64,000 nt of DNA, from assembly GCA_950295325.1 (NCBI GenBank), contig OX485808.1:4776501-4840500 (forward strand). The letters run 5' to 3'. Both the position numbers and the translations under genes were made by a program. Origin of the DNA: Polytrichum commune. Taxonomy: Eukaryota > Streptophyta > Polytrichopsida > Polytrichales > Polytrichaceae. Below the pieces are notes generated by a model. That model was not told where the DNA came from. It was given only the letters and a program-made list of their open reading frames with translations, and searched no databases. Below, piece by piece: positions 1 through 64,000 of this stretch (position 1 is the first letter of the stretch; each line of letters begins with the position of its first letter).

Positions 1-162
1 CAGCTCATCGCATTCCCTTATTTTTGCTTATAATCTATAATGTCCATAGGAAGGTCCTCAAAACAAAACTTATATTCCACTCTTGGTCTCTGGTCTGCTT
101 TTTCTGCTCCTCTCCAACTTGAACAAGCTGTCCCCTTATTCATTGTCATCCCTCCATGGCAG

Positions 163-870
163 GGTCGGATCGAGGACTACATGGAGCCGTTTGATGCTTG
201 TGTTGCTCTGCACGCGTGTGGCAATGCAACTGATCTTTCTCTTGTTCAAGCTTTAAGGTGGAGGGCAGCCTATGTTGTCTCACCTTGCTGTGTTGGCAAA
301 TTACAGTTCGCAGTAATTACACCTACACATTCATCCCGTCGGCAATATACACCAGGGATAACATCTGCCAAAACAACAAGCCTTGAAGGTATGCATCCCA
401 ATGGAGGCCTTCTCAATTCTGCAACCTCAAAGAATGAGAAATCTGTAGAGTCTAGTATAAATGACATTGCCATCTCCAGACCATTCATAGAGCACCAAAT
501 ACAAACTCCTTCAATTGAATTTGTGTCCCCAAATATAGAATGTGGACGTTTGACAAAATATGTCAAACGTCCATTAGAAATTAGACTGACTTATCCTAGA
601 TCATTGTGGTTACAGTCAGTAGTAACCCCGAGTGACTTTGTACTGTTGGCACGGACCGCGGACTGGAGTAGCTATGATCGCGGAAGCCAGACCAGTCGAT
701 TGCACTCGCTTTGTAAAGTAGTAGTAGAGCTTGATAGAAATCAGGCTTCGCGAGAATTAGGGTATCAGACATGCCTTCTCTCTCTTGCAGACCAAAACGC
801 TGGTGCAGTTGGTGTTGGCCATGTCCTTGTAGGCAAACCAATGGATCAAAATGAGTATCATTTCCACTGA
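163..870 (+). CDS. Last exon of GSTCD-like methyltransferase-domain protein (partial gene)
   Basis: The open frame encodes DACVALHACGNATD followed by SPCCVGKL. This matches the SAM-binding part of the class I methyltransferase fold in GSTCD-like proteins, where a CALHACG-type strand and a PCC motif are typical. The C-terminal part (YPRS, CKVVVELDR, GY) also fits the tail of that family. I place the exon start at 163, after the acceptor ending ccatggcag; the frame is open to 40 but the residues before the acceptor do not look conserved. The stop is TGA at 868-870. Earlier exons lie left of the window, so this is only the 3' end of the gene. The substrate is not known from the sequence. Family assignment is fairly good; the exact acceptor is less certain. 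Confidence 0.7.
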   Translation, partial: GRIEDYMEPFDACVALHACGNATDLSLVQALRWRAAYVVSPCCVGKLQFAVITPTHSSRRQYTPGITSAKTTSLEGMHPNGGLLNSATSKNEKSVESSINDIAISRPFIEHQIQTPSIEFVSPNIECGRLTKYVKRPLEIRLTYPRSLWLQSVVTPSDFVLLARTADWSSYDRGSQTSRLHSLCKVVVELDRNQASRELGYQTCLLSLADQNAGAVGVGHVLVGKPMDQNEYHFH

Positions 871-1476
871 AGTTTCTTCACATGCCATTTACTGAAATCC
901 TCCTGTAACAAGGTATGCGGGCCTTTTGTGGTCATTGAGTGGTATATAGTGAGGCTTGGAAGAATGGACAGTAAAAAGACAGGTGTTCCAATGAGATTGC
1001 ACTATGTGCTTTAAAGATAGACACCATTCTGGTTCAACTGTTAACACAATTGGGAGGGGCTGTGTGATTGCTTAAAGAGAACGGGAATTCTCAATTTGAC
1101 CTCTTATAACTCTTGCATCTCAACTCTTAGTTTGAAGCTTCTTCACTTGTCATTAATGGAATTCCTCCTGTACCAAGGTATGTGATCACTTAAAGAGAAA
1201 GAGATTTGTCCTACTGAAACTTAGATTCTCACGTCTGAGTCTAAAACTCAAAACAACAATCTTTGTGATTTACAATTGCTAAGTGGATGAAACAGTTCTT
1301 GATCCAAATTAATGGCCAAAATTGCATGTGGAGTTGGAAGTGCTGAAAATAGGACTGCAAACCTTATGTTGTTGAAGTATGACATCCATAATACACTCAA
1401 GAAGAAAACTATTGTACTCCTCAAATTGTTGATCACATAGAATGAGTAAGTCATGCAATAAAGAAGGCTTAGAGAA
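871..1476. other. 3' flank with short direct repeat
   Basis: No gene is seen. Positions 873-920 and 1137-1180 share a degenerate direct repeat (cttcacatgccattta and cttcacttgtcattaa, then cctcctgta and aaggtatg). The first copy directly follows the stop codon, so part of this stretch is probably 3' UTR. Confidence 0.4.
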
Positions 1477-1553
1477 AGCCTTGCCACACCTAGGGGACCA
1501 ACATCCCAGCCAGCTAATCCTCCCGGTTCGAGCTTGGGGACAAGGTTCCATAG

Positions 1554-1799
1554 GTGCTTTGGTTGTGTGATTGCAAGGAATATGAGGAAATATATGTCCT
1601 TGATGGTAGTTTTCCAAACTTTACTCCGAGGATGTGGAGGTCTCTTCTAGAGCACATCAATGCAAGGCTATTTGATTGTGGAATGTCATTTGTTTATACT
1701 CCTGAGCAGGTGAAATCCGAAATAGATATATTGAAAAAATGGTATTGGAAGGAGAAGGAGAATAAAAGTGAATCAAGGATAGGTATGTCAATGACTTGA
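1554..1799 (+). pseudogene. Myb/SANT-like protein fragment of Harbinger element
   Basis: About 81 codons are open. The residues FTPRMWRSLL, then YTPEQVKSEIDILKKWYWKEKE, follow the Myb/SANT-like pattern of plant Harbinger partner proteins: a tryptophan helix, then a T-x-EQVK helix leading to LKK-Y. In active elements this protein binds the terminal DNA and brings in the transposase. Only one domain remains and no full-length frame exists. Most of this coding segment is repeated in inverted orientation at about 2110-2300. Confidence 0.55.
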
Positions 1800-2300
1800 C
1801 AATTTATTGACAATTTTATGATGCATGTGACAGAATGTGCAAACATGCTTTTGAAGACAACAAAGATTTGTGGAGGTGTGGATGTTGGAGAACCCTCTAA
1901 TGTGTAAGGTCCAACACGCCTCCAATTACTGTTGATTTGAATTTTGCATCAAATTTTAATGAAGAGATGGAGAAACTGAAAGAATTCAAATGCGTGTCTC
2001 AATTCTTCGATCTATCATCAAAACTTGATGCAAAATTCAAATCAACAGTAATTGGGGGCGTGTTGGACCTTACACATTAGAGGGTTCTCCAACATCCACA
2101 AATCTCTATTGTCTTCAAAAGCATGTGTCCACATTATGTCATATGCATCATAAAATTGTCAAGTCGTTGACATACTTGTCCTTGATTCATATTTTTCTCT
2201 TTCCAATAGTGTTTTTTTCCAATGTATCTATTTCGGATTTCACCTGCTAGTATAAACAAATGACATTCCATAGAATAGACCTCCACATCCTGTAAATGGG
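1630..2300. repeat. Large inverted repeat over the Myb/SANT relic
   Basis: Positions about 1630-1955 and 2024-2300 are imperfect reverse complements separated by about 70 bases. Examples are ctctaatgtgtaaggtccaa at 1893 against ttggaccttacacattagag near 2063, and gtgaaatccgaaatagatat against the reverse complement near 2230-2243. Arms are roughly 300 bases. A transcript through this region would form a long hairpin. Confidence 0.8.
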
Positions 2301-2749
2301 ATGCGATGTATCAAAGAGTGTATATGCAAGATATTAAACTTCGCAACAAGGAGTGATATGTTGGTTTTCATATGACATATAGGATATATCAAAAATTGTT
2401 TGGAATTTTGAAACCATACATAGAGTAAAGAGATGCAAATTATAGACAAGCATTATCAATACATAAAGCAATAAGGTTGGTACTCCAAAAGCTAGCATTT
2501 AGCCAAAGTGATCATAATGTTGGAAATGAATTTCCAAGTGGGAAAAACAACTATTTCAAATGTACAAGAATGGCTAACAAGGACAAATTGTATTTTGGAT
2601 ACATTAGTATTCCAAGTGGTGCAAGATTACAGTAATTAAAGACAATGTTTTTTAATGTCATCAAACTCTTGTAAATGGGTGTTGGTATAGATGCTTTTCA
2701 TATCAAGTTAGTATACAAATCTAAATGAGCATATACGCAAATTGATTAT

Positions 2750-3346
2750 TCATGTCGACATGCTGCACATACGGTATTGATACAAGAAATTTGTGATCAT
2801 GCTAAAAAAAAAATTAGATATGTGTATGCTCGCACCTGGAGGCACTCATGATACAACAAATTTGAGGATATCTTATATTTATTAAAGCTTATAGAGAACA
2901 CTATATTACAAGAACCTAGAATGTTAATTGAACAAAGAGACCTAAAGCCATATATTGTTCAAGACTCCACGTACCCTCTACTACAACAATTCCTAAGAGC
3001 ATACAATGTTCAAAGATCAAATAGGGGGGATGAAGATGAATTTGATAAGTGTTTAAGACGTGGGAACAATAAAATAGAAAATATATTTAAAATTTACAAG
3101 AACTGATGAACTATGCTAAGGGCATTAAATTGCGATGTCAAGCATGCAAGAACAATTACAATTGCATGTTGTATGTTAAATAATTTTTGCAATCGCAATA
3201 ATGATAAAAGACTTGTTAATCCAGCCTCCAACTACATCGATGACATGTCAAATGACAATGATGTGCACCCAGCAATCCAAACAAAACATTTATTAAAAGC
3301 AACATCACAACGTGCATGCACGTTGAATAAAATTGCATTGTTTTAG
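2750..3346 (+). pseudogene. Harbinger (DDE_Tnp_4) transposase C-terminal relic
   Basis: The motif PGGTHDTT near 2836 corresponds to the G-x-HD aspartate block. PYIVQDSTYPLLQQFL from about 2947 corresponds to the DSAYPL block. The tail TMLRALNCDVKHAR and ITIACCMLNNFC corresponds to the R-W-x-L helix and the ACCVLHN block of HARBI1/ALP1-like transposases. The reading breaks at least twice: a frame change between the HD block and the next, and two adjacent TGA codons at 3104-3109, exactly where the family usually has tryptophans. The N-terminal half, with the first aspartate, was not found. It cannot be active as it stands. Confidence 0.75.
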
Positions 3347-4023
3347 TATTGGTTAGATAATGTGAAGCCAGATGAGGCAAGAACTTAGATTTGTAGATGT
3401 AGTGTAAATTTAGATTTTTGGGTGGGCAAAGCAGGTGAATAATCCTAGTTGGCAAGAAAGGATTGGTTTTTAATCTTATATTCATCATGAAAAAAATTTA
3501 AACTATGATGAAATTGGTTGCACCAATTTTTACAAGTGGGCATGCAACCAACTTCTACCCACATCCCCGTCAAGGCACTCGTCAAAGCAATGGTTGGCGC
3601 CTTGCCACACCAAGCTGGCCTTGCTTGCTACCTCCCTCATGGGGGCCACTAGCAGGCTAGCCCAGCCAACCCCGGTGTGGCTAAGACATGAGTATGTTCA
3701 CTTGTATGTATGAATTTGAAAGTTCTTCATTGTAAGAAGAAATATCTTTGCCATAGAAGAAGAAAAATAAGAAAACTACAATTTGTTTTTCAAACGAGAT
3801 ATTTTTAGACCCAAGTAGTGAAATGTGTAAGTGTGAATGATTATTGTTCATGAATCTAGTTGTGGATGCTCATATAATTTAAATTAAAATAGATGACATG
3901 TTTTGCCACAAAAAATTGCATATACTTGAGCACATATAATGAAAAATGGATAGTACTTGTTTTCATTCTTCACAGCAACCACTCAAATATTCAAAGAGAA
4001 AACCACTACACCATATGTTATTG
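3347..4023. other. Intergenic, no gene seen
   Basis: No supported gene. A GC-rich patch at 3597-3690 contrasts with AT-rich surroundings and contains imperfectly inverted CCACACC and GGTGTGG motifs at its two ends. It may be the edge of the neighbouring Harbinger relic. Confidence 0.4.
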
Positions 4024-4625
4024 CCTACATTAAAGCAGGATGTAAATATCGCTACGGTAGATGGGATTTGTCGTCGACAACATTCGGAACGAGAAGGAAA
4101 TAAAATGCATTTTGAAGATCCCTGCTCATGTATATGTGGTAAGCAGACGCGCCCACATGTCAGCCGCTGTTTTACAATCGACAATCATAGCAAGATGTTC
4201 TGTGTCTACTGCGGCGGCAATCAACCATTTGGCTGCATCAATCTTCTTCTTCTTCCACACGTCTGGAACTGCAGCTGCTTCCATTGTTGCTGTCCCATCG
4301 GCTACTTCCGATCCATTGGCTTTTCATTCTCGAAGGCAATCTGCATTTGAACCTTCCAGAGGCTAAAATTCTGACCAGTGTACTCTAACATACTATCCTT
4401 AATTATGCATGGCGACGGAAAAACTCATGTACTCTTTACTTCAATAAATTTCTGTTTTGTTCAATAAGTCTCTGCTAGTTTTTGCTGTGTGTCGTCTGTG
4501 GCAGATCAATAAGGCTGTTTCACTATCTAGTTACCCATGTAAGGTCCTCGTAACCTGAATGGTAAATACACAAAAATAACCTCCCACCTCAATATATCAC
4601 CATCCGTAAAGTCAGAGCCCGCAAA
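4024..4625 (+). repeat. Dispersed repeat, copy 1 (partner at 18356-18937)
   Basis: This segment is nearly the same as 18356-18937, from cctacattaaagcaggatgt through the aataaatttctgttttgttc part to cagagcccgcaaa. Several overlapping frames stay open in both copies, including one ending SRRQSAFEPSRG at 4366, but none matches a family I know. The AATAAA-containing end looks like a 3' UTR. In the partner copy the repeat directly follows the chimeric-gene unit, so it may once have belonged to it. Confidence 0.8.
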
Positions 4626-4883
4626 GTCATCTGCGAACTCCTCATCACATTTTGAGCATGTTGTGCAATCTCTTTTGAAAACGTGTCTTTTTGGTATCTA
4701 TTCTTGGAGTCACACCTAACCACATACTACCCAAATGGGGATGCCCAATTGAGATAAGTATCCGAATTAGACATGTCTACTTTGATCTCCTTCCATATTA
4801 AGATTAACTGCGGTATGAAATTGCTGCATTTTTTACAAGTTCGGTTTTGAAATTTGTTTTTGCAACTACAGTGCTTATGGCGA

Positions 4884-5160
4884 TTAGTGCGCGTTACTAT
4901 GTGGAGTCACGCAGTGCAATAACATCTCACTCATGAGTTCAGATTTGACTAAGCAAAGTTTAATAGGTTGTGTGGACATTATAGAACACTGTCAAATGGC
5001 TTTGCTCAGTAAAATATTACAATCACATCAAATAGTTAAAGCATTATATGATTTTGAATAGTCACACGTACTAGTTCGGATGATCAATATAATGTGTGGA
5101 TTATTTCAATTAGTGTGTGTGGTACTAAAACCTAAACATGCACTATTTTTCTTATCACAA
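4884..5160. repeat. ~230-bp repeat unit, copy near left side
   Basis: The motif attagtgcgcgttactatg followed by gcagtgcaataacatc recurs at 63171 and 63912. A related aattagtgtgtgtggtacta recurs at 5115, 21588 and 35364. At 4884-5115 and at 63171-63911 (after removing a MITE) the spacing between successive motifs is about 232 bases, suggesting a tandem-type unit. No coding content. Confidence 0.5.
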
Positions 5161-6848
5161 ACCTAAATATCCATTGAAGACTTCAATCTTGACCAGTAGC
5201 CCCCCAATCTTATTATTCAGGTATGAATCACGTTGTCCAAGGATAGGCACCCTAGAATTAAGTCTAGTATGTTTCATGTTAAACCTAAAGTCCAACTATG
5301 TAGAGCCGGGAATAATGCTTATCCATTGAAATTGGGATGTGGCTGTACAATATCATTTATTTCTCCAGGAATCAGGGGTCAGGAGATTTTTAAGCTCAAC
5401 CATCTAAAATCCGTCCCTCTACAGCTTCTACCGGTTTTTTCAGGATTTGATTGGTTGCAAACATGTTGCCATTAAATTGGACCGGCCAACATCCTATATA
5501 TTTTTTCAAGTGCCGGCTAATATCCTCTTCATCGTAATGACAATTGGCCAAAAACTTGGGCGTTGATAAGTAAGTGAGTTTCCAATGTAGCAAAATTATA
5601 TCTACAAACATTATACACCATTCCACAACAACGTCCAAAGAACATATCAACATCCAACAACAATGATCAACAATTCATTACATACAAGAAACAACAATAA
5701 TGATCAACAATTTATCCATAGCAAGAGTTGGACCTGAAATAACCCATCAATCGGTTGATGGCCATGGATTTACTCTTCTATCATGATACCTAGGTCTTAA
5801 AATCTCATATTAGATTCAAGGCCACATCATGATAAAAGGGTGACCTAACATACCATACTATATACAAAACCAAAATTCATCAATTGTTAGAGTCAAAATC
5901 AGCAATATCATCTTCACCTTCAAGACGAAAACACCCTAAAAGGTATCTGTGTAGATGTGAAAACAACCATCTAAACTTTGTAGAGTTCCTCTATAAAGCT
6001 AGGCTTTCATTAGTACGTTATCAAGATTATCACGAAGATCTTTCATAGACACACGCATAATACATTCTAAACGCTAGCTATCAACAATGAAATGCAATAG
6101 TGAAGCAAAAGCTTCGCCTATCCGCCATTCACCAAATCGCTACAAGCCTACAACGAACACATAACCTAAACCCTAAAACAAGATGATATCCGGCCCTAGA
6201 TGAATCAAACCGGATGAAATCCGCCTATTTCACAACTCACCCGGGTAGAAATCCTCCTCCTTAAAATGGTTGCTGGTTGAAATCCATTTTTATTTTTAAA
6301 GCACCGGTTTCACATCCTCCACTTTCCCAATTCAACTGGACTTTTCATAAAACCAACTGGCCGCCATTACACTAAATACCAATACTCCCCAGACATTGCA
6401 AGGAGTAGTTGAAGGAGTCAAAAAAAGAAGGAAAATAAATCGATCAACCAACACATTTACCACCACGACTTGGTATTTGGAAAGGATCTATAGAATGCAT
6501 TACAAAACTAGCAATAAGTGAATTGAACATTGACAACCAATTGACTTGGATCACCCTTCTAATATGGAAATAGGGTTTATGTTGGTATCAAAATAAGAAT
6601 GGGTCAATGTGGACTTACGATTTGACGGATCGCTTAATGATAGAGTCAGAAACCATCATTGCATTAGCTACAATGACTTATATTGCAGAAACAAATTTTT
6701 ATGAGTTAAATCTAATGAACGAACGGATGTTCAATGATTTCATTAATGATAAATAAAAATGTCTTGCTAAGAGTATTTGAGTCATATTTTTCAAATTATT
6801 TATTGGCATATACATATGATTGGGATCTAAATGATTTGTTTATTTATT
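5161..6848. other. Intergenic, no gene seen
   Basis: AT-rich sequence with only short frames, none resembling a known protein. No clear repeat structure was recognised here by eye. Confidence 0.4.
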
Positions 6849-7211
6849 TTTCACTTGTATTCAAGGGGTTTTTTTATAGCTATGTATTTGCACGTATATC
6901 ATTTTTATGAGGGAGTATATATATTTGTAGTTATATACATACATGGGATATTAATTTCATGGTCATGCACGCATGTGGTTGAAGTTGGAGTTGAAGCACT
7001 AGAGATTGTGATAGAGGACATCCCAACATACGAAACCCTAGAGGATGGCTGGGAAGAAACCATCTTATTTCCATCATAGTGAGTTAAGTCCAGTTGCTAA
7101 AGCCATCAATCTTTGATGCTTTGAAAGGACTCGTGCATGTATTTTTCACTTGTGTATGTATTCAAGGGATTTTTTTAGCTATATATTTGCATGTATATCA
7201 CATTTATGAGG

Positions 7212-7270
<59 letters not shown>

Positions 7271-7310
7271 TCATATGGGGTATTAATTTCATGGTCATGC
7301 AAGCAGATGG
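6849..7310. repeat. Direct repeat pair with (AT)n microsatellite
   Basis: Positions 6849-6975 and 7146-7310 share cacttgt, attcaaggg, gcatgtatatca-like sequence, tttatgaggga and attaatttcatggtcatgca. In the second copy the middle has expanded into an uninterrupted (AT)n run at about 7216-7267. The first copy has only a short tata tract, so the microsatellite grew after the duplication. Confidence 0.75.
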
Positions 7311-7920
7311 TTCCCAGTTCTAACTATGAGTACACTGCAAGGATATAACCTAATAACACTTTTAGTCGCTAACCTCAGTGATAACTTACGACATGCGATT
7401 AAAAATGTTAGTTAAATGTAAAGGCCTTGTCAGTAAGTAGATGACATATTGGAGTGACGACATATAACAAATAAGATAAGGTTGATGATGGACATGTGTG
7501 AATAGAAGTAGTCATGACTCTAGATCGGTCGCGTCTTTGGTATAGGTACCTATAGGTGTGAATGGAATGACATTTATAGAAATTTAAAGAGAGGAATGAC
7601 ATTACGATTAGTAAGTGTAGCAATCACAATTAGGACTTACCCATGAGTGTCAACCATCTCTAAGTGAAATTAATTGCCACAACCTAGTTGCCTAAGGGCC
7701 GCTTTACACATAGACCAAAAATGGTGACCATGAAAACCTATAAGCCTTTGAACGTTATCCCAAAGGATGAAAAAACAAGAAATCATTTATTATTATTATT
7801 CTTATTTTGCAATAGATGGGCCCCTTAATAAGCTTAGTGTAGAGTGAAAATGTGAACCATGTTGACATATTGTGACATATTTTTTGAGAAACTAAAAATA
7901 ATAGGTAATCCGGGACCCCA
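7311..7920. other. Intergenic with one MITE end
   Basis: No gene. At 7695-7740 the sequence gggccgctttacacatagac, preceded by TAA and followed by tggtgaccatgaaaac, resembles the terminus of the MITE at 59523-60007. The matching right end was not found, so this is probably a truncated copy. Confidence 0.35.
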
Positions 7921-8311
7921 CCAATGTTTAAGATTGAAGTTCTCATATGAATTTCATTTTGAAGGGTTTTCAAATTTTAGCCTTTCACTTGAAGGGCTGG
8001 TTCAAATCCTAGGCGTCAATTAAAGAATATAGAAATGAAATAAAACTCATATTAAACTTGTGTATGAATTATGTGGCACGTGTTTCCTACACAATGTGAA
8101 GGATTAAGAATCAACCATCTAACTCTACTTCTTGTGGTGACAATGCCCTACATTTGTTGGTTCTTGTGGCGGGCATATTTCATTGAGGACTTCAAGCGGC
8201 ATCTTCATTTTCAATTTGGGTTGTGTTTTGAAGGGTTGTTTTCAGAGAGCTATATTTTGAAGGGCCAAATCCCATTTGAAAGGCATTGAAGAGTTCAATC
8301 TTGAACACTGG
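7921..8311. mobile_element. MITE family with TIR CCAGTGTTCAAGATTGAAG, copy 1
   Basis: The left end ccaatgtttaagattgaag and right end cttcaatcttgaacactgg style termini are inverted repeats. Inside are tttgaagggctggttcaaat and several TTTGAAGGG subterminal motifs. The whole element is present in opposite orientation at 48167-48553. The flanks acccca and acccaa may be a worn target-site duplication. No coding capacity; the short frame at 8071-8289 is part of the element. Confidence 0.7.
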
Positions 8312-8862
8312 ACCCAACTGACCATGGCAACATAATATTAATAGGAGGCAACAACAATTTGATTGCTTGCCATGACCCCTACCTATACATTAAACCCACC
8401 TCTTTCTGATGGGCCTAATGCATGAACTTATCCAATAAACCATGAAACATTTTCCACTTGATGCCATGTACAATACCATGTATGTTTTCATCCATTTGAA
8501 TTTCTTTGGTCCCTTAGGTCCTTATGGTCAAGTGTGAAGTGAACTTGGACCATTTCCAACTTCTCAACCAATCACATTTGTATATCATGGGACAAGGGCC
8601 TTAATGCTTTAGTGTAGACTAGCCTTCAACCTATTCTAGTCATTGCCACCATGTTTGTGTCGCGCAGCTCTTGTGAGCCAACTTGAAGGAGTGAAGGCTA
8701 TCCCCAACTATGCCACAGTGGAACTACTCTACCACATGGAGAAATTTGGATCATTGATTGGGGGACCATAATGATCGTAGCTCTCCCTGACCTCAATCTT
8801 CACCTCAAATCATAAGAGCAAGGTAAATGGGCCTTAAATGGTTTTTTTTTTTTTTTTTTTTT

Positions 8863-8897
<35 letters not shown>

Positions 8898-9249
8898 GCA
8901 ATGCACTACTTCGGCCTTGTATCTTACACATATGATTGGCACGAGATGGTTAGCAATTCCAACTCGAGGTCGCAACAATTTTCTTCATAATTTTTGGAAC
9001 TCCTAAGAATATTGAATTTTCTACCAATCACATTGTGACGATTTCCTTTTTCATTAAAATATCATATAGGTCGCCTACGATGTTGACTATTGAATTGCCC
9101 TTGAATCAAGAATTGTGACATATTCTGCACACGTACTCCAATCATTCTAAAACCCACATGTCTTTCCTGTTGTAGTCCATTCTCAGATCCATATCATATC
9201 TAACCACGCACAACTCAATTATAGGATTATATTGATTAAGACAAGTAGC
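8312..9249. other. Intergenic with poly-T/(TTG)n tract
   Basis: No gene. At about 8840-8898 a run of some 24 T is followed by about twelve TTG/GTT triplets. The rest shows no structure I can support. Confidence 0.5.
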
Positions 9250-10643
9250 GGAATTAGGCCCGGCTTACCTCACTCAAAGAAGATCGACAATATAAACTTG
9301 AATGCACCCACTGAAAGTACGCAACCCTAAAATTATGAGCACTTCAAACTCCGTATACAGTTTTGGACGTCATGAAGATCAGCATTTCAAGTTTCCAGAC
9401 CGTACTCTACTAGTACTCCACTCAGCTGATCAACAACAATTGCAAACTGCAAAATGGATTTGGAACGAATGTCATTTTATTGACATCATGACAATGTAAT
9501 ATATGTACATACCCAATTTTCTGATGGGTTGAAAGGATTGAGAGTTTCTAGTCTCCTTTGGAGTTACTAGCTCTCTAACCCAAGAATATTGCTACTGGAA
9601 CTACAAGTCGATCATCATGCTTGGGCATCATTGATTTCGAACTCTGTCATTTCATTGACATCGTAACAACGTAATTTATATACATGCCCGTTTTCTTGTG
9701 GGTTGGAAGGATTGAGAGTGTCTAGTCTCTATTGGACTACCTAGCTCTCCAACCCAAGAATATTGTTAGTGGCATCGCAAGTCGATCATCATGCTCGGGC
9801 ATCGTGGGCACCATCATGAACATGCTTGGCCTCATTTTCTTTGAGTTGCTTCTGTACATTCTTATGATTGATATTGTACAGTTTTATGCAATGCTGCAGC
9901 CGCACTGTTGCATCTTTAGTGTCTTGTGCGGCGCTCCCACGAACAGCATTTCGCATGTGATGGATGCATTTTGGGGATAGAGAATCTGAGCCCCTGGAAA
10001 CTGCGAGCCCTGGTGTGCACCTCTGGGTCCTCGTGCTCCGAGAGGTCGAAGAGCAGTTTGGAGAATTTCAGCATGCAGAATTGAGGTGCATCGCTCGCGT
10101 GCACACAAAGGATTGCAGTACGAGATGCTCCGACATTTTCTACCCATATTTGAGGGTAGGCGAGTCCTACGCAAGCTAATGAAAGCCTTACAAAACCTGC
10201 ACGATCGCAAGATGTTGAGCATGTACATGTGTTCCACGCCCAACCTGTTGCGATCGTGCAGGTGTTGTAAGGCTTTCATTAGCTTGCGCAGGACTGGCCT
10301 ACCTTCAAATATGGGTAGAAAATATCGAAGCATCTCGTACAGCACATGCAATCCTCTGTGCCTCATGAAGCACTCGATCTTGGACAGACTGTTGGTGTTG
10401 AGCAAGGGGTTGAGAGCCAAACAAGCATCTCGAACAGAGGAACGGTCTCCACCCGGGAGATCCATATCCAACAGTTTTATGTACCGTTTCATTGCATGGT
10501 CCCCGCTCTTCAAGCTCTCGTCCGGTTTGATTAGGCGACGTAGCTTCTTGTGCACTTGAAGGCGAGTTTTGGTCTTCCGAAGCTTGGCCACAGGACCGGT
10601 TTGTGCAAAGCATGGGAGCGAAGCCACTGGCCGCTTTGCTTTC
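9250..10643 (-). pseudogene. Chimeric SET2-like gene, copy A, 3' half (split by copia)
   Basis: On the minus strand the frame from 10643 to about 9884 encodes the same C-terminal region as copies B and C: KKLRRLIKPDES, then LSKIECFMRHRGLHVLYEM and RPVLRKLMKALQHL. In SET2-type plant methyltransferases (ASHH2/SDG8) a similar order occurs: a GLQMLHNIMK-like helix, then PILRKLLKVLEYL, then an LTEHDD-like block. The copy is damaged. Six codons (TTTLKS in B and C) are missing, an inverted internal duplication at 10109-10354 replaces normal coding sequence, and the gene stops dead at 10643 where the copia LTR begins. The other part resumes at 16504. Sequence down to 9250 matches the 3' flank of copy B up to about 24960. 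Confidence 0.75.
10109..10354. repeat. Hairpin made of the SET2-like coding segment
   Basis: Arms 10109-10210 and 10248-10354 are near-perfect reverse complements with a loop of 37 bases. Both arms carry the coding segment for MLRYFLPIFEGRPVLRKLMK. The left arm lacks about 8-12 bases near its outer end. The arms meet at acgatcgcaa and ttgcgatcgt. Transcription from either side would give an RNA stem of about 100 base pairs. Confidence 0.9.
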
Positions 10644-10825
10644 TGTTGGACCGTTGCCCACAAGCCCTTCTACTATTTACTGTTACTGCTGTACTTTAGG
10701 GTTAACCTTTAAGATTAGGTTTAGAATTAGGTTTAGGATTAGGGCTAATCTTTGTACTTATACCTGTGAGCTCCCAGCTCTCAGGTGAACTGATTCGTTC
10801 CAAGACAGTGTTTCTGTCTTCAACA
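10644..10825 (+). repeat. copia 5' LTR
   Basis: Begins TGTTGGACCG and ends CTTCAACA, with the usual TG...CA termini. Length is 182 bp, identical to 16322-16503. The middle contains a run of TTAGG-like repeats (aggtttagaattaggtttag). Confidence 0.95.
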
Positions 10826-10842
10826 TGGTATCAGAGCAAGGT
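10826..10842 (+). promoter_or_regulatory. Primer-binding site (initiator Met tRNA)
   Basis: TGGTATCAGAGCAAGG directly follows the LTR. It matches the complement of the 3' end of plant initiator methionine tRNA, the usual copia primer, apart from one base (CCAGG is more common). Confidence 0.9.
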
Positions 10843-11147
10843 TACCTCCACCTCGCTATGGTAGGAAGTAGTGATATCTCTCCCCTCTTGTCTACTTATC
10901 TTTGAGGCTCCGCTCTTGAGGATCTGAAGTAGTACTAAGTCATAGTAGCGCGAGAAAATTGTCTATGAGCTTGCATTGTAGTTCTTCTTTCTCTGCCGTA
11001 AGGTTCTTGATCACTTCTTCTTGTCGTCTTACGGACTCCGAATACCTCATTAGCAGCTCTTCGTTCTGAGCTTTAACTCTCTTGATCACTTCTTCATGTC
11101 GGCTTAAAGTAGACGACAAAAGTCTGTAGAAAAGAGTACGAGTCTAG

Positions 11148-14100
11148 ATGTCCATTATAGAGAGGGATACTGAGAACACGTTGCGAGTCAGCAACAACGG
11201 ATTCACTACCATGGCTGGAGACAATGGATTACCAGAAACTTATCATCTGGAGGGAGGCAACAACTTTGGAGTTTGGGCCTACAGGATGAAGAATCTGCTC
11301 CAGAGGGACGGACGTTTTCACTACTGCATTACCCCGCCAAAAGAGATCATGAGCGAGGAGGAGAAGACGGCACGGCAACAAGTCTTGAGCATCATCAACA
11401 GCAATGCAAAGAACACTGCTCTCAAGCTTCTACGTCGATACAAAGATCCTTACGAATGCTGGACTGGGTTGAAGACTAGGTACGAGTCTGACAGCGGTCC
11501 TCGTCGTGTCATGCTTATTGACAAGTTTTTCTCCCTAAGGAAAACTGACTCCATCTCAATGGATGATCATCTCACTGAAGTTAAAGAGATTGCTAACCTC
11601 TTAGAGGAAGTTGAAGTCAAACTCCCGGAGGACATCATAGTGTATTATACACTTAAGAATCTGCCAAAGGAGTACGAAATCTTCAGACGAATGCAGATTG
11701 GCGGACAGTCCTTACCTACCTATGAGCAGCTTGAAGCCAAGCTCATTTCAGAGGAGACCTCTATCAAACTCGAGAGTCAGCATAGAGAAGATGGTGAAGC
11801 CTTCTTCTCACACCATGATAGATTCAGGCGACATCAGAATGTCTCACGTTTTCCGCCACAGATGGCTCAGAACCCAAGGCACGGTTACGCGAACAGGCGC
11901 TCTCCAGACTCGGGAGGATCATTTAGCATCAGACCTTCGACGCATACCGAATTCGGCGGATCATCCACACAGAGACCACAACATCAACAGAAGCCTTTCG
12001 GTTCTGCACCGAGACTTCAACCTAACTACCAACCTCGTTATCGACCCAGGGGTCCGGACAAGCCGCGGAGTGACAGATGCAACTACTGCGGTCTTGAAGG
12101 TCACTTTGAAAGAGAATGTGATCTCCGCTCTATTCTAGACCGGATGAAAGACTACGAGCAACGCCTCTTACAACAACGCAACAGAAACCTGAACGGACAG
12201 GTACATCACCTAGAGGAGCCGGCCGAACCTTTCAACTCCGAACAGGACTCACCCAACTTCGAAACAGCAGATGAAGTTGTAGATGCATGTCTAGTAGAGT
12301 TGAACTTATTGGAGACACCATCTCAGACTCCTCTCTGGTACTTAGACTCAGGAGCCACCCACCATGTTTCGGGTGACTCATCAGCTTTTTCTTCCATACA
12401 ACCAACTAGCGGGTCGCAGGTTAGATCCGCAGGCGGTCAGAGTCATCATGTTGTTGGAGTCGGGAATGCCGACATTCAACTATCCTCAGGTGCAATAAAA
12501 TCTATCCCTTCTATTCTGTACACCCCGGGTATTACTAAGAACCTCTTGAGCGTAGGGGCTTTGACTGACCACCAGAAAACTCTAGTTTTTCGCTCCAATG
12601 GGTGTTATGTTATTGATAATGCGACCCTTATAGTAGAAAATTTTGCTCCGAGAGAGACAAGCAGAGGACTGTACAGGTTAACCGGTACACGGACAACCAC
12701 GGCACCCGAAGTAAATGCCATTTATCCTACTTCGCAAGCCACGTTGTGGCATAAGAGACTTGGCCATTTTCATACAAAAGGCCTACAGCGCATGATCCAA
12801 TTCAACGCTGTTAGAGGACTTCCCCATCTTCACTTCTCTAGACATACCTGTGATGGGTGCCAATTCGGCAAGCACACCAGAACAAAACTTCCCAAGATAA
12901 CTACACGTCAAACTTCAAAAATTCTAGAGCTAGTACACTCAGATGTGTGCGGACCTTTCAGGACTACATCTCTCGGGGGATCTCGCTATTTCGTCACATT
13001 TATTGACGATTTTTCTAGAAAGACATGGATCTATTTTATTGCCAACAAAAATCAAGTGCTGGAGAAATTCCAACACTTTGTACACCTTGTGGAAACATCC
13101 ACATGTCAAGCTGTTCAAGCACTCCGAACCGATAATGGTGGCGAGTATACGTCCAAAACTTTTGCAGCATTCTGCTCTTCGAAAGGAATCGCTCGGGAAT
13201 TGCCGCCCCCGTATACTCCAGAGCGCAACGGAGTAGCAGAACGCCGGAATCGTTCTCTCCTCGACATCACAAGATGTCTTCTCATCGACAAATCTCTTCC
13301 CGCGTACCTGTGGGGAGAAGCAGTTCAAGCTGCCGCAAACATCTTGAACCTACGCTCCACAAAACGTCATCCTGCCAAAACTCCGCACGAACTCTTTACT
13401 GGTATGAAGCCTTCCATCAGCTACCTTCGAATTTTCGGTTCTCCAGTGTATGCTCATGTTCCTAAGACCCATCGCTCCAAGCTTGAACCCCGCTCTGAGA
13501 AATGCCTTATGCTGAGCTTCGACGAAGCAGCAAAGGCATATCGCTGCTTTCGCCCTTCGACAAAGAAGGTGTTTGTTTCTCGCGACGTTTTCATTGACGA
13601 GGCAGCATCACTACCTCCTACATCGAGCCACAACGCTCCTGTTGCGGACACCACTCCTGCTCCTACAAGAGCGGAAGAGCTGCAGTCTCTCCCAGTTCCA
13701 TGCATATATTCTCCCTCACCCACTCATGACGCAGACAGCATGGCGCCGCTACCTGCGACCCCCCTACCCCCATTGCTCACCACAACCCCCGGTGTTCCCA
13801 TACCTCCTGACATTGATGTCAATCCTCCCTCGCCGCTGCTCACCACTCCTCTCTCTCCTAACCCACCTTCTCTCCACCCTCCCAGACGCTCTCAGCGAAT
13901 TCGTCAGTTTCCACGCCATCTACACGATTTTGCTGCCCAGGTTCAACTCCACGAATCTACCCCAGAGGCTCCCACAGACGACATAACCTTTAAGCAGGCT
14001 CAATATCATCCCAATTGGAGAGTGGCCATGCAGGAGGAAATCAACTCCATCTACAAAAATAACACCTGGTCTCTTGTTCCTCTACCCCCGAACACCAAAG

Positions 14101-15509
14101 CAATTACATCACGTTGGGTATACAAAATCAAACCAGGACTCGACGGCAAACTCTCGAAGTACAAGGCTCGACTCGTGGCTCGCGGCTTCGAGCAAACAGA
14201 GGGCGTGGACTTTCTCGATACATTTGCACCTGTGGTGCGTTGGGAGACAATTCGTGCTCTCCTCGCAATTGCGGTACACCTAAACTGGCCTATTCATCAA
14301 CTTGATGTACTTACAGCCTTCTTAAATGGAATCCTCAAGGAGGATGTATACATGCTTCAACCGCCTGGTTTTCTACAACCTGGCACAGAAAATCTTGTCT
14401 GCAAACTCCACAAAGCGCTATACGGACTGAAGCAGAGTCCACGAGCTTGGTACGCTCGCCTTCACGCGGCGCTCCTAGCCTGGAAATTGGTTCAATCGTC
14501 ATCCGATCCTAACCTCTACTATGCTCATATTGGAAGTGACACTGTTGCCTTGCTTGTCTACGTGGACGACATCCTTCTTACAGGTAGCAACTCGCAGCTC
14601 CTTGCTCAACTCAAAGCTCACCTCCACCAGAATTTCTGCACCAACGACTTAGGTCCCATTCAACGGTACCTTGGAGTGCAGTTCGACCGCCAACCTTCAA
14701 GTCTACGCATGCACCAGACCGCATACGCTCACAGCATCCTTCGGCAATTCGGCATGGAGAATTGCTCTCCCTCTACGACCCCCCTACCTGAAGGTACAGC
14801 ACTATCCAAAAATTCTGCCACCCCCCCAGTTGATGCGACTCTCTACCGAATGTTGGTTGGAAAGCTTCTCTTTCTCACAAAGACGCGCCCAGACATTTCC
14901 CATGCAGTCAGCGTTGTGAGCAGATTTATGCAGAGTCCCCAGGAAGCACACCTTCAAGCGGCCAAGCACATCCTCCGCTACATTCGGCGCCATCCAGACC
15001 TTGGCTTGCTTTTCAAGCAAGGGGAGGATAATTGTCTGAATGGGTACACCGACGCCGATTATGGACAAGACATCGATGATAGAATATCTGTGGGGGCTTA
15101 CATTTTCTTTCTTGGTAGCTCGCCTATTTCATGGAATTCTAAAAAACAATCCAGTACCTCAAGATCCTCATGCGAATCTGAATATAGGGCTCTTGCCCAA
15201 TGCACTTGCGAAGCAGTCTGGATTCGAAGACTTCTGAACGAACTCAGGGTTTTGGAAAACAAACCTACCAACATTTACTGCGACAACCAAAGCGCAATCA
15301 AACTTAGCTACAATCCGGTGTTCCATGACAAATCTAAACACTTTGAGATTGACTATCACGTTACCCGGCAAAAAGTAGAAAACAACACCATCAAGGTCAA
15401 GTTTATGTCATCTCAAGATCAACCTGCTGACATTCTTACGAAACCTCTTGGGCGAATCAAATTCGAGACATGCAGACAAAAATTACAACTCTGCGGCCAC
15501 TTCATCTAA
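11148..15509 (+). CDS. copia gag-pol polyprotein
   Basis: One uninterrupted frame of 1453 aa. Order of domains: UBN2-type gag (about 30-230); CCHC zinc knuckle CNYCGLEGHFEREC at about 311-324; aspartic protease with WYLDSGATHH at about 397-406; integrase zinc region with LWHKRLGH; integrase core with HSDVCGPF (about 597), TDNGGEY and ERNGVAERRNR; reverse transcriptase with QLDVLTAFLNG, LYGLKQSPRAWY and YVDD at about 1138-1141; RNase H with GYTDADYG at about 1300, CESEYRALA and HFEIDYHVTR. Integrase before RT is diagnostic of copia. All catalytic motifs I can check are present. The start at 11148 is the first ATG of the frame after a 322-base leader. The frame ends 812 bases before the 3' LTR. 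Confidence 0.96.
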   Translation: MSIIERDTENTLRVSNNGFTTMAGDNGLPETYHLEGGNNFGVWAYRMKNLLQRDGRFHYCITPPKEIMSEEEKTARQQVLSIINSNAKNTALKLLRRYKDPYECWTGLKTRYESDSGPRRVMLIDKFFSLRKTDSISMDDHLTEVKEIANLLEEVEVKLPEDIIVYYTLKNLPKEYEIFRRMQIGGQSLPTYEQLEAKLISEETSIKLESQHREDGEAFFSHHDRFRRHQNVSRFPPQMAQNPRHGYANRRSPDSGGSFSIRPSTHTEFGGSSTQRPQHQQKPFGSAPRLQPNYQPRYRPRGPDKPRSDRCNYCGLEGHFERECDLRSILDRMKDYEQRLLQQRNRNLNGQVHHLEEPAEPFNSEQDSPNFETADEVVDACLVELNLLETPSQTPLWYLDSGATHHVSGDSSAFSSIQPTSGSQVRSAGGQSHHVVGVGNADIQLSSGAIKSIPSILYTPGITKNLLSVGALTDHQKTLVFRSNGCYVIDNATLIVENFAPRETSRGLYRLTGTRTTTAPEVNAIYPTSQATLWHKRLGHFHTKGLQRMIQFNAVRGLPHLHFSRHTCDGCQFGKHTRTKLPKITTRQTSKILELVHSDVCGPFRTTSLGGSRYFVTFIDDFSRKTWIYFIANKNQVLEKFQHFVHLVETSTCQAVQALRTDNGGEYTSKTFAAFCSSKGIARELPPPYTPERNGVAERRNRSLLDITRCLLIDKSLPAYLWGEAVQAAANILNLRSTKRHPAKTPHELFTGMKPSISYLRIFGSPVYAHVPKTHRSKLEPRSEKCLMLSFDEAAKAYRCFRPSTKKVFVSRDVFIDEAASLPPTSSHNAPVADTTPAPTRAEELQSLPVPCIYSPSPTHDADSMAPLPATPLPPLLTTTPGVPIPPDIDVNPPSPLLTTPLSPNPPSLHPPRRSQRIRQFPRHLHDFAAQVQLHESTPEAPTDDITFKQAQYHPNWRVAMQEEINSIYKNNTWSLVPLPPNTKAITSRWVYKIKPGLDGKLSKYKARLVARGFEQTEGVDFLDTFAPVVRWETIRALLAIAVHLNWPIHQLDVLTAFLNGILKEDVYMLQPPGFLQPGTENLVCKLHKALYGLKQSPRAWYARLHAALLAWKLVQSSSDPNLYYAHIGSDTVALLVYVDDILLTGSNSQLLAQLKAHLHQNFCTNDLGPIQRYLGVQFDRQPSSLRMHQTAYAHSILRQFGMENCSPSTTPLPEGTALSKNSATPPVDATLYRMLVGKLLFLTKTRPDISHAVSVVSRFMQSPQEAHLQAAKHILRYIRRHPDLGLLFKQGEDNCLNGYTDADYGQDIDDRISVGAYIFFLGSSPISWNSKKQSSTSRSSCESEYRALAQCTCEAVWIRRLLNELRVLENKPTNIYCDNQSAIKLSYNPVFHDKSKHFEIDYHVTRQKVENNTIKVKFMSSQDQPADILTKPLGRIKFETCRQKLQLCGHFI

Positions 15510-16263
15510 CCCTTATCTGGTGTCGAGGGTAATACACCCTCATTGACTCATCAGTGGATGAAGCATAGGCCTCCCACTCCTCTTCTTCACTCCAACCAAT
15601 TTCTCTCCACTGTCCACTCGGGAATTCGCCTAGAGGCGCAGACACAGAGGAGGCGCTTGAACCGCTGCGACTCCCACTGCTCGACCTCTCTAATTTCGGC
15701 CTCCTTACAAACCTTCTCGCAGCTCGCCGGACTCCTTCCTCGACAGGGCGGAAGCTTTCAACCCTCGACTGGCTTAACTCTGTCTGCTCCGAATAATGTT
15801 CAATGCGCTCCGACAACAAAACGGCGAACGACTCCAACTCCCTTTCCACTCGCTCTCGCAGTGATGGACGTGGCTCGCAACGGTCTACTAAATGTTTCAG
15901 AAACCCCGGCGAATCCACTCGCACCATTTCCAGTGCAGCCCATTCTACTGTCCCTCCTACCTTCTCTCTCCAGGTTTTACTCACTCTTCTGAGTCTCCAT
16001 AAGAGTGAAATATTCACCTTCCTATGGAGGAGAGGCCAAATCCTCTCAAGTACTAATTCATCACTGAGAGGGGGCATCAGGGTTCTCCCTTCCGCTCCCC
16101 TTCCATGATTCCTCTCTCTTGGAATCCTGTCACTTACATCGAAGACCCGGGCTTCAATCAAATCTATCAACTGGGAAATTCCCCGTTTCATCATCATGAG
16201 TATCGTCCACACCAACAGACTCAATAGACGGATCCATGTGATCTCTCTTAATCGCAAGTCCAT
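15502..16263 (-). CDS. Antisense ORF with F-box-like motif inside copia
   Basis: This frame of 253 aa runs on the minus strand between the end of pol, which it overlaps by 8 bases, and the 3' LTR. The N terminus has a hydrophobic stretch (IRLLSLLVWTILMMM, about residues 11-25). Residues about 65-110 read LSDELVLERIWPLL, then LLWRLRRVSKTWREKV, which follows the F-box pattern L-P-x-E-L ... L-x-x-V-S-K-x-W. The C terminus is Ser- and Glu-rich (WSEEEEWEAY). If the F-box works, the protein would join an SCF ubiquitin ligase. Transcription would have to start in or near the 3' LTR, antisense to the element. Extra antisense ORFs are known in some plant LTR elements; I do not recall an F-box one in copia. 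It could also be a captured host fragment that is not expressed. Confidence 0.5.
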   Translation of the reverse strand: MDLRLREITWIRLLSLLVWTILMMMKRGISQLIDLIEARVFDVSDRIPRERNHGRGAEGRTLMPPLSDELVLERIWPLLHRKVNISLLWRLRRVSKTWREKVGGTVEWAALEMVRVDSPGFLKHLVDRCEPRPSLRERVERELESFAVLLSERIEHYSEQTELSQSRVESFRPVEEGVRRAARRFVRRPKLERSSSGSRSGSSASSVSAPLGEFPSGQWREIGWSEEEEWEAYASSTDESMRVYYPRHQIRVR

Positions 16264-16307
16264 TCTTCGTTTTTCTTTGCTTTTGCTCTTACGTTGTCAG
16301 GTCTTTG

Positions 16308-16321
16308 CGTGCAAGAGGGGG
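16308..16321 (+). promoter_or_regulatory. Polypurine tract
   Basis: The sequence gcaagaggggg directly precedes the 3' LTR, the expected place for the plus-strand primer of reverse transcription. Confidence 0.8.
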
Positions 16322-16503
16322 TGTTGGACCGTTGCCCACAAGCCCTTCTACTATTTACTGTTACTGCTGTACTTTAGGGTTAACCTTTAAGATTAGGTTT
16401 AGAATTAGGTTTAGGATTAGGGCTAATCTTTGTACTTATACCTGTGAGCTCCCAGCTCTCAGGTGAACTGATTCGTTCCAAGACAGTGTTTCTGTCTTCA
16501 ACA
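16322..16503 (+). repeat. copia 3' LTR
   Basis: 182 bp, identical by eye to the 5' LTR at 10644-10825. Followed at once by CTTTC, the second copy of the target-site duplication. Confidence 0.95.
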
Positions 16504-16866
16504 CTTTCACGCCTTTCAAATACATATCAATAGCATCCATGGAGGGCGTGGATGGTGAGGCTGCAGCACTAGTGCAAGGCTCGTTCGCATCACCCAATGT
16601 CGACTTGATGATGTCGGAGGTGACCTTTTCTTGCACTTGAACTCCGATGTTAGGCTTGCAAACCTTTGGCCACACGATCATCAGTCTGTGCAAAGCAACG
16701 TTTACGCTTGCCAGCCGCTGTGATCAGCGAAACCTCGGCACCCTCACTTTCTTTCCCGCCCTTCAAACTCATATCAATGGCATCCATGGAGGCCGCGGAT
16801 GTTGAGGTTATTGCAATGCAAGCCGGCTCGTTCACATTGTTTAGCAACGGCTTGTTGATTTCATGA
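16504..16866 (-). pseudogene. Chimeric SET2-like gene, copy A, 5' part (minus strand)
   Basis: Read on the minus strand, this continues the gene cut by the copia element: MDAIDMYLKGVK ends at the insertion, and KRPVASLP follows on the other side. The repeat unit LNNVNEPACIAITS ... KRKRCFAQTDDRVAK is present. One extra base near 16664 (ccaaaggtttgcaag where copy B has ccaagctttgcaag) shifts the frame between two repeat units. The copy ends at about 16866, where the orientation of homology flips. Confidence 0.75.
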
Positions 16867-18350
16867 GAGTTGGCGCATTGGGTGATGGAACGATCCTTGC
16901 ACTAGTGCTGCAACCTCACCATGCACGCGCTCCATGGATGCTATTGATATGTACTTGAAGGGCGTGAAAGAAACTAATTAAGGGACCAGTGGCTTCGCTC
17001 CCAACGGCCACGCTTAAGTGCTGCTTTGCGCAAACGTGCAATGAAACGGTATAGCAACTTTTTTGCGACATATCATATAATTTGTCTACGTGGATGATTG
17101 TGCTTATTAATTGAAATCCAATAATTACTGTTGGGAGGCACACTTATAGAGTCTCGTGGATCACAAAACCCGAAGACAATGACAGAGAACACATGTCATG
17201 AGATTGACGTTTCTGGGTAGGATGATTGGAAACGCCGGAATGATCCATTTGGAGAGGAAGTGGATGCACTGATTTGCTATGAAGCTGAATTGGCGAAGTT
17301 GTAAGAGCAGGTGCGTTCCGAACCTTGGTGACTTTTGCTGGTCCCTGCGTTGCTTTCTCAGTTTCCTCCACTTGCAGGCACTCGCAACAGTTTCATCGTC
17401 GAGCTTTACCATTGAGCTCTGCAACTGATGTGAGTAGCACAGTGATGCCAGATGCTTTGTTGGATCTGCTGTGCTGAAGACCAATTCAGGAAGGAGGACA
17501 CACATGTCCTACACAAACTGCATCTGCGAACTCCTCTGTTTGGATTCTTGGATACTTGATAGTGGATACAATCAAGCACGACTGGACCAACGCCCCATCC
17601 ATATACAGAATATGCTGAAGTGCATGATAATGCCAGTATACTCCCAGATTTGTATGCTGCAATACTATAATGTGGCAAAATTTGCAGAGACGATTATGAC
17701 AATATCCAAACAGCTATGAAAGTGAGATCTAGTCGTTCAGGAGATGCCAGCATGATTATGAGATCGGAAAGTAGTGTATTGATTTTGGTTGGCGTATATG
17801 GGCATCGTAACTAACATTTCTGGACGATTCAAATTTCTGCAATGTGTTGGGATATGTTGGAAGTGTATGGATGGAGGCGCCCATGGAATGCAGGAAAGCA
17901 CGAAGCCGAGATTTGCCAAAGCATGGCAATTTCCGAGTGGTGGGGCACATCATCATGGAAGATTTTTGCACTTATGACTGCCATGTGTCTCACAGGTGAA
18001 GGCTGGGTGCAAGAATCTTCGGCGGGATGGAAAGCGTGCGATGCGAGCAGGGTTCGTTTCGTTAATAGCACGTTGTGGTGCCGCAGTTCGTGCTCAAACA
18101 ACGATTGCGGTTGGTGTTTTGTGACGGTGTTAAGCATGGATAGAGTGGCCATTGGAATGGGCAAGAGCCCCAGTCTTGTGGCCCCCCTTTTCACATGGGA
18201 AACCGCAGCAGTTTCCCATGTGGGGAAGGCATCCGGGTCTCCTTGTGCATGCGCACCAGGTCTCGCAGTTTCTAGGGGCTCAGATTCTCTATCCCTCAAA
18301 GGCAACCATCACATTCAACGATTGCAGGTGGCCGCATCCACCGTCGAGAG
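16867..18350 (+). pseudogene. Inverted partner arm of copy A (plus strand), rearranged
   Basis: From about 16867 the same repeat family runs on the plus strand: gccttgcac, atgctattgatatgtacttg and ggcttcgctcccaacg match copy B at 23609-23710. The frame is broken by a stop after LKGVKETN, and the SET2-like region is almost wholly deleted (gcgcaaac joins gtgcaatgaaacggtat). From 17091 to 18180 it matches the 3' flank of copies B and C (24980-26042 and 38703-39770). Near 18245-18320 there is an extra worn copy of the last coding block (ctcgcagtttctaggggctc). No intact protein remains. Confidence 0.7.
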
Positions 18351-18355
18351 CCCGG

Positions 18356-18937
18356 CCTACATTAAAGCAGGATGTAGATATCGCTAAGGTAGATGGGATT
18401 TGTCGTCGACAACATTCGGAACGAGAAGGAAATAAAATGCATTTTGATGATCCCTGCTCATGTATATATGGTAAGCAGACGCGCCCACATGTCAGCCGCT
18501 GTTTTACATTCGACAATCATAGCAAGATGTTCTGTGTCTACTGCGGCGGCAATCAACCATTTGGCTGCATCAATCTTCTTCTTCCACACGTCTGGAACTG
18601 CAGCTGCTTCCAATGTTGCTGTCCCATCGGCTGCCTCCGATCCATCGAATTTTTATTCTCGAAGGCAATCTGCATTTGAACCTTCCATGGGCTAAAATTC
18701 TGACCAGTGTACTATCCTCATGCATGACGACGGAAAAACTCATGTACTCTTTACTTCAATAAATTTCTGTTTTGTTCAATAAGTCTCTGCTCGTATTTGC
18801 TGTGTGTTGTCTGTGACAAATCAATAAGGCTATTTCACTGTCTAGTTACCCATATAAGCTCCTCATAACCCCAAAGGTAAATACACAAAAAACCTCCCAC
18901 CTCAATATATCACTATCCGCAATGTCAGAGCCCGCAC
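18356..18937 (+). repeat. Dispersed repeat, copy 2 (partner at 4024-4625)
   Basis: Nearly identical to 4024-4625, starting at cctacattaaagcaggatgt, with small indels. Here it joins the end of the chimeric-gene unit directly. Open frames within it (for example through 18679) are not recognisable proteins and are not conserved in frame between the copies. Confidence 0.8.
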
Positions 18938-19636
18938 AAACATCGTTGGAAATGACGAGGTTGGTAAATTGGCCAAACAAGGAGTAGAATGATCTCGCAT
19001 AATTGTAGAAACCCCTTTCCACCTCATCGGCCATCAGACACCGTAATGATCATCTAACCCCCCAACATCCACACAACATGACGTCTCAGTCTGCAACCTA
19101 TAAAACTACATAGACAAAGAATAGTACATAAGCGCACTCATCTCATGCAAAAAATACAATGCCCTATATAGACAAATAGCTCTCTAACACAAACATACAC
19201 ATAAAATGTTCAAATATTATGGGATGCCCCTTGGATTACCAATGCACAAATAACACAAGCCCTCAAATTTTGATATGGAAGATTCTTAGGGAACTACCAT
19301 AAAAAAACCATATCCTTAAACAAGATATATCCCCAAATGTAACCTATGTACATCCCACCAATATGACACATGCCTCCACCTACTATCATGTTGCACACAT
19401 AAACAATCTAAGGAAAAACCAACACAATAAAGCAATACACGCTCTAGCAGACACACGCTTCCCCGCCCCACAACCCATAGCTTCACCCTAATCAAAGTTG
19501 GTAGCATTTGAAGACTGCACACCTAACAACACCATACCGTCATGGCAACTCCAGTGCACATGCTATCTACCAATATGTAAATGCCCAACTTGACTTAAAC
19601 CTAACACATTATGCATCTGAGGAGCCTCACTTACAT
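18938..19636. other. Intergenic, no gene seen
   Basis: AT-rich sequence with short unrelated frames on both strands. I see no repeat partner in the window and no gene. Confidence 0.4.
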
Positions 19637-20101
19637 ACAACAAAATGGTGTATACACAACACACACACACACACAACCTCAATCTCTACATGGCACATGG
19701 AATAGCCTTTTGTGTGGTTTGCTATATGGGTACTAGCACAAGATTGCAAATATTCTCCATTTGGCTAAACAATTTGGCCACCTGGTTGATACGAATTGCT
19801 TGTCCTCCACGCACACACCGCCACCCTGAATCACTTACAAATATCAACAAACCCATCAACCAAAATACCATCCCCAAGCCTATCAATCATCAAGGATCGA
19901 GATATAGATGTGAATTTGCCACTCATGGCCCCACTGTCACTGCAAACACTAGGAATTTCTTTGCTCGATACAACCTCAACAACCACAACATGCTTAATGA
20001 TCCACATCCTTGTAGACTTGCATTACACAACCAAAACCCTCCCCAATGGCCCTTGAGAGGCCGGAATTGGTCCTGGTACAACATCCTCATTTCACACAAC
20101 T

Positions 20102-20643
20102 CCCGGGGAGGGCACTCGCGAAAATTTATTAAACCATGTGAGAAAGAATGTAGGGTATTTCTAATTCATTTGTGATAAAATTTATACAATTCTTCGATAT
20201 AATGAAGCACCTCTTCAATTACAAAGTTGTGTGTATAAAAAAATAAGGGTACCATATAATGCATCAATTTATCTGATTCTTTCAATCTAAAATAGGGTTG
20301 GGAATAGTAGGTAGAGAAAAAATATTGAGGCAGAGGTATACAATGCATTTTATTGGAATCATTTTCAAGATATTGGAGTAATGGTCTAATATTTGGGAGC
20401 TCTTCAACATAAACGTCCAAGGTAAGCAAGGTTATATAAAAATTATAAGGAACATAGGGTACTAGAAACTAGTTCAGTTGCGACTTTATAAATACAAATA
20501 GGGTCATCTAAAATGACAAAATTTAGATTTATCTGTACTGATAGGGTGTAAAGAATTCCAATTTCTTAGATAAATAGCCCCTTGATAAATAGCCTTCCGT
20601 CGCAGATGGGTTATTAAATACATGTATGAGTGCCCTCCCCGGG
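20102..20643. mobile_element. 542-bp MITE with 8-bp TSD, private to copy B
   Basis: Termini CCCGGGGAGGGCACTC and GAGTGCCCTCCCCGGG are perfect inverted repeats. The flanks ACACAACT at 20094-20101 and 20644-20651 are an exact 8-bp target-site duplication. Copy C at about 34430 has the uninterrupted site, which proves insertion after duplication of the unit. Inside are several AGGGTA motifs, also seen in the ~335-bp MITEs at 28-33 kb. An 8-bp duplication fits hAT-type elements, but the termini are not typical. No coding capacity. Confidence 0.9.
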
Positions 20644-20928
20644 ACACAACTTCCATGCCACGAAAAGATGAAACGAGCCACCGGACAATCTGAGGGCTTC
20701 CACATAACCACTTATTTCGACACCGGATTCGAAAACATAAGCAAAAGAGTTTTCCAAAGTGCGTGCCTCGATTGTCTACACAAGATGAACACACTTCTTA
20801 GTATGGATTTCAATTTATTCAAACCCGATTGATAATGGTTCAAACCAAATTACTAACAATTAGGTAGGCTTTCCCAAGCTACACCTCAAACACCTGCTCA
20901 AAGATGAATGAACACCATTACAACAATT

Positions 20929-21413
20929 AATTGCATATGAATATTTGTGAAAGTAGAAGGCATGATCCAAATGTGTAAATATAAATACTAAATCAACACA
21001 CAAATTTAAGTATCATTTGAGAATGACAAAGATATTAATCTCAAATGGTAAGTCACAAAAATCATAATTTCAATGTTAATGAGGATTTTGTAATGTTTTT
21101 GACCTCCAAGTTAATAACGTGCTATATTGATGGTTTCACTTTCAGAATGAAATCCCAATCAATTGCTTATTTACTAATGAGAAGTACACATATATATTGG
21201 ATTTCACACATGTAAGGTGAAATGCACTCAATATGGGATTTGTAGTTAAGCAACCTTCATGAATGCAAGGGCAATGTGCTTCTCTTGAAGTCTGGTGGGG
21301 CGGGTAGCACATTTCGGTCAGGTTCAAAAATTTATGTGGAGGTTGCCCTAGGCCAGATCTGACACCCTCAAAAGGTTGTGGGGGTGTTTAACATCCGTCC
21401 ATAGCAAGTGCAA
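20929..21413 (+). repeat. Single arm of foldback family, in copy B
   Basis: Positions 20929-21413 match the right arm of the foldback element (52184-52666) at moderate identity: gaatgacaaag, aaatggtaagtcacaaaaat, tattggatttcacac and a gggggtgtttaacatccgtc terminus against gggggaacttaacgtcctcc. The same arm is in copy C at about 34710-35185. The opposite arm is absent here. Confidence 0.65.
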
Positions 21414-22685
21414 ACAACATTTCGCCTAGCAAATGCAAACAATATTTCAAATGCCTTTTCTAAATAGCCCACTTCTCCTTGAATATGAAACAGACGATTG
21501 GTACAAGATTCTTAGCAAATCCAAATTGATGCCATAGTCATGCGTACTACTTCGGATGATCAATATACTATATTGATTATTCCAATTAGTGCGTGTGGTA
21601 CTAAAACTTGAACTTGCACTATTTTTCCAAGTCTCAAAATTGGTGGAGGCTCAATTTTTCACTGAGTCATACTATGTCATGAATACATGCTCCTTTACCA
21701 TACATTTTGGGAAAATTAGTATATGCTCTCAAGTATTTGTAGAGTGATAAAAAAAAATTATATGCAAATGCATGTTGGTCAGTGAATAAATAATACCATG
21801 ATGAATAGTGTTGGTGATTCTAGTGAACAAGGTTGCTAATGACTAATAATTTGAATGAATAGTGTCACTACTTTCACTGAATAATGCTGCTATGAATATA
21901 TGCTCTTTTCAATGAATAGTGTGGAACTAGGCAATGATTCCTAGATCTCCTGATGGCATTAATTTAATAACGTATAGAAATTCAGTATCACCTTCACTAA
22001 TTTTGCACACACACTATCAGCCAACCCTCACTACATCGGATGATTTGCGTACCACTATTGCTAGGGTCAAGTGGAGAGAAACCATAAGTTACTTTAGCTT
22101 TCACTTTTAGTTAATGTAGCTCTACACAAATTATCTCGTTCAATGAGGGTTGGCTAATAGAGCGTCACTGTGGGAAATTAGTGAAGGTGAAACTAAATTT
22201 CTTCATGCTATGAAATTAGTGCCACAGGAAGAACTAGGGGTTCATGACCCCAAAGTTCCTCCTCACTTAGCACTCATTTGATACTCTCACTAGATGGTTT
22301 ATTCACAACGCTACCATACTACTTTATAAGACATGAAGTTGCTATTATTGTTACACCATCAAGTATGATTCTTAAAGTCCCGACCTCAAACTTCAAAGCA
22401 TCTTAGAATATACACTAATACTCTTGACAAGTACGGTAAATGAACATGTGTTCATGAATTTAGTATCACTTGGTGAAAACTTAGCTCACTATTGTTGAGA
22501 TTTGGCATAAGACTGTGAACTTTGGGAATTAGTCCCACACTCACTAAATGGGATAATCAATGTACATTTACTTCACCACAAGCCATATAACTATATCATT
22601 GGATGTCTCGACGTCCTCTAGGCCTCAAGGCATTTCTCATCCATGCGGAGGACTATCGTTCACACCTCCCATTTAAGCGATTTGG

Positions 22686-24281
22686 ATGTATTATTTCATC
22701 CACTGTACCAGAATGAATGACATCATCCGTACATCCGTGGATGAACTTGTGACGCAAGCGGGATGTTTCTGGAAGTTTATCTCCAAGTTACCACACGTTT
22801 CGCTTTTACTTTTTCTCCAAGTTACCAAATGTTTCCCTTTGACCTTCGCTCCAAGTTACCACACGTTTCGCTTTTACTTTCGCTCCAAATTACCAGTCCA
22901 TTTTAAAAGCGTGGGTCTCCCATTTGTTTACTCTTATTTTGCTTTCGCGATTGTCGAGTCTACGGTTCTTCGCTGCAGCGCCGGACTTGCTTCCGTTGCA
23001 TCGTTCTCAGCAGTCGCTGAATTGCATCCTCCTGCATACCCACATAATTCAACACATTCTCCTCGCTATCGGTTTGCTTCCATGGCTTCTCATCTTGAGC
23101 AAGCCCTGGATCAGGCCGATGCCCATATCACTCTTACGTTTGTGGACGCTTCCCTCAACCCCGAGCCTGAGCAAATGCTCAGAATCTCTGAAATCAGCAA
23201 ACCCTCAGTTAAGGCGAACAAGCCTGGCATTATTGCTGCCGCCTCAAAAATATCTCGCCCGCCCATGGATGTTGTCGGTGCAAATTTGAAGGCCCTGGAA
23301 GCAAAGGCCACCTCTGATGAGATCAGCAAGCCGTTGCTAAACAATGTGAACGAGCCGGCTTGCATTGCAATAACCTCAACATCCGCGGCCTCCATGGATG
23401 CCATTGAATCAGATATGAAATTGAAGGGCGTGAAAGAAAGTGAGGGTGCCGTGGTTTCGTTGATCACAACGGCTGGCAAGCGTAAACGTTGCTTTGCACA
23501 AACTGATGATCGTGTGGCCAAGCTTTGCAAGCCTAACATCGGAGTTCAAGTGCAAAAAATTGTCACCTCCGAGATCAGTAAGTCGGTATTGTGTGATGGA
23601 AACCAGCCTTGCACTAATGCTGCAACCTCACCATCCACGCCCTCCATGGATGCTATTGATATGTATTTGAAGGGCGTGAAAGAAAAGCGGCCAGTGGCTT
23701 CGCTCCCAACGACCACGCTAAAGTCCTGCTTTGCACAAACTTGTCCTGTGGCCAAGCTTCGCCTTCAAGTGGACAAGAAGCTACGCCACCTCATCAAACC
23801 AGATGAGAGCTTGAAGAGCGGGGACCATGCAATGAAACGGTACATAAAACTGTTGGATATGGACCTCCCCGGTGGAGACCGTTCCTCTGTTCGAGATGCT
23901 TGTTTGGCTCTCAACCCCCTGCTCAACACCAACAGTCTGTCCAAGATCGAGTGCTTCATGAGGCACAGAGGATTGCATGTGCTGTACGAGATGCTCCGAT
24001 ATTTTCTACCCATATTTGAGGGTAGGCCAGTCCTACGCAAGGTAATGAAAGCCTTGCAACACCTGCACGATCGCAACAGGTTGGGCGTGGAACACATGGC
24101 GTGCGATGCACCTCGATTCTGCATGCTGAAATTCTCTAAACTGCTCTTCGACCTCTCGGAGCACGAGGACCCAGAGGTGCGCACCAGGGCTCGCAGTTTC
24201 CAGGGGCTCAGATTCTCTATCCCCAAAATGCATCCATCACATGCGAAATGCTGTTCGTGGGAGCGCCACACAAGACACTAA
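22686..24281 (+). CDS. Chimeric SET2-like protein, copy B (531 aa)
   Basis: The frame is open for 531 codons. From about 168 to 360 there are three degenerate repeats: EISKP, NEP or NQP, S-MDAIDM-LKGVKE, then KRCFAQT and VAKL. From about 362 to 515 lies a conserved helical block: KKLRHLIKPDES, GLHVLYEMLRYFLPIF, PVLRKVMKALQHL and LLFDLSEHEDPEVRTRARSF. This order recalls the region near the C terminus of plant SET2-type H3K36 methyltransferases (ASHH2/SDG8); a TFIIS/IWS1-type helical domain is the other possibility. No SET, CW or SRI domain is present. The first 110 residues overlap a short tandem repeat (ctccaagttaccacacgttt, about 22781-22900) and may be 5' UTR; MASHLEQ at 23081 is a plausible real start. 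It may be a duplicated gene fragment with or without function. Confidence 0.55.
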   Translation: MYYFIHCTRMNDIIRTSVDELVTQAGCFWKFISKLPHVSLLLFLQVTKCFPLTFAPSYHTFRFYFRSKLPVHFKSVGLPFVYSYFAFAIVESTVLRCSAGLASVASFSAVAELHPPAYPHNSTHSPRYRFASMASHLEQALDQADAHITLTFVDASLNPEPEQMLRISEISKPSVKANKPGIIAAASKISRPPMDVVGANLKALEAKATSDEISKPLLNNVNEPACIAITSTSAASMDAIESDMKLKGVKESEGAVVSLITTAGKRKRCFAQTDDRVAKLCKPNIGVQVQKIVTSEISKSVLCDGNQPCTNAATSPSTPSMDAIDMYLKGVKEKRPVASLPTTTLKSCFAQTCPVAKLRLQVDKKLRHLIKPDESLKSGDHAMKRYIKLLDMDLPGGDRSSVRDACLALNPLLNTNSLSKIECFMRHRGLHVLYEMLRYFLPIFEGRPVLRKVMKALQHLHDRNRLGVEHMACDAPRFCMLKFSKLLFDLSEHEDPEVRTRARSFQGLRFSIPKMHPSHAKCCSWERHTRH

Positions 24282-26042
24282 AGATGCAACAGTGGGGCTG
24301 CAACATTGCATGAAACTGTACAATATCAATCATAAGAATGTACAGAAGCAACTCAAAGAAAATGCGGCCAAGCATGTTCATGATGGTGCTCACGATGCCC
24401 AAGCATGATGATCGACTTGCGATACCACTAACAATATTCGTGGGTTAAAGAGCTAGTTAGTCCAAAAGAAGACTAGACACTCTCAATCCTTTCAACCCAC
24501 AAGAAAACGGGCATGTAGATAAATTACGTTGTTACGATGTCAATGAAATGACAGAGTTCGAAATCAATGATGCCCAAGAATGATGATCGACTTGTAGTTC
24601 CAGTAGCAATATTCTTGGGTTAGAGAGCTAGTAACTCCAAAGGAGACTAGAAACTCTCAATCCTTTCAACCCATCAGAAAATTGGGTATGTACATATTAT
24701 ACTTTGTCACGATGTCAATAAAATGACATTGGTTCCGAATCCATGTTGCACTTTGCAATTGTTGTTGAGCAGCTAAGTGGAGTACTAGTAGAGTACGGTC
24801 TGGAAACTTGAAATGCTCATCTTCATGAATCGGGATTGCTAACTCGAGACAAATTCGATGCAACTTCCAAAACTGTATGTGCATTTTGAAGTGCTCATAA
24901 TGTTAGGGTTGCGTACTTTCAGTGGGTGCATTCAAGTTTATGTTGGCGATCTTCTTTGGGTGAGGTACCCCGGGCCTAATTATGATTGTGCTTATTAATT
25001 GAAATCCAATAACTACTATTGGGAGGCACACCTATAGAGTATCGTGGATCACAAAACCCGAAGACAATGACACAGAACACATGTCCTGAGATTGACGTTT
25101 CTGGGTAGGATGATCGGAAACGCCGGAACGATCCATTTGGAGATGAAGTGGATGCACCGATTTGCTATGAAGCTGAATTGGCGAAGTTGTAAGAGCAGGT
25201 GCGTTCCGAACCTTGGTGACGTTTGCTGGTCCCTGCGTTGCTTTCTCAGTTTCTTCCACTTGCAGGCACTCGGAACAGTTTCATCGTCGAGCTTTACCAT
25301 TGAGTTGTGCAACTGATGTCAGTAGCAAAGTGATGCCAGATGCTTTGTTGGATTTGTTGTGGTTAAGACCAATTGAGGAAGGAGGACACACATGTCCTAC
25401 ACAAACTGCATCTGCGAACTCCTCTGTTTGGATTCTTGGATACTTGATAGTGGATACAATTCAAGCACGACTGGACCAAAGCCCCATCCATATACAGAAC
25501 ATGCTGAAGTGCATGTTAATGCCAGTATACTCCGACAGATTTGTATGCTGCAATACTATAATGTGGCAGAATTTGCAGAGACGATTATGACAATATCCAA
25601 ACAGCTATGAAAGTGAGATCTAGTCGTTCAGGAGATGCCAGCATGATTATAAGATCGGAAAGTAGTGTATTGATTTTGGTTGGCGTATATGGGCATCGTA
25701 ACTAACATTTCTGGACGATTCAAATTTCTGCAATGTGTTGGGATATGTTGGAAGTGTATGGATGGAGGCGCCCATGGAATGCAGGAAAGCACGAAGCCGA
25801 GATTTGCCAAAGCATGGCAATTTCCGAGTGGTGGGGCACATCATCATGGAAGATTTTTGCACTTATTACTGCCATGTGTCGCACAGGTGAAGGCTGGGTG
25901 CAAGAATCTTCGGCGGGATGGAAACCGTGTGATGCGAGCATGGTTCGTTTCGTTAATAGCACGTTGTGGTGCCGCAGTTTGTGCTCAAACAACGATTGCG
26001 GTTGGTGTTTTGTGACGGTCTTAAGCATGGATAGAGTGGCCA
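24282..26042 (+). other. 3' flank of copy B, no gene recognised
   Basis: This stretch is nearly identical to 38005-39771 and matches copy A in two pieces (9250-9960 inverted, 17091-18150 direct). Many short frames are open on both strands but none resembles a known protein, so I treat it as duplicated non-coding sequence. Repeats ccttgggttagagagctag occur twice (about 24446 and 24618) with their flanks, an internal direct repeat of about 180 bases. Confidence 0.5.
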
Positions 26043-26807
26043 TACACCAATGTCACTGTTGTGGACTGCCTTCATCAGGTTTTCAAATTCCAACTACACT
26101 ACAGTTTACCTGTCTGAAAACATATGAAACGCTTAGAATTATAGTAAGCATGCAATCTCAATCAAGATTCATTTGGACATCTGAAACATGTAACTCGTCA
26201 TTGAATAACCCGTCACCATATGAACTGGTTGAATTTGAGAAGTAACCAGTTGAAGTTCAAGACTTCAAGAAAATTACCCATCATCTAAAAAGGAATTTTT
26301 GGTTGTGAGCATTTAATTCTGTGAGTTTTCATTAATTATCGTTTTGATGTGGTTTCTGGTTTCTGGTTTCTGGGTTTAAGGTGGTGATCTGAGTCAAATG
26401 TAATTTTAGTTTGTGAGAGCGATGCGGAGAATTTTGCGAATTCCGATCTGCGATGGATAGGACAATTGGTAGGTAGCTCCGTTGGTGGACTTGACTTCAT
26501 TATTGGGAGCTTTCACTAAAGATTGGACACCTATCTGTGCTAAATCTAACCTCTCGGTGCTCTTCACTTTTGTTTTGGATCCTCTTCGACAGATTCTCGT
26601 TTTCTTTTTGGGCCATAGTACTTATGGGAGATTTCATTGTGGCACATTCAAATTGCTGCAGACAAGTTCTTCCACATTTCGGATGGAAAATTTCATGTCG
26701 TTTTCTCTCAATGTCTTGGAGTTGAGCATCTGAGCTAGAATTTGAACTAGAGTTGAGCATTTGAGCTAGAATTTTTTGGTTTGAGCTAGAGTTGAAAGCC
26801 ATAAAAG
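26043..26807. other. Junction between copy B and piggyBac locus
   Basis: No supported gene. It contains short repeats: ggtttctggtttctggtttc near 26350 and gagctagaattttttggttt with variants at 26732-26790. It may be 5' flank of the transposase locus that follows. Confidence 0.4.
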
Positions 26808-28001
26808 ATGGCCATTGTCCCTGGAGAGGATCACACTGTTCTATCTGAAGCGAGAGTTGCTGTGGCAGCTTGGGTGAGAGAAGATTTACAAAAATTAGAT
26901 GATGTTATAGCGGACCTTGTTTCCCTGTTGGATGAGGATATTTTGGTCACAGCTCCGTGACCAAAGGGTGTGAAATTGCCAAAAAAGTCGGAGGCATGGA
27001 ACTTGCGATATTTGTGGAGGCATGGAACTTGCGATATTTGTGGAGGCGTGTGGTGGTGCATCGGTTGGGGTGGCGCCAACGACAAAGCGAGGGAGACGAG
27101 GGATCCTTTACATCAAGTGTAAATTCTGCACTGAGGCGCTTGTGGCCGGACCGAGCCAGCGAGGACAAGAACGATGGACAAAGCTTGCAAGCAGTGTAAA
27201 ACCACCCTTCCCTTTGTCATTATCAACATTTCTGGCGCCGGCAGTTCGATTGTGAATGTGGGTTGTGATCATGTTGTTGTTCGTAGTGAAATTAGGATGT
27301 CCTCTAAACTAGTATGTCCCGGGTCCACGAGTGAAAAATCCTTGTTCACTTCTAATAATGAAAATGAGCCGTTGGGTTCTAATTCTCATTTGGATGTAGT
27401 GGGTTCTCCTAATTTATCGCTAGAGACTCCTCATTTGAAACCGGGCTTGAGATATAATTCTAAATGCCCGTTTATCCCACCATTGCATACAATTGGGTGT
27501 TGTGGTCAAGTTGTGAGGGTCCCGTGTATTGAACTCCCCGATGTCATGTGGTTAGATGCTAATTTTTCACAGTCTGACTACCTCTGGGGAACTGTCATGA
27601 ACGAATATTACGAACCGATCCATGGTTTGACATTTTTCAGCGTCCAGTTCTATAGTATTTTTGGGTTGCCCGATGTATCCGAGGTCATGGTAGAATGGAT
27701 GGATGAAAATGATGATGTCCTTGAAGTGCCCACACAACAAATGTGGGTTCTTTCTGGGAAATATCCTAATGACAATGATAGTGACTACCAACCGAGTGAC
27801 CAAGGAGAGGAGGACCCCCTGGAAACCACAAATACATTGACTCCAAAAACCAGAATTTGGTATATGGGGTCTAATAGGGCGGACCATGAACTTGGCATCG
27901 GATACGGGGATTTTGACTATCTAGTTGGATTATCCAAGAAAGAAAGGTTTACGGAGCACATTTGGAATTCACCGGTATCGTCCATTCCACATGTAGAGTG
28001 A
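26808..28001 (+). pseudogene. Degenerate 5' part of transposase locus
   Basis: An open stretch of 50 codons (MAIVPGEDHTVLSEARVAV) begins at 26808 and ends at a TGA near 26958. A 26-base unit (tggaacttgcgatatttgtg...) is tandemly doubled at 26997-27046. A second frame, 27174-28001, 275 aa, starts MDKACKQCKTTLPF, has an acidic central part (NDNDSDYQPSDQGEEDP) and ends in TGA. Acidic N-terminal parts are common in piggyBac transposases, and the catalytic domain follows directly. I do not recognise specific motifs, so the link rests on position and strand. Frameshifts separate it from the catalytic part. Confidence 0.4.
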
Positions 28002-28086
28002 CGAGGTGGGTCCGAAGGTTTTAATGACGGATTGGGGAGTTTGAGAGTTTAGAGGAGTATTTGATGTTGTTTTGGCCGTTAGACAT

Positions 28087-28418
28087 CTTGGGGGGAGGGT
28101 AGTCATTGGTTGGAGTAGCAATATACGTGCGAACAAATGATAGGGTATTTTAAAAACATGGGAGCAAAAATTATAATTGGACTTAAAAATAATATAGGGT
28201 ATCAAAAATGGCACTGGACATCTTTGAAGTACTATAGGGTATGAAATAATAAGTAATTTGGAATTATAAGTAATGCAAGCCATTTTTTTATTAACCCAAA
28301 GTAGAAATTTACATAATGATAGCATGTGAAAAAAAAATTGAAAGTAATACCCCCTATAAAATAGTGGTTGTTCGCACCCATATCCTTAACTTTTTAACAC
28401 ACTGTCCCCCCCCCTGAG
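28087..28418. mobile_element. 332-bp G/C-tailed MITE, element 1
   Basis: The left end CTTGGGGGGAGGGTAGTC and right end ...GTCCCCCCCCCCTGAG form a short G/C inverted terminus. The flanks TTAGACAT at 28079-28086 and 28419-28426 are an exact 8-bp target-site duplication. Inside are four TAGGGTAT-type motifs. It interrupts the piggyBac gene: removing the element and one TSD copy joins upstream coding-like sequence (ESLEEYLMLFWPLD) to MMHKIVDNN in frame. Confidence 0.9.
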
Positions 28419-28424
28419 TTAGAC

Positions 28425-29562
28425 ATGATGCACAAAATTGTTGATAATAACCACATAACTACAAATAAAGATGAACCAAGGTATAGCAAAACCGTCAAAT
28501 GTGAGTGGTTAGTACGCAAGCATAATACGTTGTATTCCCAATATTGGCAGCCCGAGAAAAACCTTACCATTGATGAGATGATGATAAAGTTTTGCGAGAA
28601 ATATTCACCTATTAGACAATATATGAAGGCAAAACCCACTCAATATGGCATTAAAATTTGGTGTTTAGCAAATAGTGTGTCAAAGTATGTCCAAAAAATG
28701 GAAATTTATTACGATGAAAATGAAGAATATGAAGGTGAAGATCAAAATACCGGTTACAAAGTGGTGACTAGTTTAGTGAGCGGGTTGGAGCACGTGGGAC
28801 ATGTGATCACTTGCGATAATTGGTTTACAAGTTCAATTTTATTTTGGAATCTTTTGAAGCTCGGTTTCAGAGCTACTGGGACTTGTAAAACCAATAGGCG
28901 AGGTTGGCCAAGTGCATTGACAATTAACAAGGGTAAAGCCGTTAGAACAGTTTCTCGTGGTATAATGTGGTGGCGAATGCACGCATCACATCAATTGGCC
29001 GCTATCAATTGACTTGACAACAAACCGGTGACAATTTTGACTACGGCTATGTCTCCCATAGATGCAACAAATGACATGTTTGTGGGTAGATGACATAAAA
29101 AACATCCCTTGTTCACCCGTATTAGTACATTACTAAGACCACATACAGGGAGTAGATGTGCAAGATCAATTGCGGGGCAATTATTTTATACAAACACGGG
29201 ATTACAAATGGTGGCATAGAATTTTGTTACATCTATTAGATACATCTCTTGTCAATGCATATATTTTGTACCATGCTCGTATGCAAAGGATGGATGAAAG
29301 TGTAATGAGCCGAACAAAATTTCACTATGAAGTGGCCACCAAAATGTGTATGTCCAGTGTGCAGCACATGTGTGTCATTCCTCATTGAGAGGGCATTCCC
29401 AACCCGGATGCCACGCATTATACCTTCTTTTGGACACGCAACAAGGGAAAGGTAACGCAGAGAAAGTGTGTTATATGCGGGAAGCGGCAACAATTCTATT
29501 GCCTCACATGTGGAGACATTCCAGTTTATATGGGCGATTGCTTTGTGGCACACCATAGTTGA
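28425..29562 (+). pseudogene. piggyBac-like transposase, tandem copy 1
   Basis: The 195-codon frame 28425-29012 covers the piggyBac catalytic core. NLTIDEMMIKF carries the first aspartate (28572-28574), TQYGIKIWCL follows, and ITCDNWFTS carries the second (28815-28817). A frame shift follows near 29100-29150. GVDVQDQLRG then gives the third aspartate (29155-29157), followed by KWWHRILLHLLDTSLVNAYI. The C terminus, reached after an in-frame TGA at 29386, is the expected cysteine-rich finger: CVICGKRQQFYCLTCGD, CFVAHH. Further TGA codons at 29010 and 29091 fall where tryptophan is expected. All three catalytic aspartates remain, but the gene is dead as read. The same orientation and sequence recur 2573 bases downstream. 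Confidence 0.85.
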
Positions 29563-30658
29563 TGATCGTGTACTATTTGCATGTCATTTGCGATTTTTGT
29601 TGAGACTTTTTTCCAAGTCCATATGTATCATGATTTATGTGCATTCTAGTATGAGTAAGGATTTATAAGGGTGAAGAATGTAAGGGTGATTTTTTTTTTT
29701 TTTTTTGTTACTTATTACCTCCCACCTTTCCGAGGCAATAAAAGCCTAGCATTAGGAGAAGAGCCCGAGTGATTGGAAGTGGGGAAAGGGGGCCTCAATC
29801 CTTGAGGTGGTTTAACTAATTTTAGAAGAGCATTGATAGTGTGTCATGAGCCGGCCCCATGCTCCAAACTGGGTTGGACATGGGACACTAACAAAAATTT
29901 CAGTTTTTGGGCCCAATCTCATTGCTTGGAGACTTCAGAGTCCCATGTCTTTTTTTCCACACCTCATGATTTAACGAAACAAATTCCACATGAGGGTCAT
30001 GATGTTCTTTACATGTGGTAAAAATTTCAAATGTTTTGGAGCACTTTTAAGCAATCCGATTCCAGCATAAGTATGAAGTACCCCCTGCCCAAACAATTTC
30101 CATCAATCTTCTCAACGGTGGCATTTTCTAAAAAATTATGCGATCTTGTTGATCTTTTTTTCATAAACAAACTATGTAAGTCTTCTTTAGTTTCAACGGT
30201 GCCGATGGTGAAATTACCCCACACTAATAAGAAATTGAGCTTGCTACAAGAGCTAATCAAGAAAACATGACTTAAACTAAAACACCCCCGGTCCTTTAGG
30301 GGTTAAGGGAAAATGTTCACTTGGCCCCAACTCTTGGTAGAAAAACAAGAGGTTCACGGATGGTAGTCCACATCTAAAAATTGATTACCGAATAAGGGGT
30401 GAGTCCCAAAAACAAAGTAAGAGGATTGGTTCCCCTCCTATGAACTATAAGGTCCGTGGTGAGAGGAGCTAACCATTAGCATGGCGGAATACGAAGGGTT
30501 AACGCTCGTAACCTTTGCTAGGAATGAAAATTAGCAAGATGGTCAAGGGGGGCTAGTAAGGGTTGCGACCAAAAGACTCTATTAATTCTCCAAACTATTC
30601 AACAATATTCTTCACATTTTTTACAAGACATTGTCCCTAGGTGCTAATATACCTAAAC
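29563..30658 (+). other. 3' part of piggyBac tandem unit 1
   Basis: This non-coding stretch contains a T tract (about 29692-29707) and sequence up to ACCTAAAC at 30651-30658. It is repeated almost base for base at 32136-33231. No gene recognised; it is probably the 3' portion of the original element or its flank. Confidence 0.6.
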
Positions 30659-30991
30659 CTCGGGGGGGGGGGTAGTCATTGGTTGGAGTAGCAATATACG
30701 TGCGAACAAATGATAGGGTATTTTAAAAACATGGGAGCAAAAATTATAATTGGACTTAAAAATAATATAGGGTATCAAAAATGGCACTGGACATCTTTGA
30801 AGTACTATAGGGTATGAAATAATAAGTAATTTGGAATTATAAGTAATGCAAGCCATTTTTTTATTAACCCAAAGTAGAAATTTACATAATGATAGCATGT
30901 GGAAAAAAAATTGAAAGTAATACCCCCTATAAAATAGTGGTTGTTCGCACCCATATCCTTAACTTTTTAACACACTGTCCCCCCCCCTGAG
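30659..30991. mobile_element. 333-bp G/C-tailed MITE, element 2 (hybrid)
   Basis: The same family as 28087-28418. Its left flank is ACCTAAAC (30651-30658) but its right flank is TTAGACAT (30992-30999), so it has no matching target-site duplication. The left terminus reads CTCGGGGG like element 3. From 30704 on, internal variants (tgcgaacaaa, ttggacttaaaaa) match element 1. It is a recombination product of elements 1 and 3. Confidence 0.9.
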
Positions 30992-30997
30992 TTAGAC

Positions 30998-32135
30998 ATG
31001 ATGCACAAAATTGTTGATAATAACCACATAACTACAAATAAAGATGAACCAAGGTATAGCAAAACCGTCAAATGTGAGTGGTTAGTACGCAAGCATAATA
31101 CGTTGTATTCCCAATATTGGCAGCCCGAGAAAAACCTTACCATTGATGAGATGATGATAAAGTTTTGCGAGAAATATTCACCTATTAGACAATATATGAA
31201 GGCAAAACCCACTCAATATGGCATTAAAATTTGGTGTTTAGCAAATAGTGTGTCAAAGTATGTCCAAAAAATGGAAATTTATTACGATGAAAATGAAGAA
31301 TATGAAGGTGAAGATCAAAATACCGGTTACAAAGTGGTGACTAGTTTAGTGAGCGGGTTGGAGCACGTGGGACATGTGATCACTTGCGATAATTGGTTTA
31401 CAAGTTCAATTTTATTTTGGAATCTTTTGAAGCTCGGTTTCAGAGCTACTGGGACTTGTAAAACCAATAGGCGAGGTTGGCCAAGTGCATTGACAATTAA
31501 CAAGGGTAAAGCCGTTAGAACAGTTTCTCGTGGTATAATGTGGTGGCGAATGCACGCATCACATCAATTGGCCGCTATCAATTGACTTGACAACAAACCG
31601 GTGACAATTTTGACTACGGCTATGTCTCCCATAGATGCAACAAATGACATGTTTGTGGGTAGATGACATAAAAAACATCCCTTGTTCACCCGTATTAGTA
31701 CATTACTAAGACCACATACAGGGAGTAGATGTGCAAGATCAATTGCGGGGCAATTATTTTATACAAACACGGGATTACAAATGGTGGCATAGAATTTTGT
31801 TACATCTATTAGATACATCTCTTGTCAATGCATATATTTTGTACCATGCTCGTATGCAAAGGATGGATGAAAGTGTAATGAGCCGAACAAAATTTCACTA
31901 TGAAGTGGCCACCAAAATGTGTATGTCCAGTGTGCAGCACATGTGTGTCATTCCTCATTGAGAGGGCATTCCCAACCCGGATGCCACGCATTATACCTTC
32001 TTTTGGACACGCAACAAGGGAAAGGTAACGCAGAGAAAGTGTGTTATATGCGGGAAGCGGCAACAATTCTATTGCCTCACATGTGGAGACATTCCAGTTT
32101 ATATGGGCGATTGCTTTGTGGCACACCATAGTTGA
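30998..32135 (+). pseudogene. piggyBac-like transposase, tandem copy 2
   Basis: A second copy of 28425-29562, offset by 2573 bases and practically identical. It has the same catalytic aspartates, frame shift, TGA codons and cysteine-rich tail. The defects are therefore older than the duplication, and the duplication itself is recent. The neighbouring MITEs bound the unit on both sides. Confidence 0.85.
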
Positions 32136-33231
32136 TGATCGTGTACTATTTGCATGTCATTTGCGATTTTTGTTGAGACTTTTTTCCAAGTCCATATGTA
32201 TCATGATTTATGTGCATTCTAGTATGAGTAAGGATTTATAAGGGTGAAGAATGTAAGGGTGATTTTTTTTTTTTTTTTTGTTACTTATTACCTCCCACCT
32301 TTCCGAGGCAATAAAAGCCTAGCATTAGGAGAAGAGCCCGAGTGATTGGAAGTGGGGAAAGGGGGCCTCAATCCTTGAGGTGGTTTAACTAATTTTAGAA
32401 GAGCATTGATAGTGTGTCATGAGCCGGCCCCATGCTCCAAACTGGGTTGGACATGGGACACTAACAAAAATTTCAGTTTTTGGGCCCAATCTCATTGCTT
32501 GGAGACTTCAGAGTCCCATGTCTTTTTTTCCACACCTCATGATTTAACGAAACAAATTCCACATGAGGGTCATGATGTTCTTTACATGTGGTAAAAATTT
32601 CAAATGTTTTGGAGCACTTTTAAGCAATCCGATTCCAGCATAAGTATGAAGTACCCCCTGCCCAAACAATTTCCATCAATCTTCTCAACGGTGGCATTTT
32701 CTAAAAAATTATGCGATCTTGTTGATCTTTTTTTCATAAACAAACTATGTAAGTCTTCTTTAGTTTCAACGGTGCCGATGGTGAAATTACCCCACACTAA
32801 TAAGAAATTGAGCTTGCTACAAGAGCTAATCAAGAAAACATGACTTAAACTAAAACACCCCCGGTCCTTTAGGGGTTAAGGGAAAATGTTCACTTGGCCC
32901 CAACTCTTGGTAGAAAAACAAGAGGTTCACGGATGGTAGTCCACATCTAAAAATTGATTACCGAATAAGGGGTGAGTCCCAAAAACAAAGTAAGAGGATT
33001 GGTTCCCCTCCTATGAACTATAAGGTCCGTGGTGAGAGGAGCTAACCATTAGCATGGCGGAATACGAAGGGTTAACGCTCGTAACCTTTGCTAGGAATGA
33101 AAATTAGCAAGATGGTCAAGGGGGGCTAGTAAGGGTTGCGACCAAAAGACTCTATTAATTCTCCAAACTATTCAACAATATTCTTCACATTTTTTACAAG
33201 GCATTGTCCCTAGGTGCTAATATACCTAAAC

Positions 33232-33568
33232 CTCGGGGGGGGGGTAGTCATTGGTTGGAGTAGCAATATACGTGCAAACAAATGATAGGGTATTTTAAAA
33301 ACATGGGAGCAAAAAATTATAATTGGGCTTAAGAGTAATATAGGGTATCAAAAATGGCACTGGACATCTTTAAAGTACTATAGGGTATGGAATAATAGGT
33401 AATTTGGAATTATAAGTAATGCAAGCCATTTTTCTATTAACCCAAAGTAGAAATTTACATAATGATAGCATGTGAAAAAAAAAATTTGAAAGTAATACCC
33501 CCCTATAAAATAGTGGTTGTTCGCACCTATATCCTTAACTTTTTAACACACAGCCCCCCCCCCCCGAG
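33232..33568. mobile_element. 337-bp G/C-tailed MITE, element 3
   Basis: The termini CTCGGGGGGGGGG and CCCCCCCCCGAG are inverted repeats. The flanks ACCTAAAC at 33224-33231 and 33569-33576 are an exact 8-bp target-site duplication. It differs from element 1 at several internal sites (tgcaaacaaa, gggcttaagag, gaataataggtaa). Confidence 0.92.
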
Positions 33569-33576
33569 ACCTAAAC

Positions 33577-33934
33577 CTTACTCAAGAACACATCCAATGC
33601 ATTTCAATGGTCCCACATCAAACTCCAAAAAAAACCCACTTCTTACAACCGCAACCTACACAAGCCCCCACCAAGATCAACAACACTAGCCCATAGACAA
33701 CAAGAAAATCTTGCGTCTTAAAAAACAATCATAATGACTACATAAAGAAGAAGCAAAATGCCAATTGATACAAACACAACCAACCCCACAACCCAACACA
33801 TGAGCCTCTTCACTCCTACCATAAAAAAAACCCCTCACACCTTGTTAAGACACCATTCTTGATCCCACATGTGCAAACCACGTCACAACATAGTAAGGCA
33901 TCCCCCCAAAACCAAAACCAACCAGACAAAAACA
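33577..33934. other. Short intergenic stretch before copy C
   Basis: C- and A-rich sequence (many CAACCCC, AAAACCAA motifs) with no gene. It shows no similarity to the sequence just left of copy B. Confidence 0.4.
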
Positions 33935-36411
33935 ACAAAATGGTGTATACACAACACACACACACACACACACAAAACCTCAATCTCTGTAACATGGCAC
34001 ATGGGCAAGCTCTAAGCCTGGCACATGGAATAGCGTCTTGTGTGGTTTGCTATATGGCTACTAGCGCAAGATTGCAAATATTCTCCATTTGGCTAAACAA
34101 TTTGGCCACATGGTTGATACGAATTGCCTGTCCTCCACCCACACACCGCCACCCTGAATCACTTACAAATATCAACAAACCCATCAACCAAAATACCATC
34201 CCCAAGCCTATCAATCATCAAGGATCGAGATATAGATGTGAATTTGCCATTCATGGCCCCACTGTCACTGCAAACACTAGGAATTTCTTTGCTCAATACA
34301 ACCTCAACAACCACAACCTGCTTAATGATCCACATCCTTGTAGACTTGTATTACACAACCAAAACCCTCCCCAATGGCCCTTGAGAGGCCAGAATTGGTC
34401 TTGGGACACCATCCTCATTTCACACGACTTCCAAGACACGAAAAGATGAAACAAGACACCGGACAATCTGAGGGCTTCCACATCACTACTCATTTTGACA
34501 TCGGATTCAAAAACATAAGCAAAAGAGTTTTCCAAAGTGCGTGCTTCGATTGTCTACACAAGATGAACACACTTCTTAGTATGGATTTAAATTTATTCAA
34601 ACCCGATTGATAATGGTTCAAACCAAATTACTAACAATTAGGTAGGCTTTCCCAAGCTACACCTCAAACACCTGCTCAAAGATGAATGAACACCACTACA
34701 ACAATTAATTGCATATGAATATTTGTGAAAGTAGAAGGCATGATCCAAATGTGTAAATATAAATACTAAATCAACACACAAATTTAAGTATCATTTGAGA
34801 ATGACAAAGATATAATCTCAAATGGTAAGTCACAAAAATCATAATTTCAATGTTAATGAGGATTTTGTAATGTTTTTGACCTCCAAGTTAATTACGTGCT
34901 ATATTGATGGTTTCACTTTCGGAATGAAATCCCAATCAATTGCTTATTTACTAATGAGAAATACACATAAATATTGGATTTCACACAGGTAAGGTGAAAT
35001 GCACTCAATATGGGATTTGTAGTTAAGCAACCTTCATGAATGCAAGGGCAATGTGCTTTTCTTGAAGCTTTGTGGGGCAAGTAGCACGTTTTGGTCAGGT
35101 TCAAAAATTTATGTGGAGGTTGCCCCAGCCCGGATCTGACACCCTCGAAAGTTTGTGGGGGTGTTTAACGTCCATCCATAGCAAGTGCAAACAACATTTC
35201 ACCAAAAGGTAGATGGGTCTTAAATGGTTGCCTTTTCTAACTAGCCCACTTCTCCTTGAATATGAAACACACGATTGGTACAAGATTCTTAGCAAATCCA
35301 AATTGATGCCATAGTCATGCGTACTACTTCGGATGATCAATATACTATATTGATTATTCCAATTAGTGCGTGTGGTACTAAAACTTGAACTTGCACTATT
35401 TTTCCAAGTCTCAAAATTGGTGGAGGCTCAATTTTTCACTGAGGCATATTATGTCATGAATACATGCTCCTTTACCATACATTTTGGGAAAATTAGTATA
35501 TACTCTCAAGTATTTGTAGAGAGATAAAAAAAATTATATGCAAATGCATGCTTGTCAGTAAATAATACCATGATGAATAGTGTTGGTGATTCTAGTGAAC
35601 AAGGTTGCTAATGACTAATAATTTGAATGAATATTGTCACTACTTTCAATGAATAATGCTGCTATGAATATATGCTCTTTTCAATGAATAGTGTAGAGTT
35701 AGGCAATGATTTCCTAGATCATTTGATGGCATTAATTTAATAACATATAGAAATTCAATATCACCTTCATTAATTTTGCACACACACTAGGGTCAAGTGG
35801 AGAGAAACCATAAGTTACTTTAGCTTTTACTTTTAGTTTATGTAGCTCTACACAAATTATCTCGTTCAATGAGGGTTGGCTAATAGAGCGTCACTGTGGG
35901 AAATTAGTGAAGGTGAAACTAAATTTCTTCATGCTATGAAATTAGTGCCACAGGAAGAACTAGGGGTTCATGACCCCAAAGTTCCTCCTCACTTAGCACT
36001 CATTTGATACTCTCACTAGATGGTTTATCCACAACGCTACCATACTACTTTATAAGACATGAAGTTATTATTATTGTTACACCATCAAGTATGATTCTTA
36101 AAGTCCCGACCTCAAACTTCAAAGCATCTTAGAATATACACTAATACTCTTGACAAGTACGGTAAATGAACATGTGTTCATGAATTTAGTATCACTTGGT
36201 AAAAACTTAGCTCACTATTGTTGAGATTTGGCATAAGACTGTGAACTTTGGGAATTAGTCCCACACTCACTAAATGGGTTAATCAATATACATTTACTTC
36301 ACCACAAGCCATATAACCATATCATTGAATGTCTCGACGTCCTCTAGGCCTCAAGGCATTTCTCATCCATGCGGAGGACTATCGTTCACACCTCCCATTT
36401 AAGCGATTTGG

Positions 36412-38004
36412 ATGTATTATTTCATCCACTGTACCAGAATGAATGACATCATCCGTACATCCGTGGATGAACTTGTGACGCAAGCGAGATGTTTCTGGAA
36501 GTTTATCTCCAAGTTACCACACGTTTCGCTTTTACTTTTGCTCCAAGATAATTTTACTTTCGCTCCAAGTTACCACACGTTTCCTTTTTACTTTCGCTCC
36601 AAATTACCAGTCCATTTTAAAAGCGTGGGTCTCCCATTTGTTTACTCTTATTTTGCTTTCGCGATTGTCGAGTCTACGGTTCTTCGCTGCAGCGCCGGAC
36701 TTGCTTCCGTTGCGTCGCTCTCAGCAGTCGCTGAATTGGATACTCTTGCATACTCAAATAAATCAACACGTTCTCTTCGCTATCAATTTGCTTCCGTGGC
36801 TTCGCATCTTGAGCAAGCCATGGACCAGGCCGATGCCCATATCACTCTTACGTTTGTGGACGCTTCCCTCAACCCCAAGCTTGAGCAAATGGTCAGAATC
36901 TCTGAATTCAGCAAACCCCCAGTTAATGCGAACAAGCCTTGCGTTATTGCTGCAACTCCAACAATATCTCGCCCGCCCATGGATGTTGTCGGTGAAAACC
37001 TGAAGGCCCTCAAAGAAAAGGCCACCTCTCATGAGATCAGCAAGCCGTTGCTAAACAATGTGAACGAGCCGGCTTGCATTGCAATAACCTCAACATCCGC
37101 GGCCTCCATGGATGCCATTGATATGGAATTGAAGGGCGGGAAAGAAAGTGAGGGTGCCGAGGTTTCGCTGATCACAACGGCTGGCAAGCGCAAACGTTGC
37201 TTTGCACAAACTGATGATCGTGTGGCCAAGCTTTGCAAGCCTAAGATCGGAGTTCAAGTGCAAAAAAATGTCACTGCCGAGATCAGTGAGTCGGTATTGT
37301 GTGATGGAAACCAGCCTTGCACTAATGTTGCAACCTCACCATCCACGCCCTCCATGGATGCTATTGACATGTATTTGAAGGGCGTGAAAGGAAAGCGGCC
37401 AGTGGCTTCGCTCCCAACGACCACGCTAAAGTCCTGCTTTGCACAAACTGGTCCTGTGGCCAAGCTTCGGAAGACCAAAACTCGCCTTCAAGTGCACAAG
37501 AAGCTACGTCACCTCATCAAACCCGACGAGAGCTTGAAGAGCGGGGATCGTGCAATGAATCGTTACATAAAACTGTTGGATATGGATCTCCCCGGTGGAG
37601 ACCGTTCCTCTGTTCGAGATGCTTGTTTGGCTCTCAACCCCCTGCTCAACACCAACAATCTGTCCAAGATCGAGTGCTTCATGAGGCACAGAGGATTGCA
37701 TGTGCTGTACGAGATGCTCCGATATTTTCTACCCATATTTGAGGGTAGGCCAGTCCTACGCAAGGTAATGAAAGCCTTGCAACACCTGCACGATCGCAAC
37801 AGGTTGGGCGTGGAACACATGGCGTGCGATGCACCTCGATTCTGCATGCTGAAATTCTCCAAACTGCTCTTCGACCTCTCGGAGCACGAGGACCCAGAGG
37901 TGCGCACCAGGGCTCGCAGTTTCCAGGGGCTCAGATTCTCTATCCCCAAAATGCATCCATCACATGCAAAATGCTGTTCGTGGGAGCGCCGCACAAGACA
38001 CTAA
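36412..38004 (+). CDS. Chimeric SET2-like protein, copy C (530 aa)
   Basis: An open frame of 530 codons, homologous to copy B throughout, with the same three internal repeats and the same SET2-like C-terminal block (GLHVLYEML, PVLRKVMKALQHL, LSEHEDPEVRTR). Indels against B keep the frame; for example C has RKTKTRLQVHKK where B has RLQVDKK. The likely true start of B (MASHLEQ) is VASHLEQ here (ATG to GTG), so if that is the start, C has lost it or starts elsewhere. Most amino-acid differences from B cluster in about 100 codons around residues 115-215. SET and SRI domains are absent. Confidence 0.5.
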   Translation: MYYFIHCTRMNDIIRTSVDELVTQARCFWKFISKLPHVSLLLLLQDNFTFAPSYHTFPFYFRSKLPVHFKSVGLPFVYSYFAFAIVESTVLRCSAGLASVASLSAVAELDTLAYSNKSTRSLRYQFASVASHLEQAMDQADAHITLTFVDASLNPKLEQMVRISEFSKPPVNANKPCVIAATPTISRPPMDVVGENLKALKEKATSHEISKPLLNNVNEPACIAITSTSAASMDAIDMELKGGKESEGAEVSLITTAGKRKRCFAQTDDRVAKLCKPKIGVQVQKNVTAEISESVLCDGNQPCTNVATSPSTPSMDAIDMYLKGVKGKRPVASLPTTTLKSCFAQTGPVAKLRKTKTRLQVHKKLRHLIKPDESLKSGDRAMNRYIKLLDMDLPGGDRSSVRDACLALNPLLNTNNLSKIECFMRHRGLHVLYEMLRYFLPIFEGRPVLRKVMKALQHLHDRNRLGVEHMACDAPRFCMLKFSKLLFDLSEHEDPEVRTRARSFQGLRFSIPKMHPSHAKCCSWERRTRH

Positions 38005-39828
38005 AGATGCAACAGTGCGGCTGCAACATTGCATGAAACTGTACAATATCAATCATAAGAATGTACAGAAGCAACTCAAGGAAAATGAGGCCAAGCATGT
38101 TCATGATGGTGCCCACGATGCCCAAGCATGATGATCGACTTGCGATACCACTAACAATATTCGTGGGTTAAAGAGCTAGTTAGTCCAAAAGAAGACTAGA
38201 CACTCTCAATCCTTTCAACCCACAAGAAAACGGGCATGTAGATAAATTACGTTGTTACGATGTCAATGAAATGACAGAGTTCGAAATCAATGATGCCCAA
38301 GAATGATGATCGACTTGTAGTTCCAGTAGCAATATTCTTGGGTTAGAGAGCTAGTAACTCCAAAGGAGACTAGAAACTCTCAATCCTTTCAACCCATCAG
38401 AAAATTGGGTATGTACATATTATACTTTGTCACGATGTCAATAAAATGACATTGGTTCCGAATCCATGTTGCACTTTGCAATTGTTGTTGAGCAGCTAAG
38501 TGGAGTACTAGTAGAGTACGGTCTGGAAACTTGAAATGCTCATCTTCATGAATCGGGATTGCTAACTCGAGACAAATTCGATGCAACTTCCAAAACTGTA
38601 TGTGCATTTTGAAGTGCTCATAATGTTAGGGTTGCGTACTTTCAGTGGGTGCATTCAAGTTTATGTTGGCGATCTTCTTTGGGTGAGGTACCCCGGGCCT
38701 AATTATGATTGTGCTTATTAATTGAAATCCAATAACTACTATTGGGAGGCACACCTATAGAGTATCGTGGATCACAAAACCCGAAGACAATGACACAGAA
38801 CACATGTCCTGAGATTGACGTTTCTGGGTAGGATGATCGGAAACGCCGGAACGATCCATTTGGAGATGAAGTGGATGCACCGATTTGCTATGAAGCTGAA
38901 TTGGCGAAGTTGTAAGAGCAGGTGCGTTCCGAACCTTGGTGACGTTTGCTGGTCCCTGCGTTGCTTTCTCAGTTTCTTCCACTTGCAGGCACTCGGAACA
39001 GTTTCATCGTCGAGCTTTACCATTGAGTTGTGCAACTGATGTCAGTAGCAAAGTGATGCCAGATGCTTTGTTGGATTTGTTGTGGTTAAGACCAATTGAG
39101 GAAGGAGGACACACATGTCCTACACAAACTGCATCTGCGAACTCCTCTGTTTGGATTCTTGGATACTTGATAGTGGATACAATTCAAGCACGACTGGACC
39201 AAAGCCCCATCCATATACAGAACATGCTGAAGTGCATGTTAATGCCAGTATACTCCGACAGATTTGTATGCTGCAATACTATAATGTGGCAGAATTTGCA
39301 GAGACGATTATGACAATATCCAAACAGCTATGAAAGTGAGATCTAGTCGTTCAGGAGATGCCAGCATGATTATAAGATCGGAAAGTAGTGTATTGATTTT
39401 GGTTGGCGTATATGGGCATCGTAACTAACATTTCTGGACGATTCAAATTTCTGCAATGTGTTGGGATATGTTGGAAGTGTATGGATGGAGGCGCCCATGG
39501 AATGCAGGAAAGCACGAAGCCGAGATTTGCCAAAGCATGGCAATTTCCGAGTGGTGGGGCACATCATCATGGAAGATTTTGCACTTATGACTGCCTTGAG
39601 TGGCGCACGTGAAGGCTGGGTGCAAGAACCTTCGGCGGGATGGAAAGCGTGTGATGCGAGCATGGTTTGTGTCGTTAATAGCACGTTGTGGTGCCGCAGT
39701 TTGTGCTCAAACAACGATTGCGGTTGGTGTTTTGTGACGTTCTTAAGCATGGATAGAGTGGCCACTGGAATGGGCAAGAGCCCAGTCTTGTGGCCCCCCT
39801 TTTCACATGGGAAACCGCCCCACTTTCC

Positions 39829-40317
39829 TGTTGAGACTGAAAAATACAGATGGTGTAGACAAGGTATTTTGGACAGTATGTAGGTGCAAATTCAGTACTA
39901 CCTGCATACAGTAGAGCAGGGTATGTATATTGTATGAAATTAATAAAATAATGGTTCATGACACTTGGCACCATCTGATTGCACGTAGGTGGCTTGCCAT
40001 ACTAACCAGGCTGATGTCCTGGTCTATACCCTCGTGATATCCGAGGTTAACTATCTATTTACACTATCTAAGAGGGACTGATACCCTAGGGATACCCTGT
40101 TGGGTTCCCTTAGCTAATATTGAGTTAAGTGCTTATACCCTACTAAGTGTCCAGGGTGTAGTTAATTAGGTAATACCCTGGACTGCCGGGTATCCACCCT
40201 AAGCCTCAAATGGCTTACACCCTAAGTCCTCATATGGTTCACACCTTAAGCCTCAAATGGCTAATCTGGTTATACATCATATTGTTTCTAATTAGTTCTA
40301 ATACTAATTCTCTAACA
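39829..40317. mobile_element. Solo LTR (489 bp) in copy C
   Basis: It starts TGTTGAGACTG, ends CTCTAACA, and is flanked by TTTCC at 39824-39828 and 40318-40322. Copy A at about 18208 shows the empty site (cagtttcccatg). TG...CA ends with a 5-bp duplication indicate a solo LTR, left by recombination between the two LTRs of a full element. It is unrelated by eye to the copia LTR at 10644. The centre is rich in ACCCTA/ATACCC motifs. Confidence 0.88.
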
Positions 40318-40322
40318 TTTCC

Positions 40323-40437
40323 CATGTGGGGAAGGCCTCCGGGTATCCTTGTGTGCACCAGGGCTCGCAGTTTCCAGGGGCTCAGATTCTCTATCCCCCA
40401 AAGGCAACCATCACATGCGAAATGTAAACTCACATGA
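40323..40437 (+). pseudogene. Extra fragment of the chimeric gene's last coding block
   Basis: It encodes TRARSFQGLRFSIPQRQPSHAK, the same block as residues about 503-522 of copy B, but isolated 2.4 kb downstream of the copy C gene. A matching fragment sits at 18245-18320 in copy A. The unit therefore carried an internal partial duplication before it multiplied. Confidence 0.65.
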
Positions 40438-40670
40438 TCACATTAATAAGTGGTAGTTTAGATTGTAAGCGTGCTTACGAAAATGCCAGCATTCCGTTCA
40501 AACTGAATACTCGCACGCTGAACTGCAACTCTCATGTGGTGCCTCTGGAATCATCTTTCTCACATCGAGGATGCCAGAAAGGCTTGCTCCCAGGCATACA
40601 TCCGTGTCGTGGCCTTCGACACCGTGCATATTAAGCGATTGCAGGTGGCCGCATCCACCGTCGAGAGCTT

Positions 40671-43479
40671 AGCGTTACTCACTATTTGGAATTACTTGAT
40701 GCTATAAATGTTTACTATAGAATTTTCTTTCACCAAAAATGGTCAATTGGATGTTTGAGCATTCTACATATTGTGTCATGAGCTCACAGAGGAGGAGAGA
40801 GGGGGAAAAAAGAAAAGGAAAAAAGGTAACAACAACAAGCGTTCAAGTGTGGCATGAATCACCCCACCTTAGAGCCACGAGGAAGGAGCCCCCTTGCCAT
40901 ACAAGCTTTCTTCATGCATAGTGCTCACCCCGATGCCACTTATCTTCAAGATACGAGAAGTTACAAGAAGTTAGCATAATTGCCACAAGGATTTACAAGT
41001 AGTGAACTAGATTGCCACTAATCCATTCTTATCCACTCGGCTTCATAATAGCCTAGTTGAGTTCACATTTGAGACTTCATAATAGTTTGTTTCATACTAC
41101 TAACACGTTACACTCCTCCACTCTAGATTTGAGTGTCTTTGCTCAACTCACATATAAAACCCATCAACTAAGGTAAAACTTATTCAAAAATAGTTTAAAA
41201 ATAAAATCCTATGTTAAGATCTTCTATGCGTCTTGCGTTTAGACAGAATATTGGGTAAACTCTCACGTCCAACACCATGATGTGATAAGCGCTTACTTGA
41301 GCGAGCCACAAAGTCATGTGAACAATGAGATATGTAAAATATTATGAATATATAAAGTCTTGTTCAATTTTAAAACTCTATGTTACAACGCCAATTCTTT
41401 TGTCAATATGAAATGGATCAATCCTATGGAAGCACAATAGAACTAGAGATTATATTACACAAGCAAATACACATACACAAAGGCATATAAACAATGTTTG
41501 GAGTGATGATCATCCTCACCCCTTGCCTCCCCCTTTATTACATTTTTCCTGCTTGGTTCGTACGATGAATATGGGATATCTCAACTCCCACTTTCCACAA
41601 ATCATATGAATTTATTCAAAACCTATTCATTCTTAGTCATCTAGCAAACACCATTTTATGACCACAAACAACCTAATGTTCTATTTTCAACATAATCTAA
41701 TCTTCTAGCTCCAACACTCCCACTTTGCGAGTAGTCAAAGGATTTCAATTTGATTCTCTCTAATAGTGGTTGTTTTCTCTCCATTGCAAGTGCTATGTTT
41801 TCAAATGACATAGATTTACACAATACCAAATAAATATTAAAATATGCCTCATTGTCATTTTTTTCACCATATTGGGGCAATGTGTGGTTCTTCCACAAAT
41901 TTCCAAACACCTGGTGCACCCTTGTAAGGTACCCTTGCTCCTTTAAAGACTTTTTTATTCATCAACACCTGAACTTGGTTGCATTCCCTCATTAGAATTC
42001 TTTTGGGGCAAAGGTGTTGAAGAACACCCTTTGCTTGCTAGTCCTCCTCTTGGTGCTTGAATTCCAACTTGGTTTGTTGTTTTGATGTGTAAATTATGAT
42101 CTTGTATGTGTAAGTGTTAGATTTTACATGACATCCACAAAACTACAAACTACAATCCATAACTATTATATGTCATGTAAGAGAAGAATAAATACCAAGT
42201 TAACCTACCCATAGGGTCCTCAAAATAGTGAATGTTAGAAAATTACATAATAGTAAGGTCGACAATATTTACCTTCTCCAATATAATACCCCCCCTTAAA
42301 ACACCTAATTTTCTCACGTGTTCCCACTAAATACAATGCAGTGACCCCCCCCCCCCCCCCTCTCCTCCCTTGAGAATGACATTTGTCCTTGTAAGAGAGA
42401 ATCTATGTAAAAATCAAATGGCCTTTGGGGACTTTAGTCGGTGGACGATTCCATGGGATAAGGCGCCCCATGATAAGACTAAGAAATTTAGCTTGGTTCT
42501 TTACATGGTAGGTGAGGCCCGCGTTTGAGGGCAGTATTGGAATAAGGGCTCCCATGAGGTGGAGCCAAATGCTAGGCCTGCATTCTAGTTATGCTCCCTA
42601 CCAAGAGCCTCATTGCACGTAAAGGCCCACCAAATAGTCGAGATCAATTGCATCATTGGGAAGGCATTATGCATAGTGGAGGGCTTATACACATTGCTAC
42701 AACATAAAATGCTCTATTATTTCCCCCCCGCCCAACCCTTTTTTTGTTGCCCGGTGTATTCCAATGGTGAAATTGCACTTTGGGTTGGACCAATGCATTT
42801 TGCACACAAAATTGCACTGGCACTATTCATGATGAATTATAATACATGATGACAAGATATTAACATGGGGAAAAAAAATTAGCAGTGTTTTATGTGATAG
42901 AGAACGCCCTTCGACCAAGATATTCTGTGAATAAGTGGCCACCTAAGGGCATGGCCGATTATTCACGAACTGTCCAAGGACGTTCTTAATCATAAGTTCT
43001 AGGATTGGATTTCAACCATTGGATGCTTGTCAAATTTTACGGGCTGTTATGTTTGAAGTCTTTCCGGGCAGTTACGATGTTTAAGGTGCCCGCTCTTACC
43101 AAAACGAAAACGGAACCAGGACTTTATGTGAGGGTTGGGGCGAAACAACCCGTATACTGGTTGCTTGGAGGCAAGGGTTTAGGCATCCAACAAGGAATGA
43201 GTGTATGGGTTAGTTCGCCCAAATCTTTATGTAACATGTAACCCAAGTCACATTTTACTTCACTTTAACTACAGGCAACACTAAATCGGGTCAAAAGACT
43301 CAGCCAATGAGACGGCCAGAAACACATCTCTCGACCAATAGATGACCACAAATCTGGTCAGACCATCCCACGACTTCCATCACGTGTCAAAGTGGATGAA
43401 AGTCGTGGCCACACGGACGCACGAAGTCTCATTCTCAGATGACAAACATCCAATATGGATGAATGAACCCCGAAGAAGT
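40671..43479. other. Gene-poor intergenic stretch
   Basis: No supported gene in 2.8 kb. A C tract of about 18 bases occurs at 42343-42360. Its surroundings (aatacccccccttaaaacac, then gtgacccc and ccttgag) resemble the right end of the G/C-tailed MITE family and may be a worn copy; no left end was found. Confidence 0.45.
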
Positions 43480-43506
43480 GGAGAGAGAGAGAGAGAGAGA
43501 GAGAGG
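43480..43506 (+). repeat. (GA)n tract upstream of S1FA-like gene
   Basis: An uninterrupted GA run ends about 78 bases before the ATG. GA/CT tracts are common in plant 5' UTRs and core promoters; a role here is inference. Confidence 0.7.
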
Positions 43507-43583
43507 AACAACAAGAGGAACGAGTTGTCTGTGCTCCATTTGTTGTTTGTTGCGAGGCATTTTGCTAAGACACTGGGGGAGCT

Positions 43584-45829
43584 ATGGCGGATACCGCTGG
43601 GTCGGGAGCAGATGATGTTGACCCCTTTGCATTCGTCCCCAAAGTACGTAAAACTCTTCTTCTCTCTCTGTCTCTCTCTTTCCTCACCTCCTGGTCACCG
43701 CGAAATGAGAGCGTCCTTTCTCCACTCTTCCTCGCTCACTTCCTTCTTTGTATGGTCTCTCTGCGCCGGGTTTTAGGGTTACGAGCACTGGCTTTAATAA
43801 ATGGATCCTTGTGACACTACCTGGGGAAAGACTGCGTAAGTAGTAGCTCAAGAGAGTTTTCAATCTGGTTTGTTGTCGATGTGCACTTCTGCACTGGTTT
43901 GTCGATTTTGTTCCAGGTTTGGGATGTGGCTGCTATGGTAGGGTTTTTTGGTGTTGGAATTTGCATTGCATGACTTTGAGGTTTTGGCTATGAAATGTGG
44001 GTGAGTGAGGGTTTCTTTTCTTTACTTCTAGTGTAAAACCACCTTTGTGTTTTTTTTAGTGGTTTAGTGGACGTGAGTCTCCGATCGATGCGACCCTGGT
44101 AGGGTTTGGTTGAACTTGTGAGGTGGATCGTGTGCGAGTGGACCAAAAGGAATTAAAGTGTTGTCCTGGAAATTACTCATACCCTGCTTCCCAGCTGTCG
44201 GCAGTTCTCGCGTTCTCTCTTCCAGTTAATCTTGGAGGTTTTGTGATTTTTGGACTGATTTTCGAAGGCTTGATTGGAGCTTCTTCGTTGTTGAGGTTTG
44301 ATAAGAACGATGATGTGATATTAGGCTCAGCGGAGGGATGAAGTTATTAGAGTCATCCTTTGACTCAGTGGGACTTTTCGTCGGGAGTTGGTCCCTTATG
44401 ATTTTCCATTGGTTGTTCTGCATACGAAATCAATAGCAATTTTTCCCACTTCTGGTGCATGCTCGGCGTGCCCGGAGGGTAGTGTCTGAGATTAAATGAA
44501 TCTACCTAGTTTCGTTCATCGAGGGCCAAACTCATTTAGCTCCTGTTAGCATGCCAAAATGAGTTTGACCCTCAATGTAGTTCCTTTCTCATGCTAATTC
44601 CTTCATGTTCGGAAGGTGCCAAGCTCTGAACTGAATCCCTCGTCTGGAGAGCTTAGCCGTACAAGGGTTATTTATTTATTTATTTAAAAAAATGTTTTCT
44701 TTGTTTTGGTTCCTCTACGGAGAGTTTCATCGTGTATCAGAACTTGTCATTGCTACTATCTGAGGTGCTGTATGCTGTATTCACTGCCCCTTCTATTTGG
44801 TGTGCACTCATTACTTGAAAATTGTAGGTGTTTGAGATGGCCTTCATTAGCACATGTATTTGCACCATGCTCTTGTCCATACGTCAATATATGCTGAAAT
44901 ACTGCTGAGATTCTGTCGTTCTAAAGAGCAGGTAGGGTTGCTAGCTGAAAGTTTTGGATTGCTGCCAGAAGTCGCTAGAGAGTAATATGTACTATAATAA
45001 TACCTCTTGTTTTATTTCCTAAAGGATTGACATGGAAAAGTAGGGAGGCCTTCGGATGAATGAGCTCAATTGAAAAAGTTCCATCAGTGGAGAGAGAAGG
45101 AATTATTGCATAAGTACCTCTTGTTCATCCAACATTACAGCCCTGAGTTAGTCTTATCCAAGTAATTTGAGATGAATTGGCCACAAACCTATAGAGGGTC
45201 AAGTTTTTATGTTGGATGGATGAGAGGTACTCTCATATGTGATAATTCCCTCTCCCCTCCATTAGGGTCTGGAGTGTTTGCTGTATGCCCATGCACCCAC
45301 AAGGTGTTACTCAGGAGCACACTTATGTAGTGATTCAAAAAGGAGCTAATCTGACTTCTCCAAAATGCATCCAAAGTTTCTCATTCCTTGCATTGCCATT
45401 CAGTGAAGATAGGGAGGGTAACTATCTACCTTCTATGTATGAAATTAGCAGGAAGGGAGTAGATTACATAATTCGAGACTCAATCTTTTTTCTTCTCTTT
45501 GAGGTTATTTGGTATGCTTGCTGTGAGGTTTTCATCGATGTACAAAAGGTCTTCCCGCTAAGCATTGTAAATCCTTCTGTCTTTATGCTGTGGTAACATC
45601 AAAGTTCTGTTGTCATGAACAGGGAGGAATTGAACAGAAAGCAGGTCTCAATCCAGGGCTTATAGTCCTCATTGTGGTTGTGGGAGTTCTATTGGTTTTT
45701 GGTGTCGGCAACTATGTGTTATATATGTACGCCCAGAAGACCCTCCCACCAAAGAAAAAGAAGCCAGTCTCGAAGAAAAAGATGAAGAAAGAGAGACTGA
45801 AAGCAGGTGTAAGACCAGCTGGGGACTAA
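43584..45829 (+). CDS. S1FA-like small DNA-binding protein (two exons)
   Basis: Exon 1 is 43584-43643 (20 codons, [20 protein letters not shown]), ending at donor AAA|GTACGT. Exon 2 is 45623-45829, after acceptor gaacag. The intron is 1979 bp and in phase 0. The 88-aa product has a hydrophobic segment at about 29-56 ([20 protein letters not shown], then NYVLYMYAQ) and a basic tail [19 protein letters not shown]. The tail and the [12 protein letters not shown] core are hallmarks of S1FA, a plant-specific protein first described as binding a negative element of a plastid ribosomal-protein gene promoter. The length fits the family (about 70-90 aa). The hydrophobic stretch looks like a membrane helix, odd for a nuclear factor but typical of S1FA. 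Both splice sites and the family match are convincing; expression is not shown. Confidence 0.92.
44340..44600. repeat. Intronic repeat shared with 57925-58150
   Basis: The block gattttccattggttgtt, ctggtgcatg, then catgccaaaatgagtttgac inside the S1FA intron matches 57955-58120 at moderate identity and in the same orientation. No coding content. Confidence 0.6.
45088..45263. mobile_element. Small inverted-repeat element in S1FA intron
   Basis: The arm ggagagagaaggaattattg...cctcttgttcatccaac (45090-45140) is the imperfect reverse complement of gttggatggatgagagg...gataattccctctcccctcc (45212-45262). The total is about 175 bases, the size of a small MITE. No clear TSD was paired. Confidence 0.6.
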
Positions 45830-46700
45830 GATGGTCTGAAAACCACTCACTTTCGCCAGACTTGATAGTCTGGCTTAGGTGTTTTTGTAAGAAGTTTGTG
45901 TTTCTGATTCATCATCATTACATACTGGGTACAGGTTTAGATGGATAGTTGAGTTGATGAGCTGATTTAGAAGGATGTCTTGTTATAAGACGCTGATGTG
46001 GTCCTTTTTCTCGATGCTTTCTGAAGTGGTTGTTTCATTTGGGAGAGCAATTGCTGAGTCGAGGCTCTAGACAGGAGAGGACTTAGGTGTAGGTTGATTG
46101 AGAAACGTTGGTAATGGCATGGTCCAATTGAAATTACTGGCACTTTGGCTTCTGTTGTTACTCTCACTAACCTTTCTTAATAAGTGGAATCTGTGTGTTC
46201 TAGACATCTATAAGCTTGCCATTGCTGAATGTCAAGTATCACTTCCTTTCTTGGTGGTCAAGTAGAGAGATAAGAAAATTTCTGTTGGACACATGAAGCA
46301 ACCCTAACATTACAAGTTGATTTATTATCACCATCTTTCTAGTTATGGCTTCTGCATTCCAGCCAGGTAGGAGCTGGGCCTTTGAGTTCAAACAGAGCAC
46401 TCTGTGCACAGGTTTTTATACTCGTCCATTTAAGCATTTAAGCATATCCACTATTACTAGATCGCCACGTTCTTTGTTGGGTCTCGTTGGTAATTGGATG
46501 AGGATTTTAACACATCTTAGCATGTAACTTTTGGAGACTATGAGTCAACAATGATTTGTCCAAGTGTTGATTATAAGTGTGTTCAAAACTGACTCTAGGT
46601 TGTCATGTCACATTAGGCAAGAAGCTGTAGGGGCCCCTTCTGGCTAAGGGTCAACACTAAGTGTAATTACCATAATGATTATGTACTTTCATATCACCCT
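45830..46700. other. 3' flank of the S1FA-like gene
   Basis: Presumed 3' UTR and flank. Frames here are short and unrelated to known proteins, and no sharp polyadenylation signal can be singled out. Confidence 0.4.
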
Positions 46701-46709
46701 CAGGCTTCA

Positions 46710-47260
46710 AGTGCTATGATTGTGTGGCTATGCAGTATTTACTGGGGATTAGTCGCCTCTTGTTTTGAAAGTGTTTTGGGACTATTTTACAAATTAGGTT
46801 CTGTGGATGTCTTAATTGGTGAACTGGCACAGAACAGCCTAGGGCAACTGAAGAAAATGTAAACCCTCTCATATGTATGTGAGCCCCTGATGAAGGATGG
46901 TGACAAACAGATGAATTAGTTAGCATTCTTCAAATTCCCTCGTTCAAAATCCATGTCAGCCAAGAGGTCTCCTCTTTTATCTTGTAAGTTTCCCTGTTGC
47001 AACTTCAGGGTTAGCTCTCAAACTGCAGGATTGATGCGAGAGAACCAAAAAATTCAATATACTTTAACCTGTCTGACGCAGTTGTTCTTAATATCATCCC
47101 TCTGCCTTTGAGTATTTTGATTGTGTGGGTTTGCATCATTTACTGGGGATTAATAGCCTCCTGTTTTGGAACTGTTTTCAGACTCTCTTACAAAATTAGG
47201 TGTGTGGATGTGTCAATTGTTGAACTGGCTCACAACAGCTGAGGGCCATCTGACGCAATG
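46710..47260. repeat. Degenerate direct repeat pair
   Basis: Positions 46716-46865 and 47117-47255 share gattgtgtggctatgcagta-like sequence, tttactggggatta, cctcttgttttg, caaattaggt and gaactggc. The spacing is about 400 bases. A neighbouring block at 46960-47095 (ttagctctcaaactgcag) recurs at 48005-48125, so a larger unit was probably copied. Confidence 0.65.
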
Positions 47261-48166
47261 CAAATCCTTTACCTTATGCTCTTTAACTACGGATCAAAGT
47301 CAATGCTATATGGGGGAGAAAGCACGGTCAAGTATACGGAAAAGTGCTCCGGTATACTAAGACCATAAAGTTTTTGGTCAAACACCTAGAAGTAGTAGCA
47401 AAGTGTTGTTTAAATTGGATTTTTTTTCCCCTATAGTGCCCTCTATTGTTGTGTTAGGTACTCAAATATAGAATACCAAGATGAGATCTTCAAAACTCAT
47501 CATTAAAAGTATTGCTTAAAAGGTAATGGCTAAATTTGGTTTTGGATGTAGATTTAATAACCTTAAATACTTTTAAATTGGTTTTTTTTTTCATATTCCT
47601 TGAATTCTTTATAAACTTGAGGGTAGCATTACAAAATTTTGTAGAAAAACATCAATTTGAAAAACATTTATCATGTTTTAAACAAATTTTAAACAATTAT
47701 GTGTTCAATATATCTACTTGCAAATTACTTGCACCGTCTTCTAAAATATGTAGACATTTCCTTACAAATAATTTGTCAACATAAATTACTTGGCTTTGTA
47801 GATCAATGTGTTTTTTCAAATGTTTATGATTTTTTCCTTCACAAAATTCAAAATTAATATATAGTGTTGAATCACTTTCACTTAAACTTATGTAGGGTAA
47901 TGGAGTTGTGTACTTCACCATGCTTACGCCCATGGATAAAGTATGGCTTTGGTCCCAAAAACATTGTTGGCTGAAAAGTTTTCTCTTCTGTTCTCTCGTT
48001 ATCTTGTCGCCTTGCCCTGTTGCAAGTTCATGGTTAGCTCTCGAACCGCAGAAACGATCCAAAAAAAACTCGAAAAATTCAATCGACTTTTGACCCGTCC
48101 AATCTGGTGTGGCTGACGCAGTTGTTGGCAAAGTTTTGGCAGGGTTGTTGAAATCGAAGCTGCAGT
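47261..48166. other. Intergenic, no gene recognised
   Basis: AT-rich. A minus-strand frame of 159 codons spans 47697-48176, but it runs into a MITE and a degenerate repeat and matches no family I know, so I do not call it a gene. Confidence 0.4.
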
Positions 48167-48553
48167 CAGTGTTCAAGATTGAAGCCTCAAATGCCCTTCA
48201 AACGCGATTCGGCCCTTCAAAATATACCTCTCTCAAAACAACCCTTCAAAACGCAACCTCAAACTGAAATTGAAGAAGTCCTCAACATAATCTGCCCGCC
48301 ACAAGAACCAACAAGCATACTAGGGCATCGTCACTACAAGAAGTGGAGTTAGATGGTTGATTCTTAATTCTTCACATCATACTGAAAACATGCACCCATA
48401 TAATTCATGCGCAAGTTTAATATGAGTTTTGTGTTTCATTTCTACATTCGTGGATGGACGTCTCGGATTTGAACCAGCCCTTCAACTAAAGAGCTGAAAT
48501 TTGAGAGCCCTTCAAAATGAAACTCATATGAGGGCTTCAATCTTGACCACTGG
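48167..48553. mobile_element. MITE family with TIR CCAGTGTTCAAGATTGAAG, copy 2
   Basis: The left end is cagtgttcaagattgaagcc and the right end is ggcttcaatcttgaccactg. The interior carries CCCTTCAAA motifs at both sides. It is the reverse-orientation homologue of 7921-8311. Candidate flanking duplication is GCAGT (48162-48166 and about 48556-48560). Confidence 0.75.
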
Positions 48554-48783
48554 CCGCAGTATTTGTTCATGAGCGCCGTGAGCTCCTCGGGTGCGAGGTC
48601 TTTCACATTGTGGTAATGTAGTTAGGGTTCACGATGGCCGAGTGCTTCATCAACGCCCACCACGCTTCAAGGCATTGTTGCATGCCCTTGTCGATCTCAA
48701 CGCTCATCAAACCACGAGGAGTTTGATGCCACTTTTTGCGGAGTGCGATCTCCGCAAAAGGGGACACGACTTTGATGCCTTTC

Positions 48784-49288
48784 GGGTACACTTCACAAAC
48801 GAGACCGAGAGCCCGTGACCATCACACTTCAAGCACTCTCATTGGTGGAAAAGGGCGGAGCCGGTCCAACTTTGCTTCACACTACGCTTGAGGGGCCAAT
48901 GGAGTATGTGAATGCAAGATGGGTGTAAAGTCTACATGGATTTCTACGTGGCATCGAATGGATCATGTTTCATGGTCACTTGGACTCTTTTCCAAAACCA
49001 CCTCTTGGAGGTAGGTTTAATACAAAACCGTTGGGAGACTATGGCACTCTGAATGCTCACAATCGTTTGATTTATTTTACTTTATCATGTGTGAGGACCC
49101 GCATGAATGGAAATTCATTGAAATAGCATTGGGTTGAGGGCCCGATCACATATGGCTTCACACTACACTTGAGGGTCCGTGACCACACTACGTGAGTTTG
49201 GAGGTGTGGTGGGACGGCCTTTGGACACTTTCTTTTGGGCTCTCACAATTTCATGGTCACGGCTCTTGGCTCGTGTGTGAAGTGGCCC
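48784..49288. mobile_element. ~505-bp MITE (GGGCCACTTCACAC family), copy 1
   Basis: Homologous along its length to 63222-63724: acttcacaaacgagaccgag, cactctcattggtggaaaag, ctacgtggcatcgaatggat, then ggtcacggctcttggctcgt at the right. The left terminus is damaged (GGGTACACTT instead of GGGCCACTT). Several short frames are open but not coding. Confidence 0.75.
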
Positions 49289-50914
49289 TGAGAAATGGAA
49301 CGCGATGGCATAGATTGAGAAGCTGTTCCTGAGCACTTGGTATGTGGATGTTATGCCCACACACACGGCCTTGAGTGGTCTCGAATGAAACCCCAACATA
49401 GCCTGTGGAGCCACCGCCACTTTGTGTGCAATTAACCATTAATGTTTGATGCAACAAGGGTTTAGTTGAGGTACTTGGGTGGGTGGGTGTTATTTGATTC
49501 GTTGTTCATGTGCTCCAACTTCTACCAAGTCGATTTACCACAACGAAACTTTTGTGTTGCATTAGCATATCTGTGATGAAGCATCAACAAAAGTCTGGAT
49601 TGAAAATTGGACATCTGTTGATTTAGTTGTGGTTATTAGAAGTACATGCTTGTTGATTCCTTAATTGAATACACATATTTTCTTAGTTGTGTTTATTAGT
49701 CAATTGAATTTTTTTTTCAGTTTTTGGAACAAAGGAGGTGCGTAGCCGCCTTGCTACACTAAATATGGTTTTTAGTGTCACCAATTTTAATTGTCTTGCT
49801 CAATACTAATAGTAAACCGCGGTATAGTGTCACCAACACTAATTGTTAACCCAACATTTTTGAAATTGCTTGTAAATTTCTTGGGGGAATACAAAATGAT
49901 ATTGTCACAATTACTGTCACTTACCAAGTGATTTTTCATCCAAATTTCAATCATCCATGACAATATTTCATCACAAGTGGTTGACAAGAGAAGGTAGGGT
50001 TTTGGCCAATGGATAAACTCATCCATCATCCATGACAGTAGTTGTTCACTTATTCATAAAATGTCATATGACACTAAATATCATATTTAGTGTAGTTTTT
50101 TCGTCAAGGAGAAAGTAGATTTCACAATCACAAATTGAACTGCCAACCACTGAATTTGGTTTGGGTACCTCTCCACTATCATTTGCCTATTGAAATAATA
50201 TCTTACTTGTATGAAATTTGAACAAAACTAGGAGGGTTTTGGTTTGCCTACAATAGTCTTGTGCAATTGTTTTCTTCTAACTTCTTTTCATTTTTCAATG
50301 CTTCAATGATGTCGTTGGTAGCAACTACAAGAAATATTCCAAGCTACTTACAATAAGAAAGTGAGCGAACAATAGGGTCTTCTTTTTTTCCCAAATAGCT
50401 CCAAGGACAATGTTGTTCACCACATTCAATCCTTGCTCATTTATACATGATGAAGTCAATGACCAAGCCCAACTCAAGGCATTAGATTTGGAAAAGGAAT
50501 ATGAACAATGAATTCAAGCCAAATCAACCTAGTACAACCCAATAGGCATTCTTAAATGCCCCTAATCTTTTGTCTCCCATGCCACTCAATCACCTTCATC
50601 AAATTCACGACCTTGCAAATCGGTTTAGTTTTAGCATTCCATCCAAGTCCACCAAATGTAGCTATGCATTCAAGCAGTCTTCAGTTACAGCCACCAACAA
50701 AGACTTTACTTCAACACTACTTTTATGCATGTAGTGATATGGTTGACATCACTGAAGGCCCTTTAATTGGGGAATATATAGTGAGGTTGCATAATTGTGC
50801 CAAAAATATATATTTAAAAAAAACATGGGCACAATAGTGGCTTCAATCATTTCCCCCCACTTTTGTGTGAAAATATTGAACCCAGTGGGATGACCACATG
50901 ATCCATGTTCTTCA
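49289..50914. other. Intergenic, no gene seen
   Basis: AT-rich sequence. The frame at 50556-50837 is not recognisable. No larger structure found by eye. Confidence 0.4.
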
Positions 50915-51085
50915 CTTTGACAATGAATAAGATATTCATATAAGCTCTAAGATTTATGAGGAAAATGACTACGCCCTCGATTTGGATTTGCTAACCATCT
51001 CACACTAAGCATGTGTTTCATGTCCTAGAAGCTAGTAAGAAAAAGTAACATTCAAGACCCATCTCCCTTAGACAAAATAACATAT
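50915..51085. repeat. Dispersed repeat (three copies in window)
   Basis: The block gaataagatattcatataag, atgaggaaaatg, gatttggatttgctaaccat, then catgtgtttcatgtcctaga recurs at about 60955-61110 and in part at 61970-62060. Copies are 70-85% alike by eye. Function and family are unknown. Confidence 0.65.
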
Positions 51086-51462
51086 TTAAGTTAATTAGAG
51101 CCCCTAGTAAGCTACATTGTTTTATCTAATTATTGTGGGTGGGAAATCCATGTGGGGTTGGAATTTAGCGTGGCCTACATTAATTCTATAGTACTTGCCT
51201 TGGTTAACATTAGTAATTTTATAGTACTTACCTTGCCTTGAATTTTCATTGAAATATGCAGACGAAAAAACCCACACTAACTCTTCACACTGTAAATTAT
51301 AGTGGGCTACTTCAAGTCATAATCATACATAGTGTGGGTAATTGGGAATTAGTGTGGCCCATACTAATTACACAAAACAATGTAGATTCAGCCTTAATGC
51401 AGATGAAATCGGCCCATTGTGTTCTTGTTATCTTCGCTTTTGATTCCTCGTCTAGAGTGGCC

Positions 51463-52666
51463 ACATAAGGAGCAGAGGACGTTAAGTTCCCCCCCCCCCC
51501 ATGAACTTTTCGGGGAGGAATATTCGGCCAGGGGCAGCCGCTTGTCGGATTTTCTGGACCTGACCAAAAATTATTGCCCGCCCGCCCGACTTCGAAAAAA
51601 CCAATGTCCTTGCATTCTTGAAGGCCACTTATCCACAAATCCCATATTGAGTGCACTTCATTTTCAAGGTCCCAAATCCAATATATATATATATGTGTGT
51701 TCACTTCCATTGAGTAAGTAAGCAATTGACTTGGATTTCATTTTCAAAGTGAAACTGCCAATAAAGCATGTAATTACCTAGGAAGTCAAAAATATTACAA
51801 ATTCCTCATTAGCACTAAGGTTATAGTTTTTGTGATACATTAATGATTTATTTTTAATATGTTAAATATTATAGTCTAGTTAATACCTTCTACTTTCACA
51901 AAGTATTCATATGCATTTAAATTAATTAAGTGTGATTGAATGTAACTAAGTCCAATTAATTGTGATTAATCCTAATTAAGCCCAATTAAATCAGAAAATT
52001 TTCTTACCAAATTAATTATAAATTAGATTTACTGGAGCTAATTCCATTAAATCAAGTAAGTACATTTTATAATTAATTAGGCTTAATTATTTTGGTTAGC
52101 ACGCTTTCTGATTTAATTGGGCTTAATTAATATTAATCAATTAATTGGACTTAGTTACATTCAATCACACTTAATTAGTTTAAATGCGTATGAAAACTTT
52201 ATGATAGTAGAAGGTATTAACTATAAAATATAAAATATAAAATATAAAATACTAAAAACAAATCACTAATTTTAGTTTCATTTTAGAATGACAAAGTCCC
52301 TTTCAATTGTAAGTCGCAAAAATTATAACCTCAGTGCTAATGAGAATTTTGTAATATTTTTGACTTCCAAGTTAATTGCATGTTTTATTGGCAGTTTCAC
52401 TTTGAAAATGAAATCCAAGTTATTTGTTTATTTACTCAATGAAAGTGAACATATATATTGGATTTGGGACCTTGAAGATGAGGTGTACTCAATATGGGAT
52501 TTGTGAATAAGTGGCCTACAAAAAATACAAAGACAATGATTTTTTGGAAGTGGGGCAGACGGACAGCAGTTTTCGGTCGGATCCAGAAAATCCGACGGGC
52601 GACTGCCCCTGCCCGAATATTCCTCCCCCGAATAGTTCATGGGGGAACTTAACGTCCTCCCTTATG
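51463..52666. mobile_element. 1.2-kb foldback element with ~590-bp inverted arms
   Basis: Left arm 51463-52020 and right arm about 52085-52666 are reverse complements along nearly their whole length. The ends are gacgttaagttcccc and ggggaacttaacgtc. Inside are caaatcccatattgagtgca, ttggatttcattttcaaagt and taattaagcccaattaaatc with their inverted partners. The centre is very AT-rich (TTAATT-type). No protein is encoded. Long arms with a small spacer suggest a Mutator-like or foldback non-autonomous transposon; no clean TSD was found. Confidence 0.9.
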
Positions 52667-53202
52667 GAGCCCTTTGATGTGAATCAAGAATGTGAATGCC
52701 TGACCCTACCTCAACTTACCCTTTCGTATGAATGTGAGAATCGAAGGGTAAAGTGTCGATGGGAAAGTCTCAAGACTGTTTGAATTTCTCTAACAAGGTT
52801 CGCTTTTGCAGATTCTTCCAGCACAGAGAGTCCTACAGTAGAATCCATTGTTCTTGATCTCATCATCGACCTCCTCAATTCCTTCAATCTCTCAAGCTCA
52901 ATCTTACGAAGTGAGAAATCCTTCCTGGGAATATTCATTACGGAGAGTTGGAGGGAGGCATCCGAACTGCACGCAACATTTGCATCATCTCGTCGTCCTG
53001 AATTTGCAAAGGCACGTCAGACTAAAACTTCGCCTTAAACCTCTGTGACGAGATGTGATTCAGAAATAATTACAAAATCTGGACACAAATGAACTTAGTC
53101 CAAGGAAAATATTTTTTGATAAGGCTTGTGTGCCTCTGCTTCAGTCATTAGAGCTTCCGTTTGCTTGCACACGTAGCTATGGTACCTTCTTCTCAAAATT
53201 CC
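52667..53202. other. Intergenic upstream stretch
   Basis: No gene can be supported. A minus-strand frame at 52711-52938 begins MNIPRKDFSLRKIELERLKE, with a charged, coiled-coil-like look, but nothing continues it to the left because the foldback element lies there. Confidence 0.35.
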
Positions 53203-53640
53203 AGTTTGTTTGATGGAAAATAAGAAATTTAGTGGGCAGATGAACTTTCAAGTCCAGATGAAAGTCGTTATTGCAGGGAATTTACAGTACAAATCGGTTA
53301 CTTGGATTCTGTTGGAGGTTTTTGGTGTACAGCGATATCAGGGTTTAGGGTTTAAGGTATGGAGTTCCTTCGTTAGCAAAGAATTGTGTTTCGTTGTGTC
53401 TAAATACTATATGTGATACCTATTTATCGAAAGTTCAATCTGTTTGATGAAGAAAATAAAATTTGGTAGGCAGCAGAACTTCGAGTCCAGAAGAAAGTTG
53501 TTCTTGCAGGGAATTTTACACGACACAGAAATTACTTGGATTTTTATTGGAGATTTTAATGTACAGTGAGATCTGGGTTTAGGGTTTAGGGGTTTAGTGC
53601 CCTCTTTAGCAAACGATTGTGTCCCGTTGTGTCTATGACT
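53203..53640 (+). repeat. Tandem repeat pair with telo-box motifs
   Basis: Units start near 53207 and 53445 (gtttgatggaaaataagaaa and gtttgatgaagaaaataaaa). Each holds a ttgcagggaattt core and ends with GGGTTTAGGGTTTA. Telo-boxes of this kind are frequent in plant promoters of ribosome-biogenesis and translation genes. The tract lies about 1 kb upstream of the pseudouridine synthase ATG. Confidence 0.7.
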
Positions 53641-53734
53641 GCACCCCTGATGGGTATTGGTGTTTGGAGTTTTGTTCTAAGAGCGCCATAGCCCAATAAA
53701 ATATACTTCCTATCACACATGAGGTCAAAGTATG

Positions 53735-54480
53735 TGAATGAGGATATGAGCATTTGGAGTTATGAGGATATAAGGGTTTTAGTGGTCTGTACTTACTCTG
53801 TTATGGTTATTAGGAACGATTAGCTTCTGGTGTACCTAATTAGGTTAGGCCTTGATTGAATGTCAACTTCAGCTGATGTTCTTCTATGATTTTTAAATAA
53901 AATTGAATTTGTCGAAATAATTGACTTATGCCTAAGCTCCCCGTGCCTACAACGTATCATTTGTATCAGTTGGACAGTTTCGGAGTGTAGTGTAAAACCG
54001 TCTGGGAAGGGGCAGGTGTTTGGGTACGAGGATATAAGGGTTTGATGATTTGTAGTTACTCTGTCATGGTCATCAGGACAATGAGCCTTCTGGTGTAACT
54101 AATTAGGTTAGGGCTGGAATGAATGTCAACTTTGGCTGGTGTTGTTCAATGAACTAACATTAATTAATTTGTCGAAATAATCGACTTATGCCTTAAGTGC
54201 TCGAGCTCGCAATTTATCGTCTTGTACCAGTTTGAACAGTTTCGGAGCATAGTGTAGCTTATCTGCAAAGGGCCAGATGTTTGGGTATAAGGATATAAGG
54301 GTTTAAGTGATTTGTCATCAATCTGTTATGGTCATCAAATAGAATTTCTGGTGGACGTATTCAGGTTAGGGCTTCATTGAACTTTGACTTCAGCACATGT
54401 CCTTCCATGATTCCTGGATATAGTCTGCTCTCTTACAACTTACCGATAGAGCATATCCCAATAAGCCAAATTTCGTCTTA
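53735..54480 (+). repeat. Three tandem degenerate repeats upstream of pseudouridine synthase
   Basis: Three units of about 250-270 bases start at about 53760, 54028 and 54288. Each begins ggatataagggttt and contains ctgttatggt or ctgtcatggt, then aggttagg and a TCAAC or TTGAC block. The first two also share a cttatgcct ... cagtttcggag part. They may be promoter or leader sequence. Confidence 0.75.
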
Positions 54481-54644
54481 AGTGGTCCTACTAACTTCTA
54501 TAACCTGCAAACAGGGAGGCGGATAATGCATCAATGGCAACAAGGCTGAGAGGAAGGCAATTACAAAATTGATTACGTGATTGGTCATGTTTTATTCCTG
54601 CAATCATCTCTATAGCACAGCAAGCATCTGTTCAATTTTGACAC

Positions 54645-56810
54645 ATGTTTCATGTTTTACGCCCTAGTCGAGCTCTCTTGTCAAGATTAGAAGGCTGGAA
54701 TTTTAAGTATGAGTTACGGGGTTTTAGAAAAATGAGTACTACTGCATTTTCTGGGCCTTTAGCAAGTGGTACCACAAGTTCACAACACGACATCCCTACA
54801 CATGTTCATCATGTGTTACCAACGTCACCAGCCTTACACACTGCGATGAATGCTGAACCAAATAAGCCTGGAAAGTTGCATGGAATGGATTTGACAATTG
54901 TTGATCTGTCCCCCTCCGAAAGTACAAGCTCTGAGAACAAGAATTCGAAAATGGGCGGTGGGATTGACGGAAATACAGAAATAGGAGAAGAAAATTTGGA
55001 TTTTCCTGTACCCATGTCGCCATTTGCAGGCGAACTCTCCAAGGAGGTAGAACTGAACAGGGCTTTAATTGCAGAGGCCGCAATGAAGGCAGGGCCTGCA
55101 ATCAGCAAAGAAGATGTGCTCTTTGAAGATGAATGGTTGATAGTAGTGAACAAGCCGCGAGGATTATACTGCGAACATGTTTTCGCAACCATACCATCAC
55201 TCTTAAGCTCAACAGGTATGTCTCATACCTCTGTCAATTTTATATACTTGTCTTAGATAAGTGGGAACTTTTATAAGGAGAGTACTTGAGTAACAAATTG
55301 TTGTTGCAGGTCAATAATCTTAATGTTCCTTCAAGAGTCCGTTCCAGTGTTGGTCTGGTACATAGTTGAATGCATGGTATCAATAATCCACATCACTAAT
55401 GCTATTCGAGAACCTACCCGTGGGTATCAAAATCATAATACCAGTTGGTATTTGGTGCGGATGTCAAGGTGAGAGAATCTGTGTATACCTGACTTATTAT
55501 TTGGGTCATCACCATTCTAAACCATATAGATACTAGGGCGATTTTGCCTAGGTATGAAGGTATTCGCATGGTATATATACCCAAATGCTATTGAAAAAAA
55601 ATAAACCGTTAAATACCAATACCCTACTGGTATCAAAAGAAGACGATACTAGATCAACACTGGTCCTTTCCTCCTCACAACAAGTATATAAAATACTGGA
55701 CTTTCCAACAAGTAGAAATATGTTTCTAATTGCATATTGCCTTGAAATCTTGCCTTCACTATATGGACAAGTAGTTCTAGGAGGTACAAGACAACAGTTC
55801 TTGAGCTGGAACAGGTCATTGCTGGTTGTATATCTCTTGGCACTAAGTAATATAAAGAAACATCAAAAAACCAGGAGTCTTGAGGACCCTAATGCATTAG
55901 GATCAGGAATGTGTTGAAGGCTCTCTTGCCTCATGAAGTTTACCTTGAGGTAGACATCTCAATGGTGAACAACATTTTATCCTTTGTCATTGATACTCAT
56001 TGGAATCACACTCAAGCTATAATGTAATTTGTTTGAGTGGGAGTTACATTGGTGTGGTTTGCTAATGCAGGTGAAACTGAGCCGCATATGCACATGGCGA
56101 ATCGGTTGGACCGAGACACGAGTGGGGTGATGGTAATCACAAAATGTAGAGAAGCAGCTGCAAAGCTAACACGCACTTTCACAGATCGCCAGGTCCAAAA
56201 GACATATCTAGCTCTATGTGCACAGGCACCCCCAAATTGGAACCATATCAAAATTGAGTCTGGGCATGGTCGCTCTAGGTATGGAGCATGGCGGGTTTAT
56301 GCGAAACACGACGTGGGGCGACGCCTACCTGGAGGTTCCTCGGTCCGAGAAATGGTGACGCGACTTGAAATCCTTACAAAAAATAACAGTAGTCAAGATG
56401 AGACCGATTTGGATTTGCCATCCTCAGGTGACCACACTTCTGTAGTTGTAGTTGTAGTTGGGGGTGATGAAGATGATGCAATCGGGAGGAATGAAATCAG
56501 AGAGAAGAATATTTTAAGAGAAGGAGGAGGTGATGAGGTGGTGACAGTGGTGCGTGCGTTTCCAGAAACTGGCAGAACACATCAGATTCGGTTACACTGC
56601 CAGTACCTCGGCCTTCCCTTATGTGGGGACATTAAATATGGAGGGCCTCTTGTGTGGCAAGGTGTAAATTATGGCTCACATGCATTACATGCTGAAAGCC
56701 TTGCTCTCTTGCATCCTATCACTTATGAGCCCCTTCAAATAGTTGCCCCTTGTCCTGAGTGGGCCGCCCAATTGGGTGTTCAACCATTTTTGCACAAAGC
56801 CAAAGAGTAG
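54645..56810 (+). CDS. RluA-family RNA pseudouridine synthase (two exons)
   Basis: Exon 1 is 54645-55215 (donor caacag|gtatgt). Exon 2 is 56071-56810 (acceptor taatgcag). The intron is 855 bp, phase 1; the spliced product is 436 aa. The enzyme isomerises uridine to pseudouridine in RNA. Motifs: DEWLIVVNKPRGLY (about 164-177), NRLDRDTSG (201-209) with the catalytic aspartate at D204, QVQKTYLALC, SGHGRSRYGAWRVYAKHD, and GRTHQIRLHCQYLGLPLCGD from about 358. The SGHGRS..GAWRVYA block is typical of plant RNA pseudouridine synthase 1-like proteins. The N terminus (MFHVLRPSRALLSRLEG) is Arg- and Ser-rich and may be an organelle transit peptide; the first about 150 residues are otherwise not conserved. 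The insert with VVVVVVGGDEDD is unusual. All key residues are present, so it is probably functional. Confidence 0.93.
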
Positions 56811-57924
56811 AATCCCGTCTTAACATTAGCTTCTCTACCTTTAGCATTTAGTTTTCGGTTTTTTGAAAGTCATAGGTATCTTCATTTTTTGTTAACAAAC
56901 ATTTATGGAGTGTAAGATGCAAAGCCCCATGTGAATGGGGTTAAGTCGCAATACCCAGAAGTGATCAAAGAATCTTGGGACATTGTGGCGGCGTGATCTA
57001 ATAGTCGGCTAATTCAACAGGGTGTTGTCAATGGTAGTGTTCTCAATTTGAAAACCCGTAGAAAGAGCAGAAGAATCTCCTAAGCAGTTAGAATATAAAA
57101 ATTAATTAGCAGTTGAGCATATAGGCTCAAAGTTAGAGATGGCGGCGAGATAATTTAAACATTTATACAATACAGGAGAACCATGGAGCCAAGTACAATA
57201 AGTCCATCTCTCTAATATTTATTTGATCCAGAACACCTTTAGTACAGTGATATTGGCACACCATGTGATGTGCATAAGGAGACAACCCACAGGATCATCT
57301 CGCAGGTTTGGCAGGTAAACGGCTTTCTATCAAAAGGAGAATTGTGGGCCTCTCTTGAAACTTTAAGTGTGCCATGGGATTACACAGAGAACTCCGAAAG
57401 CAGAAGTGGCCCTATGGATATTTCTGCAAACTATAAGGAGCTTTCAAAGATATTTTAGTACTTTCAAACCTCTTTTCATGATTCTACATCTTTAGTTTTT
57501 AATTTATTGTTCATTTTATGAGCATAACTGGTTCAAACAATAATGAATCTTGAATTCTGACATTTTAAAGACTGATTACACTCTGATCAGATCGACCCGT
57601 AAAGTGTGGTTATCATATTTTGGCTTTGCAGGAACTTGTGTCCAGTGATTCACATAACCACATTTGGCATGTGATGGCCATTCGGCTCTGCCGAATGTAG
57701 CTTCAAATGTAAGGCTTCCCTTTCTTAGTTTGTGTGGAAGGATGAGATGGAGCCCAAGAAATCTGTTGGAGGAATCCCTAGATTTACTGAGTACTGGAGG
57801 AGAAAAACTGGACCCAAAAGGTATTCTTTTCTCTTGTATCCATGTGCAGTGCCTGTCTGGACTCTATTTAAGCTTCAACTGCAAGATGCAAAAACAGTGC
57901 TTAATAGAGTTATCCCTTAACTAA
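56811..57924. other. 3' flank and intergenic stretch
   Basis: No gene recognised. The frames at 57270-57458 and 57664-57924 are short and match nothing I know. Confidence 0.4.
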
Positions 57925-58150
57925 ATGTGACTTTTTGTCGAGAGTTTGTCCCCTGTGATTTTCCATTGGTTGTTTTGCATACTTTATCAGTAACTGCTTA
58001 TCACTCGTGGTGCATGTTTGGAGGTAGTCTTTGATTTTGAATGACAAGCAACTTATTTTGGTTTTCATCGAGGCCCAAACACATTTTAGCACATCTTGGC
58101 ATGCCAAATTGAGTTTGACTGAACCAATATAGATTCTTCATCGTTCAAAC
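57925..58150. repeat. Repeat shared with S1FA intron
   Basis: Matches 44340-44600 in the same orientation (gtcgagagtttgtcccctgt, gattttccattggttgtttt, catgccaaattgagtttgac). Confidence 0.6.
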
Positions 58151-59522
58151 CTCCACCTCTGAACATGTTTGGAAGAAAATTACCAAACATGGAAGCTGTT
58201 GTATGCAAAACAACCAACTTCCTACCAAAAGGCCCATTGAATTACAGGATAACATATAATTCTGAGTTTCAAATTACCTGATTTCCAGAAGGCAAATTCA
58301 CATTTCACTTTTTACTCAGTTGTACATTTCCTGATAGATTCTGGAAGAATAATGTGGCACTTCCCTCCTTCAATGTTAAGTCTCCTCTTGCCCATCTGAG
58401 CCATACCACTTTTGTCATGACTTAACTTACTGGACGCCCTTCAAGAGGCCAACACAAGTTAAGTTTTGGCAGAAATATAAGATTCCACCAATAGTTGCTT
58501 GTTACGAGGCAAGGGGAGCTGACACAAACCTGGGCTTCATGCACTTCACACCTCCTGCCAATCTGGTGGCAACTTACATCATTGAGATTCCAACCCCAAT
58601 TTGCTGGCTGCTAAGTTACAACCACTAACTTGAAATATGGGTCAAAGCAGATTTGACTTTAATGTCGCCCTCTTCTCAAGTAACCTGGTGACCATGGATA
58701 GATAGCTTGGGGAAGATATTGTTTGTTGGGTGTTGGCATCATTTGCCTAGCAGCTAGCGGAAAAGACACAATGCCGCATAACTTAGTAAACTTCGTAGGC
58801 CTCCATAAGTAGGAGAGTGGCAACTTTTATTACGAAGCTCACAATCTTGAAGGGAATAATAAAGCATTCCCTGTGCCCGATGCCGATTCTGTCTACGGAA
58901 TCCACTGTAGCTGCCACCTTTTGGAAAGATCCATTTGAAGAAAGATACTTACACTGGTAGGCCACTCCAATTACGTTTACAGGACTATTCTAAATGCTCA
59001 CACAGCCACATGGTAGAAGGAATACATGCCTTATTCAAACACTACTTAGTCTTTAAAAAGGTCTCTTAACACATGTGTACATGTTCAAGTCTCAAACATA
59101 CATTCTCAAAAGTAGCATGTTTAAGTAAAATCTAAGAGTAACACTTAAAGCTGTATCGATATTCATCTTATTTCCCAAAATTGTGAGCTCAATGCTGATG
59201 TTCCTCATTCGTATTAGCTAATGTGCTCATGTAATTGGTATTTTGTTTTAGGATCCCTTATACATGTCGAAATGCAAGAGCCTTGCAGGCAAGTGTCCCT
59301 CACTAATCTTTGAACTAGTTTTGTCAATTTCTCTCCTAGCTTGGATGTTTTGGAAAAATGCATAAAAATCATGCGGTGATTCTCACAATGTAATTGCAGG
59401 ATGATTATAATGTGTAAATTGTCCTTTGGGTTTTCCCACATGTTTTGTTTATATATTATATCGTCCATTGATGGCGCTTTACTGCGAAAAAAGGACCTAG
59501 CCCCAAGGCGTTCCCTAACTAA
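58151..59522. other. Intergenic, no gene seen
   Basis: Only short frames on both strands, with no recognisable motifs. It ends at the TAA target site of the next MITE. Confidence 0.4.
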
Positions 59523-60007
59523 GGGGCGGTTTACACTATGGACCAAGAGCCATGACCAAGAAAATTAAATCATTTTCATGGTCATAGCTCTTGGCCAAGA
59601 GCCGTGACCATGAAAAATAAAAAATGGATTTTTGAGTGGCTTGGTCACTCTTGTAGTGTAAAGTGGATTTGGACCGGGACAACTTTGGGCTGATTTTTTT
59701 AATATAAATACAGTAAAGTCAAAAAAATATTTTAAAAAAATCGGCCAATGGCTGATTTTCAGCCTTACGGCTCCCTTGATTTCCGTTGAGTCGAGCATTT
59801 TGCCTCGCCTCAACGGAAAACCCGTTGGACCATGGCACATTATCCAAATGGCAGATTTTAGTAGTTTTTGGGGACCTCAAAGTTAGTGGTCATTCTCCTT
59901 TTTTCAAGGTAGTGTAAAGCCAAATGGGACCAAGAGCACTTTACTCTCCAATCACAAATTTTAGAATTTCATGGTCATGGCTCTTGGTCCATAGTGTAAA
60001 CCGCCCC
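59523..60007. mobile_element. 485-bp PIF/Harbinger-type MITE
   Basis: Perfect 36-bp terminal inverted repeats begin GGGGCGGTTTACACTATGGA. The element is flanked on both sides by TAA (59520-59522 and 60008-60010). A 3-bp TAA/TTA duplication with G-rich termini is the signature of PIF/Harbinger (Tourist-type) elements. The left side holds a second, internal palindrome around ctcttggccaagag at about 59589. No coding capacity. A Harbinger relic with both proteins lies at 1.5-3.7 kb, but its ends are too worn to show a match. Confidence 0.95.
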
Positions 60008-62435
60008 TAAGGAGCACGTCCTTGGGCTCCATCCTTGGGAAGGCCCTACTTGAAGGGAACGCGTTGGGGATCGGGCCTTCTCTGCCACTTTTCACTACAA
60101 AGGACTTTGATAATCACATGAAGGCCACATTCGTTTCAAGTTGTGCTTCCCCTTCCCACTAAACCGCTTATGGCGTTTAGTGTCATGTACACTATTTGCA
60201 AAGGGCCTAAAATAGATGCCTAGAGGTCTCAAAGTGTCACACCCACTAATTGTCTAATATGATTCCATTTGTCAACATAAGTAACTTCTTTAAGTGAAAA
60301 AATATTTACAGTATGACATTTAGAGAGGCACATTGAGATACTTTAGATGATAGTCTTCCATTTTAATATGCAGGGGAAAGATCTCTATGAGCGTACTAAT
60401 GGCAAGTGTCATGTGTTTACACTTTAGTATGCAAGAGGAAGATATTCTTCAGCATACTAATGGCATGTGCCATTTGTGTACACTTTGGTCAACTTGTGTA
60501 CCATTGTGTAACATAGGCATGCACCTCGTAACACTATTGAACATGCTCATGCCAAGATAATAGTAAGCGCATTTGAATGCCAAGTGCCATGAGCTGGCAA
60601 TTATGGTGAAGTTGCTAATCGTCAATGGAACCTAGCATACGCCTCAAAGTAGGGTCAGTGGCACTATTGCACATGTGACACTAAATACCATAAACGGTCT
60701 ACATACTCTCCCAATAACTTGGCACGACAGGGTATTTGATATCAATCTATTCAGGTGATTCAATTACTTATCTTTATTAGACACCCTATATTTGAATGGT
60801 ATGTCGTTTGGTGTGGCTCCAAAACTTAATACCAAAAAACATGCTCAAAATATGATATTCATTCTAGGCTCAATAGTCAACATATTTGTACGGGAGGGGG
60901 GGGGGAGAGAATCTATATTACCTTTTAATGAGCACAAGAATCTTCCCTTTCATAATGAATAAGAAGCTCATGTGAACTCCAGAAACTATGAGGAAAGTGG
61001 CGACGGCCTCAAGTTGGATTTGCTAACCATCTTGTACTAATCGCGTGTTTCATATCCTAGTAGAAGTGGGCTAGTAAGAAATAGTAATCATTTTAGACCC
61101 ATTTTTACCTTATATAATTTGAAACAGCGAGTACTTCTGGACATTGACGACATCCATGTTCCAAAGTTCCAAACAAAATGGCGGCCACCGACAACAACAT
61201 GCTGAGTAGATGGTGCATAAAGTAGTTAGGACATTAATTCATATGCATGGGTACAATAGACGCCAAGGACCCAAACTAGTGGTCTACATTTTGGGACCCA
61301 GACATTTATGCAGGTGGCCTTCGTCCAACCCTTTGTGGTTGTTTTTATTGTTGTGATTGCTACCAAGCCATGGGCCGGCTAGAAGCATACTATACTATTT
61401 TGTCTTACAAATAGTACTCTCCTTGAGCCTTTTATTCAATTGTATGCGTTGACAATCTTACACTAACCGTAGTACCCGAACTCCGGTTTTTTGAAACTCT
61501 TCTTTATGCTTGAAACAATTTTCGGCCGGCCTAAAGGTAGGCAACCCTCATTTGGTTGCTTTTCTCAATCGGAAACCTATATTTGTGTGGTATGTGGTTA
61601 GGTGTGGCTTCAAGAATAGACACACGGAATAAAGACGTGTCTAAAAGAGATTGGACTACTTGTTCAATATTTTTTGGGGGAACATACATGATTGTTAAAT
61701 GAGCATGAAAATTTTCGTTGTGATAATGAATTCGTGTGCAAATGAGGCTATTTTGATGCTCAAGTTAAGGAGACTTTAATGTATAAATAGGGGTTTGACT
61801 TACGTGCCTCTTTGGGAAAATGTAACTAATTATTTACATGGAGTAAAGTTACGAAACAACTTGCATTCCAAATCATTTCCTTTTACTCCATCCCTGAAAA
61901 TTATTGCGCAAATTTCAAGCCACCCTCTCTATGGTTGAATCAACTTGTTTTCATCTTTTTCCGTATATCTATCTTAAGATATTCATATGAGCTCCGAAAA
62001 TTATGAGGAATGTGGCAGCGGCTTTGATTTGGATATGCTAACCATCTTGTATAAGGTAGGATTACGGAAAACGACGAATGACCACTACTAGTGCACTAGA
62101 CTAGGAGTAAAATGATTCTCGTGTGGACCCAAAATGGCTAATTGTAAAAGTGGTGATCCGAAAACGATGAAATGTTAGGCCGGAGGCAGTGATTGGCCGC
62201 ATAGGTCATGTTTCACACCACTTGGGATCACTTTTGGTTGCCATCGACTTAACCATTTTGTGTCCATTCGTATGCAAAGTAGGATATGCAAAGTTTGATG
62301 CTCAAATTCGAGAGACTCTACTGTACAAGTACAAGGTTCAACTTACTTACCTATTTGAGAAAATCATTTCCAGGGAATAAAATTACAAAACAACATGCAT
62401 TCCTCATCATTTCCTCCACTCCATCTCTAGGAAAA
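60008..62435. other. Intergenic with dispersed repeats
   Basis: No gene. It includes two further copies of the repeat at 50915-51085 (60955-61110 and 61970-62060) and a related pair with cctatatttgaatggtatgt at 60786 and cctatatttgtgtggtatgt at 61576. A G run of 11-12 bases lies near 60895. Confidence 0.5.
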
Positions 62436-62437
62436 CC

Positions 62438-62441
<4 letters not shown>

Positions 62442-62476
<35 letters not shown>
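62442..62476 (+). repeat. (CT)n microsatellite
   Basis: An uninterrupted TCTCTC run of about 35 bases. Confidence 0.9.
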
Positions 62477-62479
<3 letters not shown>

Positions 62480-62735
62480 GAGGGGTTGATCACAGCAGCC
62501 ATCACCGGCAACATCCATCGGCTTCCCTAGTTGTAATAGTGTGAAAAGTGATGGGCCAACATGACGAAAAGTTTGGTGTGATCCGGACATGAAACAGCTT
62601 TATTGCCACCATTATCCGTCGTCTACCTTAATCGCGTGTTTCCAATATCCCAGGAGGAGCAGTGGGCTCGTCGCAAAAAAGAATGAACCGAATCACACCC
62701 ACCCAGCTCACAAAAAAGTTAACATGCTGCCATCC

Positions 62736-62815
62736 CCATGCCCACAAGCACAAGCACAAGCACAAGCCGAGCCAAGCCAAGCCAAGCCAAGCCAAGCCAA
62801 ACCCAAGCCGAGCCA
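62736..62815 (+). repeat. Nested minisatellite: (CACAAG)n then (AAGCC)n
   Basis: About four hexamers (cacaag) are followed by six to seven pentamers (ccaag) and then a degenerate GC-rich tail. Long frames on both strands here (for example 62589-62864 and 62628-63032) are products of the repeat and not genes. Confidence 0.85.
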
Positions 62816-62984
62816 AGGCCAAGGGCAGGCCAGGCAGAGGCCGCGAAGATGCCAGTTGTGTTGACCAGAGAGCAGCAGGCGAGTTGGATGAGCGTTGTGG
62901 CCCATGAGGAGGCTCATCACACACTGCCAGCATATCCTTCTCTGCATAACATGAGATGCTACTCCAAGAGCTGTGATGCTGAAG

Positions 62985-62988
62985 ATCG

Positions 62989-63019
<31 letters not shown>

Positions 63020-63052
63020 CCATCATCATCATCCCTCATCATCCCTCATCAT
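62985..63052 (+). repeat. (CAT)n microsatellite
   Basis: A run of atc/cat triplets with a few interruptions (acc) ends in the catcatccctcatcatccct doublet. Confidence 0.9.
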
Positions 63053-63170
63053 CATTCTTCGTGACGTGACACTAAGGACAATCGATGCAGCTTAAATGCC
63101 TAAAATTGCAGCATGGAATCAAGCTCCAAAACCCCACCGTTTCAGCAAAAACTATTTATGATCCCAAGCA

Positions 63171-64000
63171 GGGTGTGTTACTATGCGGAGTGACGCAGTG
63201 CTGCAGTAACATCGTACTCAAGGCCACTTCACACACGAGACTGAGAGCCCGTGACCGTTGCACTTCAGGCACTCTCATTGGTGGAAAAGGCGGAGCCGGT
63301 CCAAGTTTGCTACTTCACGCTACGCTTGAGGGACCAACGGAGTGTGTGGATGCGAGATGGGTGTAAAGTCTACGTGGATTCCTACGTGGCATCGAATGGA
63401 TCATGTTTCATGGTTGCTTGGACTGTTTTTAGAAACCGCCTCTTGGAGGTAGGCATGACACAAAACCATTGGGAGACCATGGCACTCCGAACGTTCACAG
63501 CCGTTGGTTTGTTCTAGTTTATCATGTGTGAGGACCCGCGTTAATAGACATTCGTTGAAAAAGCATTTGGTTGAGAGCCCAGTCACATGTGACTTCACAC
63601 TACACTTGAGGGTCCGTGGCCATACTACATGATTTTGGAGGTGTGTTGAGACGGCCTTTGGACACGTTCTTTTGGGCTCTCACAATTTCATGGTCACGGC
63701 TCGTGGCTTGTGTGTGAAGTGGCCCTCAAATGTTCAATCTTTACTAATGAAAGTTCAATAGGTTGTTCGGACATTAGAGATCGTAAATGATTATGGCAGA
63801 AAATTACATTCTCGTTAAATAGTTTGTAGTGTTGCGTAACTCCAATTAGTAGCACACACTAATTGGGATAATCATTGTCCTAAATGAGGAATAAGTACAT
63901 CGATTATTCCGTTTAGTGCGTGTCACAATTCGGGATTATGCAGTGTAGCAATAACATCATACTCACAAGGTCAATTTTCACAAACGAAAGTTCAATAGGT
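63171..64000. repeat. ~230-bp repeat units, right edge
   Basis: The motif tgttactatgcggagtgacg ... taacatcgtactca begins at 63171, and gtttagtgcgtgtcacaatt ... ataacatcatactcac begins at 63911. Without the 508 inserted bases of the MITE, the spacing is about 233 bases, close to the spacing at 4884-5115. The array leaves the window at the right. Confidence 0.55.
63222..63724. mobile_element. 503-bp MITE (GGCCACTTCACAC family), copy 2
   Basis: The left end is GGCCACTTCACACACGAG and the right end is TTGTGTGTGAAGTGGCC, an inverted pair. The flanks CTCAA at 63217-63221 and 63725-63729 look like a target-site duplication. Removing element and one flank restores the repeat unit seen at 4884. The inner termini (GAGCC.TGACCATGAAATT) resemble those of the PIF-type MITE at 59523, so the two families may be related despite the different flank length. 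Confidence 0.85.

Follow-up and report, generated by a model that had tools for sequence, protein, structure and literature searches.

In Drosophila, Bar/roo is described as a tandem duplication in which a single transposon lies between the two copies, where recombination took place; its source was a pair of homologous transposons located on different chromatids. The locus described here resembles it in the first respect and, on our reading, in the second. The Bar/roo unit, however, is a 203.5-kb segment with genes and roo elements, whereas the unit of the present locus measures 2.24 kb and is made up of a transposon relic with flank, and the MITE, of about 330 bp, has target-site duplications (TSDs) that trace both parents. 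For the Galileo-associated inversion 2z3 of Drosophila buzzatii, ectopic recombination is reported to be proved by chimeric elements and by TSDs that were exchanged, which is the type of evidence available here, and non-inverted chromosomes have one copy of each target site (PMC2775673). The Galileo copies lay in opposite orientation and gave an inversion, whereas direct orientation accompanies a duplication at the present locus; the uninterrupted sites are allelic for 2z3 but paralogous here (PMC2775673). In plants, unequal recombination is likewise reported to have produced duplications and extra copies (maize p1 alleles and Wukong elements), but not, as those reports are summarised, between two MITEs with traceable TSDs (PMC2686159, PMC3014980, PMC4528315). 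The titles and abstract openings of the literature on MITE-mediated tandem duplication with TSD evidence gave general cases and no MITE twin of the present case.

MITE copies, target sites and duplicated units

The window, that is, the whole 64-kb stretch of DNA analysed, contains three MITEs (E1, E2 and E3) at a spacing of 2573 bp. The features of the locus are as follows.

26041-28086, forward strand: sequence left of E1, unduplicated and homologous to paralogues; the 5' part of the piggyBac relic lies within it
28079-28086, forward strand: TTAGACAT, left TSD of E1
28087-28418, forward strand: E1, MITE of 332 bp
28419-28426, forward strand: TTAGACAT, right TSD of E1
28419-30658, forward strand: unit 1, 2240 bp, with the right TSD of E1, the 3' part of the piggyBac relic, flank and the E3 octamer
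28427-30306, forward strand: degenerate piggyBac element, 3' part, with its TTAA end at 30303-30306
30651-30658, forward strand: ACCTAAAC, left flank of E2, the same as the TSD of E3
30659-30991, forward strand: E2, recombinant MITE of 333 bp, with an E3-type left end and E1-type sequence from 30704
30670-30703, forward strand: most likely exchange interval, 34 bp that have the same sequence in E3 and in E1 (28097-28130)
30992-30999, forward strand: TTAGACAT, right flank of E2, the same as the TSD of E1
30992-33231, forward strand: unit 2, 2240 bp, with one substitution relative to unit 1
33224-33231, forward strand: ACCTAAAC, left TSD of E3
33232-33568, forward strand: E3, MITE of 337 bp
33569-33576, forward strand: ACCTAAAC, right TSD of E3

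The outer MITEs each retain their own 8-bp TSD on both sides, and the middle one has one octamer of each, that of E3 on the left and that of E1 on the right; by eye, the two octamers differ at 6 of 8 positions. This arrangement, which is that of a duplication by unequal recombination, had been claimed in the original prediction and is borne out by the octamer positions. Elsewhere in the 64 kb, TTAGACAT occurs once more (4767) and ACCTAAAC three more times (5130, 6164 and 14278).

A search with the core of the MITE family gave 1446 matches in the assembly, E1, E2 and E3 included, and none with reversed-pattern controls. E1 and E3 are members of this one family, which has the features of MITEs: a length of about 330 bp, high copy number, terminal inverted repeats (CTCGGGG...CCCCGAG) and a constant TSD length; the open-reading-frame list of the window contained no open frame of at least 120 aa within the MITEs. 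Among 32 copies sampled from the best 40, a set that favours well-preserved elements, the 8-bp TSD is perfect in 30 (L042 by eye) and has one mismatch in another; the only doubtful pair, in L031, has two mismatches and is no better than the chance pairing scored for E2. TSDs of 8 bp are produced by the hAT superfamily, to which the MITE is putatively assigned on this criterion. Domains for hAT dimerisation are common in the genome (150 of 1060 candidates were scored), and some of them lie in long open frames. The genome also encodes chlorophyll a/b-binding domains, as expected of a photosynthetic eukaryote.

Relatives of both insertion sites were found without a MITE. At the E1 site, all six piggyBac paralogues examined are continuous and contain a single octamer (CTAGACAT in three and CTAAACAT in three); three of the six share about 99% identity and so do not count as independent. 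At the E3 site, 8 of 8 paralogues examined are continuous, with a single octamer 1 or 2 bases from ACCTAAAC. Judged from the TSDs and these uninterrupted paralogous sites, E1 and E3 were separate insertions.

The 2.24 kb between the MITEs was said to have been doubled almost without differences, and units 1 and 2 do differ at one base in 2240 (A30628 versus G33201). Since L008 carries G at the equivalent of 33201, A30628 of unit 1 is probably the derived state and postdates the duplication. The piggyBac relic retains a DDE_Tnp_1_7 transposase domain (PF13843, E = 8.2e-30) and has a deletion of 246 bp at about 28437/28438 relative to the paralogue L001. Its right end reads ...CTTTAGGGG before TTAA in the window and in the paralogues, whereas no left end was located. 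The homology left of E1 extends over 26041-28086 in L004 and over 26717-28086 in L001-L003. A piggyBac gene had been named as the duplicated sequence; the transposase relic is present, but instead of a gene the duplication took in the 3' part of a piggyBac copy that was dead already, together with flank of about 350 bp.

The hybrid MITE and the exchange interval

The alignment of diagnostic variants agreed with the view that E2 is like E3 at its left end and like E1 from 30704 onward. E2 has the E1 state at all 16 columns that differ between E1 and E3 from 30704 to 30978 (12 substitutions and 4 indel columns; 28131 to 28405 in E1 coordinates) and thus does not carry E3 variants throughout. At the left end, C30661 and G30669 of E2 are as in E3, and E1 has T and A; G30902 is private to E2. 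Comparison with the 32 family copies indicated that eight substitutions are derived in E1 and E2 (28187, 28189, 28226, 28244, 28252, 28288, 28379 and 28405 in E1 coordinates), E3 having the family state. The repeat at the novel junction is therefore of the hybrid type that marks a duplication by unequal recombination, and the recombinant origin of E2 is supported by these polarised variants and by the uninterrupted paralogues at both MITE sites.

The exchange is likely to have occurred in the 34-bp identical tract at 30670-30703. When later private mutations are allowed for, the strict bracket is 30659-30759, or about 100 bp; the earlier placement within about 45 bases (30661-30704) thus keeps its likelihood but not its strictness. 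C30661, G30669 and G30704 all represent the common family state; at the left markers it is E1 that has a rare state, and at 30704 it is E3, so that each could reflect a later change in E1 or E3. The markers by themselves are consequently not proof of the 45-bp placement, which, because they are element-specific rare states, stands only by an argument from age that uses a substitution rate of 7e-9. The left end of the MITE may also be more mutable than assumed, because the CTT start of E1 is found in L027 and perhaps in L031, and an A inside the G run recurs in two of eight control elements (L049 and L051). The G run, originally given as 12-13 bases, has 11 in E2 (30662-30672).

Origin of the duplication

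Two MITEs of the same family inserted in the same orientation at a distance of about 2.24 kb: E1 entered a piggyBac copy that was already aging, with the TSD TTAGACAT, and E3 entered the flank on the far side of that copy, with the TSD ACCTAAAC. We propose that E3 of one chromatid later paired with the E1 of a second one and that the two underwent homologous recombination, for which the 34-bp tract near the left ends is the most likely place, giving the product E1 - unit - E3/E1 hybrid - unit - E3. At the level of the assembled sequence, the hybrid MITE and the tandem duplication are both evident, and unequal (non-allelic) homologous recombination between the two MITEs is their probable cause; we infer that the exchange took the form of a reciprocal crossover, with sisters or homologues as the partners. 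Unequal crossing-over between the MITEs, as originally predicted, is the simplest mechanism and has direct precedents. The event looks recent, since the repeats are separated by two substitutions over 2573 bp once the three differences at the left end, which mark the exchange, are set aside. Against crossing-over, the identical tract measures only 34 bp, within about 330 bp at 95% identity, and is short for a meiotic crossover. In four other close same-orientation MITE pairs, 8 of 8 elements have their own TSD (five perfect and three with one mismatch, by eye), and none of the four pairs has a doubled intervening sequence; these were pairs closer than about 8.3 kb among the first 100 of the 1446 matches listed (first 35 Mb, contig C1), with wider-spaced neighbours, e.g. 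at about 16 kb, left out.

The same hybrid and tandem duplication could have arisen by gap repair after E3 excision without any crossover, if synthesis began from the left end of the sister's E3, switched template to E1, copied through the unit and E3, and was then closed. Such synthesis would start at the left end of E3, and the switch is probably no more than about 45 bp away from it; however, about 1 in 7 random exchanges would fall equally near that end (45 of 332 bp by our own arithmetic). The hAT dimerisation domains mentioned above make a source of transposase possible, but the hAT membership of the MITE is putative and its activity hypothetical. We consider it unlikely that the MITE's own transposase started the duplication through E3 excision and a template switch of the repair to E1 near the cut end; if it did, MITEs would be active makers of tandem duplications and not passive homology.

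False doubling in the assembly, with the contig joined through a MITE, is quite improbable. It would fit the single difference in 2240 bases between the units, the two substitutions could be allelic if the plant were heterozygous, and the evidence consists of assembly sequence. Conversely, the window is free of N and lies on a 44.65-Mb contig, the repeats are distinguishable by two substitutions, and a 951-bp stretch of the unit is matched over its full length here, in the two units, and nowhere else, with no leftover alternative copy seen. A circle of one unit and a hybrid MITE, released by recombination of E1 with E3 and reintegrated by homology, should yield the same sequence product, but it requires two recombination events where one suffices, and we regard it as very improbable. 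The chance that E2 is an independent third insertion with fortuitously matching flanks is negligible: E2 lacks its own TSD, unlike 31 of the 32 sampled copies, whose TSDs are clear (30 perfect and one with one mismatch), and both of its flanks run on into the repeat for 2.2 kb, which refutes this explanation.

MITE homology as a possible source of tandem duplication

Unequal homologous recombination is a well-known, textbook mechanism, and the present locus is a clean worked example of it. Its record is unusually complete for a single locus and comes entirely from one assembly, in which both TSDs and uninterrupted relatives of both sites can be read, along with a hybrid whose variants are polarised and a mutation that probably followed the duplication. 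These results suggest that 95% identity between MITEs of about 330 bp is enough to seed tandem duplication in this genome, in which the family numbers over a thousand copies.

Arrangement of the three elements

The window corresponds to G000:C6:4776501-4840500. Three repeats of approximately 330 bp lie in direct orientation at a spacing of 2573 bp, with boundaries that were read from the sequence:

28087-28418, + strand, MITE copy E1
30659-30991, + strand, MITE copy E2 (middle element)
33232-33568, + strand, MITE copy E3

The target-site duplication (TSD) octamer TTAGACAT is found at both the left and right of E1, and ACCTAAAC at both ends of E3; the flanks of E2 are unequal, with ACCTAAAC on the left and TTAGACAT on the right, in agreement with the original prediction. 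Elsewhere in the window, TTAGACAT occurs once and ACCTAAAC three times. The two 2240-bp stretches between the elements (unit 1, 28419-30658; unit 2, 30992-33231) differ by a single base, which confirms the near-identity claimed for the duplicated ~2.24 kb.

The repeat represents a MITE family. Its 31-base core (at most one mismatch) had 1446 matches in the genome (745 forward and 701 reverse, including E1-E3; assembly of 408 Mb in 64 contigs, with C1 to C7 together ~406 Mb), and the reversed core pattern, used as a control, had none. Among 32 family copies sampled from the best-match lists, 30 had a perfect 8-bp TSD (29 by script and one, L042, which is outside the script's pattern, by eye), L035 had one mismatch, and L031 had a doubtful octamer pair with two mismatches, equal at best to the script's chance pairing for E2. 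The TSD lay 1-2 bases off the element end in a few copies. We take the 8-bp TSD to be compatible with hAT as a candidate superfamily; hAT dimerisation domains are frequent in this genome.

A 5.4-kb direct duplication (20644-26042 and 34422-39764, 95.3% identical) lies on both sides of the piggyBac region, with partial copies at 9-10 kb (inverted), at 16.5-18.2 kb, and at region L008, ~640 kb off; it contains an open frame of 530-531 aa, for which no Pfam match was found in the left copy. The chlorophyll a/b-binding domain had 58 matches in the genome, which points to a photosynthetic eukaryote, in all likelihood a plant, and 14 listed matches with the same domain scores form a ~95-kb cluster at G000:C5:1751760-1846160.

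Paralogous sites and the composition of E2

The piggyBac query matched 11 places besides the two in the window; eight fell in seven fetched regions, and the three weakest were left out. The E1 site was spanned by six regions and was uninterrupted in all of them, with one octamer followed by GATGC, and L007 showed homology to the right of the site only. The octamer was CTAGACAT in three paralogues and CTAAACAT in three; since L001-L003 are ~99% identical to each other, they count as one lineage. The initial T of both window octamers (TTAGACAT) was absent from all six, so this T either changed before insertion or is peculiar to the window's piggyBac copy. The sequence to the right of E3 matched 42 places, including E3's own. 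Of the remaining 41, eight were retrieved, and each had an uninterrupted site with a single octamer that differed from ACCTAAAC by one or two bases (by eye). The closest, L008 on the same contig, was 96% identical across the joined flanks, and the remaining seven were 75-81% identical. It follows from these uninterrupted sites that E1 and E3 inserted independently, each with a normal TSD, and that the E2 arrangement is secondary.

In the three-element alignment, E2 agreed with E1 at all 16 columns that differ between E1 and E3 (12 substitutions and four indel columns; E1 28131-28405). Compared with the 32 family copies, E1 and E2 share derived states at 28187, 28189, 28226, 28244, 28252, 28288, 28379, and 28405, where E3 retains the family state. 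These eight shared substitutions show that the right part of E2 was derived from E1, as predicted from 30704 onward. G30902 is private to E2.

The left end was less distinctive. C30661 and G30669 of E2 agree with E3 but are common family states. T28089 of E1 is rare rather than private (L027 begins with CTT and L031 with CTTT, in an alignment that is unsure beside the G run), and A28096 of E1 is matched at that column by none of the 32 copies; an A occurs elsewhere in the run in two of the eight control-pair elements described below (L049 and L051). G30704 of E2 is the family state, and A33276 of E3 is found in one of the 32 copies. The G run itself, previously put at 12-13 bases, comprises 11 bases in E2, 10 in E3, and six plus three on either side of an A in E1.

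Strictly, the exchange is bracketed by 30659 (left edge) and 30760 (the first firm shared-derived substitution). Outside the three left-end differences, the repeats differ by two substitutions in 2573 bp. On the presumption of a uniform rate, from which the G run may depart, the probability is ~1e-5 (upper confidence limit 2e-4) for two later changes in 13 bp of E1 and ~0.02 (upper confidence limit 0.06) for a single subsequent change in the 44 bp that surround the E3 marker. These low values, which follow from the recent age, argue for a narrower bracket, and the exchange most likely fell within 30670-30703, a tract where E1 and E3 are identical over 34 bp. The predicted placement within ~45 bp is thus retained as the most likely one by age, but not in strict terms. 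The other longest identical tracts between E1 and E3 are 34, 35, 36, and 40 bp; therefore, the exchange tract is not special.

Content and age of the duplication

Unit 1 contains the 3' part of a piggyBac element up to TTAA at 30303-30306, followed by ~350 bp of flank, in which a 215-bp stretch recurs elsewhere. Relative to the paralogue L001, both units carry stops, a frame change, and, right beside E1, a 246-bp deletion (82 codons, TTGT at each end). The deletion (at 28427-28438 and 31000-31011) is in-frame and shows TTGT microhomology, and the deleted stretch is kept in all six paralogues examined. The piggyBac part to the left of E1 contains a stop and lies outside the duplication. Since the lesions are common to both units, the copy was dead before the duplication, and with its left part unduplicated, no working gene was duplicated. 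The predicted duplication of a piggyBac gene therefore holds for the transposase relic, but only the 3' part of a dead copy and its flank were doubled.

The base equivalent to 33201 is G in L008, so A30628 of unit 1 is probably derived and arose after the duplication. K was 7.8e-4 (95% limits 0.9e-4 to 2.8e-3), which, at a plant substitution rate of 7e-9, gives an age of ~56,000 generations (7,000 to 200,000).

The piggyBac 3' end (~410 bp; 29890-30307 and 32463-32880) matches many places at ~94-95% identity without the remaining query (40 candidates scored of 2805); these are probably short non-autonomous derivatives. piggyBac is diverse in this genome: DDE_Tnp_1_7 had 118 matched stretches genome-wide, several of which may belong to one element, and they include five, similar in score, that lie in open frames of 564 aa, as well as others in frames of ~930-1125 aa. 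The near-identity of L001 (1291-3603), L002, and L003, their TTAA ends beside different flanks, and the 770-aa open frame of L001 suggest recent movement of these copies.

Origin of the arrangement

The whole arrangement would arise in one step if E3 and E1 underwent unequal homologous recombination, which is the probable explanation for all of the observations. An identical product would result from gap repair with a template switch after excision of E3, which we consider unlikely, or from reintegration of a circle, which appears very improbable. An assembly error is also unlikely because the window is gap-free, without any N, the repeats are told apart by two substitutions, and the tested unit stretch has no third full-length copy.

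In four control pairs of same-orientation MITE neighbours (0.4 to 8.3 kb apart, among the first 100 core matches listed), all eight elements had their own TSD (five perfect and three with one mismatch; by eye), and self-comparison detected no direct repeat >60 bp other than the MITE. The mere proximity of two such MITEs is not sufficient to produce the E1-E2-E3 picture. At L048, two family MITEs in the same orientation, 422 bp apart from start to start and each with its own TSD, are a potential substrate for the same kind of event.

For Galileo, an inversion was deduced by like reasoning from exchanged TSDs and chimeric copies (PMC2775673). The E1-E2-E3 case belongs to this already known kind of event, on a small scale that touches only transposon relics and their flank.
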